Assembly: GCA_021234155.1 (NCBI GenBank)
Contig: JAJEKV010000003.1
Location: 31,727,166 to 31,791,165, forward strand
DNA: 64,000 nt
Reading direction: 5' to 3'
DNA from: Isoetes taiwanensis
Taxonomy: Eukaryota > Streptophyta > Lycopodiopsida > Isoetales > Isoetaceae
How positions within the stretch are numbered: the stretch's first letter is position 1; every line of letters starts with the position of its first letter. A program made the position numbers and the translations under genes. Shown in pieces: positions 1 to 64,000 of the stretch. Below the pieces are notes generated by a model. It worked only from the letters and a program-made list of their open reading frames with translations, did no database searches and had not been told where the DNA came from.

Positions 1-15
1 CTGTGTTATGATCAG

Positions 16-2391
16 TTGCAGTTTTATCTTCAATTCAGGAAAGAGTATCATGAGATCAATATATGCCAGCAAACTTTTGAGAAGCTTAAACCCAGCTATA
101 TTAGGAGATTGCAAGAAAGAGAGACTTGCTGCTGCCAGTACCACATGCACCTTGATTTTGTCATGCAGGCAATTAATAACATGAGGTCTGATCCTTATGG
201 TGTGCACAAAGATTGCAAATGCGCATGCAGGGTATGTGGTCCAGGTCCAACATGCAATGCCAAGGACAATATTTTCAAATCTACAAGTGAGTATTGGAGA
301 AATGTGGTATGCCCCAAAGTAGAAGCAGATGAATGGCACAAACATGCATGTTTGATGCAGACCTGCAAGAAATGTGGTCTCAAGAGGTAATTTATTAACA
401 TAGCTCATATATATTGTTTAACTTTTCATTTCTATGATATCTAGATAACATATCTCATATATTGTTTAACTTTTCATTTCTATGATATCTAGCTTCTGAA
501 TATTCTCTTACAGTACTTTCTCTAATCCACTTTATACAGGATTCCAAAGTGTCCAAGGGAAACAAGTAAATCATTAGAACACCTGGTGGATTGGAAAGTT
601 TTTGAAAAAGTTAGTGTTGAGTTTGTGTTAGAAGGATCACATCAGAAATAGTAATTTGTTGATTCTACTACTTGCAGCAAGAAGCTGTTTCTAAGAGAAA
701 CCCTAAGAAGAAACCAACTAAAGTTACAAGATTGGCCTACAAGACTGGTACCCCTTTTGAATTTCAGGAACATGCAAGAAAAACAATGACAGCATTTGTG
801 CCACACAACTATAAGGCTCATTGGCAAGCAAAACAATTCAGACAATGTTTGGCAAGTTTTGGAGAAGACACAATAGTTTCTGTAATTGACTTTGCAGAAA
901 ACTATGGTTTCAAAGTTCAGCAGGAAGCGCAATCATGTCATTGGCACACTGACCAGGTATCCATTTTAGTTCATATCACTTACAGGTTTGGAAGGAAACA
1001 AGAGGTGGATGGCAATGACATCAAGAAGAAAAGAAAAGATATGAAGCAAAAAGATGATAACAGAGAAATTATAAAAGAGTGTCACTTCTATATTTCAGAT
1101 GATAAGTCTCATGACACTGAATTTGTACAGCATTGCCTCTTAAAACATGCCACTTGGTTGGAGGTAAATGGCATTCAATATTCCAAGCATTACGTATGGT
1201 CAGATGGTTGTTCATCTCAATTTAAGTCTTCAAGACCATTCTATTTCTTGGGTAGATGGTACAGAGATCTTGGGAAGGAGATTATTTGGAATTTCTTTGC
1301 CAGCTCGCATGGAAAAGGTGAGCATGATGGCCAAGGAGCAGTGGTAAAAAGATTTCTCACAAAGGAACAACTGAAGTATAATGGGAGAAAACTCCAGTGT
1401 GCTGCAGATGTCGTTCGATTTTTAAATGAATTCTTTACCAACAGCTCATCTGATTCCGATATACACAGGTAAGTACTGCACTTGTAGCACTTGAAGCACT
1501 TAGACCTGTATTTTATAGGCATTATTGTGCATGTTTTTTATGTATGTTTGGTGATACTTTACTAGTTTTGTACATATTGAAGGCCATTTATGTACAAATA
1601 TAACCTTTTGAACTTTTTTTTTTGGTTATTGGAATGTTTACTTACCTGTACAACACTTACAGTACTTACAGCAGTTAAGCACTTACAACACTTGATTAAT
1701 TGTTGCCTGCAGGTACTTTTGGGAAATTGATCCTCATAGTATAGGTAGATCAGAAAGGTATGATGCTCAGACTCTCAAAGGGACAACTAAAATTCATTGC
1801 ATCAGGCCTTTTGATAGAGAAAATCCTTTGAAGCTTGCACATAGACCTTTGTCATGTTTTTGCATGTCTTGCCAGCAAGGGAAATGGGACTCCTGTTGCA
1901 CTAAATCTCGTATAGGAGGTTGGAAGACAAATGAGTTGGTCCCAAAAAGAGCAGAAGTGCAGGAAATTCCTGACAATGAGGTTGAGTCTAAAGAGGAGGA
2001 GACTGATAGTGAAGATGATGGTGACCATGATCTGATCAGTTCTAATGTAGAAGTAGGTGACAATTTTGCAGTAAATGCAGAAGAAGGCAATGATGAGGGT
2101 GTAGACTTTTATGTCCTGAAATGTATTGAGACAAAGAACACATTACTAGATGATTATGAAGATGGCTGGGGCAATGTTTTTGGAATTGGTGAGGTCATAC
2201 TTTCTGGCTACTATTACAAACATGTGGAAGGAGAATTAAGTTTTCAACTTCTTTTAGACAAACCATCACCCACGATGTCTGACCACCTTGTTAGGCTTTG
2301 CAAATTTGACATGACTTTGGTGAAAGACAACCTGTATAATATGGATGAGCAGACATGCCAACAAATAATGAGCAGCCTGCCTTCAAGTTGA
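16..2391 (+). CDS. DDE-type transposase-like protein, copy 1 (5' exons outside window)
   Basis: Four exons fit GT-AG splicing and stay in frame: 16-386, 540-609, 678-1468 and 1713-2391. An acceptor AG at 14-15 shows that earlier exons lie left of the window. Exon 1 has a Cys/His cluster (TCCCQYH, then CKCACRVC). Exon 3 has three acidic motifs spaced like an RNase H-fold DDE domain: IDFAENY (Asp near 888), SDGCSSQFK (near 1203) and HGKGEHDG (near 1310). Exon 4 has CFCMSC and WDSCC, then an acidic linker and a globular end. I recall this motif set (DFAENY, SDGxxSQFK, HGKGxxDG, preceded by a CxCxxH motif) from many uncharacterised invertebrate proteins; that is memory, not a search. The relative at 60.3-63.3 kb shares domain order. 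The frame is open throughout the visible exons. The role as a transposase is inferred; I give no superfamily name. Confidence 0.72.
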
Positions 2392-2399
2392 TAACAGTT

Positions 2400-2800
2400 T
2401 AGGAACAGTTTCTTTACCACCAACAGCTCATCTGATTCCGATATAGACAGGTAAGTACTGCACTTGTAGCACTTGAAGCACTTAGACCTGTATTTTATAG
2501 GCATTATTGTGCATGCTTTTTATGTATGTTTGGTGATACTTTACTAGTTTTGTACATATTGAAGGCCATTTAGGTACAAATATAACATTTTGAACTTTTT
2601 TTTTTTTTATTATTGGAATGTTTACTTACCTGTACAACACTTACAAGATACTTACAAAGAAGAAGCACTTACAAAGACCATTACTTGTTGCCCGCGGTAC
2701 TTTTTGGGAAATTGATCCTCATAGTATAAATAGATCGAAAAGGTACAATGCAAATTTTATCAAAGGGACAACTAAAATTCATTGCAGCAATTGTGCAAAG
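2400..2800 (+). repeat. Partial tandem duplication of the preceding transposase-like gene
   Basis: Bases from about 2407 to 2790 repeat 1428-1803: the end of exon 3 including its GTAAGT donor, the whole intron, and the start of exon 4 (FWEIDPHSI). The copy has drifted by small indels and substitutions. It starts within 20 bases of the stop codon of the intact exon 4, so it is a duplicated internal segment, not a second gene. I see no gene between 2801 and 2937. Confidence 0.85.
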
Positions 2801-2937
2801 AAGATAAAAATATTCATTGATAACTTAATAATTATATCCAGATCCAAAGGATATATCAAAATGTATACAAAATTGGCCAGCCTACATGAACAACAAAAAT
2901 GGCTAGCTGTCTGTTGACTATTTACAATTTGTTTCAC

Positions 2938-5900
2938 CTAACTATTTACAAATTGTTTCAGGTGTTGCAAGGCAGAGTTGTTGATGAACTTGCTATCTGC
3001 CTGTTCAGTCAGCCACTTCACAAATGTAGAGTAATAGACATCAAAAGAAACCTGCTGAGGAACTGTTAACATTGCTGCATCCAACCTCTCAAGAATGTCC
3101 ACGGCCTGCAGGTCAAAGAAATCCACATATTGTGCTCTCTTCAATAATGTCTTCCAGTTATCATCCATTGCAAGCTGATACAACAATGGAAATGTGGAAT
3201 CCACTAGCAAACTTGAACTTGACTTAAATTCTTCAATCCTCATGCTTGCTGCAATAACAGTTGTATAAGGTGGAGACAAGAATGTCTTATAAACTGAGTC
3301 ATCAACCAAAATACATCTGTCACTGTATTGAGGAAACTGGCAGTACACCTTATCCAAAGGTTTCATGAACACTGGTTTGTCATGTCCAGGTAACGTGAAA
3401 GGCATTTTGTCACAAAACTCTTGTCCCCAAATAAAAACAAACCTCTGTTTAAGTAATGGACACAACTTCTGTAACACTTCATTTGTATTGAAAGAAGTCA
3501 TAGATGACCATATAGCCAAGTCATAGTGAACACTTACCTTGTTCAAAAATTCTGTAACACCAGGCCTGAATAAAACTATCTTGTTTTTTGTATACTCTAT
3601 AATGTGTGGGCCAGGTATTTCAAGTTTTTCAGACTTTGAATATGTTTTAACCAAAACACCATTTAGGTCCATAATCAATAGCTTTCTACTCACCATGATA
3701 TCTCTGCTATGTGTTGCTTTACCTAATTCTTCACTTGTTGAACCTGCTGGCTCAACACTGGCTGGCTCAACACTTGCTGGCACACTTGCTGGCTGAACAC
3801 TTGCTGGCACACTTGCTGGCTCAACACTTGCTGGCAAACTTGCTGGCAAACTTGCTGGCTCAACACTTGCTGGCTCAACACTTGTTTCAAATGTTTTGGC
3901 AACTGTATCAACACAATGTTGAACCATTGTTCTGTCAACTATATTTTCTGGAACAAAAGCTGGCTCAACACTTGTTGATTTGTCAAGTGCTTGAGTCTCA
4001 AGTGTAAATTCAAGAGTCATTGGCTTCACTTTTGTTTCTGCTCTCCTTTTCTTCACTTTATTGATGATGTTTGATTTCTCTTTTTCATTATCAAATTTGT
4101 TTGAATTTCGTGCAGACCTACATTAGAACAAAACAAATTCAAACAACCATTGCAAAGCAATTTAAATTTTTATGATTAATAACACTCAAATGGTTACAAT
4201 GAACACTCAAATACCTTCTAATGGCTACAACACTTCCTTTCATTGATATGGAATTATCTCCAATTGTCCCTGCATGGAATCAAGGCCAGCTAATTTTCAT
4301 GTAACAGACTCTTGATTGAGACAGATTCATTTTTGTCATTCAGAGCATCAAGTATAGCTTGAAATAGAATACCTTCTTTTGGAGTTGGAACCTGATCTTC
4401 TACTTCAACAGCAGCAGTGGCAGCAGATTGACCTGTAGAGATGATGCTTTCCCAAGTAGAAGCATTATTAAGTGCTACAAGTGCTTCATCTGTTGTCTGT
4501 TGCAACTCTAAACTTGTATTCTCATCAGCCTCTAATGCATCTTTCAGATTCTTCTTGCTTCTGAATGGATAAGTCCTCTTAGGTGCTTCTCCTTTCATGC
4601 TTGTTGTTTCTTTGCTTTTCTGTTTCTTTGGAACCTGCACTTTTGATTTGGGTGAAATTCTCCTTTTCTTCGAATGTTCCTTCACCACTTCCACTTCCAT
4701 CTCTGTGTCAATCTGTACATGTGACTCAGAATTAGCTATCCCCTCAACAACATTCCCAAGGTTTTCTATAGCAGCATCACCCTCATCATCTGTTAATATA
4801 ACATTATTTGCTCCAATCTTAAAAGGAGATCTTGAAGTTGAGGGCATCAGAGCAAGATTTCCAAGAGTTGATCTGCTATCATGTACAATGGAAGGTGATC
4901 CTGTATTTTCAAGCACTGTCTCCTCCACATGCACTGTCATACCAAGCTCTAAAAATAAAGCAGAACTGATAGCTGTAGTGCAAACAATGCATTTACCTTT
5001 AGCCAACAAAGCTGTGCACATTAAGTGATACTCATGATCACATTTTAGTTTTACTTGATAACTCAGAATTGCTGGAGAAAGCTAATCCACATGCAAACAC
5101 AAGCGCCCTCAAATAGCACAGGTAAGTCTCTACTAACTGCATTGACTCTGATTGGTGAAAATTTCATACCTTTCAGATCTTCCAAGTTTTTGAGGTTTGA
5201 TCTCAGTATTGAGAGGTTAGCATCCTTCATGTGAAGTTCACCTTGCAATTCATCCCTTCTTGATGCTGTGTTTGGATTGATCTTCTTGAAACTTGCCATT
5301 TTCTTTGCTGCATAGGTCTCAAGCATAATACTTGTTTCAAGCTCAGCAATGTCTTTCTCTAACTCTGGAGTTACCTGCAAAGATTTTTTGAGTTCTAATT
5401 CCTTTTTCATTTGCTCAATATTATTGTTTGCTTCTGCCACATTGCCACTTAAAGCCTGGTTTGAGAGATCCTCTGCTGCCAATGTGACAAGGATGTCATT
5501 CAACTCCAATGCACAAGTTTCTCTCTCACTAGAAATTCTGGTGATCTCATTCTCGATCAGTTCTACATTCTGTAAAATTTTTGTGTTCAGAATGAAAGAT
5601 TCTACTGCCAACTTCTTTTCCGCTTCAGCTTCTACCGTCTTCTTCTCTATATTACTTTTTGGTTCCAATGTTTCAGGCTTCCTACACCTCCTGTATTTCA
5701 TAATTTGAGCTCCAGCAGCAGCCCAATTTACCTTGTGCTTTTCAGGATTTCTTTGTGCAGATATGCAATTTTCCCATGCAAAAGCATAGGCTATCTATTT
5801 TCTGACCTCATTGTTGCATAATCCCTCACTTTGATAAAGCTTTTTTTATCAATGTTTGTAATTCTTCTTTCAGATGTGACTGTACCAGCGAGATTTTTAT

Positions 5901-6056
5901 ACTCTGTCTGGAATTTATCTCTTCTCTCCAAACTGATAGCCAATCTTCAGTGGTGATTTTTTTCTCCAAATATTTCATTTTTAGGGCCGGAATTAGACCA
6001 TCATCCGACAATCCATGCATTTCCACAAAATCTTCTACTGTCACTGCTTCGCCCAT
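2938..6056 (-). CDS. Coiled-coil / RING-like / FCP1-type phosphatase-domain protein
   Basis: A multi-exon minus-strand gene. Start exon near 6056-5830 (MGEAVTVEDFVEMHG). Then a long coiled-coil exon, about 5790-5063. Then an exon with CDHEYHLMC and CIVC, like the second half of a RING finger, followed by a basic, disordered stretch (5050-4290). Then small exon 4269-4215 and last exon 4117-2938. The last two junctions keep phase (AG+G = Arg). The last exon carries Pro/Glu/Ser repeats and an FCP1/NLI-interacting-factor fold: MDLNGVLV, FRPGVTEFL, WSSMT and ILVDDS are visible. Classical FCP1 enzymes use DxDx(T/V) at the active site; here the second Asp is Asn (DLNG). I recall the same variant in plant FCP1-domain proteins, so it may be a family trait, but activity is doubtful. 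The joins near 5800 and 5050-5090 are unresolved, so the region could be two genes or a damaged one. Confidence 0.55.
3738..3890 (-). repeat. Coding minisatellite (Ser-Val-Glu/Pro-Pro-Ala repeats)
   Basis: About ten copies of a 12-15-bp unit (GCTGGCTCAACACTT and shorter variants on the plus strand) sit inside the FCP1-like gene. They give a run of SVEPA, SVPA and SLPA peptides just ahead of the phosphatase domain. The unit keeps the reading frame. Confidence 0.85.
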
Positions 6057-6059
6057 TCT

Positions 6060-6190
6060 GATGCAAAGAATTTGGCTTTCGGTATGGCTATGGCGCGAGA
6101 AAATTCGTCTAAAAGCTATGGCTATGGCGCGACAAAGTTATAGCTAGCGCTTATGGCTATGGCGTATGGTTATGGCGCGGAAACTGCCAG
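6060..6190. repeat. Short repeats of a GGCTATGGCGCG-like motif
   Basis: The stretch just upstream of the FCP1-like gene start holds several copies of GCTATGGCTATGGCGCG and variants, partly overlapping. It lies between the start codon of that gene and the truncated end of DUF7869 copy A. It may be the terminus of an element, but I cannot find a partner. Confidence 0.5.
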
Positions 6191-6230
6191 CATTAAATGC
6201 GTGACACAAGGCCGACGGGACCCAAGTGCT

Positions 6231-8198
6231 TTAGGTGCTGGGTGCTGTCGCGTTTTTTTGATCACTAGTATAGAATTTACACCCTCTTTCAAAAATACCC
6301 ACAGCTGTTAAGTAGGATAGGAAAGAAAACATCCATTTGTTCTTATTTTGACTAGCACAATTATCTAGTTGCAAGAGGAGCTTTCTGGGCAGATCTCGAG
6401 GTTTAGCACGAGATGTTGAAGCTCCAACATGTTCATTAGGTCCATTCCTCCTAAATCTTGCCTTGCTAAACTTTTCAATACTATTAGGGGTTCCATCCAA
6501 CAATGCACTATGTAGTGCCCGGCTAGTCAGGGATCCTCGTAGGTGACCATTGTAACCCTTCTCATAGTTTCTTAAACACCTCATGATACTCCCAATGTGA
6601 AAATCTGGACCATCACTCCACAACTCTAAACTAAAATGGCCATAATAGGTCTGAGACTGCCCATGCAATATTGCCCCAGTCATTGAAATCTGCAAAGGGT
6701 ATGATCTTCCACATGACTTAGGAATGTACTTGAATTGTGGAAGACAAGTCTTCTGTTGGTCCATTTTATCATGTATAATACATAGATAGTTATTAGGTTC
6801 CATTGCGGATAAGGTCCTCCACATCCAATAAGTTGATCTACATGATAGTTGATCCGTCATATGGTCCTTCATATGTTCCCTTATCTTTGCCCTTAGACTT
6901 GGTTGCACAGCCTTATCTAGTGTCTCCTTCAACTTAGCACATAAATTGCACTTGGCAAAGTTGTTTGAAGTTGCTATGGTCACATGCTTGAAATGCTTAT
7001 TCCATAGCCTACTAAAACTGGGTCGGGATATAGAGGCCACTCCAAGTTCCCCGGCAATGCATTTATTTCCTCTAATATGCTCTTTCCTGGGTACAATGGG
7101 ATGGCAATCTCTTTTCAACAATAACTCTACCCCTCTTTCATCCTTCTTACTCTTATGTGGCATGTTTTCTCGCATTGAAATCCACATATCTTTCAAATAT
7201 TTCCTTTGGTACTATAGTTCTTGAGGTAGGCCTTACTAGGTCGTTGTTCCCATGCAATGCAATTTTACTACCATTTTCATGTCTCTTTTGCCGGTTGTTG
7301 CCAAGAAGAGGTTGGAATTCCATGTATAGCCATCCATGCTTTTGAACATATCCACTTTCCATTCAATGGGAATCTTTTTAGCCTTTGATCTTTCATCCCC
7401 AATTGCATAGCCAAATATGGTGTACATGAAATTCCTCCTGCTATCACACTTATGTTCCCGATATGTAGCCCTTGCTCCCACCAACTCCTCTATTGTGAAC
7501 ATTCTAACACAAGAAGCCCAACAACATTCACCTCCTCTAACCTTCATCATAGCTTCGGAGAACAATCATAATCGACTTGCATCTTTTGGTGGGATAATGT
7601 TTGAAAGTTGGAAGTGGCCTCTTGCTATCTTGTGTGAACATTGTTGACAATGGTTCTACATCTATAGGAAACGTGTAGTTCCCCTCGGTTGAATATCTGT
7701 CCCTAGGCCATGCAACAATAGTTGGAACCTCTAGTTGCTTCACACAAGCTAGGCATTCTTGTTTGCCCAACCCTTTTCCTTCCAATTGTCATATAATTTT
7801 GAGATTGCCACACCTAACCTTTGTCCTCCCCGATCTTTCATCATTCAATCGTTTGCATTGATAGGATCTGCTAGAACAATAATCCCTTCTCCCATCTTTG
7901 CCTCTCATTTTGCATGCATGCAGGATCTTGACCTTTTTGTTTTTCCAATCCACCCGAGTATAAAGTACAATTTCCTTTCCTTTGGCATCATCCTTTTCAT
8001 TTGAGGTCTTTTCCTTTCCTTTGCCATCATCAACATCATTTGGAGTCTTTTCCTTTCCTTTGCCATCATCAACATCATTTGAGGTATTTTCCTTTCCTTG
8101 GCCATCATGTTCATTAGTTGGGGATTTTTCCTTGCCTTGATCAGCATCATTGGGGGCTTTTTTTTTAGCATTTTGCATGCCATTGACCTAGAATGCAT
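6231..8198 (-). pseudogene. DUF7869-type transposon protein, copy A (truncated, broken)
   Basis: Minus-strand pieces run from an N-terminal lysine-rich repeat region (from about 8178) through a zinc-like CCWASC motif (near 7525) to a core with CNLCAKLKE, IIHDKMDQ and LQLDNCASQNKN (7196-6231). The core matches copies B and C of this window and the DUF7869 family as I remember it. Copies B and C continue into GHTHDDIDALFG; copy A stops before that block, so its 3' end is missing. The pieces lie in different frames between 7785 and 7153, so the gene is broken by several frameshifts or unresolved introns. The core may be a metal-binding nuclease of a DNA transposon; this is inferred from its multi-copy nature and neighbours. 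Confidence 0.62.
7985..8135 (-). repeat. Coding tandem repeat (about 42 bp)
   Basis: Three to four units of about 42 bp (CCTTTCCTTTGCCATCATC on the plus strand) encode repeated Asp-Asp-Gly-Lys-Gly-Lys-Glu-Lys stretches near the N-terminus of DUF7869 copy A. Confidence 0.8.
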
Positions 8199-9728
8199 AA
8201 AAACATATAGTAAGTTAGCATATCCAAATAATCTCTCATTAACATGTTCATAAATGAAAGCCTCATATATGTCTTATTCTATTTGATCATTCTATTTATA
8301 TAATGGGATTCCCCAAGTTATTTTCCTCAACATTATATATAAATAAAACCCTCTACTTATAACCTTCTAACTTTTATCCTATAATAACCTTAGCAACAAC
8401 TTTTAAGGTTATTAATTATAGGTTAGCAGTTTTAAGGTTAAGAAGTTTATTATAGGTTATTATAGGTTAGAAATTTTAAGGTTGGAAAGTTATTGTAGGT
8501 TAAAAGTTTTAAGGTTAGAACTAAGTTTTAAGGTTAGTTTTAAGGTCACTAACTTAACTATTAACTTATAACTTTTAAACTATTAACTTATAACTTATAA
8601 CTTAAATATTAACTATTAACTTATAACTATTAACAACTAACTTAACTATTAACTCATAACTTTTAAACTTTTAAAGTCACGGTCCTTAAAACAAAAAATC
8701 TTTGTAATAAATTTTCGCGGCAGTGATAATTGCACGGTACGAAATTTTGAAGGCAGTTATTATTTGAAGTTAGCATTCGTTTTCGAACTGCTTTCTCTCA
8801 CTTTCGAACTTTTCGCATTCCAAACTAATTCCAGGCGCTTCCGCTTCCAATTCCAGGCTTCCGCTTCTGCTTCCAATCTCGGCTTCCAAATTCGGCTTTT
8901 ATCTGCTTCTCGGCTTCTATCTGCTTCAATCTCGACTTCTCGGCTTCTATATGCTAAACTCGGCTTCTATCTGCTTTTTATCTGCTTTTATCTGCGTTTT
9001 CGAGGTTTTCGGCTTCTACAATCATCTGCTTTAGGGTTTTCGGCTCAAAGATGTTTTCGGCTCAAAGGTTTGTAGGCTCTGTACAATGTCTCTGGCTTTT
9101 TTGGCTTTTCGGCTCTCTACAATCTCTCTGGCTTTGAACCGCCCGCCCGTCCGCCCGCCACTTGAATTTCTTCGCATCCGTCAGCGTCCGCCCGGCGTCC
9201 GTCCGTCCGTCACTTGAATTTTAAAATTTGAATTTGAATTTCCCGCCCATCCGCCAATTGAATTCTAAAATTTGAATTCCCCGCCCGTCCGCCACTTGAA
9301 TTTTAAAATTTGAATTCCCCGCCACTTTTCGCATATATTGTGCCAGTCCCTGTCTCAAAGCCGTTTATAAAAATCTTGGGTACGATATGGTAAAAAGTGG
9401 CTTTTCGTCCTCGTATTCGCAGGTTGCGATTTTACGCTCCCCGTCCTCGCTTCAACATTCGTAGGTACTTGCGCCTGAGAGGACTTGGCCGCCAAGGCAG
9501 GGCGCTCGTCAGACGTCTATTGCGCCTTTCATTGGTTCCTCAGGAGAGTTATTTGATTTGTGTTGCTTTGTACAGCATGCGCTTCTTTGGGCGCTACCTT
9601 CAGTTGCAGGCGCTTCACTTGGTTAGCAGGCGCTTCTTCATTTCATAGCAGGCGCTTCTTCATTTGATTGCAGGCGCTTCCTTTATTTTGAAGGCGCCTA
9701 CTTGATTCAAGGCTCTTTCCTTCTTTCA
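8199..9728. other. Repeat-rich intergenic region between DUF7869 copies A and B
   Basis: No convincing gene. About 8330-8680 is AT-rich with many TTATAGGTTA / TAACTTATAACTT units. About 8830-9070 repeats CGGCTTCTATCTGCTT. About 9130-9330 repeats a unit of CCGCCCGTCCGCCACTTGAA followed by an AT-rich half. About 9555-9720 repeats GCAGGCGCTTC five times. The last block runs directly up to the start codon of copy B and may be its 5' leader or promoter. Confidence 0.6.
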
Positions 9729-12700
9729 ATGGCAGATTCTCGATCTACAATGATGCCAAGGTTAGTGACTGTTCTGTTTTAGTTTAACTGTCAGCAATTT
9801 CTCCTATAAGTACAGAATAATGTTTCTACCCTGTAGTAATCTGTAGTAACCTGTAACAATCCAGGAAATAATCTGTAGTCTGTTGTAATCTGTAGTAATC
9901 TGTAACAATCTGTAATAATCTTGTAGTTTGTAGTAATATCTACTAATGTGTAATCTGTAATCTTTAGTAATCTGTAGTGATCTGTACTGTGTAATCTGCT
10001 TTCCTAAGTTTTCCTGTCTTGTTTCCTAAGGAAGCCAAATGGCGCTGGTGCGCCATTAGAGCAAATGGCGCTGGTGCGCCATTAAATCAAATAGCGCAGG
10101 CGCGCCATTTGCCTCCAAATAGCGCAGCCGCGCCATTAAGGCAAATGGCGCGGCTGCGCTATTTTGTGGCAAATGGCGCGGCTGCGCTATTTGAACAAAT
10201 GGCGCACTCGCGCCATTTGCCTGTTTTGTGAATATTTTATGGTTATTTCCGCGGGGTTTCTAACAATGTGTGTGTCATTGGATGCTTGCAGGAAAAGGAC
10301 CTTGCAGAACTTCCTCTGTGGTGACGTGGTTGTTGCTAGGGGGCATGAACTGCATAGAGGGCACCTACATGGAAAGAACATTGACTACTTTAGGAACGTC
10401 GTCGTGGAGGTTACTGAAGCCATAATTCCATCCCATGTGCTTCCCATTCCATGTGCAGACGCGGATAATGTTGTTGAAGCCGTAGGCACATTTATCGAAT
10501 GGCCTAGACATGACATGAGAATCTGTCCAGATGCTTCACCTGTATCATCATCTGATACGAAAACCCCAACCTGCCTAGTAGTTCCTCTACATCGTCATCA
10601 CCCAGTTCTCCTTCATCTCAGCCAATGAGCAACACGGAGAACTTGGTGAACTTATGCAAAGGACAACGCTTGTTGTTGGCGAGGTCATTGGTCGAATAGA
10701 AGTAGCATCCATGGGAAGGATGTGGATGCACGGAACGTGGTTGTGCAAGTTACCGAGACTGTGGTGCCAACTCACGTGCTTCCGATTGCATGCAATGTGC
10801 GGGTGCGGATAATATTGCGAGGGCACATTCATCGAATGGCCTCAAAGCGATATACGTTTTCATGGCATTGATGCAGCCCATGATGAGACACCAAGATCAG
10901 ACATGGGGACACCTACCTCACACAACTCATACATAGAATCTGTGGAGGCAGTACCAGATGCAGATGAAGAGATTGATCCATAAGTGGATTTAGCTACTCG
11001 GTTTGCTCGCAGAATACCATCAGATGATGATGAGCCATCACCTAGTTACTCAAGAACGAAACTCTTCAAATGCAAAGGCCACATTCTCCATTCTTGTACT
11101 AGAACTAAATATCACGAAGCTATAATTCTATTCAGTGATCCACAGGATGTTGTTGATGATGAATTCTTAGGAGACACAAAGGTTGGCCTTTGTGTTGGAA
11201 AGGTGCTTCCTGAACTAATGAAAGAGGATCTGAGATGTCATGCTTGTGCAGAAGGGCCAAGTGAGAATGCACTTGTTCGGTGGGAAAAATAGCGATGTGA
11301 TGTTCTTTGGATGGAAGGACTGCCTCACAATATCTGCAAGCTCGAGAAGCTAAAGAAAATGAGGATATAGAGCTAGAATCATTTGAGGACAACATTCAGG
11401 CTTAATTCAAACGAAAGAGGAAGTATACTTACACACATAGGATTCCAAGAGAGCCCAAGGGAAAAAGCAAAGAGGAAAGGCTATGCTCCACAACTTCAAT
11501 CAATAAGTTCATGAAGTCAAGCTGCTGCAAAAATACTTGCAACAAGAAACTTACCAAGCATCAAGTACGTGAATTAAGAAAAGATTTTTTATCCCAACCA
11601 TAAAATGCAAGGGTTACGTTTTTTTGACGTCTTTGAGTGTGACTTACACAGAGAAGGAGAGGGGCGGATAGTGCTCAAAGGGGATGGAATTGCCCGGGCG
11701 GGTGGCGCATGGCTTTAGGTATCGGTCGACCAACATTTTACAATTGGAGAAATAGATTTGAAGCGAGGTGCAAAGGTAGTCAACATGGTAATACTTGGCT
11801 CTAAGAAGCCTAGATCCACTACACCGCCACCAAATGTGTGCTAGACATGATTCATTCGGAGAATGCTGAAAGTATTCCCCATAGGAGCAAAAGAGGTAGA
11901 GATGATGTAAGAGAAAACGTACGCAAGCTTCCTTCCATTCTTAATAAGAAGCTTATACATAAAGAAGTTGGTGCAGTCGTTGAAGAGCTTACAGGAACAA
12001 CTGTAGCCTTGAACTCTTTTTATAGTATATGGAAAAGGGAATTTCCAGATGTTAGCATTGCAAAAAATACAGCCTTCTCTAAATGCAACATCTGCATGGT
12101 AATTAAGCAAAAGCTGGAAAAAACAAAAGATACAAGAGAGAGACGAAAGCTTGCAATTCAACGTCGGGCTCATATGCTAGAGCAACGTTCTTGCAGAAGT
12201 CAATATTGGCATTGGAGAGCATTGTCACAAATGGGTCTCCGTAAAAAAATCATCTATGTATAATACATGATAAGATGGATCAGGTTAAGACTTTAGTGCC
12301 TAGAAGTCATCATCTAGCAAAATCTGTATGGAGAGGTGATCGCTTGAAGAGCAGTTTGACAGGAGCTCTGACTCATGGGCATGGATTTATGGAAAGATGA
12401 TTCAAACTTCCACAATGGTTCACTTTCTAGGATATTGCATAACTTGGTATTGGTACAAGAGGACAAGATAGGTGACTTGTGTGGAAGTAAGCCTGCAGAT
12501 TGCAAATGGATGCAAGCAGTCAAGGATACCAATCCTTTGAAGAACAAACTTGCTTCTATGGCGTAAGTATTGCCAAATGCTTCAACTACAACGAATCTCG
12601 AGGTGTTCAACCCTCTCCCAAAATCTCTATTTGCAACTTGATAATGCATCAGGGCAAAACAAAAATAGGTATGTCTTCTCATACTTATCTTATTTGACTT

Positions 12701-13741
12701 GGCTTAAGGTCTTTGATGAGATCCAAGTGGGCTTTATGATGGTCGGCCACACCCATGATGATATTGATGCTTTATTTGGAAATTTTTCAACCTTGATGAG
12801 TTCATCGGATGCTTTGACACTACCAGAGCTACTTTACTTGTTCAGCAAGTGCAATGCAAAATCTCCAATTCCATACTTTATTGATGAAGTTCCAAATTGG
12901 AAGGCTTTTGTGAAGGAATTCATCCCTGATAAGGGCCAACGCCTAGTTGGGCATACAGAACCATTGCTCTTCAAATTTAAGATGGCAGGAGATTGGCCTG
13001 TTATGCAATACAAAATGCGTCCTACACATAAAGAGTGGCTTCCAGCAGATTCTCCAGGAGTTAAAATGTGGAAAGAGGATGAACATGGTCAGCCAATGCT
13101 ACCAAGTGGTGTGCCACAAAATATTCCTCCTAGACCAACATTGAAGGATCTTCCAGGGTTGAAGGATAGCATCAACAAATACATCTCCCTATGGAAGGAC
13201 ATATGTAAGAATCAAGAAAGTAGCAAGTGTTCAGTATTGGAGCCAGCTTCTTATCTCTTTGGAGGATGTTGCTTCAGGACGTCCTCAAAATGATGCATTT
13301 TGGCCACAAACAAGACAAGCTCCTCTGGAACAAACAGCATTTGTTCCAGAGGTCGACGTATCTGCCTTGGTCACACGAACTTTACCATCTTATTGTGGCC
13401 CGTCAGATGGCCGTCCAGTGTTGCCTCTTGAAGAGTTTGATCCTCACGTACATGTGACAAAGGGTATGTTTGTTCTAGTCAGGAGATGATAACACTGCCA
13501 CTTGGTTAGGATATGCAGAGGAGAATGCTGTTCTTGATCCAGAATCTACATATTTTGGCCATATTTTTGTATCGTGGTGGAAGCCTACTGGAGGGGACTA
13601 CAAAGACTGCTTGACTAAGCGTTGGCGGCCTAATGCTTCCGATCCTTCAAGGTATGAAAATTTAGATGCTATTCATTATGCCTGGGATGCCAATGGCAAG
13701 AGGCCGAAAACAGTCCAAATTCCGAAAAATATTGTAGACAT
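9729..13741 (+). pseudogene. DUF7869-type transposon protein, copy B (nearly full length, broken)
   Basis: Exon 1 (9729-9760, MADSRSTMMP) joins in phase to an exon starting at 10292. The N-terminal domain ends in GTFIEWPRHD; it resembles the DUF8039-type domain of plant CACTA-related proteins and matches GTFVLWYKKD in copy C. A second, worn copy of this domain follows (GTFIEWPQSD near 10827). Next come a segment near 11060-11220 with FSDPQDVVDDEFLG, a Cys cluster near 11520 and the core: CNICMVIKQ (12089), HDKMDQ (12270), LQLDNASGQNKN (12635), GHTHDDIDALFG (12745). The C-terminus has FVSWW and RWRPNASDPS and ends at a TAG near 13743. The frame changes several times (for example near 11285, 11405, 12240 and 13260) and there are internal stops, so it is broken. 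Role: probably the transposition protein of a DNA element. Confidence 0.66.
10024..10222. repeat. Array of AATGGCGC...GCGCCATT palindromes in intron 1 of copy B
   Basis: Seven units, 20-30 bp apart, each made of AAATGGCGC or AAATAGCGC, a 3-4-base centre, and GCGCCATT or GCGCTATT. Every unit is self-complementary. All lie within the first intron of DUF7869 copy B. They could be transposase-binding sites or insulator-like elements; nothing in the sequence decides this. Confidence 0.85.
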
Positions 13742-13934
13742 GTAGAAAGACATAGCACATTGTTCATCTTAATACATGAGATCTTGTATTTGTAATACAT
13801 ATCTTTCATCTTAATACATAAGATCTTGTACATTACTATATTTGTGATCATATATAACTGCTTACATCTTTAATATATAAATGCATACATGATTCATAGA
13901 TAAGATGGTCGGTGCTTATATGTTGAATGTTGAT
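13742..13934. other. Likely 3' flank of DUF7869 copy B
   Basis: AT-rich sequence with two near-identical CATCTTAATACATAAGATCTTGT-like segments around 13765-13830. No gene. It separates the end of copy B from the convergent small genes. Confidence 0.4.
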
Positions 13935-14177
13935 TCATTCATCTTCATGATCTCGTAGTAGTGATCCCCGATATCTCATAGCTCATGCGCGCGGGAAGCC
14001 AAATCGGATGGATCATAACACCTAATTGACGCAGGGCAATGAATCTCGGCCCAAAGCTTTTCTTCGCAGGTAGGGATCAAGAAGAAGATGTCTGTCTAGG
14101 CAACCAACAAGATCAGAGTGGCTCATTGAGCACTTGATCGCCTCGATGTGGTGAACAGAAGAAGGCAAATAATCCAT
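13935..14177 (-). pseudogene. 80-residue orphan protein family, broken copy
   Basis: From ATG at 14177 the reading MDYLPSSVHHIEAIKCSMSH matches the intact gene at 42903-43145 almost residue for residue through LLLDPYLRRKAL. A frameshift then leads to an early stop, while the matching C-terminal sequence (IWLP, YEISGITTT) is present in another frame down to about 13935. It is therefore a recently broken copy of the same small gene. It lies just beyond the 3' end of DUF7869 copy B and faces it. Confidence 0.75.
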
Positions 14178-14207
14178 GGGAGATGAATGACCTCTAGCCC
14201 CGAATGG

Positions 14208-14262
14208 AGCTGTTTTTATAGTGAAGTAAAATTATTGATGTGAATTATTGGGGTGGATCAGA
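14208..14262 (-). promoter_or_regulatory. Conserved upstream region of the 80-residue gene family
   Basis: Read on the minus strand, AATTCACATCAATAATTT, then TTCACTATAAAA, lies about 35-85 bases upstream of the ATG at 14177. The same block precedes the genes at 14687 and 42273. TATAAAA is a probable TATA box. Confidence 0.65.
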
Positions 14263-14444
14263 GCGCCATCATTGAGCGATACAAGTATCATGTACTCGTG
14301 CATGTGTATGATTCTATCATGTACTCAGATTCTATACATCACATAATATTCACTATGCTTATATTATATATATCCTTAACAAATACACAAATCATAAGTG
14401 CTTATATTATTATATCCTTAACAGGTATACAGATCATCACTGAT

Positions 14445-14687
14445 TCACTCATCATCAACACCGAATGAGGTAATGGCATTCAACTCATAGATCTCTTGAT
14501 CAGGAAGCCAATATAGGTGGATCACAACACGAGTGAGCTTCCTGCAAGCACTCGCAGGACCATCTGCTTTGGATTGCAGCCATGGATCCATCTTGACACC
14601 CTTTATTGCGCAATCATACAGATCATTGTAGCTCATGTAGCACTTGATGGTTTGGATGTTCTCCGGACGATCATGCAAGGAAGCCAT
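14445..14687 (-). CDS. 80-residue orphan protein (family member, intact)
   Basis: ATG at 14687 to a stop at 14445 gives 80 residues. Starts MASLHDRPENIQTIKC; conserved features are KCxMSYNDLxxC, DPWLQSKADGPASACRKL and WLPDQEIYEL, with an acidic end (VDDE). It is about 80% identical by eye to the gene at 42273-42515 and more distantly like those at 42903 and 14973. No signal peptide, membrane segment or domain that I recognise. Two invariant Cys flank an Asn-Asp-Leu motif. Five copies with fixed length argue for a real protein. The gene sits 0.7 kb beyond the 3' end of DUF7869 copy B and points toward it, as its relative does at copy C. Confidence 0.72.
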   Translation of the reverse strand: MASLHDRPENIQTIKCYMSYNDLYDCAIKGVKMDPWLQSKADGPASACRKLTRVVIHLYWLPDQEIYELNAITSFGVDDE

Positions 14688-14717
14688 GGGAGATGAATGA
14701 CCTCTACCACCGAATGG

Positions 14718-14766
14718 AGCTGCTTTTATAGTGAAGTAAAATTATTGATGTGAATTATTGGTGTTC
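14718..14766 (-). promoter_or_regulatory. Conserved TATA-containing promoter block
   Basis: The minus strand reads AATTCACATCAATAATTTTA, then CTTCACTATAAAAGC, 35-80 bases upstream of the ATG at 14687. It is nearly identical to the blocks at 14208-14262 (-) and 42190-42245 (+), while surrounding sequence differs. Confidence 0.68.
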
Positions 14767-14821
14767 ATTGCCATTATACGAGTACCATACATGTATATGA
14801 TCCAATAATTTCTATGTATAT

Positions 14822-14928
14822 ACTATCAATAATTTTGGTGAGTATATACCATCAATAATTTTGGTGGGTATATACCATCAATAATTTTGGTGGGTATATA
14901 CCATCAATAATTTTGGTGGGTATAAATA
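14822..14928 (+). repeat. 30-bp tandem repeat upstream of a small gene
   Basis: Four units of about 30 bp containing CCATCAATAATTTTGGTGGG end in GGTATAAATATAC, a plausible TATA box about 50 bases upstream of the ATG at 14973. The repeat core (ATCAATAATTTT) resembles the conserved promoter block of the sister genes, so it may be an expanded promoter element. Confidence 0.7.
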
Positions 14929-14972
14929 TACATCAAATTGCCGAGTGCAACAACATTGGCCTCCGTCTAGCT

Positions 14973-15215
14973 ATGACGTATTCTGGTCTTGAACGTGATT
15001 CTATCACTTGCAAGATGAATCATGAGGACTTCAAGCGGTGCCGCGAGCGAGATATACCGCTTGAAGACTGGCTCACCACTGTTGCTCTCAATCCTCGCCA
15101 TTATCCTGATCCCGTCGATGTTATCATCCATCTCCTATGGAATAGAGAGTATCAAATGTTCATGATCGAAAGGATCTCTGGAGCGCCTTCTGCTAGTTCT
15201 GATCATTCAGAGTAA
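14973..15215 (+). CDS. 80-residue orphan protein (divergent member)
   Basis: I chose ATG 14973 because the longer frame would start inside the TATA-like sequence, and this start gives exactly 80 residues, like its relatives. The pattern matches the family: SITCKMNHEDFKRC, then LEDWL, then VDVIIHLLWNREY and MIERISG, compared with IKCYMSYNDLYDC, DPWL, VVIHLYWLPDQ and ELNAITS. The second half of the conserved Cys pair is kept. Function unknown. It stands back to back with the gene at 14687. Confidence 0.6.
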   Translation: MTYSGLERDSITCKMNHEDFKRCRERDIPLEDWLTTVALNPRHYPDPVDVIIHLLWNREYQMFMIERISGAPSASSDHSE

Positions 15216-16044
15216 TAGTAGAAGAATAATAGTACTTGTTATCTTATTGTAATCTGGTTGTGTTAGTATACAACAGGTATACATAACCTTTTGTAGTACA
15301 CATAACCGTAATATAAGTATTGATATATACTAGTATACACATGTATACATAACCTTTATGTAATTACTATAAGTATTGAGGTATACATAACCCTCCAAGT
15401 ATAGACTATATAAAAATTATTCCAACTTGTCTTCAGAATTCCAACTTTAATGAAACTCTGCTTCCACTTGGCATGTATTTTTAAGGTGGCAGGCATAATT
15501 TTTTACGTGGCTATCCTATTTCTCTGCCACTTGGCGTTTCTGAGTTGAGAAATAAGACACATGAGAGATCTTTGCGGTTTCTGAACGTGGCTATCTATTT
15601 GCCACTTGGCGGTTCTTGGTTGAGAGATGAGATACGTGGGGAGATCTCTGCGGTTCTCTTGAGACGTAGGCTAGTGGGGTAATCGGATTTCAACCCAGAA
15701 ACTGCTAGCTAGGTGGCAAATATTTTCAGTGTTTGGACAAATTGGGGTCCCTTTTGTATATGCTTTTCTAACAGCAAAACCTTAATGCGGCAAAACCCTT
15801 ATATGCAAATAATTCTTTCTTTGCAGCATGTGCGTTGTGCAAACTTTATGCATACGATTTTGCTTTAAAATATAGATAGCTTAATGGATTTCTAAGAAGC
15901 ATTGAAAGTAATAACGCAAATCATCGACCGTGCTGTTAGAAGAACGTTGCAATATGAACAATTTAGTGATTCACAATATTTTGACAAAAGCTAAGATTAA
16001 GAACAATGAAAGTCAGTACATGTGATCAGTTTCTAAGGAATTTT
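15216..16044. other. Intergenic region with a local duplication
   Basis: No gene seen. About 15500-15580 and 15580-15660 are two diverged copies of an 80-bp unit containing CGTGGCTATC, GCCACTTGGCG, GTTGAGA and GAGATC. 15280-15400 repeats GTATACATAACC. The end of the element that holds DUF7869 copy B may be near here, but I found no inverted-repeat partner. Confidence 0.45.
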
Positions 16045-17819
16045 TCAGGCTGTCTCGAATTTTACGAAGTACAGTTTTTCTGGCTTTCGATCCCCAAAAT
16101 TAACTCGCCTTGCTGACACTTCAATTGTGCTGAGTCCAAAATACATTTTTACATTTATCAACCTTGCTTTGCCCAGGTGCAGATCCTCTGATATATCCAA
16201 GCTGTAGCTACATTCCTCTACACAACCTGCATCTGTTGTGTGAACGGGGCATTCTTCATCTGATGAATATAAGGGCAAGAGCAGCTCTTTCTGGTCATCA
16301 TCGACTGGATTGAAACTGTGTTCAACACAAGAATCGATTAACAGAGTTTGATTTTTCTGGACATACTTGCCAAAGATGTTGGTACAATACTGCACTCCAT
16401 TTCGATCTCTGAATACATGTTCTACAGAATGACAATTACGGTATTTATGCGCTGCGCATATTCCATAGATCTTTCTAGACTTCCTGGAGAGCACCAGATT
16501 CAATTGGAAACCAAATCTGACTGCGCCGTGCAAAACAGCAGCTCCAGGATTCACCGGAACAATAATATTTTTAATTTCATGGCCGAACTCCTCTTTTATT
16601 CGGCTAATCATATAGACATTTTCAGAAAATCCTCCTACTACCAGCAAGCATTTTATTCTGGGACACAATTTCATCTGTTGCCGTATTAGCTGGATTGTTT
16701 TCTGCACCTCGGTGTCAAATAACTCCTTGAATTTTTGAGTGCTTATCTCCAGCTCTTCGTACTCATCTTCTGGCCTAATAATGCCCTTTGATCTGTCATA
16801 TGCTTTCCAAGCACTGGCAAGCCTGGATGGAATGTCCCAACCCATTCCCACAGACGAGGAAGAGCCATCAAACGAGCATTTTTTGCCAATCCACCATTTC
16901 TGAACCTTAACAAGGAACTTTGGATCTTGCCGGGCAAATTTTTCAAAACAACCAATTTTGTTAGCGAGATAAGTAACGAAAGAAATTATTGTCTACAAAT
17001 GTACCTCCACCTATTTCGCCACAGTTCCCAGCTTCATGTACTTGGTAGAGATTATTGTTGGCTTTTTTGTGCACAACTAGGTCAATAGTTCCACCTCCAA
17101 TATCCACAACCATGAATTCATCCCCAATTTGTAGAGAGATATCATGAAGCTGCCTCTGGCAGTAAATGGACGCAGCTTCAGGCTCCAGAACTATTCGCAA
17201 ACTATGAGAGCTTGCAGATTAAATCCTTGCAGTATTTGCCTTTTACCATTCCAGCCATTTCACAGCAGATTTGCATTTGTTGCTTGGCACCATCATCCCA
17301 AAGTGCTGGCACTGTTATGCACCATTGCACATCTTGCTTTTTGAAATGCTTTCCATATTTTTCCTTGAGATGATCCACAATAAAATCCGACATGCATTTT
17401 AGATAGTCGGATATGAGCCTCTGGACAGAGAGCCCATCAGGCAAATCATGTTTCTGAGAATCAGGAGCTAGCAATAACTTAAATCTGGTAGCAAAATAAT
17501 ATCTGTTTTGACCAAATACGGTGACTGCTTGAACAAAATCTTCCTGCCCACCAGAACTAGCAGATCCTTCGGCTTGCTGAAGGGCCTCCAAAAGTGCAGG
17601 CCAGCCCCAAGCTTTTAGCTCCAGCGACCTCCCTGCTCTTATGTAGAACAAGCTCGTTTTGGTCTTGCAATACGTTTTTCCTGCGGCAACATCAGAAGCA
17701 GGCCAATTCTCCAAAATATGGACATCGGAAGCATCATTCCTATGCGCAAACGCAAAACCAGAATAAGTCGTTCCGAAATCAACCCCCACTACCACTGCCG
17801 GATCCATATTGCATTCCAA
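16045..17819 (-). pseudogene. HSPA12-like Hsp70-family ATPase, broken by two frameshifts
   Basis: Intronless minus-strand gene, about 590 codons. The three actin-fold motifs are visible in order: VGVDFGTTYSGF near the N-terminus (phosphate 1), VVDIGGGTIDL (near 17115, phosphate 2) and LLVVGGFSENVY (near 16620, adenosine). LEPEAASIYC and PGAAVLHGAV also fit the HSPA12A/B branch better than classical Hsp70, and the usual EEVD end is absent. Expected role: ATP-dependent chaperone-like or signalling ATPase in the cytosol; substrates unknown. The frame shifts near 17205-17215 (just before LRIVLEPEAA) and near 16975-16985 (before TYLANKIGCFEKF); both continue correctly in another frame, so this is a young pseudogene unless the bases are sequencing errors. 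Start ATG 17819; a second Met (MDPAV) 15 bases downstream could also serve. Confidence 0.8.
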
Positions 17820-17833
17820 GTATGCAAGAGCAA

Positions 17834-17850
17834 GCGTTTATATAAGTTAA
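17834..17850 (-). promoter_or_regulatory. TATA box of the HSPA12-like gene
   Basis: The minus strand reads ACTTATATAAACGC, about 20-30 bases upstream of the ATG at 17819, so the leader must be short. No clear heat-shock element (repeated GAAnnTTC) is visible in the next 30 bases, where the MITE begins. Confidence 0.55.
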
Positions 17851-17876
17851 AGAAGGCCTGAATTGGTAGCTGTTGT

Positions 17877-18059
17877 CCAATCGTGGTATTTATCAACCAC
17901 TGTCATGTTTGAACCAGCATGAAATAAAAAAAACTCCGTGTATTTTTTCTCTCAATGTGATTTTAACATGACACTCACTAAAAAATTCGTTAAGTCCATA
18001 AAAACCTCGTGTATTTTTTTTGGTTCAAACATGACAGTGGTTGATAAATACCACGATTG
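17877..18059. mobile_element. 183-bp MITE with 39-40-bp perfect terminal inverted repeats
   Basis: CCAATCGTGGTATTTATC at 17877 is repeated in inverted form ending at 18059-18060; the inverted match runs about 40 bases without a visible mismatch, ending at TTTGAACCA. GCTGTTGT (17869-17876 and 18060-18067) flanks it as an 8-bp target duplication, though 7 bp is possible since one terminal base is ambiguous. An 8-bp duplication fits hAT-type elements. It has no coding capacity. Confidence 0.88.
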
Positions 18060-18067
18060 GCTGTTGT

Positions 18068-18535
18068 CGAGGCCCGTTCAGTTTAAATTTCTCATTATTG
18101 GATTCATTTGATCACGGCTCCGCATAGGCTCCGTGAAAGGAAGCCTTAGCCAAAACGCATGCGATGTGATATTCAACAACCAGCTCTGAAATAGGACTGT
18201 AAGAAATCTGATTTAGCGTACATCTTAGCTTTTGTGGATATTATCTTTTAGGTAGCTTATAGCGGTAGTCCTTTCTAAAGCGTACCTTGGTATGATTTCA
18301 AACGAAAGAAAATTGAATTACAATGTATTTAAATTTCGGATGGGCCGCGTGGTAGCATAGGCTAGGGTACTGGAGAGGAGAGTTTGTGTGTGGAGGAAGA
18401 TTTATTGTTTCAGCCTAGTAGATATTCTAATCTAGCTTACTAATCTGAAATAACAAAAACGATATAGAATAGAAGAAGCTCTCGCTAAAACAAGTAAGTA
18501 AAATCACCAGCCCAAAAAACAAACAAATTTTTTGC
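18068..18535. other. Intergenic, no feature seen
   Basis: Sequence between the MITE and the Mutator-like element. I see no reading frame, repeat or RNA gene that I can support. Confidence 0.4.
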
Positions 18536-18544
18536 AAAGAAGAG
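18536..18544. repeat. Left 9-bp target-site duplication of the MULE
   Basis: AAAGAAGAG lies directly before the left terminus (GGCTCAAGATATATC). The same nine bases follow the right terminus at 25203-25211. Nine bases is the standard Mutator-family duplication. Confidence 0.92.
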
Positions 18545-19030
18545 GGCTCAAGATATATCTACCCTGGATTCGGGGATCCCGGAGCTAGAGATCCCGTCCT
18601 CCGGAATCCCCAGGCGTTCTCGACGGGATCCGTTCGGGGACCCCCGTTTTCCCGTACTGACACATGCACGTACCTGTCAGGTCAATCCGGGCCGTCCAAA
18701 ACCCCGTCGAATCTCCGCCGTCCGCAGAGATCCCCTCCTCCGGGATCACGAGGGCCTGGTCGATATCCTCTCCCGATATCGGCCGTGGTGATCCCCTCCT
18801 CCGGGATCACGAGGGCCTGGTCGATATCCTCTCCCAATATCGGCCCTGGTGATCCCCTCCTCCGGGATCACGAGGGCCTGGTCGATATCCTCTCCCGATA
18901 TCGGCCGTGGGGATCCCCTCCTCCGGGATCATGAGGGCCTGGTCGATATCCTCTCCCGATATCGACCGTGGTGATCCCCTCCTCCGGGATCACATCCATG
19001 ACAGGGCCGTGATCCCATCCTCCGGGATCA
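18545..19030. repeat. Left terminal inverted repeat with six GATCCCCTCCTCCGGGATC motifs
   Basis: After about 128 bp of unique terminus come motif copies at 18729, 18790, 18851, 18912, 18973 and 19011 (period 61 bp). They are separated by GTCGATATCCTCTCCCGATATCGG-type spacers that are themselves partly palindromic. The motif is a 6+6-bp inverted repeat (GATCCC / GGGATC) around CTCCTCC. Confidence 0.9.
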
Positions 19031-19381
19031 CCCCCCCCCAACGACCCCCCGTTATCCGCCACTGACGCGGACCTGCCCGATATGCCACGATGCCACGTGG
19101 CTGTCAAATTGTGACCGTCGGTTAAGCCCAAAAATTCCAAACAATTCCAAGTGGCCTCGGAGATTTGCAATGCGAGGTGGATGCCGACTGCATTGGAGCT
19201 TCTTTACTGTGAGTGTAATTTTGCTACTACAGTTCACTTCTGTTGCTCAAACAATTGGAATTCTGTTTTAATTTGCACATCCTCTCCTCAGGGTACTTGT
19301 CCATTCGATTCCTATTCAGAAGAGATGTCACCATGTAATGGTTCACCCTGCTGCATTCGAGTGGAAGCAAGGCAGGTTTAG

Positions 19382-20843
19382 GCGGGGCATATGACCAATT
19401 TGCAAAGTTGATCCCGCCATCACCGTTTGGCAAAGCTGCTCAATGGAGAATTCAGCATGTTCAGTACTACTACATTCCTGTTAATGCAAGGTAACATCTG
19501 CTTGTGAAGTTAAAAGATCCCCTTCATTTTTAATTGTCAAGTGATTAGTTTTATCGAACTGCAGTGGCCATTGGAGCCTGTTTATATTAGTTGTTGATCA
19601 ATTGGCATGCCAGAAGCTGAACCATGGAATAAAATAACGGCTAAGGTTAGCCAAATGGCTATTTTGTAGCATTTTTGCCAAGAAAAACGGCTAAAGTAAA
19701 TGGGAAAAATTGCCCAAAAAAATAAAATTTTAGCCCAATTTTTTTGCCGACTAAGTGAGTTTTTAGATCGGATAGCCGAGCCTCCACCTCCACCAGAACA
19801 ACAATTAGCCAAAGTGGACTTGGAAAAATGGATGGGTTAGCCTAGTAGCCGACACCAAGATATATAGGAACTTTAGGAAATCACCAAAAAACTTGTTTCA
19901 AGTACGAAGTTGAATTAGAAACTTCTTATTTCAAGTATGAAGTTAATTATCAGAGGGAGGATCACAGCTAGAAGGAACACTGCACTTTTTCTTTGAGCTT
20001 TGAGCATGTGCGTATATGATTATGTGTCAATTTATGTCTTTGTTTTATTATTATACATATTAAGAATGATTATAATTGCACCATTTATTTTTCTATATTG
20101 AATTACATTGTAATAACAATAAGTTCAATGTCTTTATTCAAAGGCTTGGAACTTTTGAAATAAGGATAGTGTGACGGCTAATATTTGACCTACATTTTGT
20201 GAAAGTTTAGCCAAAGGCAAGAAACCATGATGGAGAAAAACCATTTAGTTTAGCCAAGTGTTAGAAACTTCTAGCTCGAATTCGAAAGTAGTTTAGCTAG
20301 ACCTATGTGGCTATACTAAAAATATAGAAGTAGTAATTTATTCCATGAGCTGAACAAGCCCTGCCCGTGCATTTTACACTTTGATTCTTATGATCCCCTG
20401 CATGCAGATGTTCGAGGCTTCATAACTTTGTGAGTTATTTCAGGTGTACACATATTTATGGTTTCAGCATAGGTAATTAGGTTCTTATTTTAGGGATTGA
20501 ACTCGGATTACATTTCCAGGTTCTTGAGTGACCTATTCAAGAGGTGGAAGCACGAGGAATCAGCACTTCACAATGCTCCTTGCATACTGATGGATGCTCC
20601 CCGGCAACATAACAGCCAAGATTGTGGTGTATATGTGGTAAATTATGTGAATAGATTTATTTGAGATGTCTGCAGCACCAAAGATCAGGTAAATCACAAT
20701 TCTGAATGACTGTCGAATTGTCACTTTTCAGATTGTCATTGCTAAGAATTGTTCTTTTTCAGGTTGTCATTACCCGGGATTGGTTCCAGAAGGAAGAGAT
20801 AGACAATACCCGCGTTGTTTCATTCTGCTTTTGCAGAAATTGA
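19382..20843 (+). pseudogene. Ulp1/SENP-type (C48) cysteine protease gene of the MULE
   Basis: Exons: 19382-19490, 19565-20429 (interrupted by a hAT-like insert at 19623-20347), 20520-20688 and 20763-20843; all junctions are GT-AG and stay in phase. Catalytic parts are in the right order: His in GHWSLFIL, Asp in LHFDSYDP, Gln in PRQHN and Cys in SQDCGVYV, which is the SUMO-protease triad plus oxyanion Gln. Visible product about 125 residues; the N-terminal part before 19382 is not recognisable, although 19190-19380 is open. The insert separates the His from the Asp, and an in-frame TGA follows VNRFI near 20664, so the gene is dead now. Function in the MULE is unknown; such proteases may act on SUMO or be passengers. 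Confidence 0.8.
19623..20347. mobile_element. 725-bp non-autonomous hAT-like element inside the Ulp1 exon
   Basis: Termini CATGGAATAAA and TTTATTCCATG form an 11-bp inverted repeat. The 8-bp duplication AGCTGAAC flanks it exactly (19615-19622 and 20348-20355). If the insert and one duplication are ignored, the Ulp1 exon reads on in frame (QKLN followed by KPCPCILHFDSYD), which confirms the ends. It holds no transposase. It also has internal inverted segments (for example TTTAGCC / GGCTAAA words). Confidence 0.92.
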
Positions 20844-21124
20844 GTGATTTGTCTAGCCCAAGGGAAATCCACTTTCTATTTGCCCCAAGGCCGGGATCGA
20901 TTCTCTCGTCCCAGATTACCGTCTGGCATTAAATGGCCCCTGAAAATAACAATGGATCTAATCTGTATATTTGAATGTAATTTGAGTAAACTGTATGCAC
21001 ATATGAATATAAGAAATGAACTTTCTGTAAAATATTGGTCAGTGTGGAATATGAGACAATTCTGTGAAATATTGGTCAATGTGAAATATTGGTCAATGTG
21101 TTAATGTTCCTTGATTATTATGTT
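20844..21124. other. Gap between Ulp1 gene and internal repeats
   Basis: No gene recognised. Probably the 3' flank of the Ulp1 gene. GTGAAATATTGGTCA recurs three times around 21030-21100. Confidence 0.4.
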
Positions 21125-21590
21125 GTGATCCCCTCCTCCGGGATCACTACGTGCGTGGCTGGGGATCCCCACCTCCGGGATCACACGTCCGCGAAAAAAA
21201 CATTATTTAATTTCAATGGTATGGATATTATTTTCGATATTAAGGGATATTCGTAGATGATGGGATGATCCCTCCTCCGGGATCACAACATAATTAATGG
21301 GAATCCCCTCCTCCGGGATCACACGTCCGCGAAAAAGCATTATTTAATTTCAATGGTATAGATATTATTTTCGATATTAAGGCATATTCGTTGTAGTTGC
21401 CGGATGATCCCCTCCTCCGGGATCACAACATAATTAATGGGGATCCCCTCCTCCGGGATCACACGTCCGCGAAAAAAGCATTATTTAATTTCAATGGTAT
21501 GGTTACTATTTTCAATATTAAGGCATATTAAAGCATATTCTTCTGTAGATGTCGTGTGATCCCCACCTCCGGGATCACACGTCCGGTTCT
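21125..21590. repeat. Internal tandem repeat of the MULE, about 139-bp unit
   Basis: Units start near 21164, 21301 and 21442. Each holds two copies of the GATCCCCTCCTCCGGGATC motif, an ACACGTCCGCGAAAAA segment, and AT-rich sequence with CATTATTTAATTTCAATGG. Seven motif copies lie here. The same motif forms both termini, so the element carries binding-site-like arrays at its ends and in its middle, between the two convergent genes. Confidence 0.88.
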
Positions 21591-21819
21591 TAAATGTCCC
21601 AATTTAACCTCAATGGTTTGATTTCTTAAAGGAGTTGCGTTGCCCCCTAAGTTATCGTATGTAGTGAGAACAATTGAAAGTAAACTCATAAATGACTTAA
21701 CATGTTCTGTTCAACTGCATACTTACAATAACCCCTCCATCTCAACTTGCTTCCAGATCTTCTTGATTTCCTTGTCCTTCCTGTTCCCAAGCTCTATCAA
21801 AGGCTTGAGCCTGGCCAAA

Positions 21820-24498
21820 CTATTTCCACACCTCTTCAATTGCCAAGGTGTGGAGAGTTGTTATGGCTATCATGTTGGTGCCCCCAACATCATTCATTCT
21901 CTCTAGCCTAGTGTCGAGTTGTCTCATAAGAGAATCAGTAGCAACAAGCATGCTAGGATCTTTTTGAGCCCTTGACACCACTCTAGCAATTACTTCCTGT
22001 AAGGATGCACGAGTCTTATCCAAGTTAAACCTTCTCTCCATTTGGGAGAGAGACTCCTCTCCCAAGCATACAATGTCGGCCACATCTTCACATGGGTTTC
22101 CCTCCCCAGGAACTATCTCCTCACATGGCCTCAACTGGTCCATGCCCCCAGCAATTGTCCCATATTGGGACCCAAGCACATGTAAAAGATCCCGATCTCT
22201 AGTTGCCCAAAGAATTGCATAACCTTAACCTGGTGTTTACACAAGTTGCCCTTGGCTCCCCAAGGGCGATCCACAAAGATGCCCAATTCTTGTGTGCCCT
22301 GCTTCACAAAGTAAGGACCTAGCCCTAGAGTACGTTTTGCACTGCATACGCCTCACCTTCCTCGAAGTTGGTGAATGTGACTTGTTCATCAAGAATCTTC
22401 CTTGCACCTCGTATGGCGCACTCTATTATCTCCTCCCCGGATGTGTTTACTACAAAGCCTCGCTTCCTTCATGGACCTACAACACAAAAAAATCATATAA
22501 ACACAAAGGCTAGAGAGAAGGATTAGATGTGTAGGAACTATACCGATGTATGTCATATGTGTGTCTCCACGTTATTGGTTAGGATGTAGAGCAGCCAATC
22601 AATCCTCCTTCCTCGAAGTGCACGTTTAGAAATGCCCAGGCGCCTCTTCAAGGCACAATGCCATGCCTCTATGGCAGCATTTGTCTCTTGGTTAGAGTGA
22701 GGGTACATCCTTGTAGCCAACACCCATTGACAAATGTTTTTAGTCCACTCCTTACTCATGTAGGCTGCCACTTTAGGGTATTGAGGATACTTCCTCACTA
22801 ACTCTTCCATTTCCCTGGTGGCCTCTTTCCTCACAACTTCCCCTGTACTCTTCCCCATACTCATTGTCTCCAAGAGGGCCTTCTCGTCTCCGTACATAAT
22901 GTAACCAAGCTCCTTGAACAACTCGTTTCGATGCACCTTGTTCTTCACATTCTTACGCAACCATTTAATCCATGCCCTCCTCACGTGCCAAATGCATATT
23001 TGCACGGGTACATTAGGGAAAACCTACAAAAATAACCAAGGTTAGTACATATGGAATCACAACCAAGGATTAAGTTTCAACAACTTACATTCTTCTGACC
23101 TTTATCTCAAAGATGGGCATCATCCGTAATGATGCAAGAAGGTTGCCATTCAGGATCATCTTGACATAAGGATTCCTTTAGTGCTTGCATCCACTTTGTT
23201 ATAGCTCCACTCTCTTGAGAATTGGTTAGAACGTAAGCCAATGGCAAACCATTGGAATACTCATCAAAGGCGTGAGTGTGAAAAGATAGAACCTGCACAA
23301 ACATACATACCCAATAAATCAATGTACAAAATGAAGGTTCAAGAAAAATCATACCTCTTGTCATTTGTTTTGAAGGTAGAGTCCATGCAAATGGCTCCAT
23401 TCTTACGAAATCTCAGCATGGATTCCCTTTGGATTGGAGTCATAAGTCCTAACTGAAACAAGTCTCCTTGCTCATACATGAACACCGAATCTTGGTGTTG
23501 TTGAACCCACATATAGATGCTAGTTGGAAGATCATCATGCAGCTTCCATGTGTTACGAACAACTCCCTTCTCAACATTGTATATGTCCCGAATTTTGAGC
23601 ACATCATCCCTACACATGCTTTCAGTTCCATGCACATCACGCTTCAATCTCCATCTCTCTTCATGCATATTCATGACACTACGTGGAGTGTGCCATTGCA
23701 CAAGCTTTTCTCGGACCCAATCCTTCAATTCTTGTGAGATCCAGGGTGCTAACTTGAACTTAATCCCTTGCCGAGGGTCAATGGACTTACCATGGCAAGG
23801 CAAACCTTGGATATTCTTGTGATCAAACCCATAATAAGTGATATGTGAAAATTCAGGAAGGAGATAGAGTTGCCTGATTGTGAAATGGCACCGCAGCCCC
23901 TACGCATACACCCTCTCCCCTCTCGAACCCTTTTCCTGCGTCTACCCGGTGGACGTGGTCCATCCTCAACCACATGAGTGTTTGCTGTCATGTCTTGAGG
24001 TCCACATGAACACCAATATCTGTATTATGCAAATACAAGTTAATGTAGACCTGAGTGTAATTCTAAAAGAACCACTTCAAATGAATCAAAATAACTTCAA
24101 GCAAACACAATAATTTCTTGGTTCACTCAATGATGATTTCCAATTAAAAACATATGAATCTAACAATGTCTATACCTCTTCAAGGTCAAGTAGGAATCTT
24201 TGTAGGGTCTTTTTACACTCTCTCAAACCTCTGAGCTCCGGAGATAGAAGTTGCAAGGTGCTTGGGAATTCTTCTGCTCCCCAAGAATAAAATCTTGAAC
24301 CCGGTTGGTGTGGATGTAGCAGGTCCACAGCAGCATCCGCCCACCCCCTTGAATAGTAGGTACCTGATGCTCTTCAGGATACCAATGGAGATTGCCATGA
24401 TCAAACAACCCATTTGGAGGTGATTCGGGCTGTATTTCAGCCCTTAGCTGTAGAAAAATACTCAAAATATAAATGGGAATGCATGTCTCTTCATTCAA
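21820..24498 (-). CDS. MULE transposase with SWIM zinc finger
   Basis: Minus-strand exons: N-terminal segment 24498-24190 (RVQDFILGEQK, APCNFYLRSS, then CKKTLQRFLLDLEE); central exon about 23890-23350 with LPCHGKSIDPRQGIKF and the first catalytic Asp in CMDSTFKTN; next exon about 23295-23105 with the second Asp in IITDDAHL; next about 23030-22553 with CIWHVRRAW (the MULE C..H motif) and a Glu in NQETNAAIEAWH. Further on, about 22450-22220, EGEAYAVQNV and WGAKGNLCKHQVKV form a SWIM finger. The final part (22179-21820) is an unrecognised helical tail. It would cut and join the element ends in the nucleus. One frame change near 24235 and the exon joins in the SWIM area are not settled, so I cannot say whether it is functional. 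Confidence 0.78.
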
Positions 24499-24854
24499 AT
24501 GACTTAGTAATCGATTACCCTTTCTCTCTTCTCCTCTAGTTCGTCCATGCCTGCGGCATTCCGCTCCTCTACCAGGCTACTTCGACATGCAGCAGAGAGA
24601 AACCAGAGAAACAACGTACTCAGGAGTGATCCCGGAGGATGGTCTCAGAACCTCCACGTGTCCTCATTCGAGTGGCCAGTCCATGCATGGGCTGGCAAGT
24701 TCAAACCTGGACCGTTGGGTGGGTCTACGCTTCAATCTCCAACGTCCAAAGGTTTCCCGATACCGGCCTCCGGAATCATAGGTGCAATCAACGTGCTGAT
24801 CCTGGAGGTCGGAATCGCTACGGCTGATAACCGTCGCCGCTAACAGCCAGGCGC

Positions 24855-25202
24855 ACATGGCCCTGTCATGGATGTGATCCCGGAGGAGGGGATCACCACG
24901 GCCGATATCGGGAGAGGATATCGACCAGGCCCTCGTGATCCCGGAGGAGGGGATCACCAGGGCGATATCGGGAGAGGATATCGACCAGGCCCTCGTGATC
25001 CCGGAGGAGGGAATCACCGAGCGTGATCCCGGAGGAGGGGATCACCACGGCCGATATCGGGAGAGGATATCGACCACGTGCATGTGTCAGTACGGGAAAA
25101 CGGGGGTCCCCGAACGGATCCCGTCGAGAACGCCTGGGGATTCCGGAGGACGGGATCTCTAGCTCCGGGATCCCCGAATCCAGGGTAGATATATCTTGAG
25201 CC
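24855..25202. repeat. Right terminal inverted repeat with four motif copies
   Basis: Inverse of the left terminus. Motif copies (GATCCCGGAGGAGGGGATC in this orientation) begin at 24876, 24937, 24997 and 25024. The last 128 bp mirror 18545-18672. The innermost shared word with the left arm is GGCCCTGTCATGGATGTGAT near 24860. Confidence 0.9.
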
Positions 25203-25211
25203 AAAGAAGAG
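25203..25211. repeat. Right 9-bp target-site duplication of the MULE
   Basis: AAAGAAGAG, identical to 18536-18544. Confidence 0.92.
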
Positions 25212-25410
25212 GACCTTTTTGCTAGGGAGGACCTTGCGTAAATTAAAATACCTTCACCCTGGTTTCGGTATTTTCGTCACGATGACGAACTTCTCGCGGA
25301 ACCATTAACCCTCTGGGAACGGGATCCATTCTAGACGCCCTGTTCTAAGTACCTGACTATGTTCTGAGCGATCCTAGCCGTCCGTCGTGACGCCGCATCT
25401 TAGTCGTCCA

Positions 25411-25880
25411 AATGATACCTCCGAACGGAATCACCACCCTTGTATTCCACGCAACATAATCACTCTTCATTGATCCCGCTGGATAGAATCACACGCCGTA
25501 ACATTCCTCCTCGTGGAATATCCAGTGGCATATTCTGTTGGATGGAATCACAACCCTATAATTCCATCCAATGGAATCACCCCACAAGATGGGAACCCAG
25601 GCGTTGGCCTGACACCTGACAGCTCCTAAGAACCACATCTTGCCCGTTCCCTGGACGTGGTAATCCCAGGCATTGAAACAGCTATTTCTACTGGTCGAAT
25701 CACCAGATAAACCTTCCTTGGGAAGGAATCTCCCTCTGGATGTATTCCACGGAAGGAACCACCTCCGGATTATTCCATCCGATGGAATCATCAGGTGCTA
25801 TATTCCACGAGAATGAATCACCCATGCATAATTCCATCCGACGGAATACCCCCACAAGATAAAAACCCCCGGCTCCCGCA
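25411..25880. repeat. Cluster of ATTCCATCCGATGGAAT-type quasi-palindromes
   Basis: About ten variants of a (T)TTCC-centre-GGAA-TCA motif, such as ATTCCATCCAATGGAATCA (25560) and ATTCCATCCGATGGAATCA (25773), spaced 20-60 bp apart. The arrangement mimics the terminal arrays of the neighbouring MULE but with a different motif. It may be the terminus of a second, unrelated element; no partner array is visible. No gene lies in 25212-25410. Confidence 0.65.
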
Positions 25881-26125
25881 TGTGCAACACGTGGTTAAAT
25901 CCGGTCGAGAGGCAAGACCAGATAGGCCATAGTTTCGTCATGAGTTTCTCCAACCCTTGTATTTGAAATTCTCATCCCACGTACGGCTCAGTGAAGCCAC
26001 AATGATGCCTGGCAGTCCAAACCGTCCGACGGAATCACCGGCTTCTGTTTGGCCCTGCCTCAATTCGACGGCGCAAACATCGTTTTGAGCCTGGGCTTTA
26101 GGGAAGGCTGTCGAGAGGTCTCTAT

Positions 26126-26365
26126 TTGGAGTTTGGCATGGACTTGTATGAGAAGATTGAAGAGATAAGTGCCTATAACAACCCAATTCCATCTCTCTTC
26201 AGTGACAAAAGCTCTATTTTCATTTTCGTTTTTGCAGCTGCAAGTAGAGATTTAGCAAATACAGCCTGTAGAAGGCCATTTTGGCCACATTCAACTACCC
26301 TAGATGATGTTTTGGATCAAAAAAATGGGGAAGCACCATGCTATTTCTATATGAGAAGCTCTTAA
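26126..26365 (+). pseudogene. Fragment of a MULE transposase N-terminus
   Basis: A short open stretch ends in GEAPCYFYMRSS, like SQAPCNFYLRSS in the MULE transposase at 24.2 kb, preceded by LDDVLDQKN where that protein has VQDFILGEQ. Only this piece is present. It suggests a worn second MULE, perhaps linked to the palindrome cluster just upstream. Confidence 0.5.
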
Positions 26366-26635
26366 AGGAATAAAGATCTATCCAAATTAGGCAAAGGTTC
26401 ATATCTGACTTTGATATGCATATCCCTAGGGCACTGTTACTGCTTATCATTATGGTTTATAGTTAATTGCCCCTCCCCCCTTTTGTGTAGTGGTATTTAC
26501 CTTATTACTTTGCCAGCTTTCGTAGCTTTTGAGGATTCCCTCTGTACAAAAGCGTAGTTTGCCAGCATCTTGATATGTTGGAATGATTGTGCTTGGGGTT
26601 AGCTTAATGATATTAAGTCCCTTGCAAGCAAACCA

Positions 26636-27364
26636 TTGGGACCACAACACCCGCATTGCGCGGCCAATTACCGAACCATCATGATCCGCTCAGTGTTTGC
26701 AAAGCTCCTCGTCGGGATCCTCGAGCAGCAGTTGACAGGATGGGCAGAGGCAGTAGGAGTGCGGGCACTCACACAGGCAGGATTCATGCCGAGGCTCTGG
26801 TTGAGGACAGCAGGAACTGTCGGCAAGATCTGTATTGCTGCTTCGTAAACTTCGCCAAGGCTTTTGACACTGTGCCTCAGGAAAAGCTGTGGGCAAGGTT
26901 GCAGCAGCTAGACGTCCATGTCGATCTGCAGAACGCGGTGTACAGATTATATGAGACATGCACTGGCCGGCTGCAACCAGCGGGCCAACCATTCGAGAGC
27001 AGTATTGGGGTCCGTCAGGGATGCCCTCTCTCTCCCACACTTTTTGGTCTGTATATTGATCAGCTGGAGAGATGGCTCACTGATAATGGAGGCACTGGGG
27101 CTCACCTCCTACACCAGATCATTAGGCAACTGATCTATGCTGACGATGTGGACCTCCTAGCACATACCCAGGCAGATATACAACGTCATCTCGATGCCCT
27201 GGACACATTTTGACAGGTGACTGACATGCGCGTCAACTTAGCCAAAATTAAGGTAGTTCTGGTATCGTCCACATGCCAGCCAAGGCCTCCAATCCTCATT
27301 TATCGTGGCCAAAATGTTGAAGTGGTGTTCGCTTACAAATATTTGGAGATGGAGTTGCCGTCGG
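26636..27364 (+). mobile_element. LINE, 5' segment with reverse transcriptase motifs
   Basis: Non-LTR reverse transcriptase motifs in order: NYRTIMIRSVFAKLL, then FAKAFDTVPQEKLW (motif A), GVRQGCPLSPTLFGLYID (motif B) and LIYADDVDLLAH (the YADD catalytic box). The first motif is in a different frame from the rest, so there is at least one frameshift near 26700, and a stop after HLDALDTF at 27213. The endonuclease part is missing, so the copy is 5'-truncated or starts in decayed sequence before 26636. It breaks off at 27364, where a Ty3/gypsy element is inserted, and resumes at 40405. Confidence 0.85.
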
Positions 27365-28988
27365 TGTGACGGTCCACGGGAATATACGCCATAAATACGT
27401 ATATTCTTGGATCCGTCACTATACAAGTCTAGCTTCATAGCCTTGTATACCGTAGATTGTGGCACTAGGGGGCATGGCCAAGTTATTCTCATAACTTAGC
27501 CAACCATAGGTTTAGACCATTATCCACGTGGCCTTAACCTATTGGGCACCCGCCACACAGGACTCACCCGATTGGTGCCACATGGCATCCTAAGTGGACC
27601 TAACTTATATAGGCCTAAACCCTAACCCTAGGCCTCTTTCCAGCCCTAGCACCCAGAGACTCACCTACTCGTTCGAAACCCCGTTTCGAACATCGTTTGC
27701 TGTGGCATAGACTGGTGTAGCAGCCCCAGCAAGGTAGACTCGTTCTTGGAGCAGGAACATCATCACGTGAGTCAAAGACCATGGAGGCACACGGATCTGG
27801 AGAGAGAGCATCAGGAGCAGGTATGGAGGGTAGTAGTTGTGATAGCTTATCTGGAATTGGCCTTCCAGATATGCTAGTATCTTGTATCTAGAGTAGAGCC
27901 ATCCTAGAACCCATATTCAACATCTTAAACCCTAATCAAGGAACCCTAACCATTAGTTAGATTTGTATGATTAGGTTAAGATGTTCTTCTTATGATTATT
28001 CTCATGATATGATGATTATGTGATGTTGGTTGATCATGTTTGCTCCTCTTGTATTGGGAAGGGGGGTAGAGACTTAGGGCCATATGTAGTATGCTCCTAG
28101 AGTAGATCCCTTAGTTCCTATTAGATGCGGCCTGTGCATAGGAGCCCACCAGGCTATCGAGGCTATGATATGACTCAGAACCATATAACGAGGCTAGAGG
28201 GAATGTGGAGGGAGGATCCCTGCCGAGTGGGGGCTTCGGGGGATCCCATAGTGGGCTAGGCTTATGATCGGTCACTTCGTGTGGGCCGAGCATGGGTCCG
28301 ACACCTCCTGGGGCAATGGTGTTGCCCTGCCTCTCGAGAGCTGCAAGTGTTGGCTTGGCTCTCGTTTTGGGGGGTCCAGTCGGGTACGAATCGTGTGTCG
28401 CCACGATTCTCTAGCCGCCCACGGCACCGCTAGACCCTGGGAAGGGGAGATGCAACCCTTCCTGCCTCATCGGACCAGGGAGATGCAACCTGGAGTAGTC
28501 CCGATGGGTGATGCCATGGGATTGCGTATCCGGAAGGCTAGAGTCATGCCAGAGCCTGATTTAGCCCATCTGCAAAGTATGCACAGGAGGGGTAGCCATT
28601 GTTCTATGCCAGCCCTCGTCATTGCCATGACTCGGTCTGCTCTATCTTGAGGCCTAGCCAGTCAGTCATCCTCCTTATGAGTCTGAGCCGGGGTAGGAGC
28701 TCTCATGTTTTATGGTTCATGATTATCATCTTTGCATTGGTTTATGTGTGATGCGCTACCCTTCGAGGTAGTATTTGTATATGTTTGAAGTTCTGACGTG
28801 TTATCGCTTCCGCTGTTATAGGAGCCCATAGGGGAAGGACGCGCAAGACATCTTCGTGTTCCCTCCCCGCACTAGGGATCACCTCAGAGTGCGGGGTAGA
28901 CGAAGGGCCCGTGCGGTTGTTGAGCCGGACGGGGGATTTCCTGCCGAGTGTACGGCCGGACGCCGTATGTTTAGTAGGGAGCGTCACA
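27365..28988 (+). repeat. 5' LTR of the chromovirus
   Basis: 1,624 bp, starting TGTGACGGTCC and ending GGGAGCGTCACA. TTATATAGGCC near 27605 is a likely TATA box; two plant-telomere-like units (CCTAAACCCTAACCCTA) follow it directly. Homologous over its whole length to 38758-40404. Confidence 0.95.
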
Positions 28989-29003
28989 ATGGTATCAGAG
29001 CGA
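28989..29003 (+). promoter_or_regulatory. Primer-binding site (initiator tRNA-Met)
   Basis: TGGTATCAGAGC follows the 5' LTR after one base. It is the standard complement of the plant initiator tRNA(Met) 3' end, used for minus-strand priming by plant LTR elements. Confidence 0.93.
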
Positions 29004-29571
29004 TGTTCTTGGTTGACCAAGAACTAGCACTGACCATAACCATGAAAGTAGTCTAACAGGCCTATAGGGGTGGGAAATAAACATTTCCACCATGGAACCG
29101 CGAAAATGGGGGAATTTTTTTTTTTTTCTCCTAGGTAGTGGGTCAGGAATTAGGTTAAGTGTTAGACGAAGGAAAGAGTGAGTCAAATTCATCTTCTAGT
29201 AAAATTTGGAGTGGAAATTATGCATCTACATCGAATTTCACCTAAAATGGGTCGAAGAATCATACCAATCGGAGACCCAGGTGAAAAATGGCGCAAATTC
29301 ATAATTAGCACCTCAAATTATTAGAGAAATTCGAAAATGTAAGGTATAATATGAATTAAAGTAGTTTAATTATATACATTAATAATTAAATAAGTACTAA
29401 ATATGGTATATTTAATAAGGGGGGGCTAATAAATAGGCTATTTATGGTAGGGGAATATTCCTAGGGACCCTCCTCTTTAAATATCCCTAACACCTCATTT
29501 TCCCTCCAAACTTTCCTCCACCTTATCTCTCTTGATCAGCCTATCGTCACCCGTTTCCTAGACCGTTAAGT
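29004..29571 (+). other. Leader of the chromovirus, up to the H3-like ORF
   Basis: Non-coding. TTTAAATAT near 29476 followed by a pyrimidine-rich stretch (CCTCCAAACTTTCCTCCACC) could be an internal promoter about 90 bases ahead of the ORF start. Confidence 0.45.
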
Positions 29572-30684
29572 ATGGCAAGAACCAAGCAGACAGCCAGGAA
29601 GCCAGGTGAGTGGCCGACACTCTCAATGGCGCACCTAGCAGCCGGACGACATGTGAAGAAGATACCGGAGCACCTACGACCCAAGAAGGGGGAAGAGGAG
29701 CCTCCCCCCAGCAGCAGCAGCAGCGGCGATACTTATCACGACGCTGAGGAGAGCCCTAGCAGCAGTTCCCCGTCGGCAGGCACGCAAAGAACGGACGAAT
29801 CTCGCCACTTCGGGGCCACAGACACCGAAGTGGAAGAACAGGTGGAAGAGCAGGTGCAAGAGCCGGGGCCTTCGGCGCCAAGGAAGAAGGGCAAAGAGAA
29901 GGTTGCGGAGTGGCCAGAAGAGAGGGCCGCGAGGAGGAAGAGGGAACGGGAGGAGGAGCTGCGGCGGCAGGAGCGGAGGACAAAGAGAAGAAACGACGGG
30001 CCTCGCCGAACCGTCGTGATCGAGGAGCCTCCCTGGCAGGAGGAGGAGCAGGCGGATGAAGTTGAAGAGGAGGAAGAAGAGCAGGAGGAGGGCGCGGACC
30101 CAAGACCACCTTACCCAGTGTGGCCCGAGCCACCTAAGGTGGTTAAGAAGCAGAAGGCGGGCGAGCGAGCCTTTGCCTTGAAGGAGGACCGCCTCTACCA
30201 GCGCCGCCTCAAGGCGTACCAACAATACCTCCGTCAGTGGACGAGGTATAATGATTGGTACTGCCGGCAAAACGTCCAGCGCACCGTGGAGGGGGGCCGG
30301 CCACCAAAGAAGCAGCCCAAGCCGCCGCCGCCACAGCCCGAGAAGCCGAAGAAGGTCCACCATGGACCTAATTCCCCGCACGCCCGAGTTTTTCGGGAGA
30401 TTAGGCACTTTCAACAGTGCACTAATCTCCTGATTAGGAAGGCGCCGTTTGAGCGGCTCATGCGGGAGGTAATGCAGGAGTACGTCACCGATTATAGGGT
30501 GACGTCGCTCACAACTCGGGTGTTGCAGGTAGCCGCTGAGGCCGAGCTCACCCAGTTGTTCGAAGAGGGAAACCTCTGCGCAATCCATGCGAAGAGGGTG
30601 ACCCTGATGCCCAAGGATATACAATTGGCGCGTCGCATCCGCAAGGAATACCCTTCAAGATGCAATTTTGTTAAACTAATGTAA
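29572..30684 (+). CDS. Histone H3-like protein encoded by the chromovirus
   Basis: Intact frame of 370 codons inside the element, same strand as gag-pol. Residues 1-10 are [10 protein letters not shown], identical to the H3 N-terminus including Lys4 and Lys9; H3 Ser10 is Pro here. Residues 11-270 form a long linker rich in Glu, Arg, Ser and Pro with no counterpart in H3. From residue 275 (REIRHFQ, nt 30394) to about 358 there is an H3 histone fold: [11 protein letters not shown], then TDYR, then [18 protein letters not shown] and LARRIRKEY. The stretch from the alpha-1 end to alpha-2 has the same length as in canonical H3, without the longer loop 1 of CenH3 proteins. A 12-residue tail follows. 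Role unknown: it could enter nucleosomes, imitate the H3 tail, or guide integration (inference). It is not a cellular H3 gene moved by chance next to the element, since it lies inside both LTRs. Confidence 0.93.
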
Positions 30685-30784
30685 TTATTAAGTTTTTCCT
30701 ATAAATATAAAATTTTGTCTAAGCTGACCTTAATTCTAGTATGAAAATATGTTTAAGTATGAAAATATGTTTAAGTAGTCAAAA

Positions 30785-31085
30785 AAATTGCAAAACTGAC
30801 GAAACCGGGTCCCGTCGCGCAAAACCCGTCTGCGCCCGCGACGCAGACCCATTCCGCGCGACGCCACCCGATTTCGCCATTTTATAGCTAATCCATGTCC
30901 AAATTAAGTAATAAAAGTTGCTAATTAAGTTAGAATCATGCTAGAGAGTCATGTTAGGATCTTCTAATACCCTAAAACTCTTCGTAAAAGTAGAAATAAC
31001 CCGAAATCGGGTCCCGTCGCGCAAAACCTACCTGCGCCCGCGACGCAGACCCATTCCGCGCGACGCCATTCGATTTCGCCTAAAT
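30785..31085 (+). repeat. Two direct repeats of about 85 bp between the two extra ORFs
   Basis: 30795-30880 and 30995-31082 share GGGTCCCGTCGCGCAAAAC, CTGCGCCCGCGACGCAGAC and CCATTCCGCGCGACGCCA. The two copies are about 200 bp apart and GC-rich in an AT-rich spacer; CTGCG...CGCAG within each can form a hairpin. The function is unknown; possibly a control region. Confidence 0.85.
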
Positions 31086-31249
31086 TTGCCTAAGTTGACC
31101 AATTTTTACCCAACAAACTGCCATGTAGTGTTTCTTGCTTTGTTTTGTTTAGAATTGCACTTCATGATAGTTCATTTGGACAACCATGGCCATAGATTCG
31201 AAGTCTGCCCTATCAAGAACCTTTGTGCACGGAAGCCGAGGCACCCCTA

Positions 31250-31262
31250 GTCTATAAAAAGG
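31250..31262 (+). promoter_or_regulatory. TATA box ahead of the second extra ORF
   Basis: TCTATAAAAAGGGCC lies 110 bases before ATG 31371 and is followed by a pyrimidine-rich leader, as in an ordinary plant promoter. An internal promoter in an LTR element would let this frame be expressed apart from the genomic RNA. Confidence 0.55.
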
Positions 31263-31370
31263 GCCCTCATTTGTCATTTTCTCCCCATCAAAAGTGCTCT
31301 CAGCCCCTTTGGCGATTTTCTAGCTCCTTACTTGTCTCCATCAGCCATTGTTCATAGCCATCTCTGCTCA

Positions 31371-32885
31371 ATGGCACCATCAAGCTTTGTTAGATGGTAC
31401 AATGACTCCAATCACATCCGTGATTTTCCTGCTGAGCAAGCCTTTCATGTCTTTGATCATCTCTTTGATCTCCATGCCACCTTAACCAGAATTCCTTACT
31501 ACACTGACATCATCTGTCAATATGATCAGCACATTCTACCCGGGGAGGTTAGCTTGCCACCTAGGGGAGGGAAATGGGTTTCCTTAGACACCCTTGCCCA
31601 AGCCATAGGTGGGGGATCCAGGGGCAAGAGTAGGCTGTGGGATAGAACCAGAAACATGCCAGACTACATGACCTGTAAGCACCATAGGCATAGGTACGTC
31701 TCAAACCAGGCAGCTTTAGCCTTGTTCATGCAGTACAGGGCAGTCAACCAACCAGGCGAGCCGTCGATTCAACCCTTGGATTTAGCTCCTCTCGACACTC
31801 GAAGGCAGCAGATAGGTATCCACGAGATCGAAATGGCGGAGTACGAATACCACGGCTCCACATCAGAAACACCTAGGTTGCAGATTGAACAGGATTACGA
31901 GGAAGAAGAGGAAGAGAACCCAATCTGGGAGATAAGGGAGGCAAGAAGGATGGAGAGGCGTCTAGCTCAGCAACAGGAGGTGCTAAGGCGAGACTTCGAG
32001 CCGCCAATAGGTATTACGGCCCTCACCCCAGTGATCATCGACGGTGAGGAGTATATATTCGCCACCGACGTCCTTAACCTTCCCTATTGCCAAGAGGAGA
32101 ACCTCAGGATAGACGAGCTCCAAGGCCTAATTGCACAGGAACAGGGTAGCGACTTCATCGACTACTCCTACCAGGAGATCCCAAGGGAGGTAGCCGAGCG
32201 ACACTCCGATGCAGGGGAAACCGTGTCCGATATCCAGGCATACCAGCAGATAAGGCAGATGTTTCAACAACAGCAACCCGACATTCCAGAGGAGGAATTC
32301 CAGGAGATCCAAAGCAGGTTGTACAAGCCGGGAAGAGGCCCAAGTTCGAGCCGACCAGTCCGCTCCAGGAGCATGCGTGAAGCATCTAGCAGCATTAATC
32401 TGGAAAACGCAGCAACAATGTGGAGGGACCATGAAGATCTTACAGCAATAGATATCTTCGGCCAGGCAGCTAGCAGGAGAGGCACGGGAGCCATGGGGCC
32501 ACGCAGGGGTAAATCACTCAGGTACTATCTTCCGGCCCTCAGCCAGGGACAGATGATAGTCTTTCACAAGGAGTTCAGCCCAAGGGGTGAAGAATCAGTG
32601 GCGCTCCTTATAGCACTCACAGGGTTTGGGCAGCATGCCAAGATAGATGTCGGAATGGACCATGTTATACTCTTCAAGAGAGCAGTAGCCCTTCACGCCC
32701 TCGACTTCGCAAGGGGTCACCTCAGGGATGCGCACTTGTCAGTGGTGGCGGCAACTGCACCAGAACTACCAGCACCACAGGTGGCAAGAGCATTAGAGGG
32801 AGGATCGACGACCAGAATACTGCAGAACATGGGCAAGGGCACAACATTCAAGAAAATCAAGAACTTCTTCAAGCGACATCGTTGA
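31371..32885 (+). CDS. Second extra ORF of the chromovirus, function unknown
   Basis: ATG 31371 gives 504 codons (MAPSSFVRWYND); a longer in-frame reading without ATG reaches 31332. No domain recognised. Visible parts: an N-terminal globular half (VFDHLFDLH, then CKHHRHRYVSNQAALAL, which has His/Cys); an acidic stretch (EEEEEENPIWEI); an Arg/Gln-rich helical centre (RRMERRLAQQQEV); a segment with LTGFGQHAKIDVGMDHVILF; and a very basic end (FKKIKNFFKRHR). The frame is intact. It lies between the H3-like ORF and gag. It may be a captured host gene or an accessory protein; the basic tail suggests nucleic-acid or nuclear binding (inference). Confidence 0.75.
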   Translation: MAPSSFVRWYNDSNHIRDFPAEQAFHVFDHLFDLHATLTRIPYYTDIICQYDQHILPGEVSLPPRGGKWVSLDTLAQAIGGGSRGKSRLWDRTRNMPDYMTCKHHRHRYVSNQAALALFMQYRAVNQPGEPSIQPLDLAPLDTRRQQIGIHEIEMAEYEYHGSTSETPRLQIEQDYEEEEEENPIWEIREARRMERRLAQQQEVLRRDFEPPIGITALTPVIIDGEEYIFATDVLNLPYCQEENLRIDELQGLIAQEQGSDFIDYSYQEIPREVAERHSDAGETVSDIQAYQQIRQMFQQQQPDIPEEEFQEIQSRLYKPGRGPSSSRPVRSRSMREASSSINLENAATMWRDHEDLTAIDIFGQAASRRGTGAMGPRRGKSLRYYLPALSQGQMIVFHKEFSPRGEESVALLIALTGFGQHAKIDVGMDHVILFKRAVALHALDFARGHLRDAHLSVVAATAPELPAPQVARALEGGSTTRILQNMGKGTTFKKIKNFFKRHR

Positions 32886-33110
32886 TGGAAGAATTGTTTG
32901 TTAAGATTTAAGTATATTGTAACTCTTTTTTTTAAGTATTATCATGTAGTTCATTAAGAGTACCCCTATATGCTAATTAATGTATTACCATGATTTTGAC
33001 TTGTAAATGAAGTTTTCATATGATTTCTTTTGTACCTAACAACAATTTAATTGTAAGCAAAAATGATCATTGCCTAACTTAATAACATGTATTAATGATC
33101 AATCCTTGCA
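32886..33110 (+). other. Spacer before gag
   Basis: AT-rich, non-coding. It ends in CAATCCTTGCAG, a good splice-acceptor-like sequence, just before the gag frame opens. Confidence 0.4.
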
Positions 33111-33173
33111 GCAAGGAACTCAAGTGCAGGATCTCAGGACCAACACCGACCACGCAATTGGGTACCAAGGAAT

Positions 33174-34350
33174 TTGTTTGGCAGAGAACAAGAAGACTTT
33201 GAGCAGGACATGTCACCAGAGGCAATCAACGCAAGGCTGGTGCAGATGAGGAACCAGATGCAAAACCTGATCAACTGGGCGGCACCTCTGATGAATGAAC
33301 AGGAAGATGGTCCTCTACCTCCACCTCCACCCTGCCTTCCAGGTGGTGACGAAGTCCCTCAGCAGGAAGGGGAGGGCAACCAGGGGCACGTCAGGGATAG
33401 GAGAAGGAAGAGGAGAACAAGGAGCCCATCGTCATCTAGCTCCAACACATCAGATAGTTCTTCCAGCGAGGACAGCTCTAGCTCCGACAGTCAGTCTGGC
33501 ACACCTAAGGCAAGGAAAAGGGCAAGAAAGACAGATGACTACCAGAAAAAGGTGGATAGTGCTATGAGCAATGTGTGGAAGACAAGGAAGCTGGGCCAGT
33601 TCTCAGGGAAAGACAGATCAGGCATGGAAGCTGAAGCATGGCTTGATGAAATGGAAGAATTTGGTAACTCTTACGGTATGAAATACAAGGACATAGGGAA
33701 AGTTGCTACAGCTAACCTTATTGGACCGGCAAGGATCTGGTGGAAGGGATATGCTAAGTCTAACAAGCTGAAGAGGAACAATTGCAGATTTAAGACTTTC
33801 AGCAAGGCTTTCCGTAAGCACTATGTGCCAAGGTCCCATACTAGTAGACAGATCTAGCAGTTTTACAGGTTGAATCAGGGTAGCCTATCAGTGGCTAAGT
33901 ATACCGAAGAATTCATGAGGCTTAGGCTTCATGTCCCTGGAGTATCAGAAAGGCAGGCAGTAGATACCTACATTGAGGGGTTGAACAGCAATATCAAGAG
34001 GCTTGTTAGAGCAATCAACCCAAGGTCGATTCGCGAGAGGCGAAGATAAAGCTATAAGTTTGGAAGAGGCACCGGCAACTCCAAAGCAGAGAAACAGTCA
34101 ACCTTCAGGGGTAAGAGTTCAGGGCAATATCAGGGGCAATATCAGGGTAAGCAATCAGCAGCTACACCATCAGTAGGCCAGCAGCAAGGTAAGGGTCAGA
34201 ACAAAGCCTTTGGGGACCGTAAGCCACAGAATGCATCGGGGCGGTGCTTTAAGCCGCCTTCTAGACAACCTGCCAAGGAGAAGAGACAGAATGCATTGAG
34301 AAAAGTTATGCTTCAGGTGCTTCCGGCCGGGGCAATCAACACACGATTGT
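33174..34350 (+). CDS. gag region of the chromovirus (broken)
   Basis: Ser-rich, acidic N-terminal part, then a Retrotrans_gag-type capsid segment ([20 protein letters not shown], then ARIWWKGYA, then FRKHYVP) and a basic Gln/Gly-rich end. Capsid/nucleocapsid precursor of the fossil element. No clean CCHC knuckle is seen. The region contains breaks. Confidence 0.82.
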
Positions 34351-34359
34351 CCATTTGTC

Positions 34360-37300
34360 ATGCAGTCAGCCTTGGCAGAGCTTTTGGATTGGGATTCCCC
34401 AACAGAAGCGGACGAAGACGACGACCAGCAGGAGGCCCATGACTTCATAGATGGTGAGTGCCACATATGTGCAAACATTGAGTCAGATGATATTGAGAGT
34501 CAGTCGACCGTCATCGCGGCCGATGGGATTATAGATAGTAATCCATATGTAGTCCTCATAGATACAGGTAGCTCTCACAATTTTGCATCTCCTAGATTGG
34601 CTGCCCTAATGAAGAACAAGGTATTGAAGTCTAAGCCAAGGCCAGTAGCTATGGCAAACGGCGCCATTCGGCACACTAAGGGGAGGAGGATCATCTTTGA
34701 CATAGACCTTAGTGGGGCTAAGTGGCCAATGGGGGCAGAAGTCATGGATATCGGAAGGTATGATCTTATAGTGGGGATGGAATTTCTGAAGCCAGCCAAA
34801 GCTATGATTGATTGCGATCGGAATGAAGTCACCGTGACGGCACCAGACGACAGCAAATTGATAGTCAAAGGTAAGAAGCTAGATTCTCCTATGCAGTGTA
34901 TTTCCTTGAAGCAGCTAAGGAAGAGTATAGAAAGGAACAAGGTGGACTACATCTTGAGGATGGAATCAGTTGAGCCAGGCAAGCAGGAGGGAAGTGACCC
35001 AAAGGGGAATCAGCCACCCAAGCAGATAGCGAGGCTTATTTCAGAGTTCAAGGATGTATTTCCGGATGAAATCCGGCAGTTGCCACCTTATAGGGGTGTG
35101 GAATGTGAGATCACATTAGCTCCGGATGCGAAGCCTACCAGTAAGGCGCCATATAGAATGAGCACCCCAGAATTGATTGAGCTCAAGAAACAGCTTCAGG
35201 AATTGCTCGAGCTTGGATTCATAAGGGCAAGTGTGTCTCCTTTTGGAGCACCTATACTCTTCGTGAAGAAGAAAGACGGGAGCTTAAGAATGTGCATAGA
35301 CTATCGCCAGCTCAATAAGCAGACGATAAAGAATAAGTATGCATTGCCAAGGGCGGATGACCTAATGGACCAGTTACAGGGAGCAAAGGTATTCTCTAAA
35401 ATTGATTTGAGATCAGGATACCATCAGATAAGGATAAAAGAAGAGGATATCCATAAGACCGCTTTCAGAATGCGGTATGGTCATTTTGAGTTTACAGTAA
35501 TGCCCTTTGGATTGTCAAACGCTCCTGCAACATTTATGCGCCTTATGAATGACATCTTCAGAGACTTCTTGGATGAGTTTGTCATTGTCTTCTTCGACGA
35601 CATTCTAGTCTACAGCAAGTCCCTCGAAGAGCATTGTCAGCATCTCAGGAAAATGTTGGAAAAGTTGAGACGTCATCGGTTGTATGGGAAGCTCTCCAAG
35701 TGCCACTTCGCAACAGGCCGAGTGGAATATTTGGGGCATGTAGTAACATCCGAGGGAATCTCCATGGATCCATCTAAGATTGAGGCAATTGGAAAGCTCC
35801 AAGGAATGTAGCAGAAGTAAGAAGCTTTCTCGGGTTGGCGGGATACTACAGAAAGTTCGTGAAGGACTTTGCTAAGTGGGCGTCCCCTCTGTCGGACCTC
35901 ACTAAGGCCAAGAAGATTAAGGATTGGACTAGCCATTGGTTAGAGAAAGTCCAAGCTTCCTTCGAGAAGCTTAAAGAGGCCTTGACAACAGCACCAGTGC
36001 TTGTTCTTCCGGACCCGAGTAAAGATAAGTTGGTAGCAACAGATGCGAGCAAGATAGCAACAGGGGCAGTCTTGATGCAAGAAGGAAGGGTAGTCGCCTA
36101 CGACTCGAAGAAGATGAACGACGCCGAGCAACGCTACCCAACCCATGATCAGGAGCTGCTAGCCATTGTCAGGGCATTAAGGATATGGAGGCATTACTTG
36201 CTGGGGAGGAAGTTTCAGTTAGATACTGATCACCAGAGCCTCCAGTATTTTTTCACCCAGCCACTCCTCAACTTAAGGCAAAGGAGGTGGATGGAATTCC
36301 TTGAGGAGTATGATTTTGATATTGTATATAAGCCTGGTAAGCTTAATGTTGTAGCAGATGCCCTCTCTAGGAGACCATTTCAGACAAGGACACATTGTAA
36401 TGCGATTTCCACTCTTTCGAGTGAGTTTGGTAAGAAGATTGAAGAGTCCTTGTCAACCGATGTGGACTTCAAGGAGGTGTGGGAAAGTCTCTCCAGGGAA
36501 GCCAGAACAGATAAGGAGCGGGAAGCCTTCAAGCATTATAAGAAGGAAGGCAACCTGTTGTATCACAAGCATAAGTTGTGTGTGCCCGAATCTTCAGGGG
36601 TAAGGAAGTTAATTCTTCATGACACACATAACAGCCCAACTGCAGGGCATGCTGGCTTCATGAAGACCTATTTCAAGATTCGAAGTAGTTACTTCTGGCC
36701 AGGAATGAAGCGTAGTTATGTCAGCAGACTAAAGCGGAGCAGCTTCGGATTCCAGGTGCTTTAGAGCCATTGGGGGTGCCAAATGCAAAGTGGGAGGTCA
36801 TAAGCATGGATTTCATCACAGGTCTCCCTAGGACTCTTCGAGGCAAGGATGCATTGATGGTTGTCGTAGACAAGTTATCTAAGATGGCACATTTTGTGCC
36901 TTGCAAGACTACTGACACCGCATTAGATACTGCCAAGTTATTTGTAAAGGAGATTTTTAGGCTCCATGGCATGCCTCGGGAGATAATATCCGATAGGGAT
37001 TCCAAGTTTATGAGTGCCTTTTGGCAGGACCTCTTCAGCACCATTCAGACGAAGCTCTCCATGAGCACGACATATCATCCCCAAACAGATGGCCAGACGG
37101 AGAGGACGAATCGGATCATTGAAGACATGCTTCGAAGTTATGTGTAGAATAAGCAGTCCAAGTGGGATGAGTATATCCACTTGGTGGAATTCGCCTACAA
37201 TAGTGCCAAGCAGGAGTCATCCCAGATGTCTCCTTTCATGGTAAATTACGGGTACCAGTGCTTAACCCCGGATACCTGGCACAATCCTGTGTCCAAGGTA

Positions 37301-37897
37301 GAAGTATCCCAGCAAATGCTAGGGGATATGCAGCAGTTAGTAGAGGAGGTAAGGGGTTATTTATTGGCAGCAAGAAGTCGGCAGAAGAGTGTAGCCGACA
37401 AGCACAGGACCGTAAGAGAGTTCAAGGTAGGCGATAGCGTTTGGTTGAAGATCAAGGTGAAGCAAGCCAAGCTTCGGATTGGGAGTTGCAAGAAGCTTGC
37501 CCCTAGGTGGGCTGGTCCGTTCAAGATTTTGGAGAGAGTAGGCTCTCAAGCCTACAAGTTGGATCTTCCGGCCCATCTCAAGGTTCACAAGGTCTTCCAC
37601 GTAAGTTTATTAAAGAGGCACAATCCTAACCCTGAGGAGGTTTTGGATACTCCAACCTTGTTGGAAATGACGGAGGAGCAAGTAGAAATAGTGCCTGAGT
37701 TACTTCTTGATAAGTCATTCAAGAAGACTAGGAGGTCTCAGTTCCTCCAATATTTGGTTAAGTGGAAGCACTTACCCGTGGAAGATGCGACATGGGTATT
37801 GAAGCAAGATTTGGAGAAGCAATACCCAGAGTTTATGAAGGAGTTTGATGGGCGAGTCGTCTCCGACTTGGTCGACCCCGACTTGCCAGGTGGTTAG
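34360..37897 (+). CDS. pol region: protease, RT, RNase H, integrase, chromodomain (broken)
   Basis: Domains in Ty3/gypsy order. Aspartic protease near 34555 ([10 protein letters not shown]). Reverse transcriptase about 35100-35750 ([12 protein letters not shown] and the catalytic box [10 protein letters not shown]). RNase H about 36030-36360 ([13 protein letters not shown], then [12 protein letters not shown]). Integrase about 36600-37200 ([26 protein letters not shown] and [14 protein letters not shown]). [10 protein letters not shown] and [10 protein letters not shown] follow. A chromodomain lies near 37740-37850 ([12 protein letters not shown], then EDATWV). The chromodomain places it among chromoviruses. 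The region carries several breaks. Confidence 0.92.
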
Positions 37898-38744
37898 CTA
37901 GTATGTTGTTAGTTAGCCTTAAGCCTGGCACATGCATTCTAGTTAGTAGGGTGCATGTGCCAGAACCTTGGATCGTGTGGGCGATGATGGGATACGCCTT
38001 TAGGGCATTCTCTAGGCCACATGCACCAAGAGGTGCGCATGACCATTAGGGTCATGTGAGTGAGGAATGAGGCATGGTGGGCGATGATGGGACATCCATC
38101 GGATGCTCTCTATGCCACGATGCGGGGGACGCACACCTGGCCGTAGGAGGGTCATGGTGAAGGTTAAAGTGATCATGCACGATGATGGGATCGTGAGACG
38201 TTCCCTAGCTTCAAACCCTTGGGGCATGATGCACTAGGGGTACTCGGCACCGGGTAACCGAGTACAAGGTAGCACTCGATCATGGGCAATGATGGGAGCA
38301 TCTTAAATGATCCTTAAGCTCAAATCCGAAAGGGCCATGATCTTGGGCAAGGTAGTAGGACACCTTGAGTCGGTAGTTCGGCTCAAGGAGGTAAGGGGGT
38401 GGTCCCCTAAAACCACAAATTATTAACTAAACTAACGTAATGTGCTCCTTTTGCAGGCAAGTAGAAGGAGGACTTCAACGAGGAGCGCGTTACGAGAAGA
38501 TAGGGGGAGCCATAATTTAGATTATGAACCCTAATAACTCTTATAATAGTATTTTGAATTATTATAAGAAATAACGGTGTTAAGGCTATATAATTTTGTA
38601 TAAGTACAAATATAGCCTAAATTTTGACCTTTAACTAATAAAACTTGATTGTTAAAGTAAACTAAAGGTTATGACATGATTGTTGTTTTGCAGGCATAAG
38701 GTAGGCTCGTCACCTTAGTGCAATGCTGAGGACAGCATTGTCCT
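37898..38744 (+). repeat. 3' untranslated tail with four CGATGATGGGA repeats
   Basis: GGCGATGATGGGA or a near copy appears at about 37980, 38080, 38178 and 38286, each about 100 bases apart and embedded in similar 80-100-bp units with TATGCCAC and CATG words. No gene. 38345-38744 holds nothing else that I recognise. Confidence 0.7.
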
Positions 38745-38757
38745 AAGGGGGGGAGAA
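38745..38757 (+). promoter_or_regulatory. Polypurine tract
   Basis: AAGGGGGGGAGAA directly precedes the 3' LTR. This is the usual plus-strand primer site. Confidence 0.92.
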
Positions 38758-40404
38758 TGTGACGGTCCAGGGGAATATACGCCATAAATACGTATATTCC
38801 TGGATCCGTCACTATACAAGTCTAGCTTCATAGCCTTGTATACCGTAGATTGTGGCACTAGGGGGCATGGCCAAGTTATTCTCATAACTTAGCCAACCAT
38901 AGGTTTAGACCATTATCCACGTGGCCTTAACCTATTGGGCACCCGCCACACAGGACTCACCCGATTGGTGCCACGTGACATCCTAAGTGGACCTAACTTA
39001 TATAGGCCTAAACCCTAACCCTAGGCCTCTTTCCAGCCCTAGCACCCAGAGACTCACCTACTCGTTTGAAACCCCGTTTCGAACATCGTTTGTTGTGGCA
39101 TAGACTGGTGCAGCAGCCCTAGCAAGGTAGACTCGTTCTTGGAGCAGGAACATCATCACGTGAGTCGAAGACCATGGAGGCACACGGATCTGGAGGGAGA
39201 GCATCAGGAGCAGGTATGGAGGGTAGTAGTTGTGATAGCTTATCTGGAATTGGCCTTCCAGATATGCTAGTATCTTGTATCTAGAGTAGAGCCATCCTAG
39301 AACCCATATTCAACATCTTGAACCCTAATCAAGGAACCCTAACCATTAGTTAGATTTGTATGATTAGGTTAAGATGTTCTTCTTATGATTATTCTCATGA
39401 TATGATGATTATGTGATGTTGGTTGATCATGTTTGCTCCTCTTGTATTGGGAAGGGGGGTAGAGACCTAGGGCCATATGTAGTATGCTCCTAGAGTAGAT
39501 CCCTTAGTTCCTATTAGATGCGGCCTGTGCATAGGAGCCCACCAGGCTATCGAGGCTATGATATGACTCAAAACCATATAACGGGGCTAGAGGGAATGTG
39601 GAGGGAGGATCCCTGCCGAGTGGGGGCTTCAGGGGATCCCATAGTGGGCTAGGCTTATGATCGGTCACTTCGTGTGGGCCGAGCATGGGTCCGACACCTC
39701 CTGGGGCAATGGTGTTGCCCTGCCTCTCGAGAGCTGCAAGTGTTGGCTTGGCTCTCGTTTTGGGGGGTTCAGTCGGGTACGAATCGTGTGTCGCCACGAT
39801 TCTCTAGCCGCCCACGGCACCTCTAGACCCTGGGAAGGGGAGATGCAACCCTTCCTGCCTCATCGGACCAGGGAGATGCAACCTGGAGTAGTCCCGATGG
39901 GTGATGCCATGGGATTGCGTATCCGGAAGGCTAGAGTCATGCCAAAGCCTGATTTAGCCCATCTGCAAAGTATGCACAGGAGGGGCGGATGGAGTGGTCA
40001 ACCCTAGCCATTGTTCTATGCCAGCCCTCGTCATTGCCATGACTCGGTCTGCTCTATCTTGAGGCCGAGCCAGTCAGTCATCCTCCTTATGAGTCTGAGC
40101 CGGGGTAGAAGCTCTCATGTTTTATGGTTCATGATTATCATCTTTGCATTGGTTTATGTGTGATGCGCTACCCTTCGAGGTAGTATTTGTATATGTTTAA
40201 TGCTAGTTCTGACGTGTTATCGCTTCCGCTGTTATAGGAGCCCATAGGGGAAGGGCGCGCAAGACACCTTCGTGTTCCCTCCCCGCACTAGGGATCACCT
40301 CAGAGTGCGGGGTAGACGAAGGGCCCGTGCGGTTGTTGAGCCGGACGGGGGATTTCCTGCCGAGTGTACGGCCGGGCGCCGTATGTTTAGCAGGGAGCGT
40401 CACA
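38758..40404 (+). repeat. 3' LTR of the chromovirus
   Basis: 1,647 bp, with the same ends as the 5' LTR. A small insertion near 39985-40005 and a few bases near 40200 account for the length difference. Target-duplication copy GTCAG follows at 40405-40409. Confidence 0.95.
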
Positions 40405-41615
40405 GTCAGCCATGAACTGGGATAATTCCATCTGGCTGTGAGCCGCAGCAGGTTGGAAGGCATTCTATGCAATGAAGAACAATAGCCACAAGGCAGAGCT
40501 GTATGCTTGGACCGGCAGAGCTGTATGATTGGGCCCACCAATCGCACCTATTCAAGGTGCTAGTAGAACATGTGCTTTTGTACAGGGTCAAGGTCTGGGG
40601 CCCGGTGATTTCCCTCGCCACTTGGAATGACTTGGAGCAGGTGCAAAAAGCTTTCTTGGCACGGGCCCTGGGGGTGAAGTCTACAGTCCCATACCAGATA
40701 CTGTCACAAAAAACAGGTTTCTTGCCTCTTCAAAGAGGGGCCCTTGACAGACACATCGTCTACTTCCAGAAGGTGGTTAGCATGGACGATACTCGTCTCC
40801 CTAACATCGCTTACACTATGGCAATGGGGACTCAACGCCTAAAAGCTTACTGACGGGCAAAGAGAGCTCAGTGGCTGGCCAGATGGAAGGTGCAGGAGCA
40901 CAGGTGCTACCAAGTGCAAACGGAGGCAGATCACCGCAGTCGCAGATAATACCTTGACGCATGCTTCCTCAGTAAGCTATGGGATGCCAGCACCCTTGAA
41001 CAGGTCAAGACGGTACATTATCAACGCCACATCAATCCCATGTTGGAGCAGGGCCCGCAATGCTACCTGCGCACTCATCTACCCATGAAAAAGCGTAGAT
41101 CCATTGCCTCTATCCGCACAGGTGCACATCATCTCTGGATTGAGATGGGAAGATGGGTTGGGGAGCTGCGTCAGGATAGGCTTTGTCAATGCTACCAGGT
41201 TGGAGCTGTGGAAGACGAATGGCACACCCTTAGGAGTTGTCTGGCATATGATGACATTCAGATACGCTATGCTGAACTGGTCCATCCTGGACAGCCCCGG
41301 CATGAGATGCTGAGCATGAGCTCGGTACGGAGATTGGGCTCATACATTCAAGAGATCATGGATTGTCGTAATCAGCTCAGTCCTTGGGCACCTACCTGAT
41401 ACTTGTACATAGTTCTGTCTATATTTCTATTTGTATTTTTATAGTTTGACAGCAAATCTATTCCTGTCATAGTTTTCCCCCCAAACAACCCTTTAGGACG
41501 GGGAGGGGGTTTTTAACCCGGACAGTAATACGCTTGCTGCGCCTTCTGTTTGGGTCCCATAGGTTAATTGGTCTCCGTGGATGATAAAAACTCTATTCTA
41601 TTCTATATTATTCCT
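40405..41615 (+). mobile_element. LINE, 3' segment (continuation of the copy interrupted at 27364)
   Basis: Two open pieces continue the LINE downstream of its RT: 40503-40853 (LVEHVLLYRVKVWGP, then KAFLARALGV) and 41040-41399 (IASIRTGAHHLWIEMGRW, then a Cys/His group CQCYQVG and EWHTLRSC), typical of the thumb and C-terminal zinc region of non-LTR elements. A stop and frame change lie between them near 40850-41040. The 3' end is near 41610, marked by GATAAAAACTCTATTCTATT, a short A/T tail of the kind seen on tail-repeat LINEs. Confidence 0.82.
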
Positions 41616-41674
41616 ATGGGACCATGAGGTCCAATTAGTCATTAACCCTAGAATTGCCACTTTTAGCTCCCAGC

Positions 41675-42046
41675 CTAGTAGGAGCTGCCTTTTGTGCCTC
41701 CAAGCTTGGAATCAAGAAGCGTCTTCGACAGGAGTGCGTCAAGAGCCCTGAATTCGCATATATGTGGCTTCTCTTCCTCACGCTTTTTAAAAATACCTGG
41801 AATAATAAACAAGGTATCGTCTCCTTCTAATATACTTTCACCTTTTAAGAACCATGTTCCATTATCTTTGAAGTCTTTTTCCACTACATACTTCTCCCTT
41901 GTACATGCAAGCAACCAAAAGTCACCCCCTTCAGGGTTGTTTTTTGGTGCTGCCACTGCAAAGTAATCTCCACATTTGACCCGGTCAGCAATAAGCATGA
42001 TTTCATTAATTGGATAAAATAACGCAATTTTGAGAATTTTAAGCAC
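41675..42046 (-). CDS. Small ORF resembling a transposase C-terminal domain
   Basis: A 123-codon open frame without a recognised domain. CGDYFAVAAPKNNPEGGDFW followed by a Lys/Glu-rich stretch and FKDNGTWFLKGESI reminds me of the globular C-terminal part of the DDE-type protein at 2.1-2.35 kb (DEGVDFYVLK, then GNVFGIGEVIL). It may be a fragment of such a gene or the third small gene of the copy C set. Low certainty. Confidence 0.35.
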   Translation of the reverse strand: MLKILKIALFYPINEIMLIADRVKCGDYFAVAAPKNNPEGGDFWLLACTREKYVVEKDFKDNGTWFLKGESILEGDDTLFIIPGIFKKREEEKPHICEFRALDALLSKTLLDSKLGGTKGSSY

Positions 42047-42189
42047 ACCTTATTTGCTCAAGCACGAATACTTTCACCTAGTTCTCGAGCCCAACAAACA
42101 TGAGGTAATTAACATACACATATACATACAAATTATGTGTTATACTTGTACGTGTACATGATACTTGTAGAAGCCCAATAATGGCCCTA

Positions 42190-42245
42190 CATTCTACACC
42201 AATAATTCACATCAATAATTTCACTTCACTATAAAAACAACTTGA
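42190..42245 (+). promoter_or_regulatory. Conserved promoter block of the 80-residue family
   Basis: CAATAATTCACATCAATAAT, then TTCACTTCACTATAAAAAC, 35-80 bases before ATG 42273. Same block as at 14208-14262 and 14718-14766 on the other strand. A shortened version without TATAAA precedes ATG 42903 (42865-42895). Confidence 0.7.
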
Positions 42246-42272
42246 CTCGGGGGTAGAGATCATTCATCTTCC

Positions 42273-42515
42273 ATGGCTTCCTCGATGCCTCGTCCAGAGC
42301 ACATCCGATCTTTCAAGTGCTACTTGAGCTACAACGATCTGAATGAATGCGCAAGAAATGGTGTTAATCTTGATCCATGGCTCCAATCTAAGGCTGATGG
42401 TCCTGCTAGTGCTTGCAGGAAGCTCACTCGTGTTAAAGTCCACATTTACTGGCTTCCTGATCAGGAGATCTATGAGCTGAATAGCATCACGAGCTTTGAT
42501 GTTGATGATGAGTGA
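42273..42515 (+). CDS. 80-residue orphan protein (intact)
   Basis: ATG 42273 to TGA gives 80 residues. MASSMPRPEHIRSFKCYLSY, then NDLNECARNGVNLDPWLQSK, DGPASACRKL and WLPDQEIYEL; acidic end VDVDDE-like. Closest to the gene at 14445-14687, with conservation reaching into the promoter. No domain recognised. It lies second from the 3' end of DUF7869 copy C and faces it, the same rank as its relative at copy B. Confidence 0.74.
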   Translation: MASSMPRPEHIRSFKCYLSYNDLNECARNGVNLDPWLQSKADGPASACRKLTRVKVHIYWLPDQEIYELNSITSFDVDDE

Positions 42516-42902
42516 ATCAATGTTATCAGTGATGTATGAGTACCTATGAAGTATGTATTACAATCAATGTTATCAGTGATGACTACTGTATTCGTTTATG
42601 ATATAATAATCTTATGAGCACCTATAAACTATGTAAGGATGTAATACCACAATGAATATTGTTTGATGTATCATACCTGAATGTAGTGTAAGGGTGTGCT
42701 CTTCGACTTCCAGTATATCTGCAAGCAGTTCCTAATTTCAACCACACCTGAGTTACTCAAGCACACGTTTTAAAAGCATACATATATCCATACGAAAGAT
42801 GTATTATACTTGTATTTATACAACGGTCTTATACACGAGCAATAATGGCGCTGAAGTCTACCCCAATAATTCACCTCAATAATTCTACTTCATTCTTCTC
42901 CC
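42516..42902. other. Spacer between two small genes
   Basis: AT-rich. Two short direct repeats (CAATGTTATCAGTGATG at 42518 and 42564). No other feature. Confidence 0.4.
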
Positions 42903-43145
42903 ATGGATTTTTCGCCTTCATCAGTTCACCACATCGAGGCGATCAAGTGCTCAATGAGCCACTCTGATCTTGTTGGTTGCCTAGACAGGCATCTTCTTCT
43001 TGATCCCTACCTGCGAAGAAAAGCTTTGAGCGCTGAGATTCGTTGCCTTGCGTCAATTCGTGTAATGATCCATCTGATTTGGCTTCCTGAGCGAATGAGC
43101 TATGAGATATCAGGGATCACTACTACAGATCCTGAAGATGAATGA
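42903..43145 (+). CDS. 80-residue orphan protein (intact, MDF type)
   Basis: ATG 42903 to TGA gives 80 residues: MDFSPSSVHHIEAIKCSMSH, then SDLVGCLDRHLLLDPYLRRK, MIHLIWLPERMSYEISGI and an acidic end (PEDE). The nearly identical but broken copy is at 13935-14177. It keeps the family skeleton (KCxMSxxDLxxC, DPxL, IHLxWLP, YEIxxIT). It is the nearest small gene to the 3' end of DUF7869 copy C, as the broken copy is for copy B. Confidence 0.74.
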   Translation: MDFSPSSVHHIEAIKCSMSHSDLVGCLDRHLLLDPYLRRKALSAEIRCLASIRVMIHLIWLPERMSYEISGITTTDPEDE

Positions 43146-44160
43146 ATCACCTGTTTAGCATTGTATAGTGTAAGAGCTCTTGTGTTGAGATGAAAAACGC
43201 AGAGCGTAATGAATAATAACTAGTCTATTGTAACTTGCATGTTATGAATGATATAGTAATTATGTAAAAGAGCATTGCATACCTCAAGAGTTCTCATCAT
43301 CGTCCTTAGCTTCTTTAGCCACTAATTCTTGCAACTGAGCCCCCACACTACTGGGGATCACCACTGACAATGGCCTGGTCTCTACGGCCCAACCATAGTC
43401 TATTGTTTTCAAATGTTGGTAGCATATGGCGGGTCATTAGGATTGGGTCTCCAATTCTTGCTCCAGCAATCCCTATACTGCATTGCATATGAGGTTCCCT
43501 TTCTGGCAACAGGATCAAACCAGGAGACAAACACCTCTTCGTATTGTGGGAGATTAGGGTCCTCTATTGGGTCCTCTTCGGCAAAAGCCATCTACGCCAG
43601 GCAGTTATCATGTGATCTGATTAGCAAGAGCATTCCTTTCTTGACATCTTGGTAGGGGTCAAACATTTCAACTGGGTTCTTGGGTCTACCCGAGAAAGGC
43701 CCAACATAATGAGATGCTTCAATGTGCTCATCCACAAACACTTTTTCGGGTTCTTCGAATGCACTTTGCCTGGTGCTGGGCCAGAAATCCTGAATGACAG
43801 CTCTACCGGGCTGCACGTCCCCAAGCACTCGCAGCAAGGTGGACCAGTAGTAGTCAATAACTTCATTCATATATGTGTTGGACCATGACTTATCGCCAAC
43901 TCTAGAAATAGCTGCCCAGTGCATCATGTACTTGGCAATAGAAGCTCTCAATGCGCCTATATCTTTCAAGCTCCCATATGGCTGCACGACCTTAGGTGAC
44001 CCTCTCGGAATCATAGGTAAACCTTGGGCATCCTCCTTCCACATTCTGATTCCCTTTTCAGGGAGCCACTCCCTATGCCCTGGCCTCATCTTGTAGAACA
44101 TTAGTGGCCATCCATCCTTCATGCAAAACTTGAAGAGTAGAGGTTCCAAGTGACCACATA

Positions 44161-44173
44161 AATGGTCCTTCTT
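44161..44173. repeat. Target-site duplication of the LINE insert (left)
   Basis: AATGGTCCTTCTT, repeated at 45980-45992. Thirteen bases, as expected for L1-type insertion. Confidence 0.9.
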
Positions 44174-45979
44174 TTTTTTTTTTTTTTTTTTTTTTTGAAG
44201 GCAAGATATTTTTATTTTTATTAATATTATGTAATAAATACATTTATTCAAGGCTCCAAAATAGCCAGATAAACGTGTCTGCACTATAGACCCAATGTGC
44301 GACCAGAAAATAGCATAGCTCCACAAAATCATTTGAAGCAAAATATCATTTGACAGACTGAAGACGACACCACCTAATGTTCCACCCCGAAGATAACAAG
44401 TAGATGTAGCAAGTACAAGGAAAGCTTCCTTCCATGCGTTAACTCGAGCCTGTAGTCCCACATGCATCGGATACTAGAGGAAGGGCACAACGCTTTTCCA
44501 AATTGTACTAAGTGCAGAGCCCTCACCATCTTCTCCAGCCCATATGTCTCCAAGACCCTCCCCAAATAAATGGGTGGTCCACCTTCCTTGCCCTTACAAA
44601 GACTCTCTTGCTTGAGTTTTCGCCTCCCAAAATGCTCATACCAGGTTGTGATGCCACTTAATCCTCCCATATCAAGTGGCAATTAGATATCTTGTTGTTC
44701 GTGACTTTCCTTCACTAAGCTTTCTCTAGATCCCACATCGCCTCCTAGTCGGGATAGGAGAGGGCGACATGAAATAACAAAGCTCTCACAAAATCCACAT
44801 ATTCTCGCACAAGAATTCATGAAGGGAGCTGAACTAAAGAATATTGCCAATTCGAGCACTCAAGCCTACCACTTCTCCGAATCATGCCCCAAAACTAAGG
44901 CCTGCTTGTTTTTACTGATCCACTCAATGCACCTTTTCCTCCTTCCCCGAAATGTATCACATAAAATAAACCGCTCAAAAACAGAGGGTCACTACATTCC
45001 AAGTTTTTCTAGTCTGCTTGATGAATGCTGCAACATTAAAGCACCCCCGGATGCCTACTCAATAAATCCAGAGCACTTTTTTTCTTGCCGCCACAAATAC
45101 TCGCAGCCAAATAAACTAGAAATGTATTCTCAAACATAATCAAGTGAAGTAGCTACTCTCAAATCTTCAAACTGCAGTGTTCTTATCCTGCCCATCCCCA
45201 TGGAATCTTGAACATTAATACCTGGAATTTACGAGGACAATGTTTCTTCCATGTCTAAAAAAGTCGAGGGGAAGCTCTGTAAGCACATACAAGATTTTCC
45301 AAGAAGCAACAAAGAACCAGAGTTAACAAAAAGCTTAGCCCCGCGCAATGAGTGCAAAGAAACATTAATTGCAATGAGTGCAACAAATTCCCCAAGTGCG
45401 GTGAGTGCAACAATCCCTAGCATGACCGCAGTTGAGTGCAACCGCCCGAGTGCCCAAGAATCTGTTTAAACAAAAAACATGGCCCAATGTATACACAAGG
45501 AAAGGATGACATACCACAAGAACAAAGACACAAAAAAGCAATCGCCTGTAACGGCCACGACAAATCATGCTAGCCAACAAAGATCGCCTCAAATGCCCGA
45601 TAAAAAGCAAAGAAAGACATTAAATAAGCTATGTGCTTATTTTCCCCGACGAAACTGAATCAGATCGTATCTTATGCCGCTCGACCTCCACTAAAACCAT
45701 AGACAAAGAACCTAAAATACCATATCTTACCCCTGTCAGGATCATCCAAGAACCGGTAGCAGAAATAGCAGCCATACTTCAGCCGACCTTCCCTTTTGCA
45801 AATGATCTCCCCCAGGATATGCCATTCCAGATTACAGCCGTCTGAGTTCAGAGAAGTAGCAGCAGCAGCTAGATCGCTGCTCTTCCAGCGGCCACGCTCT
45901 ACCACATCGATCCTGCAAGCAACGGGCGGCCGCCGCCGCCGCCCTAGAATGCGCCTAGGGTTTCCATACCGACTGTCTC
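44174..45979 (-). mobile_element. 5'-truncated L1-like LINE inserted in DUF7869 copy C
   Basis: 1.8 kb on the minus strand: a poly(A) tail (T-run at 44174-44196 on the plus strand), preceded by AT-rich 3' UTR, then LINE-like C-terminal coding pieces (LPLDMGGLSGITTWYEHFGR near 44650; NKQALVLGHDSEKW near 44900). Stops interrupt the coding part. Ignoring the insert and one duplication, the host gene reads PDKKDH then LCGHLEPLL in frame, which confirms the ends. 45250-45975 holds no recognised coding part. Confidence 0.86.
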
Positions 45980-48245
45980 AATGGTCCTTCTTATCAGGGA
46001 TAAAACCTTTCACGAATTCCTTCCAATTAGGAACCTCTGACACAAGGTAAGGTGAAGGAGCCTTTGAACTACACTGCCTGAAGAGTTGCATAAGCTCCGG
46101 AATAGTCAATGCATCTGATCTTCTCATTAGAGTAGAGTAGTTTCCAAAGAGGGCATCTATGTCATCGTGGGTGTGTCCAACCATCATGAATCCCAGCTGC
46201 ACTTGATCAAAGACACCTAACCAAACCAAGTATGACAAGTAAGAGAAAAGATATCTATTCTTATTCTCGACTGAGCAATTATCTAGTCGCAAGTAAAGCC
46301 TCCTAGGCAACTTGTTCGCTACCATGGGGCCTTTGATAGGAGGCATAAAATCATTTCTACTGCCATTTATCATTTTTGTCCTAAGGTTATCTGTGTTTAA
46401 AATTGCTGCACCCCACCGCTTCGTGACGATCCAGATATCTCTCAAATGGCCCAAATTATCCTCGATTTATTCTCGGTGTCTTCAAGGTATGATTCAAGGA
46501 TCCCACATGAAAATTAGAATCATCGGGCCGGAGGTCCAAAGAGAAGTGGCCCAAGGCACCTATACCATGGCCGTGCATGAGAGCACTGTAACACCGACCT
46601 TGACTGCTCACCCTCCATACGAGACTTTGCTAGCTTCTCTAAACGAGGGACCATGGTCTTATTCTGATCCATCTTATCATGTATAATGGTTAAAGCGTGC
46701 TCAGGAGATCTATGAGACAAAGCTCTCCAGACCAAGAAAGGCTCCCCGCATGAAATCTGGGCCGTCATATGCGATTTTCTCTCTATTGCAAGTACCCTTC
46801 TTTCATTTGGATCTCTGGTCTTAGCAAGCTTTTCCTTTATGACAATACAGGTGTTACACTTAGAAAATGCTATCCTCTTAGCTATTGCTACCTCCTCACG
46901 AATGATTCTCTTTCCAAGCGCATTTAAAAGGACGAAGGAGAAATATGCTTGCCCGTCATCTCAGAACGGTAATATCTACTTCTTGGTGTATATCCTTCTT
47001 AGTCAAGACCGAAGGTAGCCTCTTAACATTTTGTTCGCTACCCTCGCTCGTAATTTTCGAAAGGTGTGGCATCGTCTCGCGTTTTCATCTATGAACATAG
47101 ATAGCACAAAGATTGCCACCAAAGTATGAGACCTTGGCTTCTTAGACCCGATATTTCCGTGCTCACCAATTACGTGGGTCGTCATTGAAAAGTTTCTTCC
47201 ACTTGTAAAAAGTGGAAATGGGTATGCCATAGGCTTTATGCCATGCTTTCACGCGACACCGTTTGTTATTCAACATCGGGTTCGCGGACTACACCATTTT
47301 CGAGCAAAGATCTAGCATGTTATATGCAAAGGTTGTGCGCCCAGGACTTCATGTTCCAGTAAAAGGTTCTCATGCAAGCTATCTCCTTGGATGTAAAATT
47401 TGCACAGCAACGTTTCATGCAGCACAGTGACATGACCTGAAGTCTAGAATAGCCTTAGCACTAGTTTTTCTTTCACATTTGGTCTGTGCTGGACGTGTCC
47501 TGGATCTCCGATTGACCATGCTGTAAGGTCTCTTTTTGGTGATGCCAATTTCGGGTCTAATGGAGTAAGGTTCATTCTCCACATCCTTCTCCTTCACTGC
47601 AACCAGGAGAGTAGAAACTGGAATGTTATCAACGAGCACGAAGGCTATGGGCCATCTCACAAGGTCATGCGGTTGGGGCATTTACGCACGCTTGGCGGCA
47701 AGATTGAGATCTTTTCGGGCATTGGAAATATGCTCATGATAGTAGCAGCTATCGAGCCTTCCCCTAACTTCACGTCAGCCACAGCATGGTTTGGATCGGC
47801 AAAAACGATAACACCATAGCCATAAGCCATGTGGCAGCATTCATGCATGAGTGTGCATGCCTTCTCAACTAACTCATCTCTAGAAAGCCCTTGCACATGA
47901 TTCGTCTCATTACTGGCTAACCCCTCATTGCCTCCGTCCTGCCAGTTTATGCGTTTTATCTGACCTGGTGGGGTGCAAGCTTCCTCCTCTCTCACAAGTT
48001 GAGCAGCAATGTCCTTCTTGTACCACAACACAAAAGTCCCCACAGCTTCACCAATTTTTTCTATTTCCAGCTCGAGAATTGGTAGCGGCAATTGTCCATC
48101 CAAAACATTCACAATTGAAACAACAACCATACCCTCCGGGACAATCGAGTTGTGATGGCGCTCGAAATTGTGGACTCTTCCCTCTGCCACCTTTCTCCCC
48201 AGCAGATATAGCGGAATTACATCTGCCATCCTGCAAACAAGAGGT

Positions 48246-48410
48246 CGTGAATATCGCGGCCGCGATCCTCATAAGCAAAAAGAACTGTGATCATAAAGTA
48301 TTACAAAAAATAGCAACTGATAAATTAAAAAATGTTTAGGACTTTCGCCACCGCGATCTTATCGAGCATTGGCAAGAATGCGGTCGCGCTTTTTGCAAGC
48401 ATTCACACTA
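48246..48410. repeat. GATCGCGG-type palindromes at the 5' side of copy C
   Basis: ATATCGCGGCCGCGATCCT at 48251, then CCACCGCGATCTTATCGAGC and GCGGTCGCGC near 48350-48390. Same motif family as the arrays at 53.1, 54.4 and 60.0 kb. Confidence 0.7.
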
Positions 48411-49354
48411 GCTGTTTCGATAAGAACTCATGTAACAAGGTGACGGTGCAAACGCACTAATGACCTGTGGTGCAATTGCAGATTCCTTTTTCAAAAACAC
48501 CAAAATTTGGTACTTTTGGCATATTTTTTAAAACATAAGAACAAAAAAAAAGGTTGCACATTGAAAAGAACCATTTTTGGAGTGCATGAAAATATTGTGG
48601 TCAAAGTAGAACAAAAAATGGGCTTTTATGATACAAGATTGCAAAATACATTACACATAGCCTATGCGCACATAGAGAAAGACACATTAGTTCAAATACG
48701 TAGGAGAGATATAAGCTCATGAAAATGTAATCATCACATTTGCATTAAACAAGGCCAATTTCGTTTTTAAGCGTCAAGCGGAACCTTTTTGAATAGCGAT
48801 TTGTCTATGCGCGCATAGACAAAGATAGTCAATTTTAAGTACTCTAGAAAGAATGCAAGTCAAATAATAAATAATAATGGCACTTGAACTCGATTAGGTC
48901 GAAGAGTTTTAAATATCAAGTGGAACTTGCTTAGCATGAAGGTTTTCTTTGTTGTTGTCATCTTCGTCAATCGTTTTAACAGTGGTATCAAGTGGATTCC
49001 CTTTTCGGGTGAAAGCATGCTAGGGTGTACCATCTAAAGTACTTTTTAGGGAGTGCGAAACTACCCAGAAAAGTACCCAGCACTGGGTACTGGGAACTTG
49101 CATAAATGCTGCAATAAATAATAAGTTTGAGAGTTAATTCATTTATATTAGTCTCTAATAGTATTGTTATCCTCTAATACTATAGATTGGCATGTTATTG
49201 ACCTTCAATTCAAAAATTTTCGGTTGATTTTAATGGAAAGAAAAAACAGAAAGTACCAGTTTTAAAAGTACCCAGTGTAGGTACTTTTGAGGGTTCCAAA
49301 AGTGGTACACCGTAGCATGCTTTTACCCTTTCAAATTTAAAATTCATGCCTGTT

Positions 49355-50584
49355 TTAGGGTCTCAGATGTAAACTTTGTTTAAAAGGACTAATTAAACTT
49401 TGTTTCACCAACTCTGGTTTGCATCCTTTCTCTGCTAATCCCTCAAAGACCTTGTATGCAAGGCTCGCAGTGTCCTCAAATATTTTAACAATACCCTTAA
49501 TCTTATTTGCTTCGGCATAATTTTTAATGAGAGCTTCAAAATGTTCTTCTACTTTTGCTACTTTACCATGGCATGTTAATAGCATCTTGAACGTTCTGTA
49601 ATCTGGCTTGCATTGATCATTCTGCATTTCATTCAGCAAGCATTCAACTAACCCAAACTTCTGTTCTGCAACCAAATATTCCAACAACACATTGTAATCA
49701 TATATAGCAGGTTGATATGCAAGCATCTTTTTAGTCCATTCAAAAAAATTAAATGATGCATCAACATCCTCTTGGTTTTGCATTTCCTTCCAAGTATTTT
49801 CTGCGCTTAGCCCTGCAAACATCTGTTTTGCTGCAGAATTTGTCACTCTCAAAGCAAGTTGGGCAGATTCGTCCCACACGTGTACCTGTCTTATGACAAA
49901 TGAGAAATCTGCAATGCGTATAATCTGACAAACAACTCCGGAGAGTGACATGCATACCAGGAAGGGACAATAAATGTAGCCGACAGAACTTGACTCTGCC
50001 CTATTAGTTCATGGCTTAAGGCAGCTGCATCTTTCAAACACTCTGGTGCATAAGATTATTATTATTAGAGCTTACAGCAACAGTGGAACATGCCAAAATT
50101 CAGGCTCATTAGAAATATATAGCAAATAAATTATCTACAAATAGCAAACACGAATGCCATATTCCTGCCTCACTGCTTCCTAAAACCAAATACTTAAGAG
50201 CTCATGACTATGCAAACTAATCTGTTTTGGCCAAGTTCCAGAGGCCTTCCACAATTTGTACAACCAATGCAGACCATCCTTCCCATGACATCAAAACTTT
50301 CTTTAACAAATGGAAGTTTGATTTCTCACAATCTGACCAACCTGAAATGGCCCTAGTGTAAAGTTCAAGTTCTTGAGAACCACTTGGGTTTCTGCACAAC
50401 AACCTTTCTGATTAACTTCCGCTGCAATATTCATCAAGGCTTGTGAAATGGCGCTATCTTCTTCTGAAAACCCCTTGTAATCTTGCACCTGTTTTAATGT
50501 CTCAAATGTAAACGCTTTTAAAGGCAAGTTCTTGTTCCAGAAACAAAGCAAATACAGGCATCTGGCTCTAGAAATTACTTGCAA
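49355..50584 (-). pseudogene. Captured PPR-protein gene fragment
   Basis: Minus-strand piece 49951-49355 has PPR-like helices: YDYNVLLEYLVAEQKFGLVE, CLLNEMQNDQCKPDYRTFKM, and VFEGLAEKGCKPELV. About two and a half 35-residue units are recognisable, preceded by FFEWTKKML, a common lead-in of organelle PPR proteins. Upstream pieces at 50217-50584 (KAFTFETLKQVQDY, then MNIAAEV) may be more exons. Neither start nor full repeat array is present. PPR proteins normally bind organelle RNA; this fragment cannot. Confidence 0.62.
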
Positions 50585-51009
50585 AGAGAAGAAATAACTC
50601 AGAATATCTCAAATTTTTACCTGAAAGTGCTTGCAAAATCATCAAAATCCACCTCGAAATCACCTTCTAAATCACCTCATTTTACAAAAGAGAAAGGACC
50701 AAGTTTATCTGCAAGATTGCCCCATAATGCTTTTCCATAAGTTTTCAGAGTAGAAACGGCAGAACTATGAGATCAATAGCTAGAATCTTCTTACCTCAGA
50801 AATCATGCTAGGGTTAGAGAAATACAGAAGTAATCCTGCTGCAAAAGCTCCGGGTAAGAGGTGTGATTTCAAGATCCCGCCCTCCAAAGCCTTACTACTA
50901 CATTCGACCTGCTTTTCTGTGAACAAAGCCTTAAAATAATATTCAGAGCATAAGCACAGCAAAGAAGGAAGAGCTCGGCCAAAGCTTTAGATCCTAGCAA
51001 GACCTTCCC

Positions 51010-51300
51010 TTGCAAGACTGCAAGACCTCAAGACTGCAAGACCTCCGACTGCAAGACCTCCAATTTCTGTGTCTTCCCGAAAGATCTTCCTCCGATTCAA
51101 GATCCCTGTGTCTTCCCGCAAGATCTTCCTCCGATTCCTGTGTCTTTCCGCAAGATCTGCCTCCGATTCAAGACGTCCCGAAAGCAAGATGTGCCGATTC
51201 AGCAGAAAGCTATGTCTGGCTGAAAAAAAAAAAAAAAAAAAACTTTGCCCTATGCGCGCATAGCATCGAAAATTTGCCCATGCGCGCATAGCCCCTACCT
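51010..51300. repeat. Short direct repeats and a CATGCGCGCATAG palindrome pair
   Basis: CTGCAAGACCTC repeats at 51015-51065, then four copies of a 35-38-bp unit with GTGTCTTCCCG and AAGATCTTCCTCCGATTC (51068-51170), an A-run at 51222-51241, and two CTATGCGCGCATAG-type palindromes (51251 and 51277). Related palindromes occur at 48660, 48807, 51727 and 52613. Confidence 0.75.
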
Positions 51301-52930
51301 ACCATGTTACCTCCTACCTACCCATTTTTTCTACCATGTTCTTGTTTCTACCTACCTAGTTTCCTCCCAACCTACCATTATTTTTTTATTTTTATTTTTT
51401 TACACAAAAGGTTGCAATCTAGGTATCCTAACAATATCTTCTTGACTAGGCCTACTATGAGCACTTAGCTTGACAACATTTTGGTGTTCAAAGTGACAAC
51501 TCGTGTCTTCAAGTTGGTTCTACTTAGATAGCTCAGTAACATTGTCTTCCTTAGCCAGGGGTATACAAATGCATAACGTTGTGCTAAGTCATGATATTTT
51601 GCATTATTGTTAATTCTTTAACACTCTTTCCAATGGTTCACACTCTTGTGTAGTCACAGTGCTCGCGCGGATAGCCTCACAATGCTTTAACAAACATCAC
51701 ATATTGTTGTATAGTCATAGTGCTATGCACGCATAGCCTCGCAATAATTTTAATATTATAATAACTTATTTATGAGCCTTGTTGCCACTTTCAACGTTGT
51801 AAAACGTAAAATTCATGTGACCATGAAATGCTTAGGACATTCATCTGAACTTTTGGCAATGTGGTATTCAATATGATTTTTGTAGTCTTCCAGATTTGGC
51901 ATGATATCTTAAGTTTGCAAAACACCTAAAACTTATGATACACCAATATGCATATTGAAATCAAGAAATTCATGTTATGGCATCACACCCAAAAATGGAA
52001 GTTTGCATTTAAAATGGAGGGCAATTTTAAATTTGAACTACAAAAAATGGTAGATGTTTAAGGTGATGACCAGTCTGAAGGAGTTGATGAGTACGATGAC
52101 ATTCCAATACCTGCTCTTCTTAAAGGCCGTAAGCTACTCGTGTAATTTGAGTATTTGTACAGCTGTACATGACTAGTTTGTACAATGTTTACATAGCATT
52201 TTGCAAATGGTGTTTTCCTTCGTTTCACCGAATAGAAGGAAAACAAAGTTCTAGAACTACGGAGGTAGTTATTGTGTAGTTATTTTGTCCTTTTCCCTTC
52301 TCGCTCCCTATTTAAGCTCTTTCTCCTCCCTTTTCTTCCTTGTCAGCTCTCATTGCATCTCCCTTTCGTCTTCCTAGTGTTGGGCCCCACCCCCCCACCC
52401 TTCTCCCAATCGTGAAACTTATTTGTGTAAACTTACATCTTGTTGTAGGCCTCGTGCCTGGTTGAGACTTTCATGCCTGGTTGAGGTCCTCGTGTTTGAT
52501 TGGAGGCCTTTGTGCCTGCTTGAGGCCCTCGTGCCTGGTTGGAGGCCTTGTCTATCCGTAGTAGTTCTAGAATTTTTGTTTCTTTTGTGTTTTTTTATTT
52601 TTGTGCCTTGCCCATGCACGCATAGCATGTGTGCTGCTCCTTGAGCAATAAAAAATGCATACGGCTCCATTTTAATGTTTTTGTCTTCAAAATTTGTCAA
52701 GAATTTGCTGGTTGTTTCATTTTGCCACTTTTTGTATGTGTCCCGAAAACAACTAAATTAGATTATTATTTTTCTACCTAAAATGGGGATGTCAAATTAA
52801 CAAGACGCCAACTTTTTGGTAATTTTGAGCCCTAAAATAGCTACCAAATTCGTAAATTTAGGGTCATTTTTTTAATTGACCCCCCAAAAGTGGCAGAATT
52901 TTAGGGTATTTTAGGGTATTTTAGGGAATC
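51301..52930. other. Non-coding interior of the PPR-carrying element
   Basis: No gene supported. Features: CCTACCTACC repeats near 51296-51380; (C)TATGCACGCATAG near 51727; CTCGTGCCTGGTTGAG repeated four times at 52450-52545; TTTTAGGGTATTTTAGGG near 52900. Confidence 0.45.
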
Positions 52931-53125
52931 TTTAAAAGATTCCTTTTTGTGGTGCAAACGCAGGTCATTAGTGCGTTTGCTAGGTCACCTTGTTATGTGC
53001 AAATCACATGTCGAGGTTAGCAAGTGGTTTCAACTCATAGTTATCGATAGCTGGGAGTTCTTTGGTAAATAGCAAGTGTAGATGGTTGAAGATATCGCGA
53101 CCGCGATCTCGTCGAGCACAATAGT

Positions 53126-54150
53126 TAAACGATTGACTTACAGACTAAAGCATTACTCATACCTCACAGAAAATGGTGGCGTCAACGTCTACTTGTAGCC
53201 AAGGACCCGTCAGAAGCTGCAGTGTCATAAAAACAGTGTTTTGTATCATCCACATGGAGAAAGAAAGCATATACTTGAAACACGTGTACATTGTATAATA
53301 AACACACCAGAGTGCACAGGTTTGCTTAGAACATCTATTTTTACATAGCTGCACCAAAGTATCAGCAGGTATCTTATCAATCCATACAATACATAGTGAT
53401 GTTAGTGTAGAATCAATTGAATGCCGAGAACCCTACAAGGAAACAATTTTTAAGGACGATTTAGTTATTATTGATCATGAACTAACAGCAGAGACTCGGA
53501 GGTTGTAGTTATCATTGAAATTCACTGCAACATAAACTTTGAGTTCACTTTACTGAGAGATATGCATCAGAATAGGCCTTTTACCTCGCTCGAAACCCTG
53601 AATTCGATGCAGTGGAAGAAATCCAAATGTGTAGTGGCGGAGTGCAAGCGGATTATCAGCGCCCTCGTCAGCGCCTTCAATGGATGCGGGATTCAGCAGC
53701 AAATCCTTGCCCGAACTTGGCCCAGCTTAGGCGCAGCTCGAGCATCTCCAAGATCTTGCAAAACAATCAAATTTGAATTGGCTTTTCCCGCTTTCACTTG
53801 AAATGTTTGTTATCGAATTCAAATTTTACTGTCACTGTCCATCCGTAATCCAGTTTCTTTTTGTAGCATTTATGGCTGCATAATATGTCAGGTACCTTTA
53901 ATGAATTGACAATACGGGAGGAAATTGAACGCGGACGTCCAAGTCGATGAAGACCTTTTGTATGGATTACTTGCTTTTGCGGACGGGTATATTCGCACGA
54001 ACGCATTTATGGCCAGTAATAAATACGGCCGGCCGGCCGGTATTTAATATTTCCGGCGTGTAATTAATGCGCCCGCACGTACGGCGCCATTATGGTTGGC
54101 ACGATAATTCACGCACCATTATGATGGGCGGGCAATTAAATTCCGCGGCC
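53126..54150. other. Intergenic, no firm gene
   Basis: A 79-codon open frame at 53562-53801 has no recognisable domain. A near-palindromic run of GGCCGG repeats sits at 54024-54041. Otherwise nothing. Confidence 0.35.
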
Positions 54151-54360
54151 GCGTTCTATAAATTCAAACTCATCAATCTCAAAACATATTTCAACTTTTC
54201 GCCGACCGCGATTTCTTCAGCGCCTAGCGCCTTCGAGTTTGCAGCGCCTTCTGGAACCTCCCCAAAATGACAGGAATTTCGTACACAGCCGGCACCCGCG
54301 ATCCCATGGCACCTAAAGACTCCCTTAGAGAAGGTAATTTCTAACATTTCAGCTCAGCAA

Positions 54361-54693
54361 GATCGCGGCCGCGATCTTGCCTACTAGAACTTGTAATGTT
54401 TTCATAACTATAGCTGCTCAGCAAGATCGCGGTCGCGGTCTTGCTTGCTAGGTTTTGTGATGTTTTGATAGCTGTGGCTGCTCAGCCAGATCGCGGCCGC
54501 GGTCTTGCTGAGCATAGGTTTTCTTTCTTGCGATGTTCATGAGTAGTAGTATAGTAGCTCACTAGGATCGCGACCGCGATGTTCGTGAGCAGTGGTATTG
54601 TTTTCTTGCCCTGCTTAGCTGCTACACAACATCGCGGCCGCGATAGTGTGTGGAGTGCTATTTTAGTTGCTTGGAAGGATCGCGGTCGCGTTT
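54361..54693. repeat. Array of GATCGCGGCCGCGATC palindromes
   Basis: Six copies at 54361, 54425, 54489, 54566, 54631 and 54678, mostly 64 bp apart, each a perfect or near-perfect 14-16-bp palindrome (A/T changes in the centre: CGCGACCGCG, CGCGGTCGCG). Spacers share CTTGC and GCTGCTCAGC words. Looks like the subterminal array of the element that holds the ParB-like gene. Single copies also occur in an intron of that gene (56347) and beyond its 3' end (59961, 60110). Confidence 0.88.
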
Positions 54694-54719
54694 CTCTACA
54701 GTAGTTTATACTTTTCGTT

Positions 54720-55610
54720 GCACAACATTATGCAGCCTATCAGGCACTCACCACAGGCTTTTGTTTACGAAAGACTTGCTCGTTTAGGGACCGGATGTCG
54801 AACCCATCCGTATTATAACCCCTTCCAATGAAAGGAAATGGTGTATTGAGATTGCACAAGCCATACCGCACATTAAAAGGTGATCGCAGAAAGGACCTGT
54901 GCCTGTTCCTGCGGACTGGAAAGTTAAACCTGAGGACATTGAACAAGTTGGCATAGTGGTGGCAATGTGGGAAGGCACGACGAACAATGTGCAAGATGTT
55001 ATCATATGCAAAGATTGAGGACACACACGCATTGCGCCTCGGAGTACATTCTGAAATGGCGCAATTATGATCCGTCTTTGATGACAGCCAGCAAAATGAA
55101 CAAGCCAGCCACAGGGAAAAACGTCCCCACATCAGCTAAGGGTTATGGCTGGTTGTTGCCATCCTATGAATCTCTCTCTCTTTGTCAGGAATAAAGGAAA
55201 ACAGACATATTGGTAGGGTTCTCGGCATGCGAAAATGGTTTGTCTACGAACAAGAAGCCTCCCGAAATGTGCTTTGAAAGCGATTCGGGGATCGAAAAAT
55301 GCCCTCCATGATGGACACCAATTGGCTAAGAGCCGGCCAAGAAAAAAGTGTGAAGCCTATTGCTACTTTGGGAGAGACGTCAACACCAAAAAAATGTTGT
55401 TGAAGAACCACAATCCACGATAAACCCCTCCGTATTATTAACCCTACTCTTCCTCTTGCTTTGAAGGCCCCGGATAGCACTACATCCGGGTGGATTTATT
55501 CCAAAAAACTCCCTCCTTTCAAAATTAACCTTAGAAATCGACACTGGCCGACGATAGCCCGCGACCCGCCAGCTTCTCAACCCCCGATTCACGGATGCCT
55601 CCTCTAGACT
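54720..55610 (+). pseudogene. Degenerate upstream coding sequence
   Basis: Short plus-strand stretches look coding but are broken: VKPEDIEQVGIVVAMW (54925), then fragments around 54967-55194 and 55235-55423 (KWFVYEQEA-like reading near 55230). They may be the N-terminal exons of the ParB-like gene. No domain recognised. Confidence 0.35.
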
Positions 55611-56837
55611 AGCATTGACATGGCCCCACGCACCTGCCATTCCAGTCGAGTTGAAGTTCAATCCGGAAGAGGAACGCAAGATGGCAGAGCAAACCACTCG
55701 TGAACAGTTTAAAAGGTTTTACCCCTTAGGGGTTAATTGGTTTACAAAGATTTCTATTTTTGATTGTGAACCTGCACCAGCAAACTTGACACACAGAATG
55801 CGATCAAATGACCATGTTCAACCTCTGGTTAAAAGCTTCAAGACATACCCAATAGAGGTCCTCACACCTGCTGACGTCGTGCCGTTTGACCCTATTACCA
55901 GGTAACTGATTCTTTATCTTTTGGACACTCGTTATGTAGATTTGACTTGATGGTTACTCTATCTTTCAGGAGGAGGGTGACATGGAGCAATCCAGAGGAT
56001 TTGAAGGGCAAGAAATTTTATATTATTTCTGGCAACCACAGTATTTGCGCGGCACAACTCCTTTGTTCGTCGTCGGCCAGTTGGAGCAGCAACTAGAATT
56101 TGCCAAAGTATATGCTAGAAGAAGATCGAGGGTGCTCAACGGAAATCTTACAGACAAGGAATATATAGAGTTGAGTATTCAATGCAACGAAGTAATTGCA
56201 AACACCGTCTACAGAGAGCCACTGATTGAAAAACTGCAACAACTTCGTCATCAGCACACAAGGCTTATGGCTGTCCTCCACAAGGACCTATAGGGACAGC
56301 TACAACTTCAGCTTGGAAGGTATTTATTCATTTTCTACTCGCCAACATCGCGGCCGCGATCTTGATGACCTTTGCTTCTGCAGGATTTCCATGAAATTGC
56401 AACGACCACCTTGAAAGTGCAGGAGCTTAAGGATGAAAAACAATTCATCTTTATGAATGAGAAGGTTTTCAAGAAGTTAATGGAAGTTGCCGGAATGTGG
56501 GTGAGCCGTAAACTCAGTGACGACCATGGTGAGTTTCCGGACAAGCCATCCAAAGACTTCTTTAACAAGACCTGGCTCCGGTTGCTACGAGGTATGTCGA
56601 ATGCAGAGATGTCACTGCTGCTCGATGAGATTATAGAAGGCAAGACTTATTTAAAGGTGCAGTCAGGGTATAGCGGGAGATTTGATTGCAAACAACGGGC
56701 AACTGACATCAGAACCCTCACTTTTATGAGGCGCGAAATTTTATCTTATGCCACAAATTTGCTGCAAAAGGATTTCGATAGCTGGGAGGAATTGCTTCAG
56801 GCTTTTCCTGATTTGACTGAACAGAGAATACTGGATA

Positions 56838-58298
56838 TATCAGATACCGATACAGAGTACGTGAAGGCTAACTATAACAAGGATCATACACTAGGTAACC
56901 TACCTGTAGCCTTTCTGGAGCCAATCAGAAATATTCTAAAGCCAGAAGAGGCTAGAAAAAGAAAGGAAAAGAAAAATGTTGTCATAGCAGTGACAAAGGA
57001 TGGCATCCCTACTTCCTCCCAAGTGTCAGAGAATGCGACATTGATATTTATTGACATCCGAGGGATGAACAAGGTATGGGATTGCAAGAAATACACAGAC
57101 TTTTTTACAAGGATAGCTACCATGACGACTGCCAAAGTTTATCACTTGGTTATTATCATGCGCTCTGTGAATTTGCCCAATTGCTTGTACAGTCAGAAGC
57201 AAATTCAGGGCGGTGGCCACCTATCTTTAGGTTCTTATGAAGAAATGGGATGGGAGAGCAAACGAAGGGTGAAAGAACATCAGTACTATATTAGTCATAT
57301 GTGCATTAACAGGAGTGATGTTCGTGTAGAACCTGTGCAACCAGAGCTGGAGCTTCGCCTATCTCCACACAGCAAGGCTCCTAAGTCAACACCATTGCCT
57401 CCAATGCCGCTAACAGGTAATGAGGATGCCGATGAGAAGATAAAAAAGAAATTTCAGACTCTTTTTACAGGCAAACCAAGATTCAAATGGGCGGCAATGG
57501 AAGGAGATCTTGTATTGAAATGCCAAATTTGAAAACCTCGTATGCCTACCATATTGTTGAACAAATTGGTGCCGACCGACGGTTGCGCTCGATTTCTTTT
57601 TTTGCCGACAGCTTCTCGTGTTGCTCTTATGCAAGGGAAAAAGAGCGTGGCCTTCGAAAGTTCAGGTAAAGTGTGCCGTTTCCTAAGGGCGTTCTTGGAA
57701 ACGCTTGAGAAAATGGCCAATCAAAGTAAAAGGGGGTTTGAAGAAGAGGAGAAAGCAGAGAATGCTGAGCCTGATCCAGCGCTGCCCAACATCAGTATCA
57801 CCCAAAACACAGATCTATCAAGGTTGGATACCATTTTGGAAAACCTCGATGCTAAGTCCTACGAGGAGAGAATGCAAGAAACAAAGCGCTTGCTTGAAGA
57901 GACGGAAAAAGGTATAGAAGCCCTCGAGCCCACTTTTCAAAAATTAAGTGCACTTAATGAGAAGCTTGATGGGTACATGCCATTCTTGACAGTCGAACAT
58001 AAGTTTGAATACTTGGGCGTAGAACACATGGAAACAGACCAACAGCACATGGAAACAGACCAAGATGAGGCTGTTGGGACACAAGAGCATCAGGTACACA
58101 GCAAGAAGCAGAAGCTCTTTTATCCACAGCAAATTGCTACTCAATCGGAGAAGGATCTTATAGGCGGGAACAGTGCAGGGGAGAGTGAAAAATGGGAGCC
58201 TGATTCACATGTGCAGCGCATCGCAAACGCCATTGGTGTTGAGATTCCAGATGTCACAGGTTATTCAGAGATGGACACAACACAAGCTAATACTGCAT
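56838..58298 (+). repeat. Tandem duplication, unit 1 (about 1.46 kb)
   Basis: 56838-58298 is repeated at 58299-59765 with about 97% identity by eye. The junction shows the short shared word ATATATCAGATACCGATAC at the start of unit 1 and the start of unit 2, consistent with recombination at microhomology. Confidence 0.93.
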
Positions 58299-59765
58299 AT
58301 ATCAGATACCGATACAGAGTACATGAAGGCTAACTATAACAAGGATCATACACTAGGTAACCTACCTGTAGCCTTTCTGGAGCCAATCAGAAATATTCTA
58401 AAGCCAGAAGAGGCTAGAAAAAGAAAGGAAAAGAAAAATGTTGTCATAGCAGTGACAAAGGATGGCATCCCTACTTCCTCCCAAGTGTCAGAGAATGCGA
58501 CATTGATATTTATTGACATCCGAGGGATGAACAAGGTATGGGATTGCAAGAAATACACAGACCTATTTACAAGGATAGCTACCATGACGACTGCCAAAGT
58601 TTATCACTTGGTTATTATCATGCGCTCTGTGAATTTGCCCAATTGCTTGTACAGTCAGAAGCAAATTCAGGGCGGTGGCCACCTATCTTTAGGTTCTTAT
58701 GAAGAAATGGGATGGGAGAGCAAACGAAGGGTGAAAGAACATCAGTACTATATTAGTCATATGTGCATTAACAGGAGTGATGTTCGTGTAGCACCAATGC
58801 AACAGAGCTGGAGCTCGCTATCTCCACACAAAGAAGGCTCCTAAGTCAACACCATTGCCTCCAATGCCGCTAACAGGTAATGAGGATGCCGATGAGAAGA
58901 TAAAAAAGAAATTTCAGACTCTTTTTACAGGCAAACCAAGATTCAAATGGGCGGCAATGGAAGGAGATCTTGTATTGAAATGCCAGCTGAAAACCTCGTA
59001 TGCCTACCATATTGTTGAACAGCTGGTGCCGACTGACGGTTGCATTCTGGATTTCTTTTTGGCTGGGACAACTTCTCGTGTTGCTCTTATGCAAGGGAAA
59101 AAGAGCGTGGCCTTCGAAAGTTCAGGTAAAGTGTGTCGTTTCCTGAGAGCGTTCTTGGAAACGCTTGAGAAAATGGCCAATCAAAGTGCGGGAGGGTTTG
59201 AAGAAGAGGAGAAAGCAGAGAATGCTGAGCCTGATCCAGCGCTGCCCAACATCAGTATCACCCAAAACACAGATCTATCAAGGTTGGATACCATTTTGGA
59301 AAACCTCGATGCTAAGTCCTACGAGGAGAGAATGCAAGAAACAAAGCGCTTGCTTGAAGAGACGAAAAAAGGTATAGAAGCCCTCGAGCCCACTTTTCAA
59401 AAATTAAGTGCACTTAATGAGAAGCTTGATGGGTACAAGCCATTCTTGACAGGCGAACATAAGTTTGAATACTTGGGCGTAGAACACATGGAAACAGACC
59501 AACAGCACATGGAAACAGACCAACAGCACATGGAAACAGACCAGAGGTTGTTGGGACACAAGAGCATCAGGTACACAGCAAGAAGCAGAAGCTCTTTCAT
59601 CCACAGCAAATTGCTACTCAATCGGAGAAGGATCTTATAGGCGGGAATAGTGCAGGGGAGAGTGAAAAATGGGAGCCTGATTCACATGTGCAGCGCATCG
59701 CAAATGCCATGGGTGTTGAGATTCCAGATGTCACAGGTTATTCAGAGATGGACACAACACAAGCT
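58299..59765 (+). repeat. Tandem duplication, unit 2
   Basis: Second copy of 56838-58298. It differs by scattered substitutions and an extra HMETDQQ repeat (three against two). It leads into the original C-terminus of the gene. Confidence 0.93.
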
Positions 59766-59954
59766 ATGGAAATGGGTAGAGAGCATGTCATCCGCATGGC
59801 CAATGAAATGGGTGTGATACCTGATAGCGTATCTGAAACACAATCAGAAGTATGAATATTGTATATTACTTCCTTCAATGAAAATTTTGGTTTCAGGAAT
59901 ATGTATTACCATATGTTTTTGTCTTTATTACTACTTCGTGCATGTTTAATGCTA

Positions 59955-60145
59955 AAAATAATCGCGACCGCGATCCTCTGTGGCAAATATATGGCTTTAA
60001 ATACTGAATTTTTTGTGATATGCTTGCTCCACTGTACCTTCTTTTAACGCAATGCTCTCATATGGTTTTAATAAAAGGCTCATTATTTTGTCTCCTTTCA
60101 GCTGCGAAAGATCGCTTTCGCGATTCTTGCGATAAGATTGAGCAT
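59955..60145. repeat. Right-hand GATCGCGG-type palindromes
   Basis: AATCGCGACCGCGATCC at 59960 and AGATCGCTTTCGCGATTC at 60108, followed by TTGCGATAAGATTGAGCATT, which resembles TCTTATCGAGCATTGGCAAG at 48352. Possible right end of the element that starts near 54.2 kb. 60146-60345 holds nothing recognised. Confidence 0.6.
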
Positions 60146-60345
60146 TCCCTCCTACTACATTCTACTCACGATGGACCTTTGCATGAGCTGTAAAAATTAT
60201 ATTTCCGAACAACACTGAATCATTTGCAGAATTTGTGCAAAAAATGCCAACTTTTACTCAGTTGGTAGTAGTTTCTGCACTATATGGCTAACCACTAACC
60301 TATTTCATGCTAAACGAGAATTCCAAATTTCTCTAATTAATTAAT

Positions 60346-63259
60346 TCATGCTTCAATATTAACACCTGAATATAAGGGCCTTTGCAACTTCCTAACCTCA
60401 ATTGCATCACAAGTAGATGAAGAAGCAGGTTCAATTTCCACCAGTTCCCACTTATTTACATATGACGTATTCTCGCATCTATCCCAATGTTCATCTAAAC
60501 AAAAACTACAAAAGCAAGAATCTTCGAACCTGTAATTGAGTTGTTGATCCCAAGCTGAATGCGCGTACACGATGAATTTTTTGGATATCCTTCACCGTAT
60601 GTGCTCCCCATTCCTTACGCCTATCGACTTCTCCTGCTTTAACTTCCCAAAAAAATCTTTTAATATCTTTCCTTTTTGTTTTTGGTTCCTCTTTAGAAGA
60701 AACTGTACTAGAATATAACTCCTTGGCAGCCTCCACAATATCATGTGCATTCTCTATCTTAGTATCAGGATATAGGAGTTGGACCATTCTAATCCATCTC
60801 TTTAATTCAGTAGCCTTGCCATCATGTTCTCCCTTTCCGTGGTCTGAACCACAATAATTCCACATCATATGAATTAGAGTCTGATAAGAGTATCTAGCAA
60901 TAAAATAAAATGGCCTTGCAGCTTTGAATTGTGATGCAGCACCATCAGAAAAAACCCAGTGCCTACGTGGTTTCAGTCCTTGCTCTTCCATATAATTGAA
61001 GTGTATATCAAAGCAATGCTGCACGAATAAGGTATCATGTTTACGGTCATTTGATATGTAATAATGTGTTTCTTTTACTACTTCACCATTCTCAGCCACA
61101 TGATAAGTAATGTGGACAAGAATGGTCACTTGCACGCTTATCCAGTATTGAGATTGCACCTGTGTTCTCTCTTTCAATATGTAATTTTCCGCAAAATCCA
61201 CCACTGACACTATGACATCTGAAGGAAGATTATCGAGCATTTCACGAAACTGTTTATCTTGCCATTTGTATTTGAAATTGTGGAGGGGAAATTTTTCCAA
61301 CCTGTCTTTGAGTTTGCTTATTAGCATGGTGTGGTCTCTTTGTATTGGTGTTTCAAAACTTTCTTAGGCTCTCCACGTTTATCCACACCTCCATGTTCAT
61401 AGTCGATGTACTCCCATTTCACAACCTCCTCACTCTCTAATTCCTTGGGGCAGATTGCAAACTTCTTTATCCCACACTCACTACCGTCAATGCAATCCTT
61501 ACTATAGAATTCATCAATCTCACCTTTCTGGCAAACAATACATTTCCAAAGATCACTAATGTCTGTAAAAATCTTGCACTCACAAGTACATGACTTTGAG
61601 TGCTTCTTCCTGAATTTAGTTAAACCATCCAATAGCATTTGTAGCCTGACATGATGTATGCAACAACAAGTGCTATACTCTGCTAGCTTCACTACAAACC
61701 ACGGCTTCAAATTTTGAAAAGCTGAAGCTCCAACTTTGACATTTGGATGTTTTGCTTTGAAAGATTTATAGAGTTGCATCTAAGAACAAAACAATAGTTG
61801 ATTATCAATCTCCAACCCCAAACCGCAAACATGAACTATAATAATGAAATTTGAAACCACAAAATAAAACAATATCCATTAGAAACCTTAAAATCACAAT
61901 CTAACCTGAACAACAATCCATCAAACCATAATCTAGACCCACAATGTAATCCACAACCACAATCACAAGCAAATTGAAACCAAAAACCACATTCCAATCC
62001 AAAACCACAATCTAATCAAAACCATAATCTAGAACCACAATGTAATCTACAACCACAACCAAGTTTAAACCACAATGCAACGAATCACAATATAACTTGA
62101 ACCACAGTCTAATCTAACTAATACAATCCAAGCCAATGGAATTGAACCACAATGTAATCCAAAACCACAATCTATTCCAACCATAATGCAGTCCATCTTG
62201 GATCTAAAACTATAATATGCTATTTACAATAACAATCTATAATCTATTATAGAGGATCTAGAGAAAATTGTGATCAAATCAAGCTTGAAAGAGTAGATAG
62301 ATAATAGAGTAGTAACTAACTTGGCTTTGCTCTAAGTAATGTGTAGCATGCTCTTCTCTGATATTTCTTTCAAGTCTCCTAGATTTCACATCCTTTGTGT
62401 TTGGAGAGACCCTAGTATTAGAAATCCAAAAATCCTGTACAAGAGCAATGACAGAATCAGAAATGGAATCACATTTTCTTCCCCTTCTATAGTACACCCA
62501 TTTTCCTGAATTGCAATTTATCTCAAATTTGTCTCTCTTTGCAGCAGTCAAATTTCTTGGGTGAACATCAAGAACTTTTCCCATTTTTCTGTAGCTGTTG
62601 TTCTGTTCATTGCCTATTGCCATTGCTAAACAAGATTTTTTAGCAGCCATACAATCTAGACTAGTTGATTGCTTCATGATTTGGATTGAATCTCTGATAT
62701 TATCTATTATGGTTGTTTTTGCTTCCAGATTCTTTAAGAGATCCCCAACTATCTCTTCCATAGCTTTATGTTCTAGTACATCAATCAATATTTCTCGTTT
62801 AATCTGGAGATTCATTGTTTTTGTTTGCCTCAAGAATGAATTGACGGTGTTTAACACTACTCTCCTTTTTGTTGCACCACTTTTATCCAACCCATCTTGA
62901 CCTCCAATCTGCACCAATGCCTCATTAGCTTCTTTTTGTCTTTTTCTCTGCCTTTGTTTCTTCAGACGTTCTTGCTCTGTATCTCTCTTTTTTCTCTTCT
63001 TGATATTCTTTATAGTATTGTCCACAATACTAGGACCATGACCGATTGTCTTATTATCATCTGCATTCTCAAGATTGACACTAGAAATAGTTGCATGTTC
63101 TAAAGCACAATCTAAAACTTCCCCAGATTGAATTTCTTTCAACAATGATCTCAAACTCACCCTAAAAAATGGATCTTCATTCTGGATGTTCTGGATTTCT
63201 TCATCTGCCATATCTAAGAATACATCTTTCTTCTCCATTTTTTCAGAAATGTGCTTCAC
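60346..63259 (-). pseudogene. DDE-type transposase-like protein, copy 2 (about two frameshifts)
   Basis: Exon 1 (63259-62321) is Lys-rich, then has VIALVQDFWISNTRVSPNTK and ends at CAA|GTTAGT. Exon 2 starts at 61779 after TTCTTAG (MQLYKSFKAKHPNVKVGASA; TCCCIHH; CTCECK). The catalytic part (61327-60506) has VVDFAENY, FSDGAASQFK and HGKGEHDG, matching copy 1 at 16-2391. FFWEVKAGEVDRR follows without the intron seen in copy 1. The end (60570-60346) has CFCSFCLDEHWDRC. Frame changes lie near 61325 (between KETTP and MLISKL) and near 60560 (before SAWDQQL), so the gene is probably dead, unless these are assembly errors. The alternative start ATG 63238 (MEKKDVFLDMADEE) is more likely than 63259. 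Confidence 0.72.
61790..62190 (-). repeat. Degenerate ACCACAATCTAATC-type repeat in the intron of copy 2
   Basis: About twenty worn units of AACCACAATCTAATCC / AACCACAATGTAATCC fill the 540-bp intron between exons 1 and 2. Copy 1 in this window does not show its corresponding intron. Confidence 0.8.
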
Positions 63260-64000
63260 AATGTAGACTTACCAAAATAATACTGAGCAAAAGAATGAGG
63301 AACAAACTCCCTCTACATGTTTCCACCGTTTGAGCATTTGAAAAGATTCCCTCCAGCATTAATGAAGTGGTTGGTTATTATTAGAATCACTCATCGGTTA
63401 CTGGAAAAGGCGTCAACGTAATCAATGTTATACAATTTCTCAAACCACAAATGCATTTCTTAAACCACAAATACAAGCTATACTTTTAAGTTTTTTTTTT
63501 TTTTTTTGGGGAGGGGACATGGGAACACCAAAACTGATCCACTATAGCGTGAATCCACCCACCCGAAGTCCCAAGTATAACTTTGCAAGGGCATCCATTA
63601 ATTTATGACAGTGTCAATGGGTAAAAGTATGCTGGTGGGTATCAAAAGCATGCGTCCGGACGCATGCTTATAGCAGGGTTTTAGCCCGCTTAAAGCACCC
63701 CTGCTTTTGCTTAATTTGGGTGCTGATGGGTGTAACTGCCCGTCATTTTTTTTCACATCCTTCATGTACTCACACGTCCACCTCACGAACGAACCGTTAG
63801 GAAAATGATTGTGAGATTTTGGCTGGATTTTCGCGTGAGTGGTAGTACGTTGCAAATTCGATCGAGCCCAGAACTTCGGCGTCATGGCCCTTAAAATTCT
63901 CCCTCCAATTCACTTATTCTCCCTCTCTCAGGAATTTCATGGCGCTCCCTGATACCGGCCTGGAGGCAATCACACGTTTAACATTGGATTTTTGGCCTGA
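63260..64000. other. Right edge, no gene recognised
   Basis: Upstream flank of DDE copy 2. A T-run at 63489-63508 and a 24-bp perfect palindrome at 63646-63669 (arm AAGCATGCGTCC). CTCACCTC-rich sequence near 63780. A 95-codon minus frame at 63598-63885 has no recognisable domain. Confidence 0.4.

Follow-up and report, generated by a model that had tools for sequence, protein, structure and literature searches.

Does an LTR retrotransposon of the quillwort Isoetes taiwanensis, a lycophyte, carry a histone H3 gene of its own, and what might such a gene do for the element? The question arises from an open reading frame (ORF1) in a 64,000-nucleotide stretch of contig JAJEKV010000003.1, hereafter the window. 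An earlier reading made from the letters alone (the sequence-only reading) had noticed an H3 tail start and an H3 fold in this frame. Both are real: the reading frame is accompanied by a Pfam Histone match over ORF1 residues 245-357 (1.3e-30), and the top PDB chain for ORF1 is a histone H3 (111 bits, query residues 236-359). All 60 best of the 184 matched PDB sequences are histone H3 types. By sequence, ORF1 thus contains an H3-type histone fold.

Layout of the chromovirus and its ORF1

The element and its parts have the following window coordinates.

27365..28988, + strand: 5' LTR, ends TGTGAC...GTCACA (LTR comparison)
28990..29001, + strand: primer-binding site TGGTATCAGAGC, exact in 17 of 20 copies
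29476..29482, + strand: TATA-like motif TTTAAAT, 96 bases 5' of the ORF1 ATG, found ahead of ORF1 in 19 of the 20 copies
29572..30684, + strand: ORF1 (retro-H3), 370 codons (reading frame, Pfam match, PDB match, copies, dN/dS)
29572..29601, + strand: H3 tail tip of 10 residues, K4 and K9 kept (dN/dS 0.05, 35 copies)
29602..30291, + strand: charged linker insertion, helices predicted for residues 115-141 and 196-239 (dN/dS 0.11-0.18 by segment)
30292..30393, + strand: GGRPPKKQ..., what is left of the H3 tail's second half (by eye, PDB-match alignment)
30394..30648, + strand: H3 fold, H3 positions 49-133, ungapped against host H3 with 57 of 85 residues identical (dN/dS 0.07, residues 276-358)
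30800..31080, + strand: two 79-bp repeats, 92% alike, separating ORF1 from ORF2 (repeat search)
31371..32885, + strand: ORF2, 504 codons from ATG, without a Pfam match (dN/dS 0.13, five copies)
33174..33857, + strand: gag part (Pfam)
34360..35811, + strand: protease and reverse transcriptase (Pfam)
35835..36764, + strand: RNase H and integrase zinc-binding part (Pfam)
36770..37147, + strand: integrase core part (by eye)
37181..37897, + strand: integrase C-terminus with chromodomain at 37694-37849 (Pfam)
38745..38757, + strand: polypurine tract AAGGGGGGGAGAA (LTR comparison)
38758..40404, + strand: 3' LTR (LTR comparison)

The order is therefore LTR, primer-binding site, leader, ORF1, ORF2, gag, protease-reverse transcriptase (PR-RT), RNase H, integrase with chromodomain, polypurine tract and LTR. 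ORF1 lies inside both LTRs (27365-28988 and 38758-40404), downstream of the primer-binding site and upstream of gag, where the sequence-only reading had put it. Two LTRs, a tRNA-type primer-binding site and the gag-PR-RT-RH-IN order identify a Ty3/gypsy chromovirus. Its integrase has a C-terminal chromodomain (Pfam Chromo, 1.7e-11, 44.3 bits, above the cut-off). Read by eye, this chromodomain looks like plant group II, a group defined in the cited passage by the absence of the first, and usually also of the third, aromatic residue of the cage (PMC3350952).

The two LTRs differ by 1.6% (25 mismatches in 1624 aligned bases, 2 gaps), and the 5-bp target-site copies GTCGG and GTCAG agree at four of five bases. 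Gag, PR-RT, RNase H and integrase pieces occupy three different frames and gag-pol is consequently broken, while ORF1 and ORF2 are open, as had been remarked of ORF1 from the letters. Since the LTRs differ so little, an ORF1 that stays open after insertion is weak evidence taken alone. By-eye reading of the flanking ORFs suggests that the element may be nested in a LINE; a LINE frame across the joined flanks was looked for and not recovered.

A second TATA-like motif lies at 31253, 118 bases 5' of the ORF2 ATG, and CT-rich stretches follow the TATA-like motifs before both ORF1 and ORF2. These motifs are perhaps separate promoters of the accessory genes. The TTTAAAT before ORF1 is a lead only, the whole surrounding region being conserved, and a TATAAAT is found upstream in two of eight copies of the second family described below. 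The 79-bp repeats (30800-31080) are G+C-rich, recur in several other copies and possibly form a regulatory or terminator region.

ORF1 starts in an ATG context with A at -3 and G at +4, and the first nine residues after the methionine are those of the H3 tail start. The sequence-only reading had placed a charged linker of about 260 residues between tail and fold. The charged insertion is present, at about 230 residues, and the split is best read as falling inside the tail, after K9, because the pre-fold GGRPPKKQ.. resembles H3 residues 12-19 by eye. The full H3 tail (K4, K9, K14, K18, K23, K27, K36) is not found, the window copy being intact for the first nine residues only. At its other end, ORF1 of the window extends nine codons beyond the usual stop, which 31 of 40 copies use, after ..RIRKEYP, ..RIRRERP or a near variant. 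An AlphaFold model of ORF1 has low confidence (mean pLDDT 50.9, and below 55 for most of the fold) and therefore contributes the helix pattern only; an ORF2 model has a mean pLDDT of 35.

Copies of ORF1 and selection

The sequence-only reading had argued that an H3-like frame confined to one copy, or unconstrained across copies, would be a chance capture. We identified at least 111 loci of window-type ORF1 (114 matches, three loci being in two pieces) in the I. taiwanensis assembly (1,658,258,908 bases, 1110 contigs), a lower bound since 111 of 23,694 first-look candidates were scored. A member of another subgroup, used as query, recovered at least 112 loci, many of them the same, and 80 of these have no stop inside the match.

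We retrieved the 20 best-scoring copies with 10 kb each and 20 hand-chosen ORF1s; as copies were chosen by high score or for spread, open frames are over-represented among them. All 20 best copies contain the leader sequence and ORF1, and 18 have LTR sequence upstream. Within their retrieved stretches, ORF2 sequence is found in 18, gag in 15 and PR-RT in 15, and these are open over 90% of their length in 4, 7 and 6 copies, respectively. In the copies examined, ORF1 is at the same place in the element. ORF1 may nevertheless be missing from some elements of the lineage: among the matches listed, it is upstream of 24 of 85 ORF2 loci. The tail tip is retained: 37 of the 40 copies match from residue 1, with K4 in 37/37 and K9 in 36/37 (R in L021), and residue 7 is A, Y or S.

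One deletion copy (L025) lacks gag and reverse transcriptase and has an open ORF1 between LTRs at 83-1721 and 7277-8915, with a perfect 5-bp target-site duplication (ACATT). It retains parts of ORF2 and an integrase C-terminal/chromodomain piece that is 99% like that of the window element. We count this copy in favour of a retained retro-histone. In L028 (3-122, element orientation), the LTR match of another copy begins about 60 bases after a fragment of the ORF1 end, a sign of deletion forms or nesting.

Cross-copy dN/dS provides strong evidence for constraint on ORF1. The pooled pairwise value is 0.108 for 35 open copies of the 40 (frames of at least 350 codons, leaving out L010, L021, L026, L039 and L040), and the two other frames over ORF1 give 1.95 and 1.85. 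By segment, values are 0.051 for the tail, 0.155 for the next 30 residues, 0.106 for the linker, 0.182 for the middle helix, 0.093 for the pre-fold part and 0.072 for the fold. The copies have diverged by up to about one silent change per site. Among the 20 long copies, dN/dS is 0.098 for gag (10 copies), 0.091 for PR-RT (8 copies), 0.130 for ORF2 (5 copies) and 0.126 for ORF1 (17 copies). On copies with open gag or open PR-RT (seven each), ORF1 gives 0.135 and 0.133, slightly looser than those genes. ORF1 is thus kept nearly as strictly as the core genes of the element.

Related families and the origin of the H3 fold

A canonical H3 query (150 of 9,041 candidates scored) returned 15 host H3 genes (97-99%), followed by at least 135 matches at 71-87% with open frames of up to 567 codons. 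Four of the 15 listed host genes lie within 300 kb on contig C1025 and two within 53 kb on contig C445; host H3s L053-L057 read AQEFKTDLRFQS(S/T/H)AVLAL. We inspected 12 of the 135 non-host matches (L049-L052, L058-L065). Eleven of these cores belong to a second family, L060 being the most deviant, and one (L052) represents a third type.

Full second-family ORF1s, seen in eight copies, have 409-425 residues and consist of a different N-terminal part and an H3 core. They start with MA(N/I/P)TK(S/T).. or similar and not with the H3 tail; the N-terminal part of the third type is related to theirs. A second-family ORF1 query detected at least 101 loci, 68 of them without a stop. Over the eight copies, dN/dS is 0.13 for ORF1, compared with 1.4 and 1.8 in the other frames, and by segment 0.036 for the core, 0.073 for the first 100 residues, 0.116 for residues 101-200 and 0.271 from residue 201 to the core.

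One second-family copy followed downstream contains, in the same order as the window element, the H3 ORF, ORF2, gag, reverse transcriptase and an integrase with chromodomain, with a broken pol. Its reverse transcriptase is 78% identical to that of the window element over 216 residues, and its integrase shares the window element's 10-residue motif. A homologous ORF2 comes after the H3 ORF in both the second and third families (39% between them, E 3e-56), to which the ORF2 of the window element is distantly related (21%, E 2e-5). The 60 best of 119 second-family ORF2 loci were compared with part of the listed H3 matches, and 35 of them have an H3 core 194-428 bases upstream, so that here too an H3 core may be missing from some elements. 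At G000:C1078:20992864-20996349 (- strand), a window-type ORF2, a second-family-type H3 core and a second-family ORF2 stand in a row, which may represent a nested or mosaic element.

Over the 85 ungapped columns, identity to host H3 is 57 residues for the window copy, 74-75 for the second family and 76 for the third. CenH3 loop 1 is longer than that of H3, and the ungapped match shows no such longer loop; we rejected a CenH3 origin on this loop length and on the 74-76 of 85 residues that the other families share with host H3. Silent sites between the families and host H3 are saturated (pS 0.74-0.95), so the H3 gene is old in the lineage. The same saturation led us to reject recent host gene conversion.

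The common layout, the homologous ORF2 and the 78% alike reverse transcriptases would favour one H3 capture over several. A single capture is not established, because a tree of the 85-residue fold, with 13 of 20 inner forks open, joins host H3 to the second and third families and leaves the window family outside, and thus fails to group the window family with the other two.

Plant LTR elements are known to capture host genes in one or a few copies, according to the cited part of a review (PMC7264820), and ORF1 might similarly be a passenger, captured by chance and spread with the element without a function. Such a passenger is scarcely credible here, provided that the alignments are sound, given a dN/dS of 0.11 in one family and of 0.13 (core 0.036) in the second, against 1.4-1.9 for other frames; the saturated silent sites further indicate that the gene is old in the lineage. 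The constraint whose absence would have marked a chance capture is present, the frame is neither rare nor unconstrained, and we rejected chance capture on copy number and dN/dS. ORF1 is almost certainly a stable, constrained retro-histone gene of a chromovirus lineage.

Candidate functions and known systems

Which activity selection maintains can be approached through the residues that the folds retain. Our set comprises 47 retro-folds (35 of the window family, 11 of the second, one of the third), of which 44 are full; the frames of L036, L037 and L038 leave H3 near the end. Retro-H3 has the fold and the loop lengths of canonical plant H3 and shares most of its contact residues. Of the 85 core positions, 34 match host H3 in all 44 full folds. 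R63, K64, R72, R83, C110, H113, K115, T118, L126, R129 and I130 are invariant, and R69, R116 and D123 each differ in one fold. Most of the residues by which H3 contacts H4, a second H3 and DNA are retained. Retro-H3 departs from canonical H3 in its replaced or split tail, in residues 102 and 107, which are changed in all full folds (G102 and T107 are replaced in 44/44, none sharing the host residue), and in residue 87, changed in nearly all. The commonest host residue, S87, is replaced in 44/44 full folds: residue 87 is L, F or, once (L060), H, compared with S, T or H in five host genes. It is therefore unlike the host S/T/H in 46/47 folds, the H87 of L060 matching host gene L057. Residue 87 is one of the positions at which chaperones distinguish H3.1 from H3.3, and L060 is an exception to any argument from chaperones.

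The constrained core and the retention of most H4-, H3- and DNA-facing residues make nucleosome formation the most likely activity, and retro-H3 probably enters nucleosomes. Alternatively, the protein could act as a decoy that binds H4 or the chaperones Asf1, CAF-1 or HIRA and starves host deposition without entering nucleosomes. The altered residue 87 and the retention of C110, L126, R129 and I130 in 44/44 full folds would suit a decoy, which would have no need of the DNA-facing R63, R72 and R83 (kept in 47/47) and R69 (46/47); we regard it as improbable.

Retained DNA-contact residues would also suit a histone that compacts element DNA in the particle or the nucleus before integration. Reverse transcription takes place in the cytoplasm, which argues against such packaging, and of the element ORFs that were compared with Pfam, ORF1 alone gave a histone match, so that host H4 would have to be drawn in. 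DNA viruses do encode histones, as the cited review text describes (PMC9145170). Packaging of this kind appears to us a poor candidate.

Chromatin silencing is a main plant defence against retrotransposons. Within the nucleosomal reading, we favour a nucleosome that resists or redirects silencing, because the rebuilt tail is where the host writes silencing marks. We propose that a chromovirus lineage took a host H3 gene and that a new N-terminal part replaced most of the H3 tail: in the window family the tail would have been split and mostly replaced, and in the second family altered before about residue 37. Retro-H3 would then pair with host H4 and be built into nucleosomes, and its altered chaperone-selection site at residue 87 may give it a deposition route other than that of host H3. 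Nucleosomes without the usual modifiable tail could not carry the normal H3K9/K27 silencing state, which is the least certain step, and the element would thereby slow its own silencing or loosen host heterochromatin. This suggests a parasite that makes part of the packaging by which it is normally silenced.

K4 and K9 at the tip of the window family count against this purpose, their retention fitting reading, or being read, at K9 as well as escape. We put anti-silencing forward tentatively, with slightly more doubt than belief. A wider proposal seems doubtful as a whole: a chromovirus clade with a dedicated H3, its core kept for nucleosomes and its tail rebuilt at least twice, would give chromatin in cells with the active element a parasite-made nucleosome mark on which host silencing could not write and which partner proteins of the element could read. 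A self-docking loop, in which the element's own integrase chromodomain reads its own methylated K9, was not favoured, since the cage looks incomplete by eye.

The main rival of the anti-silencing reading is tethering for integration, with the H3-like protein in the pre-integration complex bringing cDNA to chosen chromatin by way of H4 or chaperones. Several observations fit a tether. First, the chromovirus integrase ends in a chromodomain. Second, the long N-terminal part might serve to bind Gag, cDNA or ORF2. Finally, the homologous core is preceded by N-terminal parts that differ between the two families. The second-family core, however, has a dN/dS of 0.036, stricter than a mere tether would seem to need, and we consider a nuclear or integration tether rather unlikely.

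An element-encoded, selected histone H3 would be a counter-move to silencing at the nucleosome itself. The more than 200 H3-bearing loci with rebuilt tails form a natural set, which offers a direct test of what silencing needs of the H3 tail and of how chaperones discriminate H3 variants.

The sequence-only reading knew of no LTR element with an H3 gene, and our searches of openly licensed PMC papers likewise brought up no retrotransposon-encoded histone. The cited portions of a review of additional ORFs in plants name none with a histone (PMC7264820), and those of a viral histone review name none in retroelements (PMC9145170). The nearest precedent that we found is a hAT DNA transposon of a fungus, which carries an H3-like gene (PMC3538342). 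According to the cited text, this element of Pyrenophora tritici-repentis is, like the one described here, a mobile element with a many-copy H3-like gene and a neighbouring ORF of unknown function; its 26 H3L genes are very similar copies that point to recent spread, and their function is given as untested (PMC3538342). That system is a fungal DNA transposon, whereas ours is an LTR retroelement with diverged copies on which selection was measured. LTRs and pol are present here instead of the terminal inverted repeats and transposase of a hAT, and no inverted repeat of at least 60 bases occurs in 20000-45000.

Tekay-type plant chromoviruses also combine a chromodomain integrase with an additional ORF 5' of gag-pol, and the cited accounts describe proteins with long disordered regions that are predicted to be nuclear (PMC11728184, PMC7264820). 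The additional ORFs described there for Tekay and its relatives are not histones, whereas ORF1 ends in an H3 fold and is followed by a conserved ORF2. Viral histones resemble retro-H3 in joining a histone core to an N-terminal extension in a parasite genome: the cited review text reports a bracovirus H4 with a 38-residue extra tail and a nudivirus ORF with about 900 residues before an H4-H3-like doublet (PMC9145170). Those in the cited text belong to DNA viruses and mostly carry extensions of tens of residues on single histones, in contrast to about 230-310 residues before or inside the H3 part of a retrotransposon protein.

Searches beyond the genome contributed nothing informative. Neither ORF1 residues 185-295 (62 candidates) nor second-family ORF1 residues 1-300 (1923 candidates) had a match at E<=1e-3 among about 5.8 billion proteins. 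An IMG/VR scan confirmed none for ORF1 (0/316 stretches), PR-RT (0/37) or ORF2 (0/48). With full ORF1 as query, the best 120 of 3880 protein matches are 38-62% identical, a ranking that is uninformative on origin because the eight entries inspected in full hold two or more H3 copies.

Elsewhere in the window, an ORF at 2938-4056 matches the NLI-interacting-factor phosphatase domain (3.6e-14) and an ORF at 12550-13293 matches DUF7869 (2.5e-36). In a duplicated segment at 56372-59640, two pairs of neighbouring ORFs repeat each other, the first having no Pfam match. A 92-bp unit occurs three times at 21160-21529, spaced 137-141 bp.
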